Assembly (NCBI GenBank): GCA_012515075.1
Contig: JAAYZC010000030.1
Span: 1 to 48,308, forward strand
Direction of reading: 5' to 3'
DNA from: Thermoplasmatales archaeon
Lineage (GTDB): Archaea; Thermoplasmatota; Thermoplasmata; Methanomassiliicoccales; Methanomethylophilaceae
DNA: 48,308 nt
In this document: in pieces, positions 1 through 48,308 of the stretch
Layout: every line of letters begins with the position of its first letter
Position numbering within the stretch: the first letter of the stretch is position 1
The notes under the pieces: generated by a model
What the model was told of the DNA's origin: nothing
Databases searched by the model: none
The model's input: only the letters and a program-made list of their open reading frames with translations
Translations under genes and position numbers: made by a program

Positions 1-116
1 AACTGGTGGCCAGGATACTGAATCCAGACATATTCGGAGACATAACCATGAGCAAATTCATAGGCAGCGACTACAGGGACTACCTCACGTACACCAAGGA
101 ACTGGGATTCCAATGA
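1..116 (+). CDS. C-terminal end of a probable corrinoid/iron ABC transporter substrate-binding protein (partial)
   Basis: An open frame enters from the left edge (first full codon at 3) and stops at TGA 114-116. It gives 37 residues that include PDIFGDITMSKFIGSDYRDY and end in ELGFQ. This resembles the C-terminal tail of periplasmic-binding (TroA/BtuF-like) proteins. The identification rests mainly on position: the stop overlaps the ATG of the downstream permease gene by 4 nt, and a BtuD-like ATPase gene follows, giving the usual binding protein-permease-ATPase order. Too little is present to see the signal peptide or ligand site, so the substrate cannot be read. Corrinoid is inferred from the cobalamin genes that follow. 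Confidence 0.6.
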   Translation, partial: LVARILNPDIFGDITMSKFIGSDYRDYLTYTKELGFQ

Positions 117-3073
117 GGCAGGCGGGTTCAAGGGCCGCGGTCCTGCTGGTGCTGTCTGTTCTGGTGTTCTCATCCGCGGGTGCCGCCGGGGTCGGATCGT
201 CCGGGGACCCCGGGGACTCGGACATGGTCCTCTTCGACTACGGTGACGGAAGTACGGTGTGGACGGAGGCGCAGATCCGCGCCGGCGACACAGTGGACAC
301 CATGCTGCGCCGAACCGCCGCATCCTCCGGGGTGGGTTACGCCAGCTCGGAGGGCACGATAACCGTAGACGGCATCACCTCCTCGACCATCGGAGGGTCA
401 TCGGAGGGAGGCTCGTTCGTGGATTCCGGGACGACGGGCGTGACCGTTTCCTGCGGGTGGAGGGTATACCTCTGGTCGGAGGCGTCCGGATCGTGGTCGG
501 AGGCGGGGTCGATATACGGGGAATGCACACCCGGTTCCTATGCGCTAGGGTTCTACCCCGAAGGGATAACGCCGGTGGAGACTCCGGACTGCCAGGACTC
601 CTGGGTCATGGTCAGGGGTGACTCCGCGCAGTCGGGGGCTCAGACCGTCGGCGAGCGCTCCGAGGAGGAGGCCGCCGTCAAATGGACCGACACCAGAGGC
701 GGTGTGAGCGGGGTGTGCTCGGCCGTGCTCAGCGCCCAGGACAGGGTCTTCGTCAAGTTCGGCACCAGCTCCGGCATGAGCTCCCAGAGCACGGTCGCCG
801 CGCTCAGGTGCTACACGATGGACGGGGAGCTGCAGTGGTCCTTCGAATTCCCGGGCATACTGTACTTCGAGACATCGACCCCTCTAATCGTCGGGGACAG
901 CATATACGTCCCTTCCGGGTGCGGATACGTGTTCAAGATCCCCTGGAAGGTCGGACCCGGGGAGGACAACGAGAACGTCACCACTTTCGGGGGGGCCCCC
1001 TACAACTCCCTGGACATAGAGTCCGGGGAGGGTTCCATACCTTTGGACACCGGTGCAGAGCTGACAGGCACGACGTACAGCACCGGCCCCGCCAGTCCGG
1101 TCTACAGCTCCGGAGGGGTGTACCTCATGTCCTCCAACGGGATGGTGTACTGCTTCGACACCGACCTCAACCTCGTATGGTCCTACCAGCTGGGCGGGCA
1201 CACATACTATCTGTCCCCGACCGTGACCGACGGCTATGTGTTCTGCGGGGCTCTGGACGGGTGCCTGTACGTGCTCGACGGGTCCTCTGGGGACCTGGTG
1301 GATATGGATAAGGTCTACACGAGGACGATAAGGGACAAGGAGTACGGCCTGGTGTCCGCCCCCTCGGTGATAAGCAACGGGTCCGGTCTCATCCTGATGT
1401 TCTCGGTCAGCGACGGAAGGGGCATGAACTCTCTGGTGGGCGGCGTCTCAATCTACACCTTCGAGGGCGGGTCTCTGGAGCGCAGGTACCTGAACACGGA
1501 GGACTTCGGTATCGTCTCCAACTACATGGTGGCCGTCTCCAACGAAGGGTTCGAGGGAGCTTATTTCGCCGCTTCCGGCGGCCTATACAGGATAAGCTCA
1601 GCCGGCAGCGCCTCCCTGATGAACGGTTCTATCGAGGAGGTGCATGCAGCCCCCGTCCTGGTCGACGGGGAGCGCATATACCTGGCGGCCTACGGTTCCC
1701 GGTCCGAGAACTACGTGTCGGACCTGGAAGGCAACATATTGTCGGTGTTCGAGCGCCCCTCGAATGTAGACAACTACAACATGAGCCCGGTGACGGTGAT
1801 CGGTAGCTGGACGTTCGTGGGCAACGACTCGGGAATGTACGCCATATACGGCTCCTTCCCGGAATCCGTGCCCGGCGGCGGATTCCCCCTGTGGATCCTG
1901 GCAGCCGCCGTAGCGCTGATCGTAGCCGGGTTGTATCTGGCGATGAAATACGTCCTCCGCATAGAGTGCCCCCTGGGATTCATAAGGCAGAATCTCAGGG
2001 CTTACACGCATCCGGGTGAAGGCTCCCACAACGCGAAGAGCAAGCGCCGCCTGGTGCTGGTGCTGGCGGCAGGGTCGGCGATAGCGTTCGGGATATTCAC
2101 GGCCAGCCTTTCGGTGGGGTCCACCGCGGTGTTCTCCTTCACTGACACCTATTCGATACTGTTCTCCGCGATCTCGAAGGGAGGCCAGGATCTTACGGAG
2201 CCGGAGATACTGGTGTATTATTCCAGGCTTCCGCGCACCATGGCGGCGTTCGCGGTGGGCATCGGGCTCTCCGTGGCCGGCGCCGTCTACCAGGCCATAA
2301 TAAGGAACCCTCTGGTCGACCCCTACATTATGGGAGTGTCCTCCGGGGCGGGCACTGCGGCTATAGCCGTGATAGCCTTCGATTTCACCTTCTTCGGCAT
2401 CTTCGCTCCCAACGACATGTACCTGACGGCGTTCGCGGCCATCGCAGGGGGCCTGATAGCGTTCTTCGCCACGATGTTCATAGCCGAGAGGGCGGGCGGG
2501 TCTTCGGTGAACTACGTCCTGGCAGGAGTGGTGGTGGGCCTGGCGTTCTCGGCCGTCCAGACGCTGATGCTGTCCATGGCGGGCCACCAGGTCACCGGCG
2601 CGCTGTCCTGGCTGTTCGGATCGTTCTCCAACATATCCTGGAGCCAGGTCTGGGTCGTGCTGGTCCCGGCCCTTTTCCTGTCCCTGGTGCCTCTGGTATG
2701 GGCCAAGGAGCTGAACCTGGTCCTGCTGGGGGAGGACCAGGCCATGCAGATGGGGCTCAACGTGAGGAGGTTCAACAGATTCATGCTGATCCTCGCGTCG
2801 GTGCTAACCGCGATATGCGTGGCGTTCGTCGGCATAATCGGTTTCGTGGGGCTGGTCATACCCCACCTCTGCCGTATGATCCTGGGAGGGGACCATAGGC
2901 TGGTGCTGCCCGCATCCATAGTCCTGGGCAGCGCGCTGATGATGCTGGCGGACTTCGCATCCAGGACGATGATGACTGGCATAGAGCTTCCGGTAGGTGC
3001 GATCACCACTGTGATAGGCGTGCCCGTATTCGCATACCTGCTGGTCAGGAGGGGGAAGATGTATGACGGATGA
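113..3073 (+). CDS. Fusion protein: secreted DUF4430-like domain + PQQ-like beta-propeller + BtuC/FecCD-type permease
   Basis: 986 residues in three parts. Residues 1-25 are a signal peptide or anchor. About 38-160 contain a pattern like the DUF4430/transcobalamin-like fold (GDTVDTMLRR, then VDGI, then GWRVYLW). About 160-585 hold repeated blades of PQQ-like propeller type, such as LVWSYQLGG and GCLYVLDGSSGDLV. A membrane helix lies at about 591-611. Residues 645-986 form a full-size FecCD permease with RLPR, YQAIIRNPLVDP, the SSGAG turn and FVGLVIPH. The permease part would move corrinoid (or Fe-siderophore) across the membrane with the ATPase encoded next, which overlaps this gene by 11 nt. 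The large extracytoplasmic part is unusual for this family and may capture or sense ligand; that is inference. The reading frame is continuous through the junction. The permease call is firm, the DUF4430 assignment moderate. Confidence 0.85.
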   Translation: MRQAGSRAAVLLVLSVLVFSSAGAAGVGSSGDPGDSDMVLFDYGDGSTVWTEAQIRAGDTVDTMLRRTAASSGVGYASSEGTITVDGITSSTIGGSSEGGSFVDSGTTGVTVSCGWRVYLWSEASGSWSEAGSIYGECTPGSYALGFYPEGITPVETPDCQDSWVMVRGDSAQSGAQTVGERSEEEAAVKWTDTRGGVSGVCSAVLSAQDRVFVKFGTSSGMSSQSTVAALRCYTMDGELQWSFEFPGILYFETSTPLIVGDSIYVPSGCGYVFKIPWKVGPGEDNENVTTFGGAPYNSLDIESGEGSIPLDTGAELTGTTYSTGPASPVYSSGGVYLMSSNGMVYCFDTDLNLVWSYQLGGHTYYLSPTVTDGYVFCGALDGCLYVLDGSSGDLVDMDKVYTRTIRDKEYGLVSAPSVISNGSGLILMFSVSDGRGMNSLVGGVSIYTFEGGSLERRYLNTEDFGIVSNYMVAVSNEGFEGAYFAASGGLYRISSAGSASLMNGSIEEVHAAPVLVDGERIYLAAYGSRSENYVSDLEGNILSVFERPSNVDNYNMSPVTVIGSWTFVGNDSGMYAIYGSFPESVPGGGFPLWILAAAVALIVAGLYLAMKYVLRIECPLGFIRQNLRAYTHPGEGSHNAKSKRRLVLVLAAGSAIAFGIFTASLSVGSTAVFSFTDTYSILFSAISKGGQDLTEPEILVYYSRLPRTMAAFAVGIGLSVAGAVYQAIIRNPLVDPYIMGVSSGAGTAAIAVIAFDFTFFGIFAPNDMYLTAFAAIAGGLIAFFATMFIAERAGGSSVNYVLAGVVVGLAFSAVQTLMLSMAGHQVTGALSWLFGSFSNISWSQVWVVLVPALFLSLVPLVWAKELNLVLLGEDQAMQMGLNVRRFNRFMLILASVLTAICVAFVGIIGFVGLVIPHLCRMILGGDHRLVLPASIVLGSALMMLADFASRTMMTGIELPVGAITTVIGVPVFAYLLVRRGKMYDG

Positions 3074-3869
3074 AACGCCGCTTCTGGAGCTAAGGAATGT
3101 GAACAAGTACTACGAGGACGGATACCATGCCGTCCGGAACGTGTCCTACAGCGTCGGCGCCGGGCTGCTGGTCGGCCTCATAGGGCCCAACGGCTGCGGG
3201 AAGAGCACCATGATGAAGTGCATAAACAGGATGCACGGGACCTCCTCCGGCGACATACTCATCGACGGGGAGACCGTCCTAGACAAGAAGGCGTCTCAGG
3301 TCGCCAGGATGGTCTCCAACGTGCCCGCGGAGCTGCGGGTGAGCTTCGGTCTGACGGTTTACGAGACCGTGATGCTGGGCAGATACCCCTTCCTGCAGAA
3401 CATATGGTGGGAGTCCGAGCGGGACGAGACCGAGGTGGTGGACGCTCTCAGGAAGTTCGGGGTCCTGCATCTGCAGGACCGCCCTCTGAATCTGCTGTCC
3501 TCGGGTGAGCGCCAGCGCGTGCTCATCGCCAAGGCCTATGTCCAGGACCCGCGGCTCATGCTCGTGGACGAGCCCACCTCCCACCTGGATATGAAGTACA
3601 AGCTGGACGTCATGGAGTACCTCAGCGCCATGGTCAAGAAGGACATGACCGTCCTTGTGGCCGAGCACGACATATCCCTCATGGCCAGATACTGCGACCT
3701 CTGCATAATCATGAAGAAGGGGGGGATCGTCGGGATCGGAAAGCCCAAGGAGGTTATAACCCCGGAGCTGATCGAGGACGTGTACGGGGTCAGCGCCTCG
3801 GTGGGTTTCGACAGCGAGGGGGAGCTGTTCGTCCTGCCCAAGAGATACCGCACCGGGAGCAAGCTCTGA
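3063..3869 (+). CDS. ABC transporter ATP-binding protein, BtuD/FecE type
   Basis: 268 residues, the usual size for the ATPase of a corrinoid or iron-chelate importer. Walker A is GPNGCGKST (41-49), the signature is LSSGE (145-149), Walker B is LMLVDE (165-170) and the H-loop His is 202. It should power the permease encoded just upstream, whose 3' end it overlaps by 11 nt. One oddity: where the family normally has a Q-loop glutamine in a VPQE-like context, this protein reads VPAE (87-90), so the residue expected to contact Mg and water is Ala89. Cobalamin rather than iron as substrate is inferred from the neighbours. Confidence 0.9.
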   Translation: MTDETPLLELRNVNKYYEDGYHAVRNVSYSVGAGLLVGLIGPNGCGKSTMMKCINRMHGTSSGDILIDGETVLDKKASQVARMVSNVPAELRVSFGLTVYETVMLGRYPFLQNIWWESERDETEVVDALRKFGVLHLQDRPLNLLSSGERQRVLIAKAYVQDPRLMLVDEPTSHLDMKYKLDVMEYLSAMVKKDMTVLVAEHDISLMARYCDLCIIMKKGGIVGIGKPKEVITPELIEDVYGVSASVGFDSEGELFVLPKRYRTGSKL

Positions 3870-3885
3870 GCGAGGGGCATGTATG

Positions 3886-3912
3886 GATGGATAATCCATC
3901 ATTATTTAATCA
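3886..3912 (+). promoter_or_regulatory. Promoter of the cobD-cobY operon with an upstream palindrome
   Basis: A TATA-like TATTTAAT (about 3903-3910) is centred 29 nt before the ATG at 3935, predicting a leaderless or nearly leaderless mRNA. Directly upstream is a perfect 15-nt palindrome, GATGGAT-A-ATCCATC (3886-3900), in the place where a BRE or regulator site would sit. Confidence 0.5.
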
Positions 3913-3934
3913 TCTTCATCCATCACCCGGCAGT

Positions 3935-5053
3935 ATGAAGGTCGAAGAACTGACGAGAGATGCGCTGAAGGACCTTCCCAAGACCGTCCACGGCGGACAG
4001 GCTTGGAGACTGGGCGAGGCAGAGGATTACAGCCATAATCTGAACCCCTTCGGCCCTCCCGATTTCCTCAGGGAGGCGGTCCTTTCGGCGGTCGGAGAGG
4101 TCGGTCACTATCCGGACGACTCCTGTGAACTCCCCAGAAGGACGGTGGCGGAGCATTTCGGAGTGGGTCCCGAGAATGTCATCATAGGCTCGGGCTCCTC
4201 GGACATAATACGCTGTTTCCCCAACACCTTCCTGGGTCCCGGGGACCGTGCGATAATATCCCGTCCGTCCTTCGCGGAGTACTCACAACAGTGCAGGATC
4301 GCAGGGGCAGAGATACTCTGGAACGACATATCCGAGGAGGACGGTCTCCGCATAAACCGCCGCAGGCTCACCTCCCTCATGGAGATGGGGGCCAAGGCTC
4401 TGTACATATGCAACCCCAACAACCCCACCGGACGCATCGAGCCCAGGGAGAAGATACTGGACATAGCCCGGGAATGCGAGGACCGCGGAATGCTCCTTTT
4501 CCTGGACGAGACGCTGCTGGAGCTGGTGCACGGATACGAGGACATAACCTGCGCCGGTCTGGTTGAGGAGCAGGGAAACATACTGGTTGCAGGTTCCCTC
4601 ACCAAATCCTTCGCCATACCCGGGATAAGGATAGGGTTCGGGATAGCCTCGGAGGCCATGATCCGCGAGATGGAGAAGGTCAGGATGACCTGGAACGTGG
4701 GTCAGGTCGAGCAGGACGTCCTGGTGTCTCTTGTGGGGCAGCACATGGACTATGTGCGCAGGGCCGCGGAGATGATGCATTCGGAGTCCCGCAGGATGCA
4801 CGACGAGCTCACCGCCCTCGGGTTCCCCCTGGACGGCGTGGCGGACGGTTTCTTCTATTTCACCTCCCTGAGGTCTCTGGGCGTCAAGTGCGCCGAGTTC
4901 CAGAGGAGGATGCTCGAACACGGCATAATGGTCAGGGACTGCGCCTCCTTCGGAACACCCTTCGAGTGGTACGTACGCTTCAGTGTCAAGGACCGGGAGC
5001 GCAACGACGCCTTCATAAGGGCGGTGGGAGAGGTAATGAAGGGCCTGAAGTGA
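3935..5053 (+). CDS. cobD: Class I/II PLP aminotransferase-fold enzyme, probable L-threonine-phosphate decarboxylase CobD
   Basis: 372 residues of the HisC/CobD fold-type I PLP family. Visible are CNPNNPTG (159-166), Asp191, which pairs with the pyridine nitrogen, and the Schiff-base Lys224 in SLTKSF followed by GIRIGFG. CobD makes (R)-1-amino-2-propanol phosphate for the nucleotide loop of cobamides. That role is inferred because the next gene is cbiB, whose product uses this compound, and because a separate hisC lies in the his cluster at 34462-35523. The ATG at 3935 is chosen over an upstream ATG at 3887 because the TATA box lies between them. HisC-like aminotransferase activity is the alternative. 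Confidence 0.8.
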   Translation: MKVEELTRDALKDLPKTVHGGQAWRLGEAEDYSHNLNPFGPPDFLREAVLSAVGEVGHYPDDSCELPRRTVAEHFGVGPENVIIGSGSSDIIRCFPNTFLGPGDRAIISRPSFAEYSQQCRIAGAEILWNDISEEDGLRINRRRLTSLMEMGAKALYICNPNNPTGRIEPREKILDIARECEDRGMLLFLDETLLELVHGYEDITCAGLVEEQGNILVAGSLTKSFAIPGIRIGFGIASEAMIREMEKVRMTWNVGQVEQDVLVSLVGQHMDYVRRAAEMMHSESRRMHDELTALGFPLDGVADGFFYFTSLRSLGVKCAEFQRRMLEHGIMVRDCASFGTPFEWYVRFSVKDRERNDAFIRAVGEVMKGLK

Positions 5054-5057
5054 TCCC

Positions 5058-6053
5058 ATGGAGCTATGGATCGATGCGGCACTGATAGTACTGGGGGCTC
5101 TGCTCATAGACGCCATCATAGGGGACCTGCCGAACGCAGTGCACCCTCTGAGATGGATGGGGAACATCCTCGGCTGGCTGGACAGGCGCATCAGGCGCGG
5201 GGGCAGGACGGCGACCCGTCTGAAAGGGTTCCTCTCCTTCCTGCTGGTGGTGTTCCTATTCGGATCCGCGGCCTTCCTCGTGCTATCGGGGGTGCGCATC
5301 TACCTCGGTGAGATCGCATGGATCATCGTCTCCGCGTTCCTCCTCAAGATAACGTTCGCGGTCTTCTCGTTCAGGCGCCACTGCAGGCCGATCAAGAGGG
5401 ATCTCGAGAACGGCGACACCGCCGCCGCGGCGGCGAAGGTGCAGATGATAGTGAGCCGCAGGACGGAGGGGATGGACTCCGAGCATATAGCCTCATCCTG
5501 CTGCGAGACCATATCCGAGAACTTCGCCGACAGCGTGGTTTCACCGATGTTCTTCAACGGCATACTGGGCCTTCCGGGGGCGATAGTGTTCAGGTGCTCC
5601 AATCTGATGGATGCCATGTGGGGGTATCTGAACGACAAGTACGGAGACCTCGGGTTCTTCCCAGCCCGTTTCGACGACGTCCTGGGGTACCTCACCTCTC
5701 GCATATCCCCCGCCTTCCTGGCCCTGGCGGCCGTGCTCATGCGCATGGACTGGAGGGCGGCCATACCGGCGGCCAGGGCCGATCACGGCAAGACGCCCAG
5801 CCCCAACAGCGGCTGGCCGATGACCGCCGCCGCCGCGGTCCTGGGTATAAGCATGGAGAAGAAGGACGTTTACGTCATGGGCACGGGCCCGCTGCCGACC
5901 CCGGAGGACATATCAAGATGCTACCGCCTGGTCGAGCTGTCCTCCGTGCTGTTCATAATAATGGCGGGGCTGCCGCTGTTCTGCCTGCTGGGGGTACATG
6001 TTCAACTGTACGTCGAGGGCGCTTACGCCCTGGTATGGGGGCTGCTGCCATGA
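5058..6053 (+). CDS. cbiB: Adenosylcobinamide-phosphate synthase CbiB
   Basis: 331 residues, a polytopic membrane protein. Family hallmarks in order are HPLRWMG near the N-terminus, ETISENFADSVVSP, NLMDAMWGY, FFPARFDDVLGY and the loop DHGKTPSPNSGWPMTAAAA. CbiB joins adenosylcobyric acid to aminopropanol (phosphate), closing the side chain that will carry the lower ligand. The gene begins 4 nt after cobD and its stop overlaps the cbiZ start as ATGA, so translation is probably coupled. Confidence 0.95.
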   Translation: MELWIDAALIVLGALLIDAIIGDLPNAVHPLRWMGNILGWLDRRIRRGGRTATRLKGFLSFLLVVFLFGSAAFLVLSGVRIYLGEIAWIIVSAFLLKITFAVFSFRRHCRPIKRDLENGDTAAAAAKVQMIVSRRTEGMDSEHIASSCCETISENFADSVVSPMFFNGILGLPGAIVFRCSNLMDAMWGYLNDKYGDLGFFPARFDDVLGYLTSRISPAFLALAAVLMRMDWRAAIPAARADHGKTPSPNSGWPMTAAAAVLGISMEKKDVYVMGTGPLPTPEDISRCYRLVELSSVLFIIMAGLPLFCLLGVHVQLYVEGAYALVWGLLP

Positions 6054-7144
6054 TGACGGAGATACTGGAACACAGTGGGCTTCCTGTCGCAGTCATCAGG
6101 CTGGAGGAGATGATGGAGGTTCTGAGCTCAGCCGTTCTCGGCGGAGGCCACGGGATAACCGACACCCTGTTCATAATGGAGGTGGAGAAGGACTACATGC
6201 ACGAGGACCCCATGGGGCACATACGCTCCGTCAGGGACGACCTGGGACTCCCCCCGTACTCCGTGGGTTTCATGACCGCCGCCGAGGTGAGGCACGTGTT
6301 CTCGGTGGCGGAGACCGTCTTTGAAGGTGTGAGGACGGAGGCCGCCGCGACCGCCGGTCTAAGCAACCAGGTGGTCGCCGGAGAGGTGCTGGATAACTGG
6401 GAGGAGAGGCACAGGCTGTCGCTCGAGAGATCCGCCAGGCTCCTCGCGGGAACCATCAACATAATCGGGGTGTCCCCGTCCGCGCTGACCGATGCGGCCA
6501 AGATGAACATATTCATAGCCATGACGGAGGCCAAGACGGCGGCGCTGAACTCCCTCGGGTACAGCGAGACCGGCACCACCTCGGACTCCATGGCGATAGT
6601 GTCCCCGCCAGGCTCCGACCGCGTGTCCTACTCCGGTACGGGAACACCGCTGGGGATATCCATGGCCCGCTCGGTAAGGGACGCCGTGCGCTCCTCTCTG
6701 GTCAGACGCGGAGACTTCCCCGTGCCCGGGACCTTCATGGACGGCCTGAGGTCCCACGGGGTGACGGAGTATGATATCCTCTCCATCGTCAGAGAGGGCG
6801 ATCCGCGCGTCACAAGGAAAGAGTTCGACGCCGTGTTGGACGGGATGATCCGCGACCGTGACGTGTCGGCCCTGACGCAGGCCCTGCTCGAGATGCACAG
6901 GCTCGACCTGCTGGGGTGCACCTACGGCTCGGGGGACTACCCAACCCATTTAACCTCGCATATCATACTCGGTTCGCAGCTGGCCCGTGCGATCGCAGGA
7001 GAGGGGGCGGAGGAGCGCTTCCTCCGCCTGGCCGAAGGGCCCCGCAGAATCCGGAGCCAAGATGGATACCTGGGGGCCGCAGTCTGCGGACTGGCCGCCG
7101 GAATGATGACCAAGATGTCCGAGGGGACAATACACGAAAGGTGA
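6050..7144 (+). CDS. cbiZ: Adenosylcobinamide amidohydrolase CbiZ
   Basis: 364 residues. The CbiZ core is seen in TAGLSNQVVAGE, GTINIIGVSPSALTDAA, MTEAKTAALNSLG and GTTSDSMAIV. The enzyme cleaves the aminopropanol side chain from adenosylcobinamide to give adenosylcobyric acid, a known archaeal salvage step that lets imported cobinamides or foreign cobamides be rebuilt by CbiB. That fits the upstream corrinoid importer. ATG at 6050 overlaps the cbiB stop (ATGA); a second ATG follows at 6053. The region after about residue 210 may be a second domain, since archaeal CbiZ proteins can be longer than the core, but I could not assign it. Confidence 0.88.
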   Translation: MMTEILEHSGLPVAVIRLEEMMEVLSSAVLGGGHGITDTLFIMEVEKDYMHEDPMGHIRSVRDDLGLPPYSVGFMTAAEVRHVFSVAETVFEGVRTEAAATAGLSNQVVAGEVLDNWEERHRLSLERSARLLAGTINIIGVSPSALTDAAKMNIFIAMTEAKTAALNSLGYSETGTTSDSMAIVSPPGSDRVSYSGTGTPLGISMARSVRDAVRSSLVRRGDFPVPGTFMDGLRSHGVTEYDILSIVREGDPRVTRKEFDAVLDGMIRDRDVSALTQALLEMHRLDLLGCTYGSGDYPTHLTSHIILGSQLARAIAGEGAEERFLRLAEGPRRIRSQDGYLGAAVCGLAAGMMTKMSEGTIHER

Positions 7145-7148
7145 GCAA

Positions 7149-8456
7149 ATGGCAGATGAGAACAGCGAGAAGAAGCACGATTGGAAGGCACCGGGTGAGC
7201 CTGAGCAGTCCGAAGACACGAATGCCGAGGAGAACCGTCAGGAGCCGAAGCCCAGATCGGCGTTCTGGGACAAGGTCCCCATGAAGCCCGCTGGCGAAGG
7301 GGTTGCCACCTCCGCACCGGAGACGGACAGGTCTGCCCAGTCCGACTGGAAGGAGCCCCCCAAGACGGAGGCGAGGCCGATCCCCGCCTTCAGGGAGGTG
7401 CACCCCGCCCCCGAGCCTCAGCCCGCGATTCAGAGCGTGCCAGAGGCTCCGATGGAGGAGACGGAACCCTCACCGCAGCCCGCGATCCAGGAGGTGCCCG
7501 CTCCTTCTCCCGAGCCCGTAATCCCCGCGTATCCCGAACCCGCTCCGATGCCCGGACCGGAAGCGGCTTATACCGAAGGGCAGGAGCACCGTGCCGGGGA
7601 GGGCAAGACCGGACCCGCTTCCATCACCGAGGGGATCACATCCAAGAGCATGATGGCGGCAATCAAGGGAATGGTGTCCTTCTTCACCATAATACCTCTG
7701 GATGTGAACGAAGACGAGATGGATGCCATGGACAGGAACATGCACTTCGCGCCGGTTATAGGATTCCTCGTGGGTCTGGTCGTCATGGCCGCGGCGGGAA
7801 TACTGGTGCTCGCGGGATTCGGGACCATAACCGCCGTGGCGGTCTCGCTGGCACTCCTGCTGATGCTCACCAAGTTCCTTCACTTCGACGGCCTGGTGGA
7901 TTTCGGGGACGGCATGATAGCCTCCGGCAGCACGGAGAAGCGCGTGCATGCCATGAAGGACAGCTCCATGGGCGCGGGCGGATTCGGAGTGGCACTCACG
8001 ATCACCCTGATATCTTTCGCGGCATTCGTCGACATGGGGCTGTTCTTCCTGGCCCTGGTCTGGCCGGTCGAGGTTCTCACCCGGAACGCCATGGTGGCCG
8101 CGGCGGCCTTCGGTGAGCCGGGTAGCGGCATGGCGGGCAGGCAGGTGAGCTTCACCAGCACGAAGTCGATGATGATATCCACGATCGTGGCCGTGATACT
8201 TGCCGTCGTGGCCGTGGTAGTGTCCGTGATCATGATGGCGGCCGTAGGCGGATTCGTCGCGAACCCCCTGCTGGTCAGATACATCGCGGTCGTCATAGTG
8301 ATGGCCGTGATATCCGTGGCGGTCGGCTGGGGAATGGCTAAGATCGCCAACAAGGGTTTCGGCATGGTCAACGGCGATGTGCTGGGGGCCACCAACGAGA
8401 TCTCCCGTGCCGCGATGCTACTGGTTTCCATGCTGATGCTGGCGCTTATGTTCTGA
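7149..8456 (+). CDS. cobS: Adenosylcobinamide-GDP ribazoletransferase CobS with a long disordered N-terminal tail
   Basis: 435 residues, versus about 250 for ordinary CobS. Residues about 165-435 are the membrane enzyme that joins adenosylcobinamide-GDP with alpha-ribazole(-phosphate). They contain FLHFDGLVDFGDGM, HAMKDSSMGAGGFG and several hydrophobic helices. Residues 1-165 are charged and rich in Pro and Glu, predicted disordered. They carry a repeated DWK.P motif (HDWKAPGEP and SDWKEPPKT) and a repeated PQPAIQ.VP motif. The tail is in frame with no internal break and begins 4 nt after cbiZ. Its role is unknown; it may dock other late-pathway enzymes at the membrane, which is inference. 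Confidence 0.9.
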   Translation: MADENSEKKHDWKAPGEPEQSEDTNAEENRQEPKPRSAFWDKVPMKPAGEGVATSAPETDRSAQSDWKEPPKTEARPIPAFREVHPAPEPQPAIQSVPEAPMEETEPSPQPAIQEVPAPSPEPVIPAYPEPAPMPGPEAAYTEGQEHRAGEGKTGPASITEGITSKSMMAAIKGMVSFFTIIPLDVNEDEMDAMDRNMHFAPVIGFLVGLVVMAAAGILVLAGFGTITAVAVSLALLLMLTKFLHFDGLVDFGDGMIASGSTEKRVHAMKDSSMGAGGFGVALTITLISFAAFVDMGLFFLALVWPVEVLTRNAMVAAAAFGEPGSGMAGRQVSFTSTKSMMISTIVAVILAVVAVVVSVIMMAAVGGFVANPLLVRYIAVVIVMAVISVAVGWGMAKIANKGFGMVNGDVLGATNEISRAAMLLVSMLMLALMF

Positions 8457-8466
8457 GGGCGATGCG

Positions 8467-9072
8467 TTGGATGCGCTGATAAACGCCGGCGGAAAAGGCA
8501 CCCGGATGGGGAAATGCGGGGTGGAGAAACCCATGCTGACGGTGGGCGGCAAGCCCACCATACAGCGGGTGCTGGAGGCAGTATCGGCCTCCTCCCACGT
8601 GGACCGGGTGCTGGTGTCCGTCAGCGACAACACCCCGGGCACGGAGAGGTTCCTTCACAGGATGGGGGTCGAGACCCTGCTCACCACCGGGGAGGGTTTC
8701 ATGGAGGACATCCACATGTCCTTCGAGAGGCTGACCTCGGAGTTCGTCCTGGTCTCCCCCTCCGACCTTCCGCTATTAAACACCTCCGCGGTCGATGCCC
8801 TGATCGAGTTCTTCAACCCCGAGATGATGGAATCGGCCATGGCGGTCATAGACAAGGAGACGGTCTGCCGTGCGGGGGTGGTTCCTTCATACACCATGGA
8901 GGACGGGGGCAAGGAATGGGTCCTCTCCGGCATCTCCATAATGGACAGGGAGCGGACGCTCAGGGGGGAGTATCTGAAGGAGTACTGCTTCCAGACGGAC
9001 TGGTTCGAGCTCGCGGTAAACGTGAACACACAGCACGAGCTGGAGCTGGCCAGGAGCTATTTCCGCGGTTAA
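8467..9072 (+). CDS. cobY: GTP:adenosylcobinamide-phosphate guanylyltransferase CobY
   Basis: 201 residues, the archaeal replacement for bacterial CobU. The nucleotidyltransferase signature is at the very start (NAGGKGTRMG, then EKPMLTVGGKP), with SPSDLPLL as the metal-binding loop. It makes adenosylcobinamide-GDP for CobS, encoded 10 nt upstream. The start is TTG at 8467, because the conserved NAGGKGTRMG must lie near the N-terminus and no in-frame ATG or GTG precedes it; a purine-rich GAGGGCG sits about 6 nt before. It ends in TAA and overlaps the convergent cobT stop by 4 nt. Confidence 0.93.
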   Translation: MDALINAGGKGTRMGKCGVEKPMLTVGGKPTIQRVLEAVSASSHVDRVLVSVSDNTPGTERFLHRMGVETLLTTGEGFMEDIHMSFERLTSEFVLVSPSDLPLLNTSAVDALIEFFNPEMMESAMAVIDKETVCRAGVVPSYTMEDGGKEWVLSGISIMDRERTLRGEYLKEYCFQTDWFELAVNVNTQHELELARSYFRG

Positions 9073-10181
9073 ATGTTCATTATTCCCCTGTAGAACTCAT
9101 GCACCTTGTCCAGGATGTCGTCGCAGGTTATCCTTCCGGCACTCTCTATCACGGCTGCCACGGAGGCCCCGCCGCATCCGACCCCTTCCTTTATGAAGCC
9201 CCACTCGTAGGCCTGCAGACCCTCGTAAGGGCTCTTGGAGTAATCCATGTTGACGTAGACTATGGGTACGTTCCTGTCTATCGCATCCATCATCCTGCTC
9301 ATGCTGGAGTTGGGGTCCTCCATCAGCCATCTGGTGGTACCCTGGAATATGTTGCCGACCACGGAGGGGTCGAGCCTGACCGCCGCGGCTATCACCGCGG
9401 CCATCTGGGTGCCTCCGCCTATGATGACGGGGACGTTCTTGGCGGCTCCGATGATCATCCCCACGTTCGCAGGCATCATCGGGTCGCCCACAGCCTCTAT
9501 GGCTCCCAGTGGGTCATCGGCCATGTCGCCCACGCCGACGCCCGCCGCCTCCAGCGCCTCCATGACGATCCGGGTCTTGAGCTCCTTTGGGTTCTTCGGC
9601 GAGCTGCTGCTCACCAGGTTCTCCTTCACAACCCCCATGGCCATCATAACGGCCAATGCCGTCGTGGTCCCCCCGGCGCAGCTCTCGCTTATCACCAGGA
9701 AGTCGTATCCGCGCGACAGAGACTCGCCGAGCATCACGCCCTTCTCGTAGCATTCCCTGACGTTCTTGACGGATCTTCCGGTCGTTATCTTCTCGCCGCA
9801 CTCCCCTCCGACGTCGAAGCACGGGACGTAGGGTTTGACCCTCGTGCCCCCGTTGACTATGTGGTACGGCATGCCGGAGAGCTCCAGGGCGGCCTTTGTA
9901 AGGGTGGCGGGGGTAGGTATGCCTCCGGGGTTTATCGGTATCCCCTTCATGCACACGGTCCTGCCCATCATCAGGAGCTCGGCGTCGGCCGCGGGAGTGA
10001 ACATGGTGAGTTCCGGTGTGTCGCCGGCATCGGATATGCCGGGTATGGTGGAGGTGAGGGTGTTCGCCACGGTGCAGGTGAAGACGCCTTTCTTCCCCCA
10101 TATGCGGGACAGGATGTCGTACGCGATCTCCTCGTTGCCGTATATGCTGAGCGAGGGCGGGAGCCTGAAGTCTGATGCCAT
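9069..10181 (-). CDS. cobT: Nicotinate-nucleotide--dimethylbenzimidazole phosphoribosyltransferase, archaeal CobT (TIGR00303 type)
   Basis: 370 residues. It activates the lower-ligand base by transferring phosphoribose to form the alpha-ribazole phosphate used by CobS. Archaeal CobT features are STIPGISDAGDTPE, KGIPINPGGIPTPA, CAGGTTTALAV, IIGGGTQMAAV and, near the C-terminus, EGVGCGGAS, whose Glu332 is at the place of the catalytic base. The start at 10181 is supported by a TATA-like element about 27 nt upstream. The actual lower-ligand base cannot be told from sequence. It converges with cobY and ends in TAA. Confidence 0.92.
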   Translation of the reverse strand: MASDFRLPPSLSIYGNEEIAYDILSRIWGKKGVFTCTVANTLTSTIPGISDAGDTPELTMFTPAADAELLMMGRTVCMKGIPINPGGIPTPATLTKAALELSGMPYHIVNGGTRVKPYVPCFDVGGECGEKITTGRSVKNVRECYEKGVMLGESLSRGYDFLVISESCAGGTTTALAVMMAMGVVKENLVSSSSPKNPKELKTRIVMEALEAAGVGVGDMADDPLGAIEAVGDPMMPANVGMIIGAAKNVPVIIGGGTQMAAVIAAAVRLDPSVVGNIFQGTTRWLMEDPNSSMSRMMDAIDRNVPIVYVNMDYSKSPYEGLQAYEWGFIKEGVGCGGASVAAVIESAGRITCDDILDKVHEFYRGIMNI

Positions 10182-10202
10182 TGCTCCCGGATGCACAGCG
10201 AC

Positions 10203-10213
10203 ATAATTATAAC
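10203..10213 (-). promoter_or_regulatory. TATA-like promoter element of cobT
   Basis: AT-rich TTATAATTAT on the minus strand, centred 27 nt before the cobT ATG and inside the short gap after the ApgM-like gene. This suggests cobT has its own leaderless transcript. Confidence 0.5.
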
Positions 10214-10240
10214 CTGCCCCCGATGGAAACACAGGGGGCT

Positions 10241-11236
10241 TCAGGGCAGCAGTCCGGGCACTATGTCCTTCAGGGGCACAGTCTCCCCGTCCCGGAACCC
10301 TGAGTCTATGGAGGTCCAAAAGGGCACGGTCATCAGTATGTGCTCACCCGTGACGCAGGAGGTCCCGTGGTCCACGAAATAGACTATGTCCTCGACGTCC
10401 GAGAAGTGCTCGCACATCAGGCGATCGATGAGCTCCAGCACCCGGACCTTCTTCCCCGGGTCCTTCTGATGGCTGTACTCGTCGACCTCGTCGAGGTGAA
10501 GGAACACGTTTCCAGTCTCCAGGGCATCCCTGGCGGCGGGGAAACGGGCCTCTATGTCGTCCACGAGCATTATATCATGTCCCAGGGAGGCGGCTATCCC
10601 CAGGGCCACGGGGCCGTTGGATATCGCCGTCATCCTTCCCAGACAAGGGAAGGACCTCCCTCCCCTGCCCGGACTTCCCCCGCCCCAGGGGTAATCCGTC
10701 ACGCCCCCCATCTCGCGGGCGACCTTATCCACCAGCTCTCCCAGCTCCCCCGGAAACCTCCTGTAGGGTCCGTCCTTCGGGGGCACCGGGAACCCGTCGG
10801 GCTCCGGGCAATCGCCTTTGAACGTGAGTACGGCCTTCCCTCCCATGTAGAATCTCACGTCCGGATCTTCGAGCATGTGGAGGTTTTCCCTGACGCGGGA
10901 CTCGAGCTCGTCGGCGAATCCTTCGGAGTCGTAGGCCCATCTCAGGTCCACGCCGGCGATCCTGGCCGGGGTCAGGCGGTAAGCCACCCTCCCGGGCCCC
11001 ATCCTGAGGCCGAAGCCGTAGGCCTCCAGGGCTCCGCGGGACATCTCCGGGGGCCTTCCCGAGAAGAACTCGTTGAGGAAAAGATGGGTGTAACCGCGAC
11101 CGGTGGTGTACATCTTGTGCCTGGCTTTCGAGTGCAGGAAAGGCATCCTGGCGACATCGAGCGGCTTCTTCCCGTCGAATTCAGGTATGGGGTCGTCCTC
11201 GGCCCCGTCAAGCAGTACGAACAGTGTGTTGCTCAT
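10241..11236 (-). CDS. ApgM-like alkaline-phosphatase-superfamily protein (phosphoglycerate mutase family), divergent
   Basis: 331 residues, shorter than the roughly 400 usual for archaeal ApgM. Metal-ligand motifs are visible: LLDGAEDDP at the N-terminus, HLDEVDEYSH in the middle, and VDHGTS plus GEHILMTVPF at the end. SRGALEAYGFGLRMGPG matches the family's GRGPLEALG region. However, the family's PGSD motif carrying the catalytic serine aligns with TGRG, so the nucleophile appears replaced by Arg47. Ordinary mutase activity is therefore doubtful. The gene lies between hypF (4-nt overlap with its stop) and cobT. A role in dephosphorylating alpha-ribazole phosphate or cobalamin phosphate is possible, because no cobC/cobZ is seen here, but it is untested. 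Confidence 0.75.
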   Translation of the reverse strand: MSNTLFVLLDGAEDDPIPEFDGKKPLDVARMPFLHSKARHKMYTTGRGYTHLFLNEFFSGRPPEMSRGALEAYGFGLRMGPGRVAYRLTPARIAGVDLRWAYDSEGFADELESRVRENLHMLEDPDVRFYMGGKAVLTFKGDCPEPDGFPVPPKDGPYRRFPGELGELVDKVAREMGGVTDYPWGGGSPGRGGRSFPCLGRMTAISNGPVALGIAASLGHDIMLVDDIEARFPAARDALETGNVFLHLDEVDEYSHQKDPGKKVRVLELIDRLMCEHFSDVEDIVYFVDHGTSCVTGEHILMTVPFWTSIDSGFRDGETVPLKDIVPGLLP

Positions 11237-13392
11237 CCGATCATCTTCAGTGCGACGGCGGCCTGTCCGACCGATATTCCCCCGTCTCCGTTGGGTATGC
11301 TCTTATGGAATATCAATTCAAGGCCCGTTCTCTTCGCCGATTCGGAGAACATCCTGCATATGGGTCTGTTGTACGAGACCCCTCCGGTGATGCCCAGACG
11401 GCGTATTCCCTCGGATTCGGCCGCCACCCTGGCCGATTCCACCATCTCGTCGATGACCGCGCGTACGACGGAATAGGCCGCGTCCTCCCTGCGGCACCCT
11501 CCGTCTATCCTCTCGAAGAGGTGGGCCGTCATGATCTGTCCTCTTTCGGTGTATGTCCCGAAGCCGTCCACGTTCTCCCCCCTGGCGAGCAGGGGTTCCA
11601 TCTTCATGGCCGGCTCCCCGTCGTACGTCCTGCGGTCGCACACTCCCAGAGCATAGGCCAGGGTGTCCAGGAGCCTGCCCATGGACGACGTCATCACGCT
11701 CTTCCCCATCAGCTTCCTGAGCACTGCGGCGGAAGAGTCATCGAAGTCCCGGTTCTCGGTGCCGTTCATGCAGTCGACTGCGAACTTCAGGCGTCTTATG
11801 TCGTGCAGGGCCCTGTCGGACCCCAGCAGGGGGATGTACTGGAGATGCGCCACGCGGTCGTATGAGGCCAGGTCGGATCTGAGGACCTCTCCGCCCCATG
11901 CGTTGCCGTCGGGCCCGTACCCGGTGCCGTCCAGCGAGAGGACCACAGCCTCCTCTGCGGAGTTCTCCAGCAGCAGGGAGGCCGCATGAGCCCAATGGTG
12001 CTGCACCTCCACCAGATCGCAGCCCCACTCCTCGGACAGGGCCCTGCCGAAGCCCCTGTTGATGTATCCCGGATGGAGGTCCATGGCGACCGCGGAGGGT
12101 TGGCATCCCGTCATCGCCATGAGCGACCGCGTGGCCTCCTCCAGGTACTCGGCAACTCCCGGGGACTCTCCGTTGCCTATGTGCTGCGTGCTGTACATCC
12201 TGCCGCCGGCGGCCACAGAGGCGGTAAGGTTCTCCTGCGCCCCTATGCCCACGGCGGATCCTGCGAAGGGGACCTCCAGGTAGGACGGTATGTGTCCGCG
12301 GGACTTCCTTATGAACGAGGTTCTGCCGTCGATGACCCTGAGGACGCTGTCGTCGGCCCTGTTGATTATCCTCTGGTCGTGCAGGAGGTAGCAGTCCGCA
12401 CCGAGTTCCAGGACATCCCTGTCGTCGGTGATCATCGGCTCCCCCGGCACGTTGGCGGACGTCATCACCAGAGCATCGAACCTCCCGCTGCGGAAAAGAA
12501 GATGCTGCATCCCTGTGTACGGGAGGAACACGCCTATGTTGTCCAGCCCCGGTGACAGGGCCTCCGTGACCTCGCCCGGGACCTTGTCCACCAGCACTAT
12601 GGGGCGATGTCCGGACTCCAGCTGCTCCCTTTCCTCCTCCGTGGGCCGGCCGTACGTTTGAACGGCGGTAATGTCCCTGACCATGAGCGCGAACGGCTTC
12701 TGCTCCCTGCGGTACCATCTCCTCATGCGGCGGGTGCTCTCGGGGGCGCAGCATATGTGCATTCCCCCCCAGCTCTTGGCAACCCCGATGCATCCGGATG
12801 CGATCATACCGGCGAAGACGTCGACGGGTTCCCCGGGGACCGCCCCGCCGTCGCCGTCCAGAAGGCGATAGGAGGGCCCGCAGGCTGGACAGCACACGGT
12901 CTGATGGTGAAATCTCCTGTCGGAGGGATCCGAATACTCCTTGGCGCAGTCGGGGCACATGGGGAAATCCGCCATGGCTGTGGATGGCCTGTCGTAAGGC
13001 AGACCGGAGAGCAGCGTGAAGCGCGGTCCGCAGTCCGTGCAGCTCGTGAAGGCGTATCCCCGGCGCCTTCCGGAGAGCATGTCCTCCAGGCACCTGGGGC
13101 AGATCGCGGTGTCGGTGGGTATCCCGACCCCCTTCCTGCCGGCCTCCGATCCCGCTATCCTGAAATCATCGTAGTCCGCCAGGGAGGGCTCCTTCTCAAC
13201 GGAGGCTATCCTGGCAAGAGGGGGTAGGTTCTCCATCAGGTCGCGGAGGAGGGCTTCCCCGCCGTCCGCGTCGATCACCACGTCGGGGCCGTCGTTCCAG
13301 ACCCTTCCGTGTATGCCCAGGGATGTTGCCGATCGATATACGGCGGGACGGAATCCCACTCCTTGGACGGTACCGCGGATGGTTATCCTCAT
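11233..13392 (-). CDS. hypF: Carbamoyltransferase HypF ([NiFe]-hydrogenase maturation)
   Basis: 719 residues. Domains in order are acylphosphatase (about 1-88, GTVQGVGFRPAVYR), two Cys4 zinc modules (CPRC...CTDC and CPDC...CPAC, about 105-195), a YrdC-like ATP-binding domain (about 190-365, KPFALMVRD) and a Kae1-like carbamoyltransferase domain (HHWAHAAS, SLDGTGYGPDGNAWGGE). HypF makes the carbamoyl group that becomes the cyanide ligands of NiFe hydrogenases, which hydrogen-dependent methanogens need. The ATG at 13392 has a TATA-like element about 25 nt upstream. The only link to the cobalamin genes seen here is position. Confidence 0.96.
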   Translation of the reverse strand: MRITIRGTVQGVGFRPAVYRSATSLGIHGRVWNDGPDVVIDADGGEALLRDLMENLPPLARIASVEKEPSLADYDDFRIAGSEAGRKGVGIPTDTAICPRCLEDMLSGRRRGYAFTSCTDCGPRFTLLSGLPYDRPSTAMADFPMCPDCAKEYSDPSDRRFHHQTVCCPACGPSYRLLDGDGGAVPGEPVDVFAGMIASGCIGVAKSWGGMHICCAPESTRRMRRWYRREQKPFALMVRDITAVQTYGRPTEEEREQLESGHRPIVLVDKVPGEVTEALSPGLDNIGVFLPYTGMQHLLFRSGRFDALVMTSANVPGEPMITDDRDVLELGADCYLLHDQRIINRADDSVLRVIDGRTSFIRKSRGHIPSYLEVPFAGSAVGIGAQENLTASVAAGGRMYSTQHIGNGESPGVAEYLEEATRSLMAMTGCQPSAVAMDLHPGYINRGFGRALSEEWGCDLVEVQHHWAHAASLLLENSAEEAVVLSLDGTGYGPDGNAWGGEVLRSDLASYDRVAHLQYIPLLGSDRALHDIRRLKFAVDCMNGTENRDFDDSSAAVLRKLMGKSVMTSSMGRLLDTLAYALGVCDRRTYDGEPAMKMEPLLARGENVDGFGTYTERGQIMTAHLFERIDGGCRREDAAYSVVRAVIDEMVESARVAAESEGIRRLGITGGVSYNRPICRMFSESAKRTGLELIFHKSIPNGDGGISVGQAAVALKMIG

Positions 13393-13413
13393 CGGCTGGG
13401 GAATGCGTTGCGC

Positions 13414-13421
13414 CCTTTAAG
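13414..13421 (-). promoter_or_regulatory. TATA-like element of hypF
   Basis: CTTAAAGG-type element on the minus strand, centred about 25 nt before the hypF ATG. No room is left for a ribosome-binding leader. Confidence 0.35.
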
Positions 13422-13548
13422 GTTCTTCCCGAACCCCTCGGAGGCTCCCCTGTAAGGACAGGCTTATCAACGGCACACCCGATACGGACGCGGTGAGCAC
13501 ACGGATGAGGTCAGAGAAGGTCTCCTTTACACGGAGTCCCATGAATGG

Positions 13549-13884
13549 GTGAGAAGGGACGGCACAAGGGCCGTCATGGGAATGACCGACCATGCCCAGC
13601 ACGAGCTGGGCAATGTGGTGTACGTAGAACTGCCCGAGCCCGGTTCCTCTTTCGGCATAGGGGACGAGGTGGGAGCCATGGAGAGCGTGAAGACGGTGGA
13701 GCCCCTTTACGCCCCGCTATCGGGCAGGGTCCTCTCCGTCAACCCGAAGCTGGAGAATGATCCGGAGACGATAAACACGTCCCCCTACGACGAGGGATGG
13801 ATGGTGGAGTTCGAGATTCTGGAGCCTTCTCAGGAGGAGGGCCTCATGGACGCCGCCGCATACACCGCGTTCCTCGCAAGGTGA
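13549..13884 (+). CDS. gcvH: Glycine cleavage H-like protein with a displaced N-terminus (probable frameshift upstream of 13549)
   Basis: The intact part, from GTG 13549, is 111 residues. It has TDHAQHELGNVVYVELPEPG and the lipoyl-lysine motif ESVKTVEPLYAPLSG (Lys48). The same frame upstream (13504-13548) still encodes the conserved N-terminal DEVREGLLYTESHEW, but no ATG, GTG or TTG occurs there before the stop at 13453-13455. A GTG at 13493 would give Met-Ser-Thr and join this frame only if the CACAC at 13498-13502 were two bases shorter. So either the gene has a 2-nt insertion (mutation or assembly error) or it starts on a rare codon. H-proteins carry lipoate-bound intermediates; no other glycine-cleavage gene is in the window. 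Confidence 0.75.
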   Translation: MRRDGTRAVMGMTDHAQHELGNVVYVELPEPGSSFGIGDEVGAMESVKTVEPLYAPLSGRVLSVNPKLENDPETINTSPYDEGWMVEFEILEPSQEEGLMDAAAYTAFLAR

Positions 13885-13891
13885 GCGGGCC

Positions 13892-15241
13892 TCACTTCCC
13901 TCTGCGCTCAGCGCACCTGCGCAGGAACCTGTAGGGGACCTCGGGGTTGGAATAGTAGTAGAGATGCGGGAATCCGGCCAGCAGGGTGTCCGTCCCATGG
14001 ACGCACGCGTATCTCGTCCCCCGTGTCTTGGTGGCTGTGAGGTCTCCGCCGCAGTTCGTGCTGTCCCAGTAATGGAACTCGTGGCCTCTGGCAACATCCC
14101 CCTCCCCGAACCCCAGCATGTCGTGCCCTGCTTCAAGGCTCACGTATCCGAAGCGGGAGAGGCGGCCTTTGTTGAAGGTCCTGCCCTTCACGGCTCCGAC
14201 CATCGGATGTGACACGCCCTCAGCATCCTCGAGCTCCTCGTGCAGATACATGAAACCTCCGCACTCGGCCATGCATGGCATACCGGCCTCGATTTTCTCG
14301 CGGATTTCCTTCAGCATCGACACGTTCGCGCTGAGGGCGCCGGCGTACAGCTCGGGATACCCTCCGTACAGTATCATGCCGTCCGCCTCTGGAACGTGTT
14401 CGTCATGCAGCGGGGAGAACCTCACGATCTCTGCGCCCATCTCCTCGAGTATGGCAAGATTGTCCTCGTAGATGAAGCAGAACGCCTCGTCGCAGGCCAC
14501 AGCTATCCTCGCTTCTCCGGCATGCTTCTCCCTGCGCCTGGTAAAATCCAATCCCGGTGCCGATTTCGAGATCTCCAGCAGGGAGTCCAGGTCCAGGGTC
14601 TCCTCCAGGACCCTGCCGAGGGATCTGAGCTTCTCCCTCAGGCCCTCCACCTCAGAGGGGAGGACCAGACCCAGATGCCTGCTCTCCAGGACCAGTTCCT
14701 TCACGTTCGGCACGTATCCGAGAACGTTGAGCCCGAGCTCGGACTCGATGACATCCCGGTTCTCCTTGTAGATGGAAGGGGGCATGTTGTTCAGTACAAC
14801 CCCTTTTATGTTGTTCTCCCTGAACTCCTTGAAGCCCTTGATCAGAGCGGCGACGGAAAGGCCCATTCCCATGCAGTCCACCACCAGTATGACGGGCACG
14901 TCGAGCATCAGGGAAAGGTCGTGGGCGCTTCCCGCCGTGGATGTTCCGCCCAGGCCGTCGTAGAATCCCATGACCCCCTCGATGACCGAGACATCGGAGC
15001 CTTCGGCGGCCCGTCCGAAGAGGTACCCCGTGGTCCCGGCATCGGTGAAGAAGGTGTCGAGGTTACGCGATTTGGTGCCTATCACCCTGCTGTGGAACAT
15101 CGGGTCGATGTAGTCGGGGCCGCATTTGAAAGACGACACCGTGAGACCGCGGTCCACCAGCGCCTGCAGTATCCCGCAGGTGACCAGCGTCTTCCCGGAC
15201 CCGCTTGAGGGAGCGGCTATCATGATGCGCGGGAGTCTCAT
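13892..15241 (-). CDS. cbiA: Cobyrinate a,c-diamide synthase CbiA
   Basis: 449 residues. The N-terminal dethiobiotin-synthetase-like ATPase has APSSGSGKT (10-18) and FKCGPDYIDP. The C-terminal glutamine amidotransferase has the catalytic Cys327 in MAECGGFMYL and the GHEFHYWD motif. It amidates side chains a and c of cobyrinate (cobalt-sirohydrochlorin-derived) using glutamine and ATP. A CbiA homologue, CfbB, acts in F430 synthesis, so that role cannot be fully excluded, but the neighbours are all cobalamin genes. The start at 15241 gives a 4-nt ATGA overlap with the upstream fusion gene; longer upstream starts would lie inside that gene. Confidence 0.93.
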   Translation of the reverse strand: MRLPRIMIAAPSSGSGKTLVTCGILQALVDRGLTVSSFKCGPDYIDPMFHSRVIGTKSRNLDTFFTDAGTTGYLFGRAAEGSDVSVIEGVMGFYDGLGGTSTAGSAHDLSLMLDVPVILVVDCMGMGLSVAALIKGFKEFRENNIKGVVLNNMPPSIYKENRDVIESELGLNVLGYVPNVKELVLESRHLGLVLPSEVEGLREKLRSLGRVLEETLDLDSLLEISKSAPGLDFTRRREKHAGEARIAVACDEAFCFIYEDNLAILEEMGAEIVRFSPLHDEHVPEADGMILYGGYPELYAGALSANVSMLKEIREKIEAGMPCMAECGGFMYLHEELEDAEGVSHPMVGAVKGRTFNKGRLSRFGYVSLEAGHDMLGFGEGDVARGHEFHYWDSTNCGGDLTATKTRGTRYACVHGTDTLLAGFPHLYYYSNPEVPYRFLRRCAERRGK

Positions 15242-17238
15242 TCGTCGGACCCCCTGCAAACCGTTATCCAAACAGGGTTCTGGGCCGTCATCAGATGGTA
15301 GCTCCCGGCCCGCCTCGCCTTCGCAACGGACACGCAAACGGTCTCCTCTTCGATAAGACCCAGCTCTTCTATGCATTCCATCGTCTCCCTTATCGTCTCA
15401 AGGGTCACGGAGTTGATCACGAACCTCACGGAGGGGTTCTTCCTCATCACGGAGCCGATTATGCCTCTCATGTTGCCTGAGGAGCCCCCCACGAATACAT
15501 GTGTGGGTGCCGGCAGGGCCTCCAGGGCCTCCGGAGCGGTGCCCTCCACCGTAACCACGTTGGGGGCGCAGAACCTCCTGGAGTTCCCCTTTATGAGCTC
15601 CAGGGCCTCCGGCTCCTTCTCGATCGAGTAAACGCATCCCCGGACCGCCACGCGGGCCATCTCCACGGAGACGGAACCCGTGCCCGCCCCGACATCGTAG
15701 ACGACGGAATCGGGTTCCAGACGGAGCTTGGCCACGGAAAGCGTCCTGACCTCGCTCTTCGTCATGGGGGCGCCCCCCCTGGAGAACATACCGTCGGGTA
15801 TGCCTGCGGGGAACGTCGTGTCGGGTTCGGGATTGGTTATCAGCGCTACGCACAGACCTTTCGGATCCATGTACACGATCTCCTCGGGCGTCCCGACGGA
15901 TATCTTTTCGTCAGGGTATCCCAGATTCGTGCCGGCGGCCACCGTCACATTCCCCAAGCCGTACTCCATCAGTTCCGCGCAGACGGATGCGAGGCCACCC
16001 TCGTCGAGCAGGGTGAACGTCCTGCGGTTCCTGCGCACCTCCCCTGCCGTGTTCGCGCTGCGTCCGTGGGAGCTCATGAGGTGAACATCCTGCCAGGGTA
16101 TGCGGAGCTTGGAGCAAAGGTAGGCCAAGGAGGATGTTCCGCATAAGACCTCCACATCGTACCTGTCCCCGTCCAGCTTCTCCAGCAAGGCGCGCGCGCC
16201 ACTGTAGAAACCCACGTCGCCGGACATCAACACCGCCGCTTTCCCATGGCCCTCATTCGTGTCCAGGAACTCCTTTATCCTGTCCGCCCGGTATTCCGCA
16301 AGGCGTTCCTTCCCGTCGGCCAGTCCGGCCAGTCCCGGCGCGTGCACCATGCGTTCTGCTCCGATGAGGATGTCGGCTTCCCTGCAGGCTCTCATGGCAG
16401 CGAGGGTCATGCCTTCGGCATCCCCCATTCCTATGCCGACCACGGAGACCCTCCTACGGGTAGGGCGAATACTCAGGCCCAAGGATCCTTCCAGATGCTC
16501 CAGGACCTCCTCGTAGCTCATCCCCCCGTCCTCTTCCGGCCTTCCTATCACGATGACCTTGGCTCCGGCCCTCCTGGCCGCACGCAGTTTCTCCTCGAAT
16601 CCCCCGGGATGCCCGGAATCCTTTGTGACCAGGTACGCGGCTCCCGTCTGTACGAGCATACCGTAGTTGAGCTCCTCGCAGAAGGGCCCCTGCATGGCGA
16701 TGAGGTTCCTCCCGCTGAATCCAAGTTCGGCGCAGCGTTCCGCCACCGACGGCAGGGAAAGCACTCTGGCGTGAAGGCGCTCCCTGTAGTTCCCGACGGT
16801 CGTGAACCTATCAAGCTCCTTGCTTCCCACCGTCAGAAGGACGTTGCCCTCGGTGCTGTCCAGGTATTCGGCCGCGGCCGCGGCATCCGGAACCGTTATC
16901 ACATCGGGGTCGTGGGACCCCCTGCCCTCGGACCTACTGAGCCTAACGTACTCCGCGCCAGTCCTCCTGCAGGCCTCCCTGACCTGCCGTGATATGGCCG
17001 TAGCGTATGGGTGCGTGGCATCAACGACCGTCCGGCACCCCGTCTCCTCTATCAGTCCACAGGTCCCTTCGACGCCCGGGCGTTTGGAGGAGACCCTCAC
17101 GAGGCCGTTCTCGTGTATCATGCTGCCCCCGTACTCAGTGGCCACGCACACGCGGACCTCCACGCCTGTCGATCCCAGGGTCTCGGCCAGCATGCGGCCC
17201 TCGGTCGTCCCCGCGAATATCAGTACCCTCTCTGTCAT
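15238..17238 (-). CDS. cbiJET: Trifunctional fusion: cobalt-precorrin-6A reductase (CbiJ) + C5-methyltransferase (CbiE) + C15-methyltransferase/decarboxylase (CbiT)
   Basis: 666 residues. Residues 1-255 match CbiJ/CobK (FAGTTEGRMLAETL, DATHPYA, LLTVGSKEL). Residues about 261-475 match the CbiE tetrapyrrole methylase (VVGIGMGDAEGMTLAA, MSGDVGFYSGAR). Residues about 478-666 match CbiT, with PMTKSEVR and the SAM site VYDVGAGTGSVSVEMA. The three activities are consecutive: reduction of precorrin-6A, methylation at C5, and methylation at C15 with loss of the C12 acetate carboxyl. CbiE-CbiT fusion (CobL) is well known; a CbiJ module in front is less so. Start and stop both overlap their neighbours by 4 nt. 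Confidence 0.94.
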   Translation of the reverse strand: MTERVLIFAGTTEGRMLAETLGSTGVEVRVCVATEYGGSMIHENGLVRVSSKRPGVEGTCGLIEETGCRTVVDATHPYATAISRQVREACRRTGAEYVRLSRSEGRGSHDPDVITVPDAAAAAEYLDSTEGNVLLTVGSKELDRFTTVGNYRERLHARVLSLPSVAERCAELGFSGRNLIAMQGPFCEELNYGMLVQTGAAYLVTKDSGHPGGFEEKLRAARRAGAKVIVIGRPEEDGGMSYEEVLEHLEGSLGLSIRPTRRRVSVVGIGMGDAEGMTLAAMRACREADILIGAERMVHAPGLAGLADGKERLAEYRADRIKEFLDTNEGHGKAAVLMSGDVGFYSGARALLEKLDGDRYDVEVLCGTSSLAYLCSKLRIPWQDVHLMSSHGRSANTAGEVRRNRRTFTLLDEGGLASVCAELMEYGLGNVTVAAGTNLGYPDEKISVGTPEEIVYMDPKGLCVALITNPEPDTTFPAGIPDGMFSRGGAPMTKSEVRTLSVAKLRLEPDSVVYDVGAGTGSVSVEMARVAVRGCVYSIEKEPEALELIKGNSRRFCAPNVVTVEGTAPEALEALPAPTHVFVGGSSGNMRGIIGSVMRKNPSVRFVINSVTLETIRETMECIEELGLIEEETVCVSVAKARRAGSYHLMTAQNPVWITVCRGSDE

Positions 17239-18263
17239 ATCATTCCACCGAAAGATATCCCGGTCGGCATCCTGGACACCGCCACCGTCACACCGTCAGC
17301 AGCATCCCGTCCGACTACAAGCTCCCCGAAGGAGGCGGCCGCCCTCTCGCAGACGTTGCCGACCCCTGTAATGCCATCCACGAACTCCGACTCCCGGAAC
17401 TTCCCCGGCACGGACGCCAGCTCCCCTGCGGACAGGAACACCGACACTATCCCGTATGCCGAGCAGAACTCCAGGAGGCCCTCCTCGTCGGATTTGATGT
17501 CTATGCTGACCATGGCCTTCAGGCCCTTGGCCGAGAGGCCGTTGGCCTCCAGCACCTCCTCCACCCTGCGGGCTATGGTATCCTTCGGCGTCCCCCTTCT
17601 GCACCCCACACCCACCGCCAGGTTGCGCGGTATCAGGCGCAGGGTCCTTCCGAAAGGCGATCTCGAAGGTGAGGACGTTATGAGTATGCCAAGGTCTCCT
17701 GCGGGGGAGGCCTCCAGGCAACCGGGGACATCTCCGGACACAGGATAATCCGAGAGGAAGCCCACGGGGCGTCCTTCCAGCAGCGCGGCGGACACCTCCT
17801 TCGCGATGGTCATGTCGTCTATGGTCAGATCCCTCCTCGCAGCGAACTCGTCCACCGAGAACAGCCCGTTGATGTCTGTGGCGGTGGTTATCACCGGGAC
17901 TGCCCCGATGGTCTCCGCCACCCTCTCCGCAAGGACGTTGCACCCTCCTATGTGGCCCGAAAGCAACGACACGGAGAAGCGGCCCAGCTCATCCACCGTC
18001 ACCACCGCGGGATCCTCGGTCTTGCCCCTCAGGAACGGGGCCACCGCGCGCACGGCTATCCCCGTCGCACCCACGAACACCAAGGCGTCGGATCCAGAGA
18101 AAGCCTTCTCTGTCCATTCCCGCAGGGTCCCTGTCACGGGAATCGAACCTCCCGGATCCCCCGATGTCTTGCCGTAGGCCTCCCATCCGTCCCCCAGGGC
18201 ATCCGCTATCCTCACGGCCAGGGCGCATCCGCGGGTGGTGAATCCTATGCATGCGCCCTTCAT
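17235..18263 (-). CDS. cbiG: Cobalt-precorrin-5A hydrolase CbiG
   Basis: 342 residues. The N-terminal and central parts show DALVFVGATGIAVRAVAPFL, LSGHIGGCNVLAE and ATDINGLFSVD. The C-terminal CbiG domain has AVGVGCRRGTP and SIDIKSDEEGL, and ends with a SFGELVVGRDAADGVTVAVS segment. It opens the delta-lactone of cobalt-precorrin-5A and releases the C20 unit as acetaldehyde, a step specific to the anaerobic (early cobalt) pathway. It sits between cbiD and the cbiJET fusion with 4-nt overlaps on both sides, one transcription unit. Confidence 0.95.
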   Translation of the reverse strand: MKGACIGFTTRGCALAVRIADALGDGWEAYGKTSGDPGGSIPVTGTLREWTEKAFSGSDALVFVGATGIAVRAVAPFLRGKTEDPAVVTVDELGRFSVSLLSGHIGGCNVLAERVAETIGAVPVITTATDINGLFSVDEFAARRDLTIDDMTIAKEVSAALLEGRPVGFLSDYPVSGDVPGCLEASPAGDLGILITSSPSRSPFGRTLRLIPRNLAVGVGCRRGTPKDTIARRVEEVLEANGLSAKGLKAMVSIDIKSDEEGLLEFCSAYGIVSVFLSAGELASVPGKFRESEFVDGITGVGNVCERAAASFGELVVGRDAADGVTVAVSRMPTGISFGGMI

Positions 18264-19402
18264 GCCGACTCACCTTTTATCTTTCTCATGAGGCCGCGGG
18301 CGCCCTCCGTCATCCCCAGCAGGCCGTACTCGGATGAGAACACGACGGCACCGACCTCTATGCTCCTGCGGCAGCGGTAATCAAGGAATTCCTGCATGCG
18401 CCCGATGATGCGATCCATTGTCGGCTCCATCATGCCGCATTCCTTCAGCACGCCCAGCGCGTCGTCGGTGGTGACGCAGGACATCATCCTCTCCGCCAGG
18501 GGCGCGTCCCCTCCGCACAGCATCGCGTTGGCCGTCAGTATCTCCATCCTGCAGTCCGCGCTCCTAGAATGGGTGTTCATTATCCCTCCCGCCACTTTGA
18601 CCATCTTGCCCAGGTTGCCGACGATGAGAAGGCCGGAAGCACCGAACTCGCAAGCCCCGTCGACGGTCTCTCCTATGAAGTTGCTGCACCTCACGGCGTC
18701 ATCCTCCGGGAGCCCCAGGCTGTCACAGGCGTAGTCGGCCCCGTAGTTCCCGGGCACGGCCAGTATGTACCTGTGTCCCGAGGCCGTGCGCATGCTTATC
18801 TCGGCCCTTATCGTGTCTATGAGGGCCTTCTCGCTCATGGGCTCCACGATGCCGCTTGTACCTATTATCGATATCCCTCCGCATATCCCCATGCGGGGGT
18901 TGAAGGTCCTGTCGGCGGCGGTCTCGCCCTCCGGCACGGATACGACGACAGAGAGGCCGCGTTCGCATCCGAGATCCCCGGCGATCTGCGATACGGATTC
19001 GCATATCATGCGGCGCGGGGTGCTGTTTATGGCGGCCTCCCCCGGGGGTTGGTCCAATCCTTTCCTGGTCACCCGGCCGACCCCCCTGCCGCCGTCCACG
19101 GTTATCCCGGGGGAATCCGAGAATGAGACCTCGGAGAAGATCAGGAGGCCGTCGGTGGCGTCCACGTCGTCCCCTCCGTCCTTGCGGACGGCACAGGATG
19201 CGCGGTCCGGCCGTATGGAAGGTTCCTCTACCGGGAGCTCCAGGGTCACCCCTTTGGGAGTGTCTACGCTCACCCTGTCCACGAGGGACTGCGTAAGCAG
19301 CATCAGAGCCGCGGCCTTGGATGCGGCCGCGGCGCATGTGCCGGTGGTGTATCCGCTGCGAAGCCTCCTGTTGTTCTTGTAAACAAACATCTCGTTGCCC
19401 AT
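18260..19402 (-). CDS. cbiD: Cobalt-precorrin-5B C1-methyltransferase CbiD
   Basis: 380 residues. The family signature SGYTTGTCAAAASKAA lies at 16-31, followed by INSTPRRMI, GGISIIGTSGIVEPMSE and KMVKVAGGIMNTHSR. CbiD methylates C1 of the ring after CbiG has removed the two-carbon unit and is diagnostic of the anaerobic route. It is the first gene of the cbiD-cbiG-cbiJET-cbiA operon. The ATG at 19402 is preceded by a TATA-like element about 29 nt upstream; ATG 19390 is an alternative start four codons later. Confidence 0.95.
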   Translation of the reverse strand: MGNEMFVYKNNRRLRSGYTTGTCAAAASKAAALMLLTQSLVDRVSVDTPKGVTLELPVEEPSIRPDRASCAVRKDGGDDVDATDGLLIFSEVSFSDSPGITVDGGRGVGRVTRKGLDQPPGEAAINSTPRRMICESVSQIAGDLGCERGLSVVVSVPEGETAADRTFNPRMGICGGISIIGTSGIVEPMSEKALIDTIRAEISMRTASGHRYILAVPGNYGADYACDSLGLPEDDAVRCSNFIGETVDGACEFGASGLLIVGNLGKMVKVAGGIMNTHSRSADCRMEILTANAMLCGGDAPLAERMMSCVTTDDALGVLKECGMMEPTMDRIIGRMQEFLDYRCRRSIEVGAVVFSSEYGLLGMTEGARGLMRKIKGESA

Positions 19403-19426
19403 GGCATCACCCGCCCGTTCGGTCCA

Positions 19427-19436
19427 GAATAATGCG
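19427..19436 (-). promoter_or_regulatory. TATA-like element of the cbiD operon
   Basis: GCATTATTC on the minus strand, centred about 29 nt before the cbiD ATG. It shares the divergent intergenic region with the cbiF promoter. Confidence 0.4.
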
Positions 19437-19490
19437 GCGAATCATGGGCCGCTCACATATCCCGACTAAAGCAGTATGTTACTATCATTA

Positions 19491-19526
19491 ATTGGATATA
19501 TATGCCAAGTTATAATACTTGGTATG
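19491..19526 (+). promoter_or_regulatory. cbiF promoter with an inverted repeat around the TATA box
   Basis: The region 19491-19526 is AT-rich against a GC-rich background. A perfect inverted repeat CCAAGT-TATAAT-ACTTGG (19505-19522) encloses a TATA-like hexamer. Flanking bases extend it to nine-base arms, ATGCCAAGT and ACTTGGTAT, with one mismatch. A second TATA-like GGATATATA lies at 19493-19501. Transcription should start near 19520-19545. A regulator bound to the repeat would block TBP, so this is a candidate repressor operator. Confidence 0.5.
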
Positions 19527-19527
19527 C

Positions 19528-19641
19528 GCTACGGTCGCCACGGGCGGCGATAGCCACCGAGGACCAGGGGGCCCGGGTAGGGCCCGGCCGGAAGCGGTCC
19601 CCCCGAGAACCGGGGGCCTGGGCGAATAAAGAGGCGAGAAC
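19528..19641 (+). promoter_or_regulatory. GC-rich structured 5' leader of cbiF-cbiH-cbiC
   Basis: About 110 nt between the promoter and the cbiF ATG, with several stable potential stems. GGC-GATA-GCC lies at 19546-19555. GGGCCC arms lie at 19569-19574 and 19580-19585. A GGTCCCC/GGGGGCC stem has arms 19597-19603 and 19612-19618 around CCGAGAAC. GGTC (19533-19536) can pair with GACC (19562-19565) to enclose the first part. A purine-rich GAGGCGAG precedes the ATG. The predicted transcript of the cbiD side is leaderless, so this leader is specific. It does not fit the cobalamin riboswitch consensus; identity unknown. Confidence 0.45.
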
Positions 19642-20403
19642 ATGATTTCTTTCATAGGTGCCGGCCCGGGGGACCCCGAGCTGCTGACCCTTAAAGGCAA
19701 GAGACTGATAGACGGCGCGGACATCATAATCTACGCAGGATCCCTGGTGAATCCGGAGGTCCTGGCGGGAGCCAAACCGGGGGCGGTGATACTCAACAGC
19801 GCCCTGATGGACCTGGATCAGGTGATCGAGGCCATGAGGATCGGGGAGGCCGAGGGCAGGAAGGTCGTCCGCGTGCACACGGGGGACCCCTCTGTGTACG
19901 GGGCCCACCGGGAGCAGATGGACCGTCTGGAGCAGATGGGGATAGAGTACGAGGTCGTGCCGGGCGTGAGCTCTTTCCTGGCCACGGCGGCGGTCCTCAA
20001 GAAGGAGTACACCCTACCCGACGTGAGCCAGACCGTCATACTGACCAGGATGGAGGGCAGGACGCCCATGCCGCCCAAGGAGAACCTCAGGGACCTGGCG
20101 AGTCACAACTGCACGATGATAATATTCCTCAGCGTCGGCTTCATGGACGAGATGTCCGAGACCCTCATAGGAGGAGGGTACCGGCCGGACACGCCGGTCG
20201 CCGTCGTTTACAAGGCCACCTGGCCCGACCAGAGGATCATCCGGGGCACACTCTCCGACATAGCTGACAGAGTCAGGGAGGCGGGCATAAAGAAGACGGC
20301 TCTGACGGTGGTGGGTGATTTCCTGGGTTCCGAATACTCCCTTTCGAAACTCTACGACAAGACCTTCACAACGGAATTCCGTAAGGGCACGGAGGATGCC
20401 TGA
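19642..20403 (+). CDS. cbiF: Cobalt-precorrin-4 C11-methyltransferase CbiF
   Basis: 253 residues of the tetrapyrrole methylase fold: GAGPGDP (6-12), VHTGDPSVYG (78-87), VPGVSSF (106-112) and the CbiF-specific TRMEGRTPMP (135-144). It transfers a methyl group from SAM to C11 in the anaerobic corrin pathway. It is the first gene of a three-gene operon and follows a structured leader; a GAGGCGAG stretch just before the ATG can serve as ribosome-binding site. The next gene starts directly after its stop. Confidence 0.96.
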   Translation: MISFIGAGPGDPELLTLKGKRLIDGADIIIYAGSLVNPEVLAGAKPGAVILNSALMDLDQVIEAMRIGEAEGRKVVRVHTGDPSVYGAHREQMDRLEQMGIEYEVVPGVSSFLATAAVLKKEYTLPDVSQTVILTRMEGRTPMPPKENLRDLASHNCTMIIFLSVGFMDEMSETLIGGGYRPDTPVAVVYKATWPDQRIIRGTLSDIADRVREAGIKKTALTVVGDFLGSEYSLSKLYDKTFTTEFRKGTEDA

Positions 20404-21156
20404 ATGTCCAGAGGCAAGCTCTACGTGGTGGGGTTCGGGCCCGGTAGCCCGGAGCACATGACGGCCAAGGCCGAGAGGGCCATAAAGGAGGCCGATGTGG
20501 TCACGGGGTATACAGTGTACATAGACATGATAAAGGACCACTTCCCCTCTGACAAGAGATACGTATCCACAGGCATGATGAAGGAGGTGCAGCGCTGCCG
20601 TGCGGCCGTCGAAGAGGCCTCGAAGGGGCAGACCGTGGCCATGGTCAGCAGCGGCGACCCCGGCATATACGGGATGGCAGGGATAATCTACCAGACCGCC
20701 CTGGGAATGGATGCGGACATCGACATAGAGGTGGTGCCCGGGATGACGGCGGCCTCCACGGCCGCCGCCGTCCTCGGTGCCCCGCTCATGCACGATCTCG
20801 TCATCGTGAGCCTCAGCGATCTGATGACTCCCCTGGACACCATAATGAACAGAGTGGACTGTGCCGGGAGAGGCGATTTCGTCACCTGCATATACAACCC
20901 GAAGAGCAAGAAGAGGACCCGCTATCTTGAGCAGGCCTCGGATATTCTCATGAGGTACCGGCGTCCGGACACGCCCGTGGGAATCGTCCGCAACGCGGGC
21001 AGGGAGGACGAGACCAAGTCCATAACAACCCTGGAGCATCTGGGAGAGGCAGACGTCGACATGTTCTGCGTGGTCATAGTGGGCAACTCCCAGACCTACG
21101 TTGAGGACGGAGTCATGGTCACCCCCCGGGGATACGACACGGAGGCGTTACCTTGA
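20404..21156 (+). CDS. cbiH: Cobalt-precorrin-3B C17-methyltransferase CbiH
   Basis: 250 residues, tetrapyrrole methylase fold with GFGPGSP (10-16), SSGDPGIYG (82-90) and VPGMTAA (111-117). The ending VIVGNSQTYVEDGVMVTPRG is typical of CbiH/CobJ. It methylates C17 and drives ring contraction to the corrin skeleton. There are no intergenic bases after cbiF, and the stop overlaps the TTG start of cbiC. No ferredoxin- or CbiG-like extension is present. Confidence 0.95.
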   Translation: MSRGKLYVVGFGPGSPEHMTAKAERAIKEADVVTGYTVYIDMIKDHFPSDKRYVSTGMMKEVQRCRAAVEEASKGQTVAMVSSGDPGIYGMAGIIYQTALGMDADIDIEVVPGMTAASTAAAVLGAPLMHDLVIVSLSDLMTPLDTIMNRVDCAGRGDFVTCIYNPKSKKRTRYLEQASDILMRYRRPDTPVGIVRNAGREDETKSITTLEHLGEADVDMFCVVIVGNSQTYVEDGVMVTPRGYDTEALP

Positions 21157-21776
21157 CCTTCGAGATAGTCAGGCCCGAGGACATCGAGAGGCGGAGCATG
21201 GAGATCATAACCTCTGAGCTGGGTGACCGCACATGGCCGGAACCGGAGTTCTCCATACTCAAGAGGTGCATACACACGTCCGCGGACTTCGATTACGCCG
21301 AGAACCTCTGGTTCTCGGACGGCGCAGCGAGGACCGGGATCGATGCCATAAGGAGGGGGGCGTGCATAGTCACCGACACCAAGATGGCCGCCGCCGGGAT
21401 TAACAAGACCCGTCTCAAGTCTTACGGGGGTTCCGTGCACTGCTTCATGTCCGATCCCGACGTGGCCGAGGAGGCCAAGCGGAGAGGGTGCACTCGGGCG
21501 ACCATATGCATGGAAAGGGGGGCCGAGATTGGAGGTGATGTCGTATTCGCCATCGGCAACGCCCCCACGGCCATCGTCCGCCTGTGCGAGCTTATAAAGG
21601 AGGGGAAGGCCGACCCGGCCCTGGTGGTCGGAGCCCCGGTGGGATTCGTAAACGTGGTGGAGGCCAAAGAGCTGCTGGTGGGCACGGGCGCCCCCTGCAT
21701 AGTCCCCCGCGGCAGGAAGGGAGGCAGCAACATAGCCGCCACTATCTGCAACGCGATGATCTATTACAGGGGCTGA
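21153..21776 (+). CDS. cbiC: Cobalt-precorrin-8 methylmutase CbiC
   Basis: 207 residues. CbiC features are RCIHTSADFDYAENLWFS (including the catalytic-site His), IVTDTKMAAAGINK and ALVVGAPVGFVNVVEAKE. It moves the methyl group from C11 to C12, giving cobyrinic acid. The start is TTG at 21153, overlapping the cbiH stop as TTGA; the next in-frame Met lies inside the conserved region. It ends in TGA just before a hairpin shared with the convergent hemD. Confidence 0.95.
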   Translation: MTFEIVRPEDIERRSMEIITSELGDRTWPEPEFSILKRCIHTSADFDYAENLWFSDGAARTGIDAIRRGACIVTDTKMAAAGINKTRLKSYGGSVHCFMSDPDVAEEAKRRGCTRATICMERGAEIGGDVVFAIGNAPTAIVRLCELIKEGKADPALVVGAPVGFVNVVEAKELLVGTGAPCIVPRGRKGGSNIAATICNAMIYYRG

Positions 21777-21780
21777 GCCC

Positions 21781-21806
21781 CTGAACCCTTCGGACCCACG
21801 GTTCAG
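21781..21806. terminator. Hairpin between convergent cbiC and hemD
   Basis: CTGAACC (21781-21787) and GGTTCAG (21800-21806) form a 7-bp stem with a 12-nt loop. It lies directly after the cbiC stop and spans the hemD stop, so it could end both transcripts. There is no clear T-run. Confidence 0.35.
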
Positions 21807-22594
21807 GAGGGCCGCGGGTCCGCTCCTTCCAGCCTGGACTTCACGGCCTCGAGCATGTCGGCGAAGGTGGTCCTGCCGGGGACCACGTCCGGCGGTCTGC
21901 CCAGGTCCTTCAGCCTCGATGCCGTGGGCCCGCCTATGGCTGCGACGCATGTCCCGCGCAGCATCTTACGGGCCGCCCCCCCTCCGTAAAGGGAATCCAG
22001 CCCCTCCGCGAAGGACGAAGCGCTCATCGGGCTGGAGAAGGCCAAGGCATCCAGTCCGCCTCCCTCCAGCGTCTCCATAATCCTGCCCAGCTCCGGTGTC
22101 ATGCCCGAAGGTTCCAGACGGTAGGCCGCCAGCTCCTCGACCCGGGCGCCGTTCCTGGCCAGACCCATGTTGAGGACCTCAGACCCCCTGTCGGACCTTA
22201 TCAGCAGGACCGTCTTGCCGCGTACGGACCCCGCGAGCATGTCCACCAGCCCCTGGGAGCTGTAGTCCTCCGGGACCGAATCGACCCTAACCCCCGCATC
22301 CCGCAGCGCCCTGGAGGTGCTGGGGCCTATGGAAACCACGGTCGTGCGGTTGAGTATCCAACGCATCCTGCCGCCGTATGCGCGCGCGCACTCCTCCACC
22401 CCTGTGGTCGATCCGAACACCACAATGTCTGCCCTGCCTGTGGTGAGAAGGGTCTCGGCGCGGTCGAAGTCCTCCGGATCGCCCTCCGATATCTCCAGGG
22501 ACGGGGCGGCCATCACGCGGAAGCCCATCCCCTCCGCCAGGGCGACCGACTCCTCCAGACGCTTCCTCGGACGGGTGAAAGCCAACGTGATCAT
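21803..22594 (-). CDS. hemD: Uroporphyrinogen-III synthase HemD
   Basis: 263 residues in the two-lobed HemD fold. The family is poorly conserved, but DIVVFGSTTGVEE, VSIGPSTSRALRDAG and DALAFSSPMSASSFAEGL are recognizable. It closes hydroxymethylbilane with inversion of ring D, giving the last common precursor of siroheme, cobalamin and F430. It is the last gene of the tetrapyrrole operon; its ATG overlaps the cobA stop by 4 nt. Confidence 0.9.
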   Translation of the reverse strand: MITLAFTRPRKRLEESVALAEGMGFRVMAAPSLEISEGDPEDFDRAETLLTTGRADIVVFGSTTGVEECARAYGGRMRWILNRTTVVSIGPSTSRALRDAGVRVDSVPEDYSSQGLVDMLAGSVRGKTVLLIRSDRGSEVLNMGLARNGARVEELAAYRLEPSGMTPELGRIMETLEGGGLDALAFSSPMSASSFAEGLDSLYGGGAARKMLRGTCVAAIGGPTASRLKDLGRPPDVVPGRTTFADMLEAVKSRLEGADPRPS

Positions 22595-23334
22595 CTCAGG
22601 TCACCCAGCCTGTCGCGGATACGGGCCACGCTCCCGATGACGATTATACCCGGGGCGGTCAGCCCCTTCTCCCTTATGATGCCCTCAAGCCCTGACAGGG
22701 TCGTGACATCCGCCGTCTGCTCCGGCGTGGATCCTCTGGTTATGACCGCCGCGGGCGTATCCCCCGGCATGCCTCCGGCCGTAAGATCGGAGGCTATGCT
22801 CCCCGCGTTGCCCATGCCCATCAGGATCACCAGGGTGCCATGGCCCTCCGCAAGCGCCCTCCAGTCCACGCGGTCCTCCCTGCGGTCCCCCCTCTCGTGT
22901 CCGGTCAGGAAGGTGACCATGGAGGCGCAGTCCCTGTGGGTGACAGGTATCCCCGCGAGTTCCGGGACGGATATGGATGAGGATATCCCCGGGACCACGT
23001 GGACCTCGACGCCCGCGCCCCTGAGCTCGGCCGCCTCCTCCGCACCCCTGCCGAACATGAACGGATCCCCTCCCTTGAGGCGAACCACCATGCGGCCTCC
23101 GACGGCCAGCTCCACGAGGAGGCGGTTGATCTCCTCCTGCCTCATGGTGTGATCCCCTCCGCGCTTTCCGGCGTCTATCAGCTCGGCATCCTCCCTGCAT
23201 TCATCCAGCAGGTCCCGGTTGGCCAGCGCGTCGTAGACAACCGTGTCGGCCATCCTCAGGAGCTCGAGCCCCCTGACGGTGATGAGCCCGGGGTCCCCCG
23301 GTCCCGCGCCCACGAGATACACCGCCCCGGCCAT
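22591..23334 (-). CDS. cobA: Uroporphyrinogen-III C-methyltransferase (SUMT)
   Basis: 247 residues: VGAGPGDPGLITVRG (8-22), RLKGGDPFMFGRG (85-97), VVPGISSSISVPELAGIPVTHR, and the TRGSTPEQ segment characteristic of SUMT. It adds methyl groups at C2 and C7 to make precorrin-2. The start ATG at 23334 is chosen because the sequence upstream belongs to hemC (2-nt gap) and the SAM-binding motif follows directly. It lacks the CysG dehydrogenase domain; that activity is encoded by the first gene of the operon at 27701-28339. Confidence 0.96.
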   Translation of the reverse strand: MAGAVYLVGAGPGDPGLITVRGLELLRMADTVVYDALANRDLLDECREDAELIDAGKRGGDHTMRQEEINRLLVELAVGGRMVVRLKGGDPFMFGRGAEEAAELRGAGVEVHVVPGISSSISVPELAGIPVTHRDCASMVTFLTGHERGDRREDRVDWRALAEGHGTLVILMGMGNAGSIASDLTAGGMPGDTPAAVITRGSTPEQTADVTTLSGLEGIIREKGLTAPGIIVIGSVARIRDRLGDLR

Positions 23335-23336
23335 GG

Positions 23337-24206
23337 TCAGCACCTCTTCCCGGTCAGGTAGTCGGCGATGTCCAGCAGGTCGTCCACCACATGGTTGAAA
23401 GGCAGCACGGCATCGACCCTCCTGGGTCCGTCCGGGCAGGAGAACGATACGGCCCTGACCCCGAAACCGTCGCGGCGGGTGGTCGCATGCACCCCTACGG
23501 GGGAGGAGCATCCGGCGGCCATGAACCTCATTATCGCACGCTCCAGGCCGGTCTCGGTGCGGGTCCTGTAGTCGTCCGTGCAGTGAAGAAGTTCCAGGAT
23601 GTCCCTGTCGTCGGATCTGCATTCCACGGCTATCGCCCCCTGTGCGGGCGCGGGCACGAAAACGGAAGGGTCCAGAACGTGCATCTGCCGGTCTATGCCC
23701 ATCCTGTCCAGGCCCGCCTTGGCCAGTATGATGGCGTCATACTTCCCGGAATCGAGCTTCTCCAGCCTCGTGTGTATGTTACCGCGTATCCCGACCGTCC
23801 TGACATCCGGTCTGATCTCCCTGATCAGGGCAGCCCTCCTGACTGACCCGGTGCCGACCGACGCCCCCTCGGGGAGCTCCTCCGGCGAGCAGGGCAGCAT
23901 CACATCCTCCGGGGCGTCCCTGGGGAGCACGGCCCCCACGGAGATGCCCTCGGAAGGCATGACGGGTATGTCCTTCAGTGAGTTTACCGAGAGGTCTATG
24001 TCCCCGCGCAGCAGGGCGTCGTCCAGCTCCCTCACGAAGGCCCCTGTGCCCTCCATGCCGTTCAGCGGCGACGCCAGGTCCAGGTCCCCTGCGGCCTTCA
24101 TTCCGACAACCTCGTACCGGACATCGGGGCGGAACGCCTTAAGGCGCTCCGCGAAGATCTCCGTCTGGCGCATAGCCAGCCTGCTGTCCCTTGTACCTAT
24201 CCTCAT
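23337..24206 (-). CDS. hemC: Hydroxymethylbilane synthase (porphobilinogen deaminase)
   Basis: 289 residues. It polymerizes four porphobilinogens on a dipyrromethane cofactor held by Cys233 (MAAGCSSPVGVH). Other hallmarks are IGTRDSRLAMRQTE, VHSLKD-like VNSLKDIP, and GTGSVRRAA. The ATG at 24206 overlaps the hemL stop as ATGA and has a GGTGAG purine stretch upstream. An in-frame TTG at 24221 would only add MQGES and lies inside hemL. Confidence 0.96.
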   Translation of the reverse strand: MRIGTRDSRLAMRQTEIFAERLKAFRPDVRYEVVGMKAAGDLDLASPLNGMEGTGAFVRELDDALLRGDIDLSVNSLKDIPVMPSEGISVGAVLPRDAPEDVMLPCSPEELPEGASVGTGSVRRAALIREIRPDVRTVGIRGNIHTRLEKLDSGKYDAIILAKAGLDRMGIDRQMHVLDPSVFVPAPAQGAIAVECRSDDRDILELLHCTDDYRTRTETGLERAIMRFMAAGCSSPVGVHATTRRDGFGVRAVSFSCPDGPRRVDAVLPFNHVVDDLLDIADYLTGKRC

Positions 24207-25477
24207 ACTCTCACCTTGCAAAGGAACGCGTCGAATTCAGATGCGACCTTGTCGATGGAATCGCCGTCGTGAGCCGTGGACACGAACCAGGTCTCCAATG
24301 CCGACGGAGGGAGGTATACGCCCTCATCCAGCATGTGTTCGAACATCCTTCCGAACATCGTCCTGTCCGCTCCCTGGGCCTCCGAACCGTTCGTTACCGA
24401 GTCCCTGCCGAAGAAGACCGACAGCATGGAACCGGCCCGCTGAACGCACCCCCGCGCCCCGCGGTCGGCAAGGGAATCCGACATGCGGGATGCCAGCTCC
24501 TCGGCGTTCCGGTCTATCCTTCCGTAGTTGCCGTCTTCGCTCATGACCTCTATCTGCGCCAGCCCCGCGGAGGCGCTGACAGGGTTGCCCGAGAAGGTCC
24601 CGGCCGCGTAGACCGGACCAGAGGGGGCAACATGCTCCATGATGTCCCTCCTTCCGCCGAAGGCGCCGATCGGGAACCCGCCGCCGATGACCTTGGCCAT
24701 GGTCGTTAGGTCCGGCGTCACCCCGAAGACCTTCTGGGCACCCCCTGCGGAGAGCCTGCATCCGGTTATGACCTCGTCGAATATCAGCAGGACCCCGTTC
24801 TCCTCGGTGATCCTGCGCACATCCTGCAGATACCCCTTCACAGGGGGGACCACCCCGACGTTGCCGAGCACCGGCTCCATTATGACGCAGGCGATATCAT
24901 CCCTCGATTCCAAGAGGGACGAAAGCATCTCCGTGTCGTTGTATTCAGTAAGATGCGTGTTCCTGACGGCATCCGCTGGGACGCCCGCGGAACCGGGCAC
25001 CCCCTCGGACGACCCGGATCCGGCCCTGACGAGAACGGCATCGTGGGCGCCGTGGAACCCTCCTTCGACCTTGACTACCCCGTTCTTGCCCGTGAATCCG
25101 CGGGCCAGCCGAAGGGCGTGCATGGTGGCCTCCGTGCCGGACACGGCCAGTCTTACCATGTCCATCGACGGGACGTCGCGGCACAGCCTTTTTATGAGTT
25201 TCAGCTCAGGTTCGGAGGGAGCTCCGAACACAGTGCCTTTGGAGATCCGCTCCGTCGCCGCCCTCAACACCCTGTCGCAGGCGTGGCCGGTTATCAGAGG
25301 GCCGTAGGCCATGCACATGTCCACATACGTCCTGCCTTCCGCATCGCGTATCATGCACCCCTCGCCGCTCTCCATGAAAAGGGGATGGGGTCTGAAGGCG
25401 CGTACGGGGCTGGAGACCCCGCCCGGGGTCAGTTCCAGGGACTCCCTGTACAGGTCATCCGATCTGGAAGGCATCAT
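24203..25477 (-). CDS. hemL: Glutamate-1-semialdehyde 2,1-aminomutase
   Basis: 424 residues. PLP-binding Lys262 lies in TTMAKVIGGGFPIGAFGG, with Asp234 in LIFDEVITG and AVSGTEATMHALRLAR near the cofactor phosphate. It converts glutamate-1-semialdehyde made by HemA into 5-aminolevulinate. Two adjacent ATGs exist (25477 and 25474); the first overlaps the hemB stop as ATGA and is used here. Confidence 0.96.
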   Translation of the reverse strand: MMPSRSDDLYRESLELTPGGVSSPVRAFRPHPLFMESGEGCMIRDAEGRTYVDMCMAYGPLITGHACDRVLRAATERISKGTVFGAPSEPELKLIKRLCRDVPSMDMVRLAVSGTEATMHALRLARGFTGKNGVVKVEGGFHGAHDAVLVRAGSGSSEGVPGSAGVPADAVRNTHLTEYNDTEMLSSLLESRDDIACVIMEPVLGNVGVVPPVKGYLQDVRRITEENGVLLIFDEVITGCRLSAGGAQKVFGVTPDLTTMAKVIGGGFPIGAFGGRRDIMEHVAPSGPVYAAGTFSGNPVSASAGLAQIEVMSEDGNYGRIDRNAEELASRMSDSLADRGARGCVQRAGSMLSVFFGRDSVTNGSEAQGADRTMFGRMFEHMLDEGVYLPPSALETWFVSTAHDGDSIDKVASEFDAFLCKVRV

Positions 25478-26454
25478 TCCCTCCCCCGGAGCATCCTGGC
25501 CGCTTCCTCGGCGAAATATGTTATGATTATGTCCGCCCCCGCCCTCCTGATCGAGAGCAGGGACTCCTCCATCGTCCGGCGGCCGTCTATCCATCTCTTC
25601 TCTGCGGCGGCCTTGATCATCGCGTACTCCCCGGAGACCTGGTAGGCAGCCAGGGGGAGGTCGAAGGACAGCGAGGCCTCCCGTATCACATCGAGGTAGG
25701 GCCCGGCGGGTTTCACCATTATGATGTCCGCCCCCTCGGCCACATCCATCTCGATCTCCCTCATGGCCTCCCTCCTGTTCCCGCAGGGTATCTGGTATCC
25801 GGATCTGTCGCCGCAGCCGGGGCGGGAGCAGGCCAGGTCCCTGAACGGTCCGTAATAGGAACTGTGGAACTTGGCGCTGTACGCCATTATCGGCACGTTC
25901 CTGTGCCCAGAATCGTCAAGGGCCCTCCTGATCGCCGCCACCTGCCCGTCCATCATGCCGCTGGGGGCGATGATGTCGGCACCGGCGTCCGCCTGCGAGA
26001 CCGCAGTTCTTCCGTAGAGTTCCAGCGTAGGGTCGTTGTCCACGCATCCATCGGCATCGAGCACGCCGCAGTGACCATGGTCCGTGTATTCGCAGAGGCA
26101 CAGGTCGGCGATCACCAGCAGGTCGGAGCACTCCTTCAGCCTGCCCACGGCCATCTGGACCACTCCGTCGGGAGCGTATGCGCCTGATCCGACGGCATCC
26201 TTGCCTTCAGGTATCCCGAAGACCATGACCGACCCGATGCCGCTGTCGGCTACGCCGCTCGCAGCCTCCTCGCATCCCGAGAGCGGAAAGGTCCTGACCC
26301 CCGGCATGGACCCGGTCAGTCTGACCCTGTCCGCGCCGGCGTCGAAGAACATCGGCTGCACCAGCATGTCCGGGTGCAGACGGGTCTCGGCCGTCAGGGC
26401 CCTAATCCTCTCATCATTCCTCAGCCTTCTCAGGCGCACTTCCGGGAACATCAT
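25474..26454 (-). CDS. hemB: Porphobilinogen synthase (5-aminolevulinate dehydratase)
   Basis: 326 residues. The zinc-type cysteine triad is present (Cys119, Cys121 and Cys129 in CLCEYTDHGHC). Both active-site lysines are present: Lys195 in AYSAKFHSSYYGPF and Lys248 in IIMVKPAG. It condenses two 5-aminolevulinates to porphobilinogen. Overlaps of 4 nt with hemA upstream and hemL downstream place it in the same operon. Confidence 0.97.
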   Translation of the reverse strand: MMFPEVRLRRLRNDERIRALTAETRLHPDMLVQPMFFDAGADRVRLTGSMPGVRTFPLSGCEEAASGVADSGIGSVMVFGIPEGKDAVGSGAYAPDGVVQMAVGRLKECSDLLVIADLCLCEYTDHGHCGVLDADGCVDNDPTLELYGRTAVSQADAGADIIAPSGMMDGQVAAIRRALDDSGHRNVPIMAYSAKFHSSYYGPFRDLACSRPGCGDRSGYQIPCGNRREAMREIEMDVAEGADIIMVKPAGPYLDVIREASLSFDLPLAAYQVSGEYAMIKAAAEKRWIDGRRTMEESLLSIRRAGADIIITYFAEEAARMLRGRE

Positions 26455-27704
26455 CTCCTCTCATCCTCCAGACCGAAAAGGTCGGTCGCCGCGTTGCATA
26501 TGTCCATGCGTCCCTGCCGGGACGCCGCCCTGAGCCTGTTGAAGGGTTCTGCGGTTATCTTGCTTACCAGGGCCCGGGAGAAGTCGTCCAGGACGCAGTT
26601 CATGTCTGGGCAGTTCTCCGCCCTCGACTTGGCCGCGCACAGCTCCTGCTCCCTTATGCGGGAGAGCTTGAGGCACATCATGCGTATCACATCGTCGGCC
26701 ATCCGCTCCTTGCCCTCGCGGTCCATCCTGGTCAGTTCCTGGGTTATTATCTTCTCGGCCCGGGATATCTCGCGAGTACGGCGGGACACGTTCTCCATGG
26801 CTATGCTCTGAAGCGAGTCCATCGTGTGCACATCCACCCCTGGGACCTCGTAGCAGTCGGGGGATATGTTGCGGGGGACCGACACGTCTATCATCAGCAG
26901 GGGCCGCTGCCTTCCGGTCATGGCGGCCTCGGCATCCTCCTTCCTGACCACGTAGTGGGGGGCCGACGTAGCCACCAGCACCAGGTCGCTGCGGTGGATG
27001 GCATCCGTCATGCGGTCCATGGATATCGCGGTGCCGCCCAGCTGTCCAGCCAGCTCCTTGGCGTGCTCGAAGGTGCGGTTGGAGACGAATACGGCGTTCG
27101 GCCCCTTCCCGACCAGGCTCCTCGCTATAACGCTGGCCATGTCCCCGGCGCCCAGTATAGTTACGGTCTTGCCCTCCAGGCCCCCTATCTCGAGTTCGGC
27201 CAGCTCCACGGCCGCGGAGCCTACGGACACGGCCCCCCTGTTGAGGTCGGTCTCGGACCTCACCCTCTTGCCCACGGCCAGGGTGCGGTCGAAAAGATAC
27301 GACAGGTATCCGTTGGCATGCCCCTCGGCCTTCGCCCTCATGTAGGATTCCCGCACCTGGTGCTGTATTTGGTCCTCCCCGACTATAAGCGAATCCAATC
27401 CGCAGGCCACCCGGAAAAGGTGCCTTATGCTGTCCCTGTCGGTGAGTATGAATGAGAATTTCTTGTCGGGGGTGTAGGGCACGCTCTGCCTGACTATGTC
27501 CTCGAGTATCTCCGAGGTCCTGCCGTTATCCTCTGTCGCGACGTAGACCTCGTAGCGGTTGCAGGTGCTCAGCGTGACGTATTCGGTAACGGACTCCAGG
27601 GTCCCAATCCGCTCGGCGACGTTCTTCTCCACCAGGGGTATCACGTTGTCGAGTCCCTCGGTCCCGCCCGCAGAGACATGTGTGATGTGAAGGCTGACGA
27701 TCAT
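26451..27704 (-). CDS. hemA: Glutamyl-tRNA reductase
   Basis: 417 residues. The nucleophile Cys48 lies in TLSTCNRYEVY. The specificity region LIVGEDQIQHQV, the NADPH fold TVTILGAGDMASVIARSL and the C-terminal dimerization helix are present. This is the first committed step to all tetrapyrroles. The start at 27704 overlaps the preceding gene's stop by 4 nt and places SLHITHVSAGG at the N-terminus as usual; an upstream start would lie inside that gene. Confidence 0.96.
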   Translation of the reverse strand: MIVSLHITHVSAGGTEGLDNVIPLVEKNVAERIGTLESVTEYVTLSTCNRYEVYVATEDNGRTSEILEDIVRQSVPYTPDKKFSFILTDRDSIRHLFRVACGLDSLIVGEDQIQHQVRESYMRAKAEGHANGYLSYLFDRTLAVGKRVRSETDLNRGAVSVGSAAVELAELEIGGLEGKTVTILGAGDMASVIARSLVGKGPNAVFVSNRTFEHAKELAGQLGGTAISMDRMTDAIHRSDLVLVATSAPHYVVRKEDAEAAMTGRQRPLLMIDVSVPRNISPDCYEVPGVDVHTMDSLQSIAMENVSRRTREISRAEKIITQELTRMDREGKERMADDVIRMMCLKLSRIREQELCAAKSRAENCPDMNCVLDDFSRALVSKITAEPFNRLRAASRQGRMDICNAATDLFGLEDERR

Positions 27705-28339
27705 CGCAGCCCCCCCTTCCTCAGGGCCGCATCCCGGGCCGCATCGGGGTGCCCCTCGCGCAGGAGGCCCCATACCTCCGGGTCGTCCAGCACGGAGGCG
27801 AGGAACGCGGCCCGGTCGGGCTGCGAGGGTATTCCCTCCATGACGGCGGGCCTGATGTCCATAATCAGGTCCAGCATGAGGTCGTAGCCGCCGTCCAGCA
27901 TGCCGTCGATGGCCCTTATGACATAAGGGGGGAACGCGGGGGCCCTGCCCTCTGTGGAGACGGCCACGGCGTACTTCCCCCTCCTGAGAACCGAGGGTAT
28001 GAGGATGTCGCCTCCTCCGTGAGCCGAGTTGACCGGCACTCCTTCGGACAGGCAGAGATCCCTCACCGCGTCGTTCAGCTCCCGGCTGTCCGTGGCCGCT
28101 ATGACCAGGAACGCGCCTGAGATATGCTCTCCTATGCGGGTGGTGTCCACACGTTCGCGCACGGTCTCGGATGCCAGGTCCTCGATCTCAGGGAGTATGT
28201 CCGCGGCCACGGCCTTTATGCGGAATCCTTTGAAGTGCAGGCACTTCCTGAGGGCCACCCTTCCTCCTCCGAAGACCACGATGAGCCTTTCTCCCGTGGA
28301 CAGGAACACGGGTGCCATAAGGGGTTCAGTCATTTCCAT
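27701..28339 (-). CDS. Precorrin-2 dehydrogenase (Met8/CysG N-terminal type)
   Basis: 212 residues, Rossmann fold with VVFGGGRVALRKC at the NAD site, FLVIAATDSRELNDAV and the conserved VNSAHGGGDILIPSVLRRGKYAVAVST region. It oxidizes precorrin-2 to sirohydrochlorin, the branch point to siroheme, cobalamin and F430; some family members also insert metal. It is the first gene of the operon. ATG 28339 is chosen because a TATA-like element lies about 27 nt upstream; GTG 28342 and ATG 28333 are possible. Confidence 0.92.
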   Translation of the reverse strand: MEMTEPLMAPVFLSTGERLIVVFGGGRVALRKCLHFKGFRIKAVAADILPEIEDLASETVRERVDTTRIGEHISGAFLVIAATDSRELNDAVRDLCLSEGVPVNSAHGGGDILIPSVLRRGKYAVAVSTEGRAPAFPPYVIRAIDGMLDGGYDLMLDLIMDIRPAVMEGIPSQPDRAAFLASVLDDPEVWGLLREGHPDAARDAALRKGGLR

Positions 28340-28361
28340 CACTTTGGTGTTACTTTCGAAT

Positions 28362-28380
28362 GCAATAATGTTATCTAAAG
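28362..28380 (-). promoter_or_regulatory. Promoter of the hem/cobA operon
   Basis: Two overlapping AT-rich elements on the minus strand, TTTAGATAAC and CATTATTGC. The second is centred about 27 nt before the ATG at 28339. No other promoter-like gap exists before the end of the seven-gene run. Confidence 0.45.
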
Positions 28381-28385
28381 CTTCC

Positions 28386-29099
28386 TCATCCCAGGTTCTT
28401 CTTTACTATGACGGTGGTGAAGTACCCGTATTCCCTTTCGGTGTCCAGCGGACCCACGTATTCGTCCTTCATGCCCGCTCCGCTGATCACGGTTGCGCAT
28501 CCGGGATCGAGCCCCCTCTCCCGGAGTATCCCGGAGAGACGGGAAACGCTGTTCCCCGCTTTCATGACAACGACGTTATCGAACACGTCCAGCGCCTTCT
28601 CCACCATGGAGGTGTCCCGCGCCGAGGGCACCACCGCCAGCCCCTCGTTGCCCAGGGCCAGGGGTATGCCAGCCAGGGCGGCCCCGCTGCAGAAAGATGT
28701 CACGCCCGGTATCACGGCGGTCTCGTATCCCATGGAGCTGACGTAGTCGTTGACGTACATGTAGGTGCTGTAGATGGACACATCACCAAGGGTTATGACC
28801 GCCACATCCCTGCCGAGATCCAGCTCCGCTGCGATGACATCTCCGGCGGCCGCCCCGCATTGACGGTACACGTCGTCGTCCTTGGCCATGCTGAATACGG
28901 CCTCCAGGATCCTCTTCCCCTCGAGTTCCACCACCGGCCTTATTATCTCGAGGGCGGTGCTCCTCTCCCCCTTGGATTTCACGGGGACGACGATGACGTC
29001 GACCTCCTCGATTATCCGTTTGGCCTTCATCGTGATGAGCTCGGGATCCCCTGGGCCCACGCCCACACCGTACAGCACTCCTCTCTTGTTCGGACGCAT
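28386..29099 (-). CDS. cbiL: Cobalt-precorrin-2 C20-methyltransferase CbiL
   Basis: 237 residues. Tetrapyrrole methylase motifs are YGVGVGPGDPELITMKA (10-26), TLGDVSIYSTYMYV and VIPGVTSFCSGAALAGIPLA. It methylates C20, the first methylation committed to cobalamin. The ATG at 29099 is chosen over the one at 29120 because a TATA-like TTTGAAATA lies 27 nt before it. The gene is separated from the hem operon by 46 nt containing that operon's promoter, so it is probably transcribed on its own with possible readthrough. Confidence 0.95.
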   Translation of the reverse strand: MRPNKRGVLYGVGVGPGDPELITMKAKRIIEEVDVIVVPVKSKGERSTALEIIRPVVELEGKRILEAVFSMAKDDDVYRQCGAAAGDVIAAELDLGRDVAVITLGDVSIYSTYMYVNDYVSSMGYETAVIPGVTSFCSGAALAGIPLALGNEGLAVVPSARDTSMVEKALDVFDNVVVMKAGNSVSRLSGILRERGLDPGCATVISGAGMKDEYVGPLDTEREYGYFTTVIVKKNLG

Positions 29100-29121
29100 C
29101 ACAATGGAATATACATCCAAC

Positions 29122-29131
29122 TATTTCAAAG
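29122..29131 (-). promoter_or_regulatory. TATA-like element of cbiL
   Basis: TTTGAAATAG on the minus strand, centred about 27 nt before the chosen ATG. An ATGGATGG octamer at 29138-29145 also occurs upstream of the cobD TATA box (3883-3890). Confidence 0.4.
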
Positions 29132-29180
29132 GGAACCATGGATGGAAGCCGGTATGCTGGCAGGGCCCGTGTGAGTGATG

Positions 29181-29215
29181 GAAAAACGGCCGGGGGAACG
29201 GTTTCTCCCCCGGTC
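29181..29215 (-). terminator. Hairpin plus T-run terminator after mtnP
   Basis: A 10-bp stem (29188-29197 with 29206-29215, one G-T pair) with an 8-nt loop. On the minus strand it is followed at once by TTTTT (29186-29182). It begins 9 nt after the mtnP stop. Confidence 0.65.
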
Positions 29216-29223
29216 TTCGGTTG

Positions 29224-30018
29224 TCATTCCCGGCCGAGGGCGCCTGCGGCCCGGGCGGCCTCCGAGCACCCGCAGCCGCTTGCGCGGGAGTCCATGCGTG
29301 GCAGTCCGCCCTCCAGGAGGGCGAGCACCTTGCCGAGGCATTCGGCCATGGTCCTTACGACCATGTCGATGTCCACGGTCTCGTCCTTCCACGCGTCGTA
29401 GTCGGTGACCGTGGCCAGGCTGCAGTAGCACATCCCCAGTTCCCTGGCTAGCTGGCATTCCGGCACCGCGGTCATGCCGATTATGTCCCCGCCCAGTATC
29501 CTGAACATGCGGCTCTCGGCCCTGGTGGAGAACCGGGGGCCCTCTATGCAGACGTAAGTACCGCCGTTGTGGTACCTGATCCCCATCTCCTCCGCGGTCT
29601 CCGCGAAGACGTCATTGAGGAAGGGGCAGAACGGATCGGGTATCGCTATGTGCACGGCCCGGTCGTCGAAGTAGGTGTAATCCCTCCCTTTGGTGAAGTC
29701 CATGAACTGGTCGGCTATGACCAGGTCGCCGGGTGCCATCTCCTCCCGCAGGGAGCCCACCGCGCAGGCGGATATCACGTATTCGCATCCCAGCTCCCTC
29801 AGGGCATGCATGTTCGCCATGTACGGGACTCCGGAAGGGGGGAACCGGTGGTCCCTACCGTGGCGGAAGAGGAAGGCAACCTCCACCCCGTTGATCCTGC
29901 CTATCATTATGTCGTCGGACGGTTTCCCGTAGGGGGTGTCCGGGCACACCGTGCTCTCTGTCTCGAACGTGTCCGGGTTGTATATCCCCGTGCCGCCAAT
30001 GATTCCTATCTTCGGCAT
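29224..30018 (-). CDS. mtnP: S-methyl-5'-thioadenosine phosphorylase (MtnP family)
   Basis: 264 residues: IGIIGGTGIYNP, FLFRHGRDHRFPPSGVPYMAN, ISACAVGSLREEMAPGD, CIEGPRFSTRAESRMF, GMTAVPECQLAREL and TDYDAW. It phosphorolyses methylthioadenosine, the by-product of polyamine and SAM chemistry. The exact purine (adenosine or inosine form) cannot be read with certainty. The C-terminal tail carries a CGC motif (249-251), recalling the CXC disulfide motif of archaeal MTAP II enzymes. The ATG is preceded by a TATA-like element about 26 nt upstream, and a hairpin-T-run terminator follows, so it is a single-gene unit. Confidence 0.93.
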   Translation of the reverse strand: MPKIGIIGGTGIYNPDTFETESTVCPDTPYGKPSDDIMIGRINGVEVAFLFRHGRDHRFPPSGVPYMANMHALRELGCEYVISACAVGSLREEMAPGDLVIADQFMDFTKGRDYTYFDDRAVHIAIPDPFCPFLNDVFAETAEEMGIRYHNGGTYVCIEGPRFSTRAESRMFRILGGDIIGMTAVPECQLARELGMCYCSLATVTDYDAWKDETVDIDMVVRTMAECLGKVLALLEGGLPRMDSRASGCGCSEAARAAGALGRE

Positions 30019-30038
30019 GGGTATGGAATCGCATGTTC

Positions 30039-30047
30039 GTATATTAA
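30039..30047 (-). promoter_or_regulatory. TATA-like element of mtnP
   Basis: TTAATATAC on the minus strand, centred about 26 nt before the ATG. Confidence 0.5.
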
Positions 30048-30053
30048 TGAGAT

Positions 30054-30077
30054 GCGGGGCCGCCTGGCCGGCCCCGC
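30054..30077 (-). terminator. GC-rich hairpin after the his-associated PHP gene
   Basis: A perfect 8-bp stem, GCGGGGCC/GGCCCCGC, with an 8-nt loop, 9 nt beyond the stop codon at 30087. An AT-rich stretch that is also the mtnP promoter follows on the minus strand. Confidence 0.45.
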
Positions 30078-30086
30078 CGGTGCCGG

Positions 30087-30734
30087 TCAGAGGCCCCTTA
30101 TCGCCTCGTAAGGGGTCACATGGAGGGCCGTCTCGGCCTCCTTCTCGGTGAGCCCCGCCCCGAGGGCAACGGTCCTGGCGGCCTTCTCGTCCATCAGGTT
30201 GCTCGGCGCGTGGGCGTCCGAGTTGACTACCATCTCGGCCCCGACCTTCCGGGCCATGTTGGCCACGTGGCCATTCGTTATGTTGTGCCCCATCCTGCCG
30301 CTTATCTCCAGTATCACTCCGTTGTCAGCGGCCAGCGAGGCCTCCCTCTCGGTGATCAGGCCGGGATGCCCCAGCACGTCCACCTCGGGGTTGCTGACGG
30401 AGGCCAGGTTGGTCCCGGGCATCACGGGCTCGGTGACGGTCTCCCCGTGTATCACTATCCAGAGCGCCCCGTGCTTCTTGGCCTTCTTTATTATCGAGTC
30501 TATCTTGGAAGGCGGGACATGGGTTATCTCCACTCCCGGTATGACCTTTATGTAGTCCTCGCAGAGCTCCACTGCCTTGACGAGGTTGGTGACCACGTGC
30601 TCCACGTTGGTGGTGTCCACGTGATCGGTTATGGCTATGGCGTCGTGACCGAGGTGCATGGCCCTCCTCACGAGCTCCGACGGGATCAGCTCCCCGTCGC
30701 TGAATATCGTATGCGTGTGCAGATCTACCCTCAT
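30087..30734 (-). CDS. PHP-domain metal-dependent phosphatase, candidate histidinol-phosphatase
   Basis: 215 residues. The PHP metal-ligand motifs are complete: DLHTHTIFSDGE (4-15), AITDH, PGVEITH, VIHGE, GHPG and NSDAHAP. PHP proteins of this size include the HisK-type histidinol-phosphatase. It is the last gene after hisB, hisF and hisIE, with a 4-nt ATGA overlap with hisIE. The hisB here encodes only the dehydratase, so a phosphatase is needed elsewhere. Histidinol-phosphatase is therefore a likely but inferred function; some related PHP proteins have other substrates. Confidence 0.75.
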   Translation of the reverse strand: MRVDLHTHTIFSDGELIPSELVRRAMHLGHDAIAITDHVDTTNVEHVVTNLVKAVELCEDYIKVIPGVEITHVPPSKIDSIIKKAKKHGALWIVIHGETVTEPVMPGTNLASVSNPEVDVLGHPGLITEREASLAADNGVILEISGRMGHNITNGHVANMARKVGAEMVVNSDAHAPSNLMDEKAARTVALGAGLTEKEAETALHVTPYEAIRGL

Positions 30735-31336
30735 TGTCTCCTCTCCGCCAGTTTACCGTAGACCGCATCCATGGGCAGGCCGGTCTTCTCCACCGCCACC
30801 ATGGTGTGGTATATCATGTCCGCCAGTTCCCAGGCCATCTCCTCCGTGTCCCCGTCTTTGATGGCAAGGGCGAATTCGGCGGCCTCCTCCACTATCTTCT
30901 TGCACATGCGGGTCTCGTCGGACATAAGTTTGCATGTGTAGCTCTCCTCCGAGGGATCGTCCCTGCGGTCGTCTATGACCCTCTTCAGCTCCCCTATCAC
31001 GGCAGAGGTCCCCTCCGTGGAGCCGTACATGATCTCGTCGAAGCAGGACGGCTTGTTCAGGTGGCAGGCTATCCCCCCGATCTGCTCCACGCGGGCCAGT
31101 ATGGTGTCCCTGTCGCAGTCGGTCTGCAGGGACACTATCCTCTGGAGGTGACCTGATTCCTCCCCTTTCTTCCACAGCTTGCTGCGGCTCCTGGACCAGA
31201 AGTGGGTGTATCCCGTGCTGAACATCAGCCCCACCGCCTCCCGGTTGGCCCAGGCGACCATCAGCACCTCTCCGGTGACGTGGTCCTGCACCACCACGGG
31301 TATGAGGCCGTCCTTGTCATAGACGAGGTCGTTCAT
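30731..31336 (-). CDS. hisIE: Bifunctional phosphoribosyl-AMP cyclohydrolase / phosphoribosyl-ATP pyrophosphatase HisIE
   Basis: 201 residues. The HisI part (1-112) has [35 protein letters not shown] and ACH. The HisE part (about 112-201) has [21 protein letters not shown] and ELADMIYH. It performs steps 2 and 3 of histidine synthesis. The start at 31336 overlaps the hisF stop as ATGA; upstream starts would lie inside hisF. Confidence 0.96.
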
Positions 31337-32088
31337 CTCACCGGCACTCCTCTGTCCCTGAGGTATTCCTTGACCTCGGAGACCGTGTGCTCGCCGTAGT
31401 GGAATATGGATGCGGCCAGGGCGGCGGAGGCGCCGGTCTGCGCGAACATGTCGTATATGTGCTCCACGCTGCCGCACCCTCCGGACGCTACTACGGGTAT
31501 GTCCACCTCGTCGGTTACGGCGGACGTGAGGGGGATGTCGTATCCCTCCTCGACCCCGTCCGTGTCCATCGAGGTCAGCAGGATCTCGCCCGCCCCCAGC
31601 TCCTCCGCGCGCTTCGCCCACTCCACGGCGTCGATCCCCGCGGAACGGGTGCCGCCGTGGGTGAAGACCTCCCACCTGCCTGCAGACACCAGCTTTGCGT
31701 CGATCGCCACAACCACGCACTGGCTGCCGAAGCTCTCCGAGCATCTGGTTATGATATCGGGGTCGGCTATCGCGGCGGAGTTCATGGAGACCTTGTCGGC
31801 GCCCGCGTTCAGCGCGGCCCTCATGTCATCCACGGTCCTTATCCCGCCGCCCACCGTGAGCGGCACGAACAGGGACTTGGCGGTCTCCTCCACGATCCTC
31901 AGCATGGTCTTCCTGGCCTCCACCGAGGCGGAGATGTCCAGGAAGGTTATCTCATCAGCCCCCTGCTGCTCGTAGACGGCCGCCAGCCTGGGCGGCTCGC
32001 CCACGTCCCTCAGGTTCTGGAATTTGACACCTTTGACTACCTTCCCGTCCTTCACGTCAAGACAGGGTATTATCCTCTTGGTAAGCAA
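31333..32088 (-). CDS. hisF: Imidazole glycerol phosphate synthase cyclase subunit HisF
   Basis: 251 residues, TIM barrel: [20 protein letters not shown] with catalytic Asp, [23 protein letters not shown] and VVASGGCGS. It works with HisH, encoded at 33872-34477. The TTG at 32088 is preferred because it gives the conserved (M)[11 protein letters not shown] start and has GGAGTGA five bases upstream. A GTG at 32097 that overlaps the hisB stop would add three residues and lacks such a site. Confidence 0.95.
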
Positions 32089-32093
32089 GCAAA

Positions 32094-32645
32094 TCACTCC
32101 TGTATGCGGGCCCGGTCCTTGGTGCTGAGCTCGGCGTCCCTCGGCTGGAGAGCCTCCTTCAGGGCCAGGCCCATCGATTTGAAAGAAGCCTCTATTATGT
32201 GGTGGTCGTCGAATCCGCGCACCACGACTATATGCAGGGTTATCCCCGAGGACATCGCGAAGCTCCTCATGAAATGGTGGTACAGGGGGTCGGGGCAGTC
32301 CACGTCCGCGAACGGGCGGTCCACCACGTCCAGGGAGACGGTGACGAGGGCATCGTCCATCGGAACCGTCTTCGTGGCCATCCTCTCCAGGGGCCTTCCG
32401 TCCAATGCCTTGGCCAGGGCCTTGCCCAGCGTTATGGCGGCATCCTCCACGATATGGTGGTCGTTGTCTCCGGATATCTTCATCCGGATGTCGAAAGAGG
32501 CATACCTGGCGAGAGTCTCCAGCATGTGTCTCAGGAACTGGATGTCGCATTCGACTTCGTATCTCCCCGTCCCGTCCAGGTCCAGGTCGACGCATATGCG
32601 CGTCTCCTTGGTGCTGCGCTCCATTCTCGCTTTCCTGCCGCTCAT
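32094..32645 (-). CDS. hisB: Imidazoleglycerol-phosphate dehydratase HisB
   Basis: 183 residues, dehydratase only, without the phosphatase domain of enteric HisB. Metal-binding His-rich motifs are [16 protein letters not shown] and [14 protein letters not shown], plus VPMDDALV and LSTKDR near the end. The usual FLDHML reads FLRHML here, and the loop before the first HH pair is shorter than normal. The ATG at 32645 has a TATA-like element about 30 nt upstream. It is the first gene of hisB-hisF-hisIE-PHP. Confidence 0.93.
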
Positions 32646-32670
32646 GGTACCGGACGGCCAATCTCCGTGT

Positions 32671-32680
32671 CCGTATAAGT
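32671..32680 (-). promoter_or_regulatory. TATA-like element of hisB
   Basis: ACTTATACGG on the minus strand, centred 30 nt before the ATG and overlapping nothing but the gap after the HTH gene. The hisG promoter has a similar ACTTATACT. Confidence 0.5.
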
Positions 32681-32685
32681 AGGTT

Positions 32686-33099
32686 TCACGCGCGAGGTAT
32701 GGAGCGCGGGGGCACCATGTTCTTGCGGGGGCACTCCATGCATTGGGATATGGGCTTCTCGGAGCCCTTCTTGGAGTAGATCTCCTGCAGCATTCCGGAC
32801 TCTTTGAAGAAGACGCAAAGGCAGCAGAGCTCCACGGTGATGTCCTCTCCAGCGGATATCCTGTCGGCGGAATCCGATATCTCCCTGTAGAACTGCTCTC
32901 TGTAGGAGCTCCCGTCTATCAGCGGATTGCCGCCCCTCAGACCGTTTATGTACTGGGACACTGCGGCGCTGGTGACGCCGAACTTCCCGGCGACCTCTAT
33001 CTGGGTGTATCCGTGGACTTTCACCAGCTCCTTGGCGAGGGCGCCTCTGGCCGTCGGAAGGAGCTGTGAGACGATTATCTCGCAGGGCAGTTTCATCAT
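32686..33099 (-). CDS. HTH transcriptional regulator with C-terminal cysteine cluster (COG2522-like)
   Basis: 137 residues. The N-terminal PCEIIVSQLLPTARGALAKE and the HTH at about 25-55 (YTQIEVAGKFGVTSAAVSQY) match an archaeal family of predicted regulators. The C-terminal part has five cysteines in two groups, CCLC (92-95) and CMEC (120-123), which could bind a metal or Fe-S cluster and sense redox or metal state. The gene sits between hisA and hisB, with its promoter inside the 3' end of hisA, so it may act on the his genes; that is inference. ATG 33099 and 33096 are equivalent starts. Confidence 0.85.
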   Translation of the reverse strand: MMKLPCEIIVSQLLPTARGALAKELVKVHGYTQIEVAGKFGVTSAAVSQYINGLRGGNPLIDGSSYREQFYREISDSADRISAGEDITVELCCLCVFFKESGMLQEIYSKKGSEKPISQCMECPRKNMVPPRSIPRA

Positions 33100-33128
33100 G
33101 GACTCTTCGGACAGGATTGTTTCACGCC

Positions 33129-33140
33129 GTTATATCATTT
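33129..33140 (-). promoter_or_regulatory. TATA-like element of the HTH gene
   Basis: ATGATATAAC on the minus strand, about 34 nt before the ATG, mostly inside the last codons of hisA. Confidence 0.35.
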
Positions 33141-33881
33141 CTGGTCCGGATGCCCGCGGCCGACGGCCGTCCAGGGCGTGTTCCAGGCCCAAGGGCGCAG
33201 AACCCCGGTGTACAGGGCCATCCCCACCACCGCTCCCACGGCGCCGGCGGTGTCGAGCTCCTCGGCGTCCTCAAGGGTGGTGACCCCGCCCGAGGCGACC
33301 ACCGGATGGGGGCACCTGGAGACGAAGCGGCGCACCTGCCCGGCATCTATCCCCCCGCCCAGACCCTCCACGTCGACGTTGGTGTTGAGTATTCCCGCCA
33401 GAGGCATGTCCTCTATGATCTCGAACATCCTGTCCACGGTCACCGGGGCGGACTCCTGCCACCCCTTTATCACGATGTCATCGCCTCTGGTGTCCAATGC
33501 GAGCATGATCTTCCCGGGGAACCTCTCGGCCATCTCGCCCAGCCATCCGGGTTCCCGGACTGCCTTGGTGCCGACGATGACCCTGATGGCCCCAGCATCC
33601 ACCAGCTCCCGAATCGTCTCCTCGGACCTTATGCCTCCCCCGACCTCCACGGGCACGCCGCATTCGGAGACTATCCTCTTTATGACGGGTATGTTGTCAT
33701 CCTTCCCGAACGCGCCGTCCAGGTCCACCAGGTGGAGCATCCTGGCCCCCTTGGCTACCCAAGACCCGGCCACGCTGAGGGGGTCCGGCATAACGATCCT
33801 CTCGCTGCCAGGGACTCCCCCGACAAGCTGGACCACCCTGTGGTCCATGATGTCCACCGCAGGTATTATGATCAGAGGCAT
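33135..33881 (-). CDS. hisA: Phosphoribosylformimino-AICAR-ribotide isomerase HisA
   Basis: 248 residues, TIM barrel: IIPAVDIMDHRVVQLVGG with catalytic Asp, LVDLDGAFG, VEVGGGIRS, ALDTRGDD, NTNVDVEGLGGG and VVASGGVTTLEDAEEL. It isomerizes ProFAR to PRFAR, the substrate of HisF/HisH. It is the last gene of hisG-hisC-hisH-hisA and overlaps hisH by 10 nt. Confidence 0.95.
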   Translation of the reverse strand: MPLIIIPAVDIMDHRVVQLVGGVPGSERIVMPDPLSVAGSWVAKGARMLHLVDLDGAFGKDDNIPVIKRIVSECGVPVEVGGGIRSEETIRELVDAGAIRVIVGTKAVREPGWLGEMAERFPGKIMLALDTRGDDIVIKGWQESAPVTVDRMFEIIEDMPLAGILNTNVDVEGLGGGIDAGQVRRFVSRCPHPVVASGGVTTLEDAEELDTAGAVGAVVGMALYTGVLRPWAWNTPWTAVGRGHPDQK

Positions 33882-34477
33882 CCCTCCGCGAAGGATATGA
33901 AGTTCCTAAGGAAGGCCAGTCCCGATGAGCTGCTCTTCTCGGGATGGAACTGCGAACCGTAGAAGCTGGATTTTCTGAACAGCACCGGTATGCGCACCCC
34001 CTCGTACTCCGTGCTCCCGACGGCCGTCGAGGGGTCGTCGGGCGATCCGTGGTACGAATGGGCGTAGTAGAAGTGGCGGTCGCGGATGCCTTCCATGGCG
34101 GGGTCCCCGGTCTCCACCAGGTCCCATCCCATGTGGGGGATCTGTCTGGCAGCCAGCCTCACGACCCTTCCGGGCATGAATCCCATGCCCGGGCCATCTC
34201 CCTCCTCGCTGGAGTCGAACATTATCTGCGCCCCGATGCATATGCCCAGTGCGGGGGTGCCGGAATCCAGCATCCCGCGGATCTCCTCCTTCCAGGGCTG
34301 AATCCTCCTCATGGCGCTGTCGAAGGCTCCCACGCCCGGGAAGACGAGGCACTCGGCGTCCAGGAGGCGCTCCATATCCGATACGACGGAGACGTGCGCC
34401 CCGCATATCTCGAGGGCCTTCCTTATGGAGTGCAGGTTGCCCACACCGTAGTCCGCCACGGTCACTTCGAGCGGCAT
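33872..34477 (-). CDS. hisH: Imidazole glycerol phosphate synthase glutamine amidotransferase subunit HisH
   Basis: 201 residues. Triad glutaminase: Cys80 in LGICIGAQIMF, with His178 and Glu180 in SQFHPEKSS. VADYGVGNLHSIRKAL and FPGVGAFDSAM are typical. The usual oxyanion-strand GICLGMQ reads GICIGAQ. It supplies ammonia to HisF. It overlaps hisC by 16 nt upstream and hisA by 10 nt downstream. Confidence 0.95.
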   Translation of the reverse strand: MPLEVTVADYGVGNLHSIRKALEICGAHVSVVSDMERLLDAECLVFPGVGAFDSAMRRIQPWKEEIRGMLDSGTPALGICIGAQIMFDSSEEGDGPGMGFMPGRVVRLAARQIPHMGWDLVETGDPAMEGIRDRHFYYAHSYHGSPDDPSTAVGSTEYEGVRIPVLFRKSSFYGSQFHPEKSSSSGLAFLRNFISFAEGCL

Positions 34478-35523
34478 TCCGAGACGACCTCCTCAATCTT
34501 GCCCAGCACGATGCCGTTCAGATCCTCCGTGCCGACGGTTATCCTGACGCAGTTCTCGGTCCTCCTCTTGGAGCCGAAGTCCCTGATGAGCACACCCTTC
34601 CCTCTAAGGCGCGAGACGAGCTCGGCGTGGTCCACGGGGCACTTGGCCAGTATGAAGTTGGAATCGGAGGGGAAAGGTTCGAAACCCAGCCTCCTCAGGC
34701 CCTCGGCCAGACGCGGCCGCTGCTCACGGACCACCCCCACGCTGGCCTCTATGAAGGACTGGTCTCCCACCGCGGCTATGGCCGCCCCCTCGGAGAGCTT
34801 GTTGAGGGAGTACGGTATCTTCACGCAGTTCATCATCCCGGCCACGTCCGGGTTGGATGCGGAGTATCCGACCCTGAGGCCCGCCATCGAGTAAGCCTTG
34901 GAGAATGTCCTCATGACGATGAGGTTGTCGAACTCGTTCACCCTGGAGATCATGGATCCCGAGGCGTACTCCACGTAGGCCTCGTCCACTATGACCATTC
35001 CCTCGGAGCCCGAGAGGATCTCCTCGATGTCCTTCTGCCGGAAGGTGTTCCCGGTGGGGTTGTTGGGCGAAGGCATGATCGTCATCCTGGCCTTCTGCCT
35101 CAGCACGGCATCTACGTCGAGCTGGAAATCCTCGGTCAGGTCGACCTCGAGGACCCTACCGCCGTTCACCCTGACGAAGTAGTCGTACAGGGTGTAGGAG
35201 GGCACGGGCACCGCGCATCCGTCGCCCCATTCGGTGAAGGTCTTGAATGCCACGTCCAGCATCTCGTCCGAGCCGTTTCCGGCGACGAAATTCTCCCTAT
35301 CCAGGCCGTGCAGTCCGGCCAAGGCGTCCCTGAGGCCGTCGGAGTACGTGTTGGGGTATCCCGATATGTCCCCGCGGAATCCGCGTATGTACTCCTCCGC
35401 GGCGGGATTGGGCCCCAGCACGTTCGTGTTCGTGTCCATGCGGAGCTCGTCCCCTATCTCGGGGTTGTAGTAGCGACGGAAACCCCTGGCAGTGGACCTC
35501 ATGATGTCCCTTTCGGGCATCAC
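34462..35523 (-). CDS. hisC: Histidinol-phosphate aminotransferase HisC
   Basis: 353 residues, PLP fold type I with PSPNNPTGN (151-159), VDEAYVEYA and the Schiff-base Lys209 in RTFSKAYSMAGLRVGY. It transaminates imidazole-acetol phosphate with glutamate. Position between hisG (ATGA overlap) and hisH makes HisC certain, in contrast to the paralogue at 3935-5053. ATG 35523 is followed by a second ATG at 35520. Confidence 0.96.
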   Translation of the reverse strand: MMPERDIMRSTARGFRRYYNPEIGDELRMDTNTNVLGPNPAAEEYIRGFRGDISGYPNTYSDGLRDALAGLHGLDRENFVAGNGSDEMLDVAFKTFTEWGDGCAVPVPSYTLYDYFVRVNGGRVLEVDLTEDFQLDVDAVLRQKARMTIMPSPNNPTGNTFRQKDIEEILSGSEGMVIVDEAYVEYASGSMISRVNEFDNLIVMRTFSKAYSMAGLRVGYSASNPDVAGMMNCVKIPYSLNKLSEGAAIAAVGDQSFIEASVGVVREQRPRLAEGLRRLGFEPFPSDSNFILAKCPVDHAELVSRLRGKGVLIRDFGSKRRTENCVRITVGTEDLNGIVLGKIEEVVSECRSK

Positions 35524-36383
35524 TGCACCAGCCTGTCTATGGGCAGCGTCAGTATCCCCTGGGCGCCGATCCTCTTCAGGTCGTTGATCGCGCCGTAAAT
35601 CTCGTTCTTGGATATGACAACGTGGATTGCCACCATGTCGGGTCTGCCGGCTATCTCCATCACCGTGGGCCCTCCGATGCCCGGGAGCATCCTCTCCACT
35701 TCTTTCAGCCTGCTCCTCGGGACGTCAGCCATGAGGTACTTGCGGCCCTCGGCGTCTATGACGCTCCTCACGGAGTTCACTATGTCCTCTATCTCCTTGC
35801 TCCTCTCCCTGAGGGTGTCCTTGGTGGTCACCATCGCGGCCTGGGACTTCACTATCGTTCCGATCTCCAGGAGCCTGTTCATCTTAAGGGTGGATCCGCT
35901 GGAGACAAGGTCGACGATTATGTCGGAGACCCCCAGGTACGGCATTATCTCGGCCGCCCCCGAGACCAGGACGACCCTGACGTCCTTGCCACGGGCCTCG
36001 AAGAACCTCCCGGTGGCCTGCGGGAACGATGTGGCCACGCGGCACCCCGCGGGTATGTCCTCCACCCTCCTGATGCCGGAGCTCTCGGGCACGGCCACGG
36101 ACAGGCGGCAGTATCCGAACTCCAGGTTCAGGACGTTCTCGAGAGGGTATCCCGACTCCGCAACCTGGTCCAATCCGGTTATCCCGATGTCTATGGCTCC
36201 GGAGTTCACGAGTTCGGGTATGTCCTGGGCGCGGACGAACATTATCTCGATGTCCTGGTTCCTGGCGCTGACGTAGAGTCTCCTGCCCCATTCCTCTCCC
36301 AGGTCCAGACCTGATTTGAGTAGGAGTTCGACGGACCTCTCGTTCAGCCTTCCTTTGTTGGGTACTGCCATCCTAAGGGTCAT
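35520..36383 (-). CDS. hisG: ATP phosphoribosyltransferase HisG, long form
   Basis: 287 residues. The catalytic part has AVPNKGRLNERS, DIGITGLDQVAE, RVATSFPQATGRFF and DLVSSGSTLKMN. The extra C-terminal part (about 212-287) is the ferredoxin-like regulatory HisG_C domain, which usually allows histidine feedback and removes the need for HisZ. It is the first enzyme of histidine synthesis and first gene of the hisGCHA operon. The ATG is 24 nt from a TATA-like element. Confidence 0.96.
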   Translation of the reverse strand: MTLRMAVPNKGRLNERSVELLLKSGLDLGEEWGRRLYVSARNQDIEIMFVRAQDIPELVNSGAIDIGITGLDQVAESGYPLENVLNLEFGYCRLSVAVPESSGIRRVEDIPAGCRVATSFPQATGRFFEARGKDVRVVLVSGAAEIMPYLGVSDIIVDLVSSGSTLKMNRLLEIGTIVKSQAAMVTTKDTLRERSKEIEDIVNSVRSVIDAEGRKYLMADVPRSRLKEVERMLPGIGGPTVMEIAGRPDMVAIHVVISKNEIYGAINDLKRIGAQGILTLPIDRLVQ

Positions 36384-36392
36384 CTTTTAGGC

Positions 36393-36418
36393 CTCGGTAC
36401 GTTTAGTATAAGTACGAG
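36393..36418 (-). promoter_or_regulatory. hisG promoter with an imperfect inverted repeat
   Basis: CTTATACTAAA (36402-36412, minus strand) is centred 24 nt before the ATG. CTCGGTAC (36393-36400) and GTACGAG (36412-36418) flank it as a near inverted repeat with one extra base. Confidence 0.45.
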
Positions 36419-36434
36419 ATAGATAAGGTTTGTC

Positions 36435-36460
36435 GGGGAAGCAGCCGGGGATGCTTCTCC
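36435..36460 (-). terminator. Hairpin downstream of asd
   Basis: Nine-base arms (36435-36443 and 36452-36460, one mismatch) around an 8-nt loop, about 25 nt past the asd stop. An AT-rich stretch follows on the minus strand, no clean T-run. Confidence 0.4.
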
Positions 36461-36484
36461 TGTGCCGCTCCCACTCCGGGGGCC

Positions 36485-37546
36485 TCAGAGCAGGTTCCTG
36501 GCCCTGGCGAGCTCCGCGTTGAGCACGGAGCCTCCGGCGCCGCCCCTCAGGGTGTTGTGGGACAGGGCGAAGGCCTTGTAGTATCCGTTGCTCCTCCTGA
36601 GCCTCCCGACGGTTACAGCCATGCCCCTGGCGCGGGCCGGCGCCCCGGCGTTGGCGTCCATGGCGGGCTGGGGGCGGTCCTTCTCGGTCCTGACTATTAT
36701 GGGCTGCTCGGGCGCGGATGGCAGCCCAAGCCTCTGAGGCTCCCCCCTGAATCCGGACAGGGCGTCGGAGACCTCCTCGAGGGACGGTTCGCGCTCCAGG
36801 TCCAGGACCAGGGATTCGGTGTGCCCGTCTATCACGGGGACTCTGGCACAATTGGCAAGAACCTTGAATCCGGCGTACCGGAAAGCCCCGTCCGAGTAGG
36901 TGCCCAGCATCTTCGTCAGCTCGGCTTCCATCTTCTCCTCCTCGCCGCCTATGTAGGGTATCACGTTCCCCACGGCGTCCAGAGAAGGCACGCCCGGATA
37001 GCCGGCGCCGGACAGCGCCTGGTATGTGGAGACGAAAACCTGCCTGAGGCCGAATCCGCGGTCGAGGACCGACAGCGGGGCCGCTATTCCGGTGGAGGAG
37101 CAGTTGGCGTTGGTCACTATGAATCCGCCATTACCGTAGGACGGCTGGTCCCTGACCGATTCGATATGGTCGGGGTTCACCTCGGGTATGAGTATCGGGA
37201 CGTTCCCGTCCATCCTGTGGGAGCCGGCGTTGGTGAACACTGCGACTCCCTTCCCGGCAAGGGCTGTCTCCGTGGGGCCCGCCAGGTCCGAGGGTATGCC
37301 GCTGAACGCGATCCTGGCCGCGGACGATATCCTGGAGACGTCCATGGTCTCGATGCGTCTTTCCATGGTGTCGCGGGAGAACTCGAAATCCCTGACCTTC
37401 ATGACGTCCGCGAGCCTCTTGCCCTCGGACCTCTCGGAGGCGTACAGCCCCTCTATCTCGAAGTAGGGGTGGCCCTCCAGCATCTGGATGAATCTCTGCC
37501 CGATCATACCTGTGGCACCTAGGACCGCAACGTTTATCTTGCTCAT
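36485..37546 (-). CDS. asd: Aspartate-semialdehyde dehydrogenase
   Basis: 353 residues. NADP-binding start INVAVLGATGMIGQRFIQ and the catalytic Cys149 in TNANCSSTGIAAPL. YGNGGFIVTN and STYQALSGAGYPGVPS place it in the archaeal/fungal type rather than the enteric one. It reduces aspartyl phosphate on the way to lysine, threonine and methionine. ATG 37546 is preferred over ATG 37576: the TATA box at 37591-37605 predicts a transcript start near 37571, leaving a 25-nt leader with GGAGATG before 37546. Confidence 0.94.
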   Translation of the reverse strand: MSKINVAVLGATGMIGQRFIQMLEGHPYFEIEGLYASERSEGKRLADVMKVRDFEFSRDTMERRIETMDVSRISSAARIAFSGIPSDLAGPTETALAGKGVAVFTNAGSHRMDGNVPILIPEVNPDHIESVRDQPSYGNGGFIVTNANCSSTGIAAPLSVLDRGFGLRQVFVSTYQALSGAGYPGVPSLDAVGNVIPYIGGEEEKMEAELTKMLGTYSDGAFRYAGFKVLANCARVPVIDGHTESLVLDLEREPSLEEVSDALSGFRGEPQRLGLPSAPEQPIIVRTEKDRPQPAMDANAGAPARARGMAVTVGRLRRSNGYYKAFALSHNTLRGGAGGSVLNAELARARNLL

Positions 37547-37571
37547 TTTATGGCATCTCCATTGGGAATGA

Positions 37572-37605
37572 ACCATCCGTATGATGGTGGCTATAAATAA
37601 ATATC
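37572..37605 (-). promoter_or_regulatory. asd promoter and an inverted repeat at the transcript start
   Basis: A TATA-like ATTTATTTATAG lies at 37591-37605 (minus). Between it and the predicted start is ACCATC-CGTAT-GATGGT (37572-37588), a perfect 6-bp inverted repeat placed where a repressor would act. Confidence 0.45.
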
Positions 37606-37621
37606 TACCCGGGCCGCCATC

Positions 37622-37894
37622 TCATCTGAAGAAGTGCTTCTGTCTCTCCTTGGATATCTTCAGAAGCACCTCGGCGATCTGGCGGGCCTCCTCCTCGGAC
37701 AGGCTGACCTCCTCGCAGAGCTCATGGTACCTGGCGATCACGGCCTTCTCCTTATCCTCGTCCCAGTACTCCTGCGCCGTCTTCTTCTTCGCCTTAGCGA
37801 GCTCGTCCGCTATCTCCATGCGGGTCGCTATCAGGTCGATGATCTCCTCGTCTATGGCTTCGATCTGCTCTCTGAGTTCATTGGTGTTGGGCAT
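37622..37894 (-). CDS. aroQ: Chorismate mutase, AroQ type
   Basis: 90 residues, all-helical. It has LREQIEAIDEEIIDLIATRMEI with the conserved Arg, KAKKKT with the active-site Lys, and DEDKEKAVIARY. This is the size of free-standing archaeal AroQ. It converts chorismate to prephenate for Phe and Tyr. ATG 37894 puts the helix start at the usual place and lies about 32 nt from a TATA-like element at 37921-37930; ATG 37912 is possible. It is divergent from the ACT-domain gene. Confidence 0.9.
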   Translation of the reverse strand: MPNTNELREQIEAIDEEIIDLIATRMEIADELAKAKKKTAQEYWDEDKEKAVIARYHELCEEVSLSEEEARQIAEVLLKISKERQKHFFR

Positions 37895-37920
37895 GGGTCC
37901 GGATACGGCCATATACTTCG

Positions 37921-37930
37921 GATAATAAAC
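37921..37930 (-). promoter_or_regulatory. TATA-like element of the chorismate mutase gene
   Basis: GTTTATTATC on the minus strand, centred about 32 nt before the ATG. Confidence 0.4.
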
Positions 37931-37993
37931 TGTTTCCGTGTCCGCATGCCTGTTAACGGTGTGATGCCCCCTCGGGTCCCGGGTCCATCGATG

Positions 37994-38018
37994 TATAGAT
38001 ATGTACAATCTATATATC
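37994..38018 (+). promoter_or_regulatory. Promoter of the ACT-domain regulator with an inverted repeat
   Basis: CTATATATCC (38009-38018) is centred 27 nt before the ATG at 38040. A perfect 7-bp inverted repeat TATAGAT-ATGTACA-ATCTATA (37994-38014) overlaps it, a plausible autoregulatory operator. Confidence 0.55.
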
Positions 38019-38039
38019 CCCGTAGGCGGATGGGGAATC

Positions 38040-38537
38040 ATGGAGCGCATAAGGGATTTCTTCAGGGAGTACCCGTCGCAGGAGAAGGTGGCCCTTCTTC
38101 TTCTGAGCCATGGCATAAGGATAGAGGGACCCATAGCCTACTGCGGCGACATCGCGCTCTCCGACACGGCCATAGGCAGGGCCGCGGGCGTGGACAGGAG
38201 GGTGGTGCGCACAACCATCGACAAGATACGCGAGAGCCCGGAGCTCATGGCGATATACTCCAAGCTCAGGTCCATACTCCTCCTGTCGGAGGTGGCTCCG
38301 GAGATCGGATGCACGACCCTGGAGATAATACCCACCGACGCCTCCATACCCGGGATACTGTGGGATGTGACGGCCGTGATATTCCGCGCCGGCGTGTCCG
38401 TCAGGCAGGCGGTGGTGGACGATCCCGGTTTCAGGAACGATGCGCATCTGATTGTGGTGGTGGACGGCAACCTGCCTCCCGAGTTCATACCCGAACTCAA
38501 GGAATGCCGCGGCGTGGACCGCGTCATAATAAGGTGA
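38040..38537 (+). CDS. Predicted regulator of amino-acid metabolism with C-terminal ACT domain (COG2150-like)
   Basis: 165 residues. The N-terminal half looks like a winged-helix region (SQEKVALLLLSHGI, then LSDTAIGRAAGVDRRVVRTTIDKI, about 12-68). The C-terminal half (about 90-165) is an ACT-like ligand domain: TTLEIIPTDASIPGILWDVTAVIFRAGVSV, DDPGF and LIVVVDG. Such proteins probably bind an amino acid and DNA. ATG 38040 agrees with the TATA position. The neighbours are chorismate mutase, asd and the his and car operons, so several targets are conceivable. The specific effector is unknown. Confidence 0.82.
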   Translation: MERIRDFFREYPSQEKVALLLLSHGIRIEGPIAYCGDIALSDTAIGRAAGVDRRVVRTTIDKIRESPELMAIYSKLRSILLLSEVAPEIGCTTLEIIPTDASIPGILWDVTAVIFRAGVSVRQAVVDDPGFRNDAHLIVVVDGNLPPEFIPELKECRGVDRVIIR

Positions 38538-38558
38538 GGCCGCCGTCCGGCTCCCTTC

Positions 38559-41764
<3,206 letters not shown>

Positions 41765-41768
<4 letters not shown>

Positions 41769-42856
41769 CTTCTCGCCCCCTTCATCATCGCGCCGAACTT
41801 GTCGAACAGGAACTGTGTGTCGTTAGGCCCGGGAGAGGCCTCCGGGTGGTATTGAGTGGTGAATATCGGGAGGTCCCTGTGCCGGATGCCCTCCACGGTC
41901 CCGTCGTTCACGTTGACCTGGTCGACCACCAGGCCGGTCCCGTCCAGGCTGTCGGCGTCCACGGCATAGCCGTGATTCTGGGATGTAATGTAGACACGGC
42001 CTTCGTACTTCACGGGCTGGTTGCACCCGCGGTGGCCGAACTTCATCTTGTAGGTGCCGCCCCCGAGGGCGAGTGCCACAAGCTGGCTTCCGAAGCATAT
42101 CCCGTAGAGCGGCATCCTGGAGGAGAGTTCCCCAACGGTCCTCACGGCGGTGCTCATGACGGCGGGGTGCGTCGGGTCCCCGGGCCCGTTGGATATCAGA
42201 ACCCCGTCCACGCCGGCGTCCACGATGGCCTGGGCGGGCGTGTCGTAAGGGAATATGACCACGTCGAACCTGGAGGACAGGTCGCGGACGATGCCCTCCT
42301 TTGTGCCGCAGTCGAGCAGTCCGACGGTGATATCCTTCCTCCTCTTCCCCTGTATCCTTCTGACGGATTTCGAGGAGACCTCGCCGACGAGGTTGGTATC
42401 GGTCACCGGGGGCATCCGCCTGACCTCGTCGAGGTACTCCCCCGGAGCGCCCCCGTCGCATATCAGGGCGCCCTTCATCGAGCCGAAGGTACGTATCTTT
42501 ATCACCAGGTCGCGGGTGTCTATGCCCGACAGTCCGGGTACGCGGTTCTCCCTGAGGAACTCGTCCAGGGTCCTTCCTCCGTACATATCGGAGGGTTCCT
42601 TGCAGTACTCCCTCACGACGAGCCCCCTGGTGTGGACCATGTCGGACTGGTCGAAATCCCCGTTCACGCCGTAGTTCCCCACCAGAGGATACGTCATGAC
42701 CAGTATCTGCCCCCTGAAGGACGGATCGGTCAGAGTCTCCTGATATCCGTCCATGCCGGTACTAAAAACGACCTCCCCGAGAACAGAGTCCTTGTATCCG
42801 AAGGACTCGCCCTCGAGAACAGTCCCGTCCTCGAGAACCAAATAACCGCGTGCCAT
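41765..42856 (-). CDS. carA: Carbamoyl-phosphate synthase small (glutaminase) subunit
   Basis: 363 residues. The N-terminal domain has LVLEDGTVLEGESFG, GEVVFSTGMDGYQETLTDPS and the SGIDTRDL motif. The C-terminal glutaminase has Cys254 in YGICFGSQLVALA and His337/Glu339 in TQYHPEAS. It delivers ammonia to CarB. ATG 42856 is chosen because the conserved start follows directly and a TATA-like element lies about 30 nt upstream. Confidence 0.96.
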
Positions 42857-42880
42857 CGGGATTTCATCACAATTCCGATT

Positions 42881-42890
42881 CATATTTAAT
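42881..42890 (-). promoter_or_regulatory. TATA-like element of carAB
   Basis: ATTAAATATG on the minus strand, centred 30 nt before the carA ATG. Confidence 0.5.
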
Positions 42891-42966
42891 GACTTCCACA
42901 TGCCGCTGACAGCCGTATCGGGCGGTTGTCCGATAGCGGACACAACATGAGATAATTGACGAAACA

Positions 42967-42976
42967 TGAAATAAGG
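42967..42976 (+). promoter_or_regulatory. TATA-like element of pelota gene
   Basis: TGAAATAAGG, centred about 26 nt before the ATG at 42997. It shares the 140-nt divergent gap with carA. Confidence 0.4.
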
Positions 42977-42996
42977 CCGATGCTATAGGCCGGATC

Positions 42997-44034
42997 ATGA
43001 GGATCCTGCACCAAGACCCCGCTGCGGGGTCCATGCGCATACAGATCGAGACGGACGACGATATATGGCATATATATAACGTGGCCGAGGTCGGGGACCT
43101 TATAACGGCCAGCACCACCCGCAGGGAGGAGAAGGCGGCCGACAAGCTGAGGGCCGAGCGCGCCGAGAAGAGGCGGATGACCCTGGGGATAAGGGTGGAG
43201 AAGATAGAGTTCTCCGACGCCGACCTCAGATTGAAGATCCTCGGGGTCATAGAGGATGGCCCCCAGGATATCGGGCAGCACCACACGCTGATATTCGAGC
43301 TGGGCGACAGCATGGAGATCAGAAAGGATAGGTGGAGGGAGACCCAGATGGACAGGCTGAGGCGCGCGGTGGAGGACACCAACAAGCCCCGCATAGTCTT
43401 CGTGGCCCTGGACCAGGACGAAGCGACCGTTGCCGTCCTCAGGCAGTTCGGCCTGAAAGAGGTCGCTAGCATGCGCTCCGGGAGGTCCGGTAAGCAGTAC
43501 CAGGAACGCTCGCCTTCGGGCGACTACCACGGCGAGATAATATCCAAGCTGGCGCCGCTCGTGGCCGAGGGCATGCCCCTGGTGATCCTGGGCCCGGGGT
43601 TCGAGAAGGAGGCCCTGGCCGAGGAGGGCAAGAGGAGGGCGCCGGAGATCTTCTCCAAGGTCTACGTATACCATACCGGGCAGTCCGGGATGGTCGGCGT
43701 CAACGAGCTGATGAAGAAGGGCATGGGGTCTGACGTGCTCCGCGACTCCCGCGTGGGGGTCGAGATGGAGGCCGTGGAGAAGGTCATGTCGGAGATAGGC
43801 AGGGACGGGCTAGCGACCTATGGAACGGCGGAGTTGTCTGCCGCGGCGGAGTCGGGCGCGATCGAGACCCTGCTAATCCTGGACTCCAAGCTCAGGGAGC
43901 AGGACCTGGACGGGCTGGTCCGCGCGGTCGAGGCCCAGAAGGGGAACGTCATAGTCGTCTCCGGGCAGCACGACGCCGGAAGGTCCCTGGAGTCGCTGGG
44001 CGGTATGGCCGCCGTATTGAGATACAAGGTATGA
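42997..44034 (+). CDS. pelA: Pelota/Dom34 ribosome-rescue factor
   Basis: 345 residues, three-domain archaeal pelota. The Sm-like N-terminal domain has DDIWHIYNVAEVGDLITASTTR. The central domain (about 130-260) resembles eRF1 domain 2 without the GGQ loop. The C-terminal L7Ae/eRF1-3-like domain has TYGTAELSAAAESGAIETLLI. With aEF1A/aABCE1 it splits stalled ribosomes, acting in the cytoplasm. It is a single gene with its own promoter and has no functional link to the neighbours that I can see. Confidence 0.95.
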   Translation: MRILHQDPAAGSMRIQIETDDDIWHIYNVAEVGDLITASTTRREEKAADKLRAERAEKRRMTLGIRVEKIEFSDADLRLKILGVIEDGPQDIGQHHTLIFELGDSMEIRKDRWRETQMDRLRRAVEDTNKPRIVFVALDQDEATVAVLRQFGLKEVASMRSGRSGKQYQERSPSGDYHGEIISKLAPLVAEGMPLVILGPGFEKEALAEEGKRRAPEIFSKVYVYHTGQSGMVGVNELMKKGMGSDVLRDSRVGVEMEAVEKVMSEIGRDGLATYGTAELSAAAESGAIETLLILDSKLREQDLDGLVRAVEAQKGNVIVVSGQHDAGRSLESLGGMAAVLRYKV

Positions 44035-44084
44035 GGATGCCGCGGGCAACCCACGGGCGCACGCGGGCGTGGAATAGAAATCTT

Positions 44085-44172
44085 TTACTATAATGTCGGC
44101 TTTTTAGCCGATATTGCGCATCCAGTTCGGATGTTTTCAGGCCTTACGGCCGATGTTAATTGAGGAATCCAT
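44085..44172 (+). promoter_or_regulatory. Promoter and hairpin-containing leader of the homocitrate synthase gene
   Basis: The TATA-like TTACTATAAT (44085-44094) predicts a start near 44111-44120 and a leader of 50-60 nt. TCGGCT-TTTT-AGCCGA (44096-44111) is a perfect 6-bp hairpin that could end pelA transcription or lie at the new transcript's 5' end. GGCC-TTAC-GGCC (44140-44151) is a second small hairpin. TTGAGGAATCC precedes the ATG and supplies a ribosome site. The 50 bases before the TATA (44035-44084) show nothing clear. Confidence 0.4.
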
Positions 44173-45351
44173 ATGAAAACGAAAGATGAAGTCATGAGGA
44201 CCGTATCCCGCGACGTCGTCGTCTGCGACACGACGCTGAGGGACGGCGAGCAGACCGCCGGCATAGTGTTCTCCAACATAGAGAAGTACAGGATCGCACA
44301 GCTCCTGGACGAGGCGGGGGTCCCGCAGATAGAATGCGGAATACCCGCCATGGGCGGCGACGAGAAGAAAGCCGTCAGGCACATAGCCCACATGGGTCTC
44401 GACGCTTCGATACTGGGTTGGAACAGAGCCGACATCAACGACATAAACAGCAGCATAGACTGCGATGTGGACTCCGTAGCCATATCGATGTCCTCTTCCG
44501 ACATACACATAGAGAACAAGCTGAAGAAGAGCCGCCAATGGGTCCTCGACAAGATCACGGAGTCCGTGAGCTATGCCGCCGATCACGGACTCTACATCTC
44601 ATGCAATGCGGAGGACGCCTCGCGCGCCGACCTGATGTTCCTTATCGATTTCGCGAAAGCCGCCAAACAGGCCGGGGCGTCGCGTATAAGGTACTGCGAC
44701 ACCATCGGGAGGGAGGACCCCTTCACCTGCTACGAGAGGGTCAGGACAATAATCAACCTGGTGGGCATCGACATCGAGATGCACACCCACAACGACTTCG
44801 GCATGGCCACCGCCAACTGCATGGCCGGAGTCAAGGCGGGAGCCAAGTTCATGAGCACGACGGTCATGGGCGTCGGGGAGAGGTCCGGCAACGCCCCCCT
44901 CGAGGAGACCGTGATGGCATGCAAACACCTCTTCAAGAGGGACACGGGCATAGACACGACCAAGCTCAGGCCGTTGGCCGAGTACGTGGCCGTCGCCGCG
45001 AACCGCCCCATACACAAGGCCAAGCCCTTCCTGGGCAGCAACTGCTTCGCACACGAGGCAGGCATACACACCGACGGCGTGCTGAAGAGCCATGTCAACT
45101 ACGAGCCCTACGATCCGGAGGAGGTGGGCCTGGAGAGGTCCATCGTCATCGGGAAGCACTCCGGCCGCAACACGATAGTGACCTATCTGGCGGAGAAGGG
45201 GGTCGAGCTCGACCATGAGAAGGCCGCGACCCTTTTGGAGATTGTCAGAAAGGCCTCCGTCGAGATGCACCGTTCCATGACTCCCGAGGAGCTCTACGCT
45301 CTGTACAAGGACATGGAGGCAGGGGTCGACATATTCGACGAAAACCAGTGA
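44173..45351 (+). CDS. Homocitrate synthase, NifV/AksA-type (alpha-isopropylmalate synthase family)
   Basis: 392 residues. The N-terminal CDTTLRDGEQTAGIVFSNIEK (18-38) with catalytic Asp, Arg and Glu, IECGIPAMGG (53-62) and the metal-binding HTHNDFGMATAN (204-215) define the family. The GEQTAGIVFS and GIPAMGG forms resemble NifV most. A FLGSNCFAHEAGIHTDGVLK region and a short C-terminus without the LeuA regulatory domain also fit. In a methanogen the likely role is homocitrate and longer homologues for coenzyme B (AksA). Nitrogenase cofactor supply or citramalate/isopropylmalate synthesis are alternatives, since specificity cannot be read by eye. Confidence 0.85.
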   Translation: MKTKDEVMRTVSRDVVVCDTTLRDGEQTAGIVFSNIEKYRIAQLLDEAGVPQIECGIPAMGGDEKKAVRHIAHMGLDASILGWNRADINDINSSIDCDVDSVAISMSSSDIHIENKLKKSRQWVLDKITESVSYAADHGLYISCNAEDASRADLMFLIDFAKAAKQAGASRIRYCDTIGREDPFTCYERVRTIINLVGIDIEMHTHNDFGMATANCMAGVKAGAKFMSTTVMGVGERSGNAPLEETVMACKHLFKRDTGIDTTKLRPLAEYVAVAANRPIHKAKPFLGSNCFAHEAGIHTDGVLKSHVNYEPYDPEEVGLERSIVIGKHSGRNTIVTYLAEKGVELDHEKAATLLEIVRKASVEMHRSMTPEELYALYKDMEAGVDIFDENQ

Positions 45352-45364
45352 ACGCGGGCCCCGC

Positions 45365-45388
45365 CGGTCCCGCCGAAGGCGGCCGGCG
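45365..45388. terminator. GC-rich hairpin between convergent homocitrate synthase and ABC-F genes
   Basis: A GAA-loop hairpin CCGCC-GAA-GGCGG (about 45370-45382) is extended by GCCGG/CCGGC arms with a small bulge. It fills the 45-nt convergent gap. Plus-strand bases after it read CCCTTTCTC. Confidence 0.4.
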
Positions 45389-45396
45389 GCCCTTTC

Positions 45397-47205
45397 TCAA
45401 TCCGTTTCCTCGGGCTCGGCGGAGACACCGACCTTCTTCCTCTGCCGTCCCCCGGTCTTCTTCATCTTCCCCTGGGATATGGCCCATTCGTAGCTCTTCG
45501 CCTCGGCCGGGGCCACGAGGATCCGGTCACCCTTCTTGAATTTCCTGTTCAGAGCCCAGTTGGTGAAAGGGGATAGCACCCTGTACTCGTCGGCGTCCAT
45601 GACGACCTCCTTGACGTTGGGGCGGCCCTTCATCTCCGAGTATGTGCCCGAGAACGCGGTTATGCCTCCCGCATCGACCTCCACCATCCGCGTGCACACC
45701 GTATCCAGGAAGTATCTGTCGTGGGTGACGGCGATGATCGTCCCGTCGTATTCGCCGAGTGCCTCCTCCACGGCGTGGCGGGCGGGTATGTCCAGATAGT
45801 TGGTGGGCTCGTCAAGGACAAGGACGTTCGTCTCGTCCAGCAGCAGCAGGCAGAGCGCCACACGGGCCCGCTGGCCCCCGGAGAGGGTGCCCATGGGCCG
45901 GTCGACCTCGTCCCCGGAGAGGAGCATCCTGGCCAGCATCGCGCGGGCATCGCCGCGGCGGTCGGTGCCGATCAGCTTCATCAGCTGCTCCTCGGCCGTG
46001 AGCCCGAGGTCCAGCCTCTCGTGGTGCTGCGAGTAGTACCCTATCTTGGCGCCCGGCGAGACCCAGAGCTCACCCTTCGACGGTATTATGCCCAAAAGGG
46101 CCTGCACAAGGGTGGTCTTACCCTCTCCGTTGGATCCGAAAACGCCGATCTTATCGCCTTTGTGTATGTCAAGATCCACGCCGGACAGGATGGTCCTGTC
46201 TCCCCTGTCCACGGAGAGGCCCTTGGCGGTTATCACGTTCTTGCCGGATTTGGGGGCGGCCTGGATGCGTACGGTTATGTCCCGGGTCTTCTCGGGGGCC
46301 TCCTTCTCCTCCATCTTGGCGATCAGCTTCGCGCGTGTCTTGTGGGTGGTGAGGTACCATTGGTCCCGGTGAAGCTGTTCCGCTATCTGCTCCTGCCTCC
46401 TCTTCTGGCTGGAGTACTTCCTGTACTCCTTCTCCATCCTGTCCAGGTCCAGCATCTTCTTCGTTATGAATGCGGAGTAGTTCCCCTTGTACTCGCGCGT
46501 ACTCCCGTTGGATATCTCGCACATGCGCGTGCCTATCTTGTCCAGGAAGTATCTGTCGTGGCTTATCACCACCACCGAGCAGTGGGTCTCGAGGAGGTAA
46601 TCCTCCAACCATTCCACGGTGCCTATGTCCAGGTGGGAGGTGGGCTCGTCAAGGAACAGCAGGTCGCACTCGTCAGCCTGCACCAGTATGCGGGCCAATG
46701 CGACCTTGGTGCGCTCCCCGCCGCTTATGGAATCCATGGGCCTTTCAAAGATGTCGGCGGAGAGCCCCACCTTCTTCAGGGAGGAGAGCGCCTTCTCCTC
46801 GTCCTCGGCGCCGGACTTCTCCAGTCTGGACTCCAGTTCGGAGTATTCACGGGCGGTCTCGTTCCAGTCTATGTCGCCGCCCGATGCCATCAGAGACTCC
46901 AGCTCCGACATCCTCCTCTTTATGCCCTCTATATGGCCGTAAGGACGCCCCATCACATCCCTGACCGTGAACTCCCCCGAAGACTCCGGGAACTGCGGAA
47001 GATAGCCTGTGCGGTCGGTGTGTCTGATGAGCTCCCCGGTGTCGGGCCTGTCGATCCCCAGGAGGATCCTCAGGAATGTCGTCTTCCCCGCGCCGTTGAC
47101 GCCTATGAGGCCTATGCTGTCGCCTTCGTTGATCTGGAGGCTCGCATCCTTCAGCACTTTGACCGGACCGAAGGATTTGGCTATGGCCTGGGCCTTGAGG
47201 AGCAT
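45397..47205 (-). CDS. ABC-F family ATPase (ribosome-associated type)
   Basis: 602 residues with two ABC domains and no membrane segment. Domain 1 has Walker A GVNGAGKTT (35-43) and signature SGGERTKVALA. Domain 2 has GSNGEGKTT and LSGGQRARVALC. Between them is a basic linker (KYSSQKRRQEQIAEQLHR) typical of ABC-F proteins that reach into the ribosome. A basic C-terminal tail (KMKKTGGRQRKKVG) follows about 70 residues after the last ABC motif. It probably aids translation on stalled ribosomes; antibiotic resistance is possible but not shown. ATG 47205 is about 23 nt from a TATA-like element; ATG 47226 is an alternative. Confidence 0.9.
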   Translation of the reverse strand: MLLKAQAIAKSFGPVKVLKDASLQINEGDSIGLIGVNGAGKTTFLRILLGIDRPDTGELIRHTDRTGYLPQFPESSGEFTVRDVMGRPYGHIEGIKRRMSELESLMASGGDIDWNETAREYSELESRLEKSGAEDEEKALSSLKKVGLSADIFERPMDSISGGERTKVALARILVQADECDLLFLDEPTSHLDIGTVEWLEDYLLETHCSVVVISHDRYFLDKIGTRMCEISNGSTREYKGNYSAFITKKMLDLDRMEKEYRKYSSQKRRQEQIAEQLHRDQWYLTTHKTRAKLIAKMEEKEAPEKTRDITVRIQAAPKSGKNVITAKGLSVDRGDRTILSGVDLDIHKGDKIGVFGSNGEGKTTLVQALLGIIPSKGELWVSPGAKIGYYSQHHERLDLGLTAEEQLMKLIGTDRRGDARAMLARMLLSGDEVDRPMGTLSGGQRARVALCLLLLDETNVLVLDEPTNYLDIPARHAVEEALGEYDGTIIAVTHDRYFLDTVCTRMVEVDAGGITAFSGTYSEMKGRPNVKEVVMDADEYRVLSPFTNWALNRKFKKGDRILVAPAEAKSYEWAISQGKMKKTGGRQRKKVGVSAEPEETD

Positions 47206-47223
47206 GGATGAACATCGGTTCAA

Positions 47224-47232
47224 CATATTTAG
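47224..47232 (-). promoter_or_regulatory. TATA-like element of the ABC-F gene
   Basis: CTAAATATG on the minus strand, centred about 23 nt before ATG 47205. Confidence 0.35.
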
Positions 47233-47313
47233 GATTCGTCTTCCCGCCGCGGTCAGGGTTGCGTCATACGGTATATATCTTTTTCCGGTTCCTTTCAGTC
47301 GCGCCCACGCAAG

Positions 47314-47459
47314 CTTTTATAAGAATTATATTGCCTTTAAGTATGTACATTGGTAGTCATTTGTGTTCACGGCTTACTCATCCAACCATAAAATCGACTA
47401 AATACGATTTCTCACTGACAGTATCGGAGGGTCCAGGCCCTCCAGAGGAGAAATAGAAA
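47314..47459 (+). promoter_or_regulatory. mtaCB promoter and long 5' leader
   Basis: CTTTTATAAG (47314-47323) is a strong TATA-like box, predicting a start near 47345 and a leader of about 115 nt. An upstream TATATATC at 47272-47279 is a possible second promoter. Near the 3' end, GGAGGG-TCCAGG-CCCTCC (47426-47443) forms a hairpin just before the ribosome site GAGGAGAAA, so folding could affect translation. The stretch 47233-47270 shows nothing clear. Confidence 0.55.
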
Positions 47460-48242
47460 ATGATTGACTACAAAGGCGCGAATTTCGACATAGTTCTGAA
47501 GCGCTACGATGTAGCGGCTCAGAACCAGGAGACCCCTGAGTCCGTCGCTAAGAAAATGCTACCCGCAGACCCCATCTTCAAGAAGGTCGCCGAGGAGGTC
47601 CTGTACATGAGGTTCAAGACCGTCGGCCCCGTTGTCGCGGAAGCCCTCAAGGAGAGGAAACCCCTGGACGTCATCAACAACGGTCTCGTAAGCGGGATGG
47701 AAGTTGTCGCGAAGCTCTACGCCGACCACATCTACTACCTGCCCGAGATCATGATGGCCGCCAAGACCATGGAGATCGGAATCGCTCTCGCCGAGAAGCA
47801 GATCCCCGGCGGAAGAGAGACCAAAGGTCTCGTCGTCATGCACGCCGCAGAGGGAGACCCCCACGACATCGGAAAGAACATCGCAGCAGTCATGCTCAGG
47901 TCCTCCGGTTACACCGTCACCGATATGGGCAAGGATGTGGCAGTCGACGACGTCGTTGACGAGGTCGTCAAGTCCAAGCCCTTCCTCGTGACCGGAACCG
48001 CTCTGATGACCACGACCATGACCGCGTTCCCCAGGGTCGCCAAGAAGCTCGTCGAGAAGGGAATCAACGTTCCCCTCATGGCAGCCGGCGGCGCAGTGAA
48101 CAGGGACTTCGCAGAGTCCTTCGACCTCGGAATATACTCCGAGAAGGCACCCCAGACCCCCCCGATAGCGGACAGGATCGTGAAGGGAGCCGACTGGAAA
48201 CAGGTTCGTGAAGATTGGGATGACATCGTAGGAGGCATCTAA
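47460..48242 (+). CDS. mtaC: Methanol-specific corrinoid protein MtaC
   Basis: 260 residues. A helical cap domain (about 1-118, PLDVINNGLVSGMEVVAKLY) precedes a B12-binding Rossmann domain. His135 in EGDPHDIGKN is the lower axial cobalt ligand, and TGTALMTTTMTAF and AAGGAVNRDF line the corrinoid site. The cobamide carries the methyl group taken from methanol by MtaB before MtaA passes it to coenzyme M. Codon use differs from the other genes: Ile is mostly ATC where the biosynthetic genes often use ATA, a sign of high expression. mtaB starts one base after its TAA stop. Confidence 0.95.
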   Translation: MIDYKGANFDIVLKRYDVAAQNQETPESVAKKMLPADPIFKKVAEEVLYMRFKTVGPVVAEALKERKPLDVINNGLVSGMEVVAKLYADHIYYLPEIMMAAKTMEIGIALAEKQIPGGRETKGLVVMHAAEGDPHDIGKNIAAVMLRSSGYTVTDMGKDVAVDDVVDEVVKSKPFLVTGTALMTTTMTAFPRVAKKLVEKGINVPLMAAGGAVNRDFAESFDLGIYSEKAPQTPPIADRIVKGADWKQVREDWDDIVGGI

Positions 48243-48243
48243 A

Positions 48244-48308
48244 ATGGCAGCAAAAAGGTTCACCAAACAGGCATACGCATCCGCCGACGAGATGGTTTTC
48301 GGAAGCTC
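48244..48308 (+). CDS. mtaB: Methanol:corrinoid methyltransferase MtaB (N-terminal part, cut by window edge)
   Basis: Twenty-one codons are visible, starting MAAKRFTKQAYASADEMVFG, which matches the characteristic MtaB N-terminus (an AAKR-Y/F-T start with AYA.ADEM.FG). It binds methanol at a zinc site and transfers its methyl group to MtaC. It is in one operon with mtaC, with a 1-nt gap. The catalytic part lies beyond the window. Confidence 0.92.
   Translation, partial: MAAKRFTKQAYASADEMVFGS

Follow-up and report, generated by a model that had tools for sequence, protein, structure and literature searches.

A BtuC-like permease fused to a transcobalamin-type SLBB domain and a beta-propeller in a corrinoid-salvage operon of Methanomethylophilaceae

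The locus analysed here raises the question of what a large secreted head does on the permease of an ABC importer. The window, a stretch of 48,308 nucleotides from a member of the archaeal family Methanomethylophilaceae (GenBank assembly GCA_012515075.1, contig JAAYZC010000030.1), opens with the end of a binding-protein gene, followed by genes for a permease, an ATPase and enzymes of cobamide salvage (Table 1). BtuCD-F is the type II ABC importer for vitamin B12 of E. coli, and the importer of the window resembles it in its FecCD/BtuC permease, separate Peripla_BP_2 binding protein, BtuD ATPase and corrinoid genetic setting. Unlike in BtuCD-F, however, the permease has an SLBB-propeller head of ~560 residues plus one more membrane helix, the binding protein, too, has an SLBB domain at its N-terminus, and a fused and a plain permease are paired at some loci.

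Table 1. Features of the importer genes and the adjoining salvage genes in the window.
Feature	Position	Strand	Basis
3' end of substrate-binding-protein (BtuF-like) gene, ending ...GSDYRDYLTYTKELGFQ and stop	3..116	+	Frame; full-length homologues ~450 aa with Pfam Peripla_BP_2
Fused gene, 986 aa: signal peptide, SLBB/DUF4430-like domain, beta-propeller, TM helix and FecCD/BtuC permease	113..3073	+	
Signal peptide, residues 1-29	113..199	+	Hydrophobic stretch 9-27, AGAAG cleavage-like motif
SLBB (DUF4430 / transcobalamin-C-like) beta-grasp domain, residues 30-165	200..607	+	AF2, Foldseek, hhalign
PQQ/BamB-type beta-propeller, residues 166-580	608..1852	+	Pfam PQQ_2, Foldseek
Membrane helix, residues 591-611, likely returning the chain to the cytoplasm	1883..1945	+	Hydropathy, basic cytoplasmic side
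FecCD/BtuC permease domain, residues 646-986	2048..3070	+	Pfam FecCD, NCBIfam BtuC, PDB BtuC 1l7v
BtuD-like ABC ATPase	3063..3869	+	Pfam ABC_tran E 5.2e-30
CobD-like threonine-phosphate decarboxylase	3887..5053	+	NCBIfam CobD best match E 1.5e-62, below equivalog cut-off
CbiB adenosylcobinamide-phosphate synthase	5058..6053	+	NCBIfam CbiB E 8.6e-72, above cut-off
CbiS/CbiZ adenosylcobinamide amidohydrolase (+ alpha-ribazole phosphatase), cobamide-remodelling enzyme	6053..7144	+	Pfam CbiZ E 9e-46
CobS (ribazoletransferase), ~165-residue N-terminal extension	7149..8456	+	NCBIfam cobS E 1.2e-35, residues 168-426 of 435
CobY-like adenosylcobinamide-phosphate guanylyltransferase	8467..9072	+	NCBIfam TIGR00454 E 2.2e-30, CobY E 1.4e-23, both below cut-off

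The ORF reading of the window gave the fused gene (113-3073, plus strand) as a single frame of 986 codons without an internal stop. At 113-116 (ATGA) its start codon overlaps the stop codon of the preceding binding-protein gene, its end overlaps the ATPase gene (start 3063) by 11 bases, and third-position GC is uniform over the whole gene (0.68-0.91 in 300-base steps), the junction at 1850-2050 included. Since a split form exists in paralogous loci, one could suspect an artefact of assembly or annotation in which a frameshift had joined two neighbouring genes. This reading, to which we attach practically no probability, is already refuted by the uniform codon-position signal and by a junction that runs in one frame in all 58 genomes counted, closed chromosomes included. 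The count, made by a frame check on fetched loci, comprises the window's genome, others of the same family (at least 57 of 102 Methanomethylophilaceae genomes have the fusion) and one genome from another family of the order Methanomassiliicoccales (G117); single-contig chromosomes with the fused gene include G007, G011, G013, G048, G049, G052 and G054. Because the same one-frame architecture recurs in 57 other genomes, several of them single-contig chromosomes, a merged pair of genes or a frameshift is excluded and the fused ORF is genuine, which bears out the initial annotation's description of a permease fused to a large secreted part. The ectodomain itself was found in 76 of the 102 family genomes; of the 45 best genomes, 41 had it. 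Apparent N-terminal extensions of 300-450 residues at five loci (L036, L068, L072, L074, L076), considered as fused binding proteins, were rejected as Arg-rich out-of-frame readings of the upstream gene; likewise, a C-terminal extension at L070 was rejected as an out-of-frame reading of a second permease gene downstream.

The permease domain matched Pfam FecCD (PF01032) at residues 661-979 with E 3.4e-82, covering positions 5-311 of the 311-position profile and hence the whole permease length. Its best NCBIfam match was BtuC (E 6e-65), and at 219.9 bits, below the equivalog cut-off of 461, we file it from its profile score as BtuC-like; the best matches among solved structures were FhuB, HmuU and BtuC (1l7v, E 7e-44). 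Hydropathy placed a signal peptide at residues 9-27, one membrane helix at 593-611 and then the permease helices. Residues 612-655, with 8 K/R versus 2 D/E, form a basic cytoplasmic side, to which the basic linker (612-645) belongs. A likely and self-consistent topology therefore has the head outside, the helix running inward and the permease starting from the cytoplasm. Since the head is tethered by ~10 residues to the extra membrane helix, it must sit on the membrane beside the permease mouth, the docking site of the binding protein. Compared with the window protein, 53 homologues have median identities of 35% (N-terminal domain), 37% (propeller), 24% (helix and linker) and 66% (permease). 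Partner genes are at hand: the ATPase and the 3' end of the binding protein lie in the window, and homologous loci encode full-length Peripla_BP_2 proteins.

Structure prediction and a fold search of the ectodomain, proposed as checks in the initial annotation, were run, and AlphaFold2 with 52 homologues gave a confident model of the whole ectodomain (pLDDT 93.7, pTM 0.93), a beta-grasp domain followed by a PQQ/BamB-type propeller. Modelled alone (pLDDT 92.6), the N-terminal domain of ~135 residues has a strand-strand-helix-hairpin-strand topology (E9-13, E19-23, H32-42, hairpin E47-50/E53-56, E61-65, then more strands). Burroughs et al. (2007, PMC1796856) recognise the transcobalamin-like SLBB clade by two traits, a hairpin right after the helix and conserved glycines. 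A two-strand hairpin directly past the helix, a trait of that clade, is predicted in the model, and Gly87, at the turn before strand 3 (the SLBB clade glycine), is kept in 89% of homologues. Foldseek ranked human transcobalamin (7qbe, 7qbg) best by probability, 0.97, with weak E values of 0.08 and 0.14; the remaining matches were ubiquitin-like beta-grasp domains of far lower probability. None of the 52 ectodomains matched Pfam DUF4430 directly, a DUF4430 search across the window's own genome returned no match, and a sequence-profile search of the PDB with the N-terminal domain brought no identification (best E 0.024). Profile-profile comparison by hhalign, however, joined the domain to the small secreted proteins encoded upstream in the same operons (97.4% probability, E 1e-11), versus 6% or less for the propeller and permease controls, and one of these small proteins (L066) lies over the Pfam DUF4430 cut-off, at 27.5 bits. 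Since hhalign thus links the domain to operon neighbours, one of them a DUF4430 protein, the N-terminal domain is a member of the SLBB/DUF4430 group of transcobalamin-like domains. It shares with the C-terminal domain of transcobalamin and intrinsic factor the beta-grasp fold, the hairpin after the helix, the Gly before strand 3, secretion and a corrinoid setting. In contrast to those proteins, SLBB is joined here to a beta-propeller and an ABC permease and not to an alpha/alpha toroid, and the B12 contacts are putative.

The propeller matched Pfam PQQ_2 in 51 of 52 homologues (33.6 bits versus a cut-off of 27.6), the PDB profile search also gave the PQQ/BamB class, and its fold matches were YxaL, BamB and tetrathionate hydrolase (Foldseek E ~1e-12). 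At four loci (L077, L080, L083, L084), two further SLBB domains lie between propeller and permease. Secreted SLBB-propeller proteins are described in bacteria, e.g., Clostridium, frequently with a further SLBB protein encoded in the same operon (PMC1796856); the same two domain types are joined there, without a fused permease. The BtuG protein of Bacteroides is a seven-bladed propeller that binds B12 tightly and acts as a lid on BtuB (PMC10404256, PMC6143338). Like BtuG, the propeller is extracellular, at a probable B12 transporter and in B12 operons of gut organisms, whereas BtuG is a lipoprotein of its own that caps a TonB-dependent transporter in the outer membrane and is not fused to an ABC permease. 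Since the propeller is of the PQQ/BamB type and BtuG is absent from the best 50 of 1505 Foldseek matches, the resemblance extends to shape and place only. Both the DUF4430/transcobalamin-C resemblance and the propeller named in the initial annotation are upheld by these results.

The SLBB domain is not confined to the head. In the window the upstream binding-protein gene is truncated because the window begins at the contig edge, and its SLBB domain is for that reason not visible there. In homologous loci, full-length upstream binding proteins have ~450 residues, Peripla_BP_2 begins only at about residue 156, and the residues ahead of it form the SLBB domain also found in the head (hhalign 97.6%, E 4e-12). 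Furthermore, of the 42 loci with sufficient upstream sequence, at least 25 encode a small secreted protein with one to four SLBB domains directly ahead of the binding protein. Since binding protein, small secreted proteins and head share the domain, every extracytoplasmic part of the importer carries SLBB.

A second locus type is split, with the genes for a binding protein, a stand-alone SLBB-propeller protein, a plain FecCD permease (~370-395 aa) and an ATPase in the same order as at the fused loci. The stand-alone protein (611-631 aa in most cases) ends in a C-terminal membrane anchor. Its gene is flanked directly by those of the binding protein and the permease, a placement that speaks for a role in transport. 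Elsewhere in Thermoplasmata, related surface proteins with SLBB and propeller domains are encoded without an importer close by, a point against the capture reading favoured below. When 87 permease domains were placed on a tree, the fused state had to change at least four times. The fused gene of L086 branches among split ones, as an independent fusion; eight plain permeases form a clade within the fused ones, and each is encoded right after a fused permease (L046, L050/L057, L056, L070, L071, L079, L091, L111). This pairing implies that the transporters probably combine one headed and one headless permease, with one head per transporter. Adjacent genes that have been joined and separated several times, yet still share one operon, make a good case for a head that works together with the permease; the SLBB-propeller is thus a regular subunit of the importer, often fused. 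Of the initial annotation's refuting case, in which homologues would always be two separate genes, only half was found, since homologues are both fused and split. GlnPQ and OpuA are ABC importers whose permeases carry fused binding domains, and the architecture described here resembles theirs in the covalent joining of an extracytoplasmic receptor-like domain to a permease. Unlike in GlnPQ and OpuA, however, the fused part is a beta-grasp domain plus propeller without a binding-protein fold, and a separate binding-protein gene is kept.

As to the ligand, the fused gene lies between the binding-protein and ATPase genes at the head of a cob operon (CobD, CbiB, CbiS/CbiZ, CobS, CobY), and genes for CobT and CobB/CbiA are found nearby on the other strand. 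The CbiS/CbiZ protein aligned across the whole NCBIfam CbiS model with E 1.2e-55, below the equivalog cut-off. Since CbiZ/CbiS cleaves imported cobamides for remodelling, the operon of the window is a corrinoid-salvage operon, and the corrinoid setting noted in the initial annotation holds. CobD-CbiB-CbiS adjoin the fused importer in nine more genomes, downstream in six (L042, L054, L055, L064, L065, L066) and divergently in three (L077, L080, L084; the stretch fetched for L080 covers CobD and CbiB only). The other fused loci had no cob genes within the fetched flank, and the split paralogous loci examined had none beside them. The corrinoid assignment is therefore strong for the window and extrapolated elsewhere. 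No Rfam riboswitch was found in the window or in four related loci.

The best explanation, which we consider moderately probable, is that the product of the fused gene is the permease component of a BtuCD-F-like (type II) importer for corrinoids and bears a tethered corrinoid-capture or docking head, whose function may by analogy resemble those of BtuG in Bacteroides and of transcobalamin. SLBB units, both secreted and at the surface, would scavenge corrinoids (cobamides, cobinamide), and the SLBB-propeller head would hold the ligand, dock the binding protein with its SLBB domain onto the two BtuC subunits, or both. The ligand would then pass through BtuC as BtuD hydrolyses ATP, and CbiS/CbiZ, CbiB, CobD, CobY, CobS and CobT would rebuild the imported corrinoid into the preferred cobamide. 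In transcobalamin, B12 is sandwiched between the SLBB domain and the toroid (PMC1796856). A more specific and more tentative proposal, possible in our judgement, is an archaeal corrinoid-capture system with transcobalamin-type SLBB in the secreted scavengers, the binding protein and the permease, hence in all its outside parts, in which the BtuC-fused SLBB-propeller would be the membrane-level counterpart of the BtuG lid, and the corrinoid would be sandwiched between propeller and SLBB before import. The tethered receptor at the importer mouth suggested in the initial annotation can be counted right as an idea; that a corrinoid is the ligand, that the head binds it and in what order it is handed over are what we infer, and the earlier interpretation is overall partly supported.

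The main rival, rather unlikely in our estimate, holds that the head is a scaffold and not a receptor, keeping the binding protein and other SLBB surface proteins at the permease by SLBB-SLBB or propeller contacts and leaving the ligand to the binding protein. PQQ/BamB propellers are often pure scaffolds, and BamB, which holds partners in the BAM complex, is a model for this role. The propeller of the head is indeed BamB/PQQ-like, the presence of the same domain on every extracytoplasmic component suggests homotypic assembly, and complexes of paralogous extracellular SLBB proteins have been proposed (PMC1796856). However, the SLBB superfamily is mainly ligand-binding, and the hairpin that contacts B12 in transcobalamin appears in the predicted model of the head (PMC1796856).

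Alternatively, the head could bind a ligand in an importer used mainly for heme or another chelate, the neighbouring cob genes being incidental. FecCD permeases serve siderophores, heme and corrinoids alike, the permease scores below the BtuC equivalog cut-off, and many fused loci, as well as the split paralogous loci examined, have no cob genes in the flank. We nevertheless consider this improbable, given the cobamide-salvage genes that adjoin the importer in the window and nine other genomes and the transcobalamin-type domain on the head. Even less credit, very little indeed, goes to the ectodomain as a sensor or gate that regulates the permease by an outside ligand or the state of the cell surface. 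The ectodomain is covalently joined to the permease through one membrane helix, and SLBB domains are known in one-component sensors (PMC1796856), but the linker from membrane to permease (612-645) is short, poorly conserved (24% identity) and without a signalling domain, and the stand-alone form has a membrane anchor only.

No published description of the fusion was found in the open-access literature searched; its parts are known, and the combination is new as far as that literature shows. Methanomassiliicoccales depend on corrinoid proteins for methyl-reducing methanogenesis. Abundant BtuC clades in this order, with BtuCDF beside adhesin-like proteins, are described in PMC10804542, which proposes B12 handling as a niche factor with a link to methane emission from the rumen and has no mention of the fusion or a propeller; the part of PMC1796856 drawn on here describes no permease fusion among the bacterial SLBB-propeller proteins. 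The capture or docking head favoured here is a concrete, soluble and expressible domain for testing. If it binds corrinoids, it would identify how these gut archaea compete for B12 and would carry the principle behind transcobalamin and BtuG over to an ABC permease of cells that lack an outer membrane. In this gut family of methane-making archaea, the channel that probably imports B12-type molecules carries an outside head that probably helps to catch them at the channel mouth.

The gene for the fused permease is directly followed by a plain FecCD gene at homologous loci L046, L056, L057, L070, L071, L079, L091, and L111. Since the plain permeases of these paired loci form a single clade nested within the fused clade, their sequences imply that a duplication would have been followed by loss of the head, i.e., the outside SLBB-propeller part, from the plain copies, and that heterodimer-type loci would encode transporters with one head each.

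Two additional SLBB-like domains lie between propeller and permease in L077, L080, L083, and L084 (protein ~1,200 aa). L074, L075, L076, L078, L079, and L081 contain a propeller insert of ~100 residues or longer, past the second blade region, that the window protein lacks. In L027, the N-terminal domain of the fused gene contains a single in-frame TAG. Pyrrolysine is known to be encoded by TAG in the order to which this genome belongs; the codon may be read through, or it may be a true stop or an error.

Two genomes (loci L054 and L055) have, near the fused importer, a gene lying between btuD and cobD that its N-terminal sequence marks as that of a Sir2-type NAD-dependent deacylase. The window's CobS has a Pro/Glu-rich N-terminal extension of ~165 residues ahead of the enzyme domain, and CobS homologues of related loci are likewise long (366-556 aa).

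Very large secreted surface proteins, of which some have SLBB-like domains, are encoded on either side of the split type of locus, the type with SLBB-propeller and permease as separate genes (coordinates for L087 and L086 in the table). These proteins resemble the adhesin-like ones reported to adjoin BtuCDF (PMC10804542). In other Thermoplasmata families, stand-alone SLBB-propeller surface proteins (~550-570 aa) are encoded with no importer genes nearby. The head may therefore predate its association with the importer.

Table. Coordinates of features at the window and homologous loci
Feature	Location	Remark
Fused permease gene of pair	L057:7385-10372	Plain FecCD is next gene
Fused gene with in-frame TAG	L027 (G018:C20:2554-4305)	TAG in N-terminal domain
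Sir2-type deacylase gene	L054:9414-10130; L055, corresponding place	Basis: N-terminal sequence
CobS	Window 7149-8456	
Large secreted surface proteins	L087:38-3511; L087:8872-12000; L086:120-3905	Flanking
Stand-alone SLBB-propeller proteins	L105:4659-6368; L106:5473-7113; L108:5187-6875
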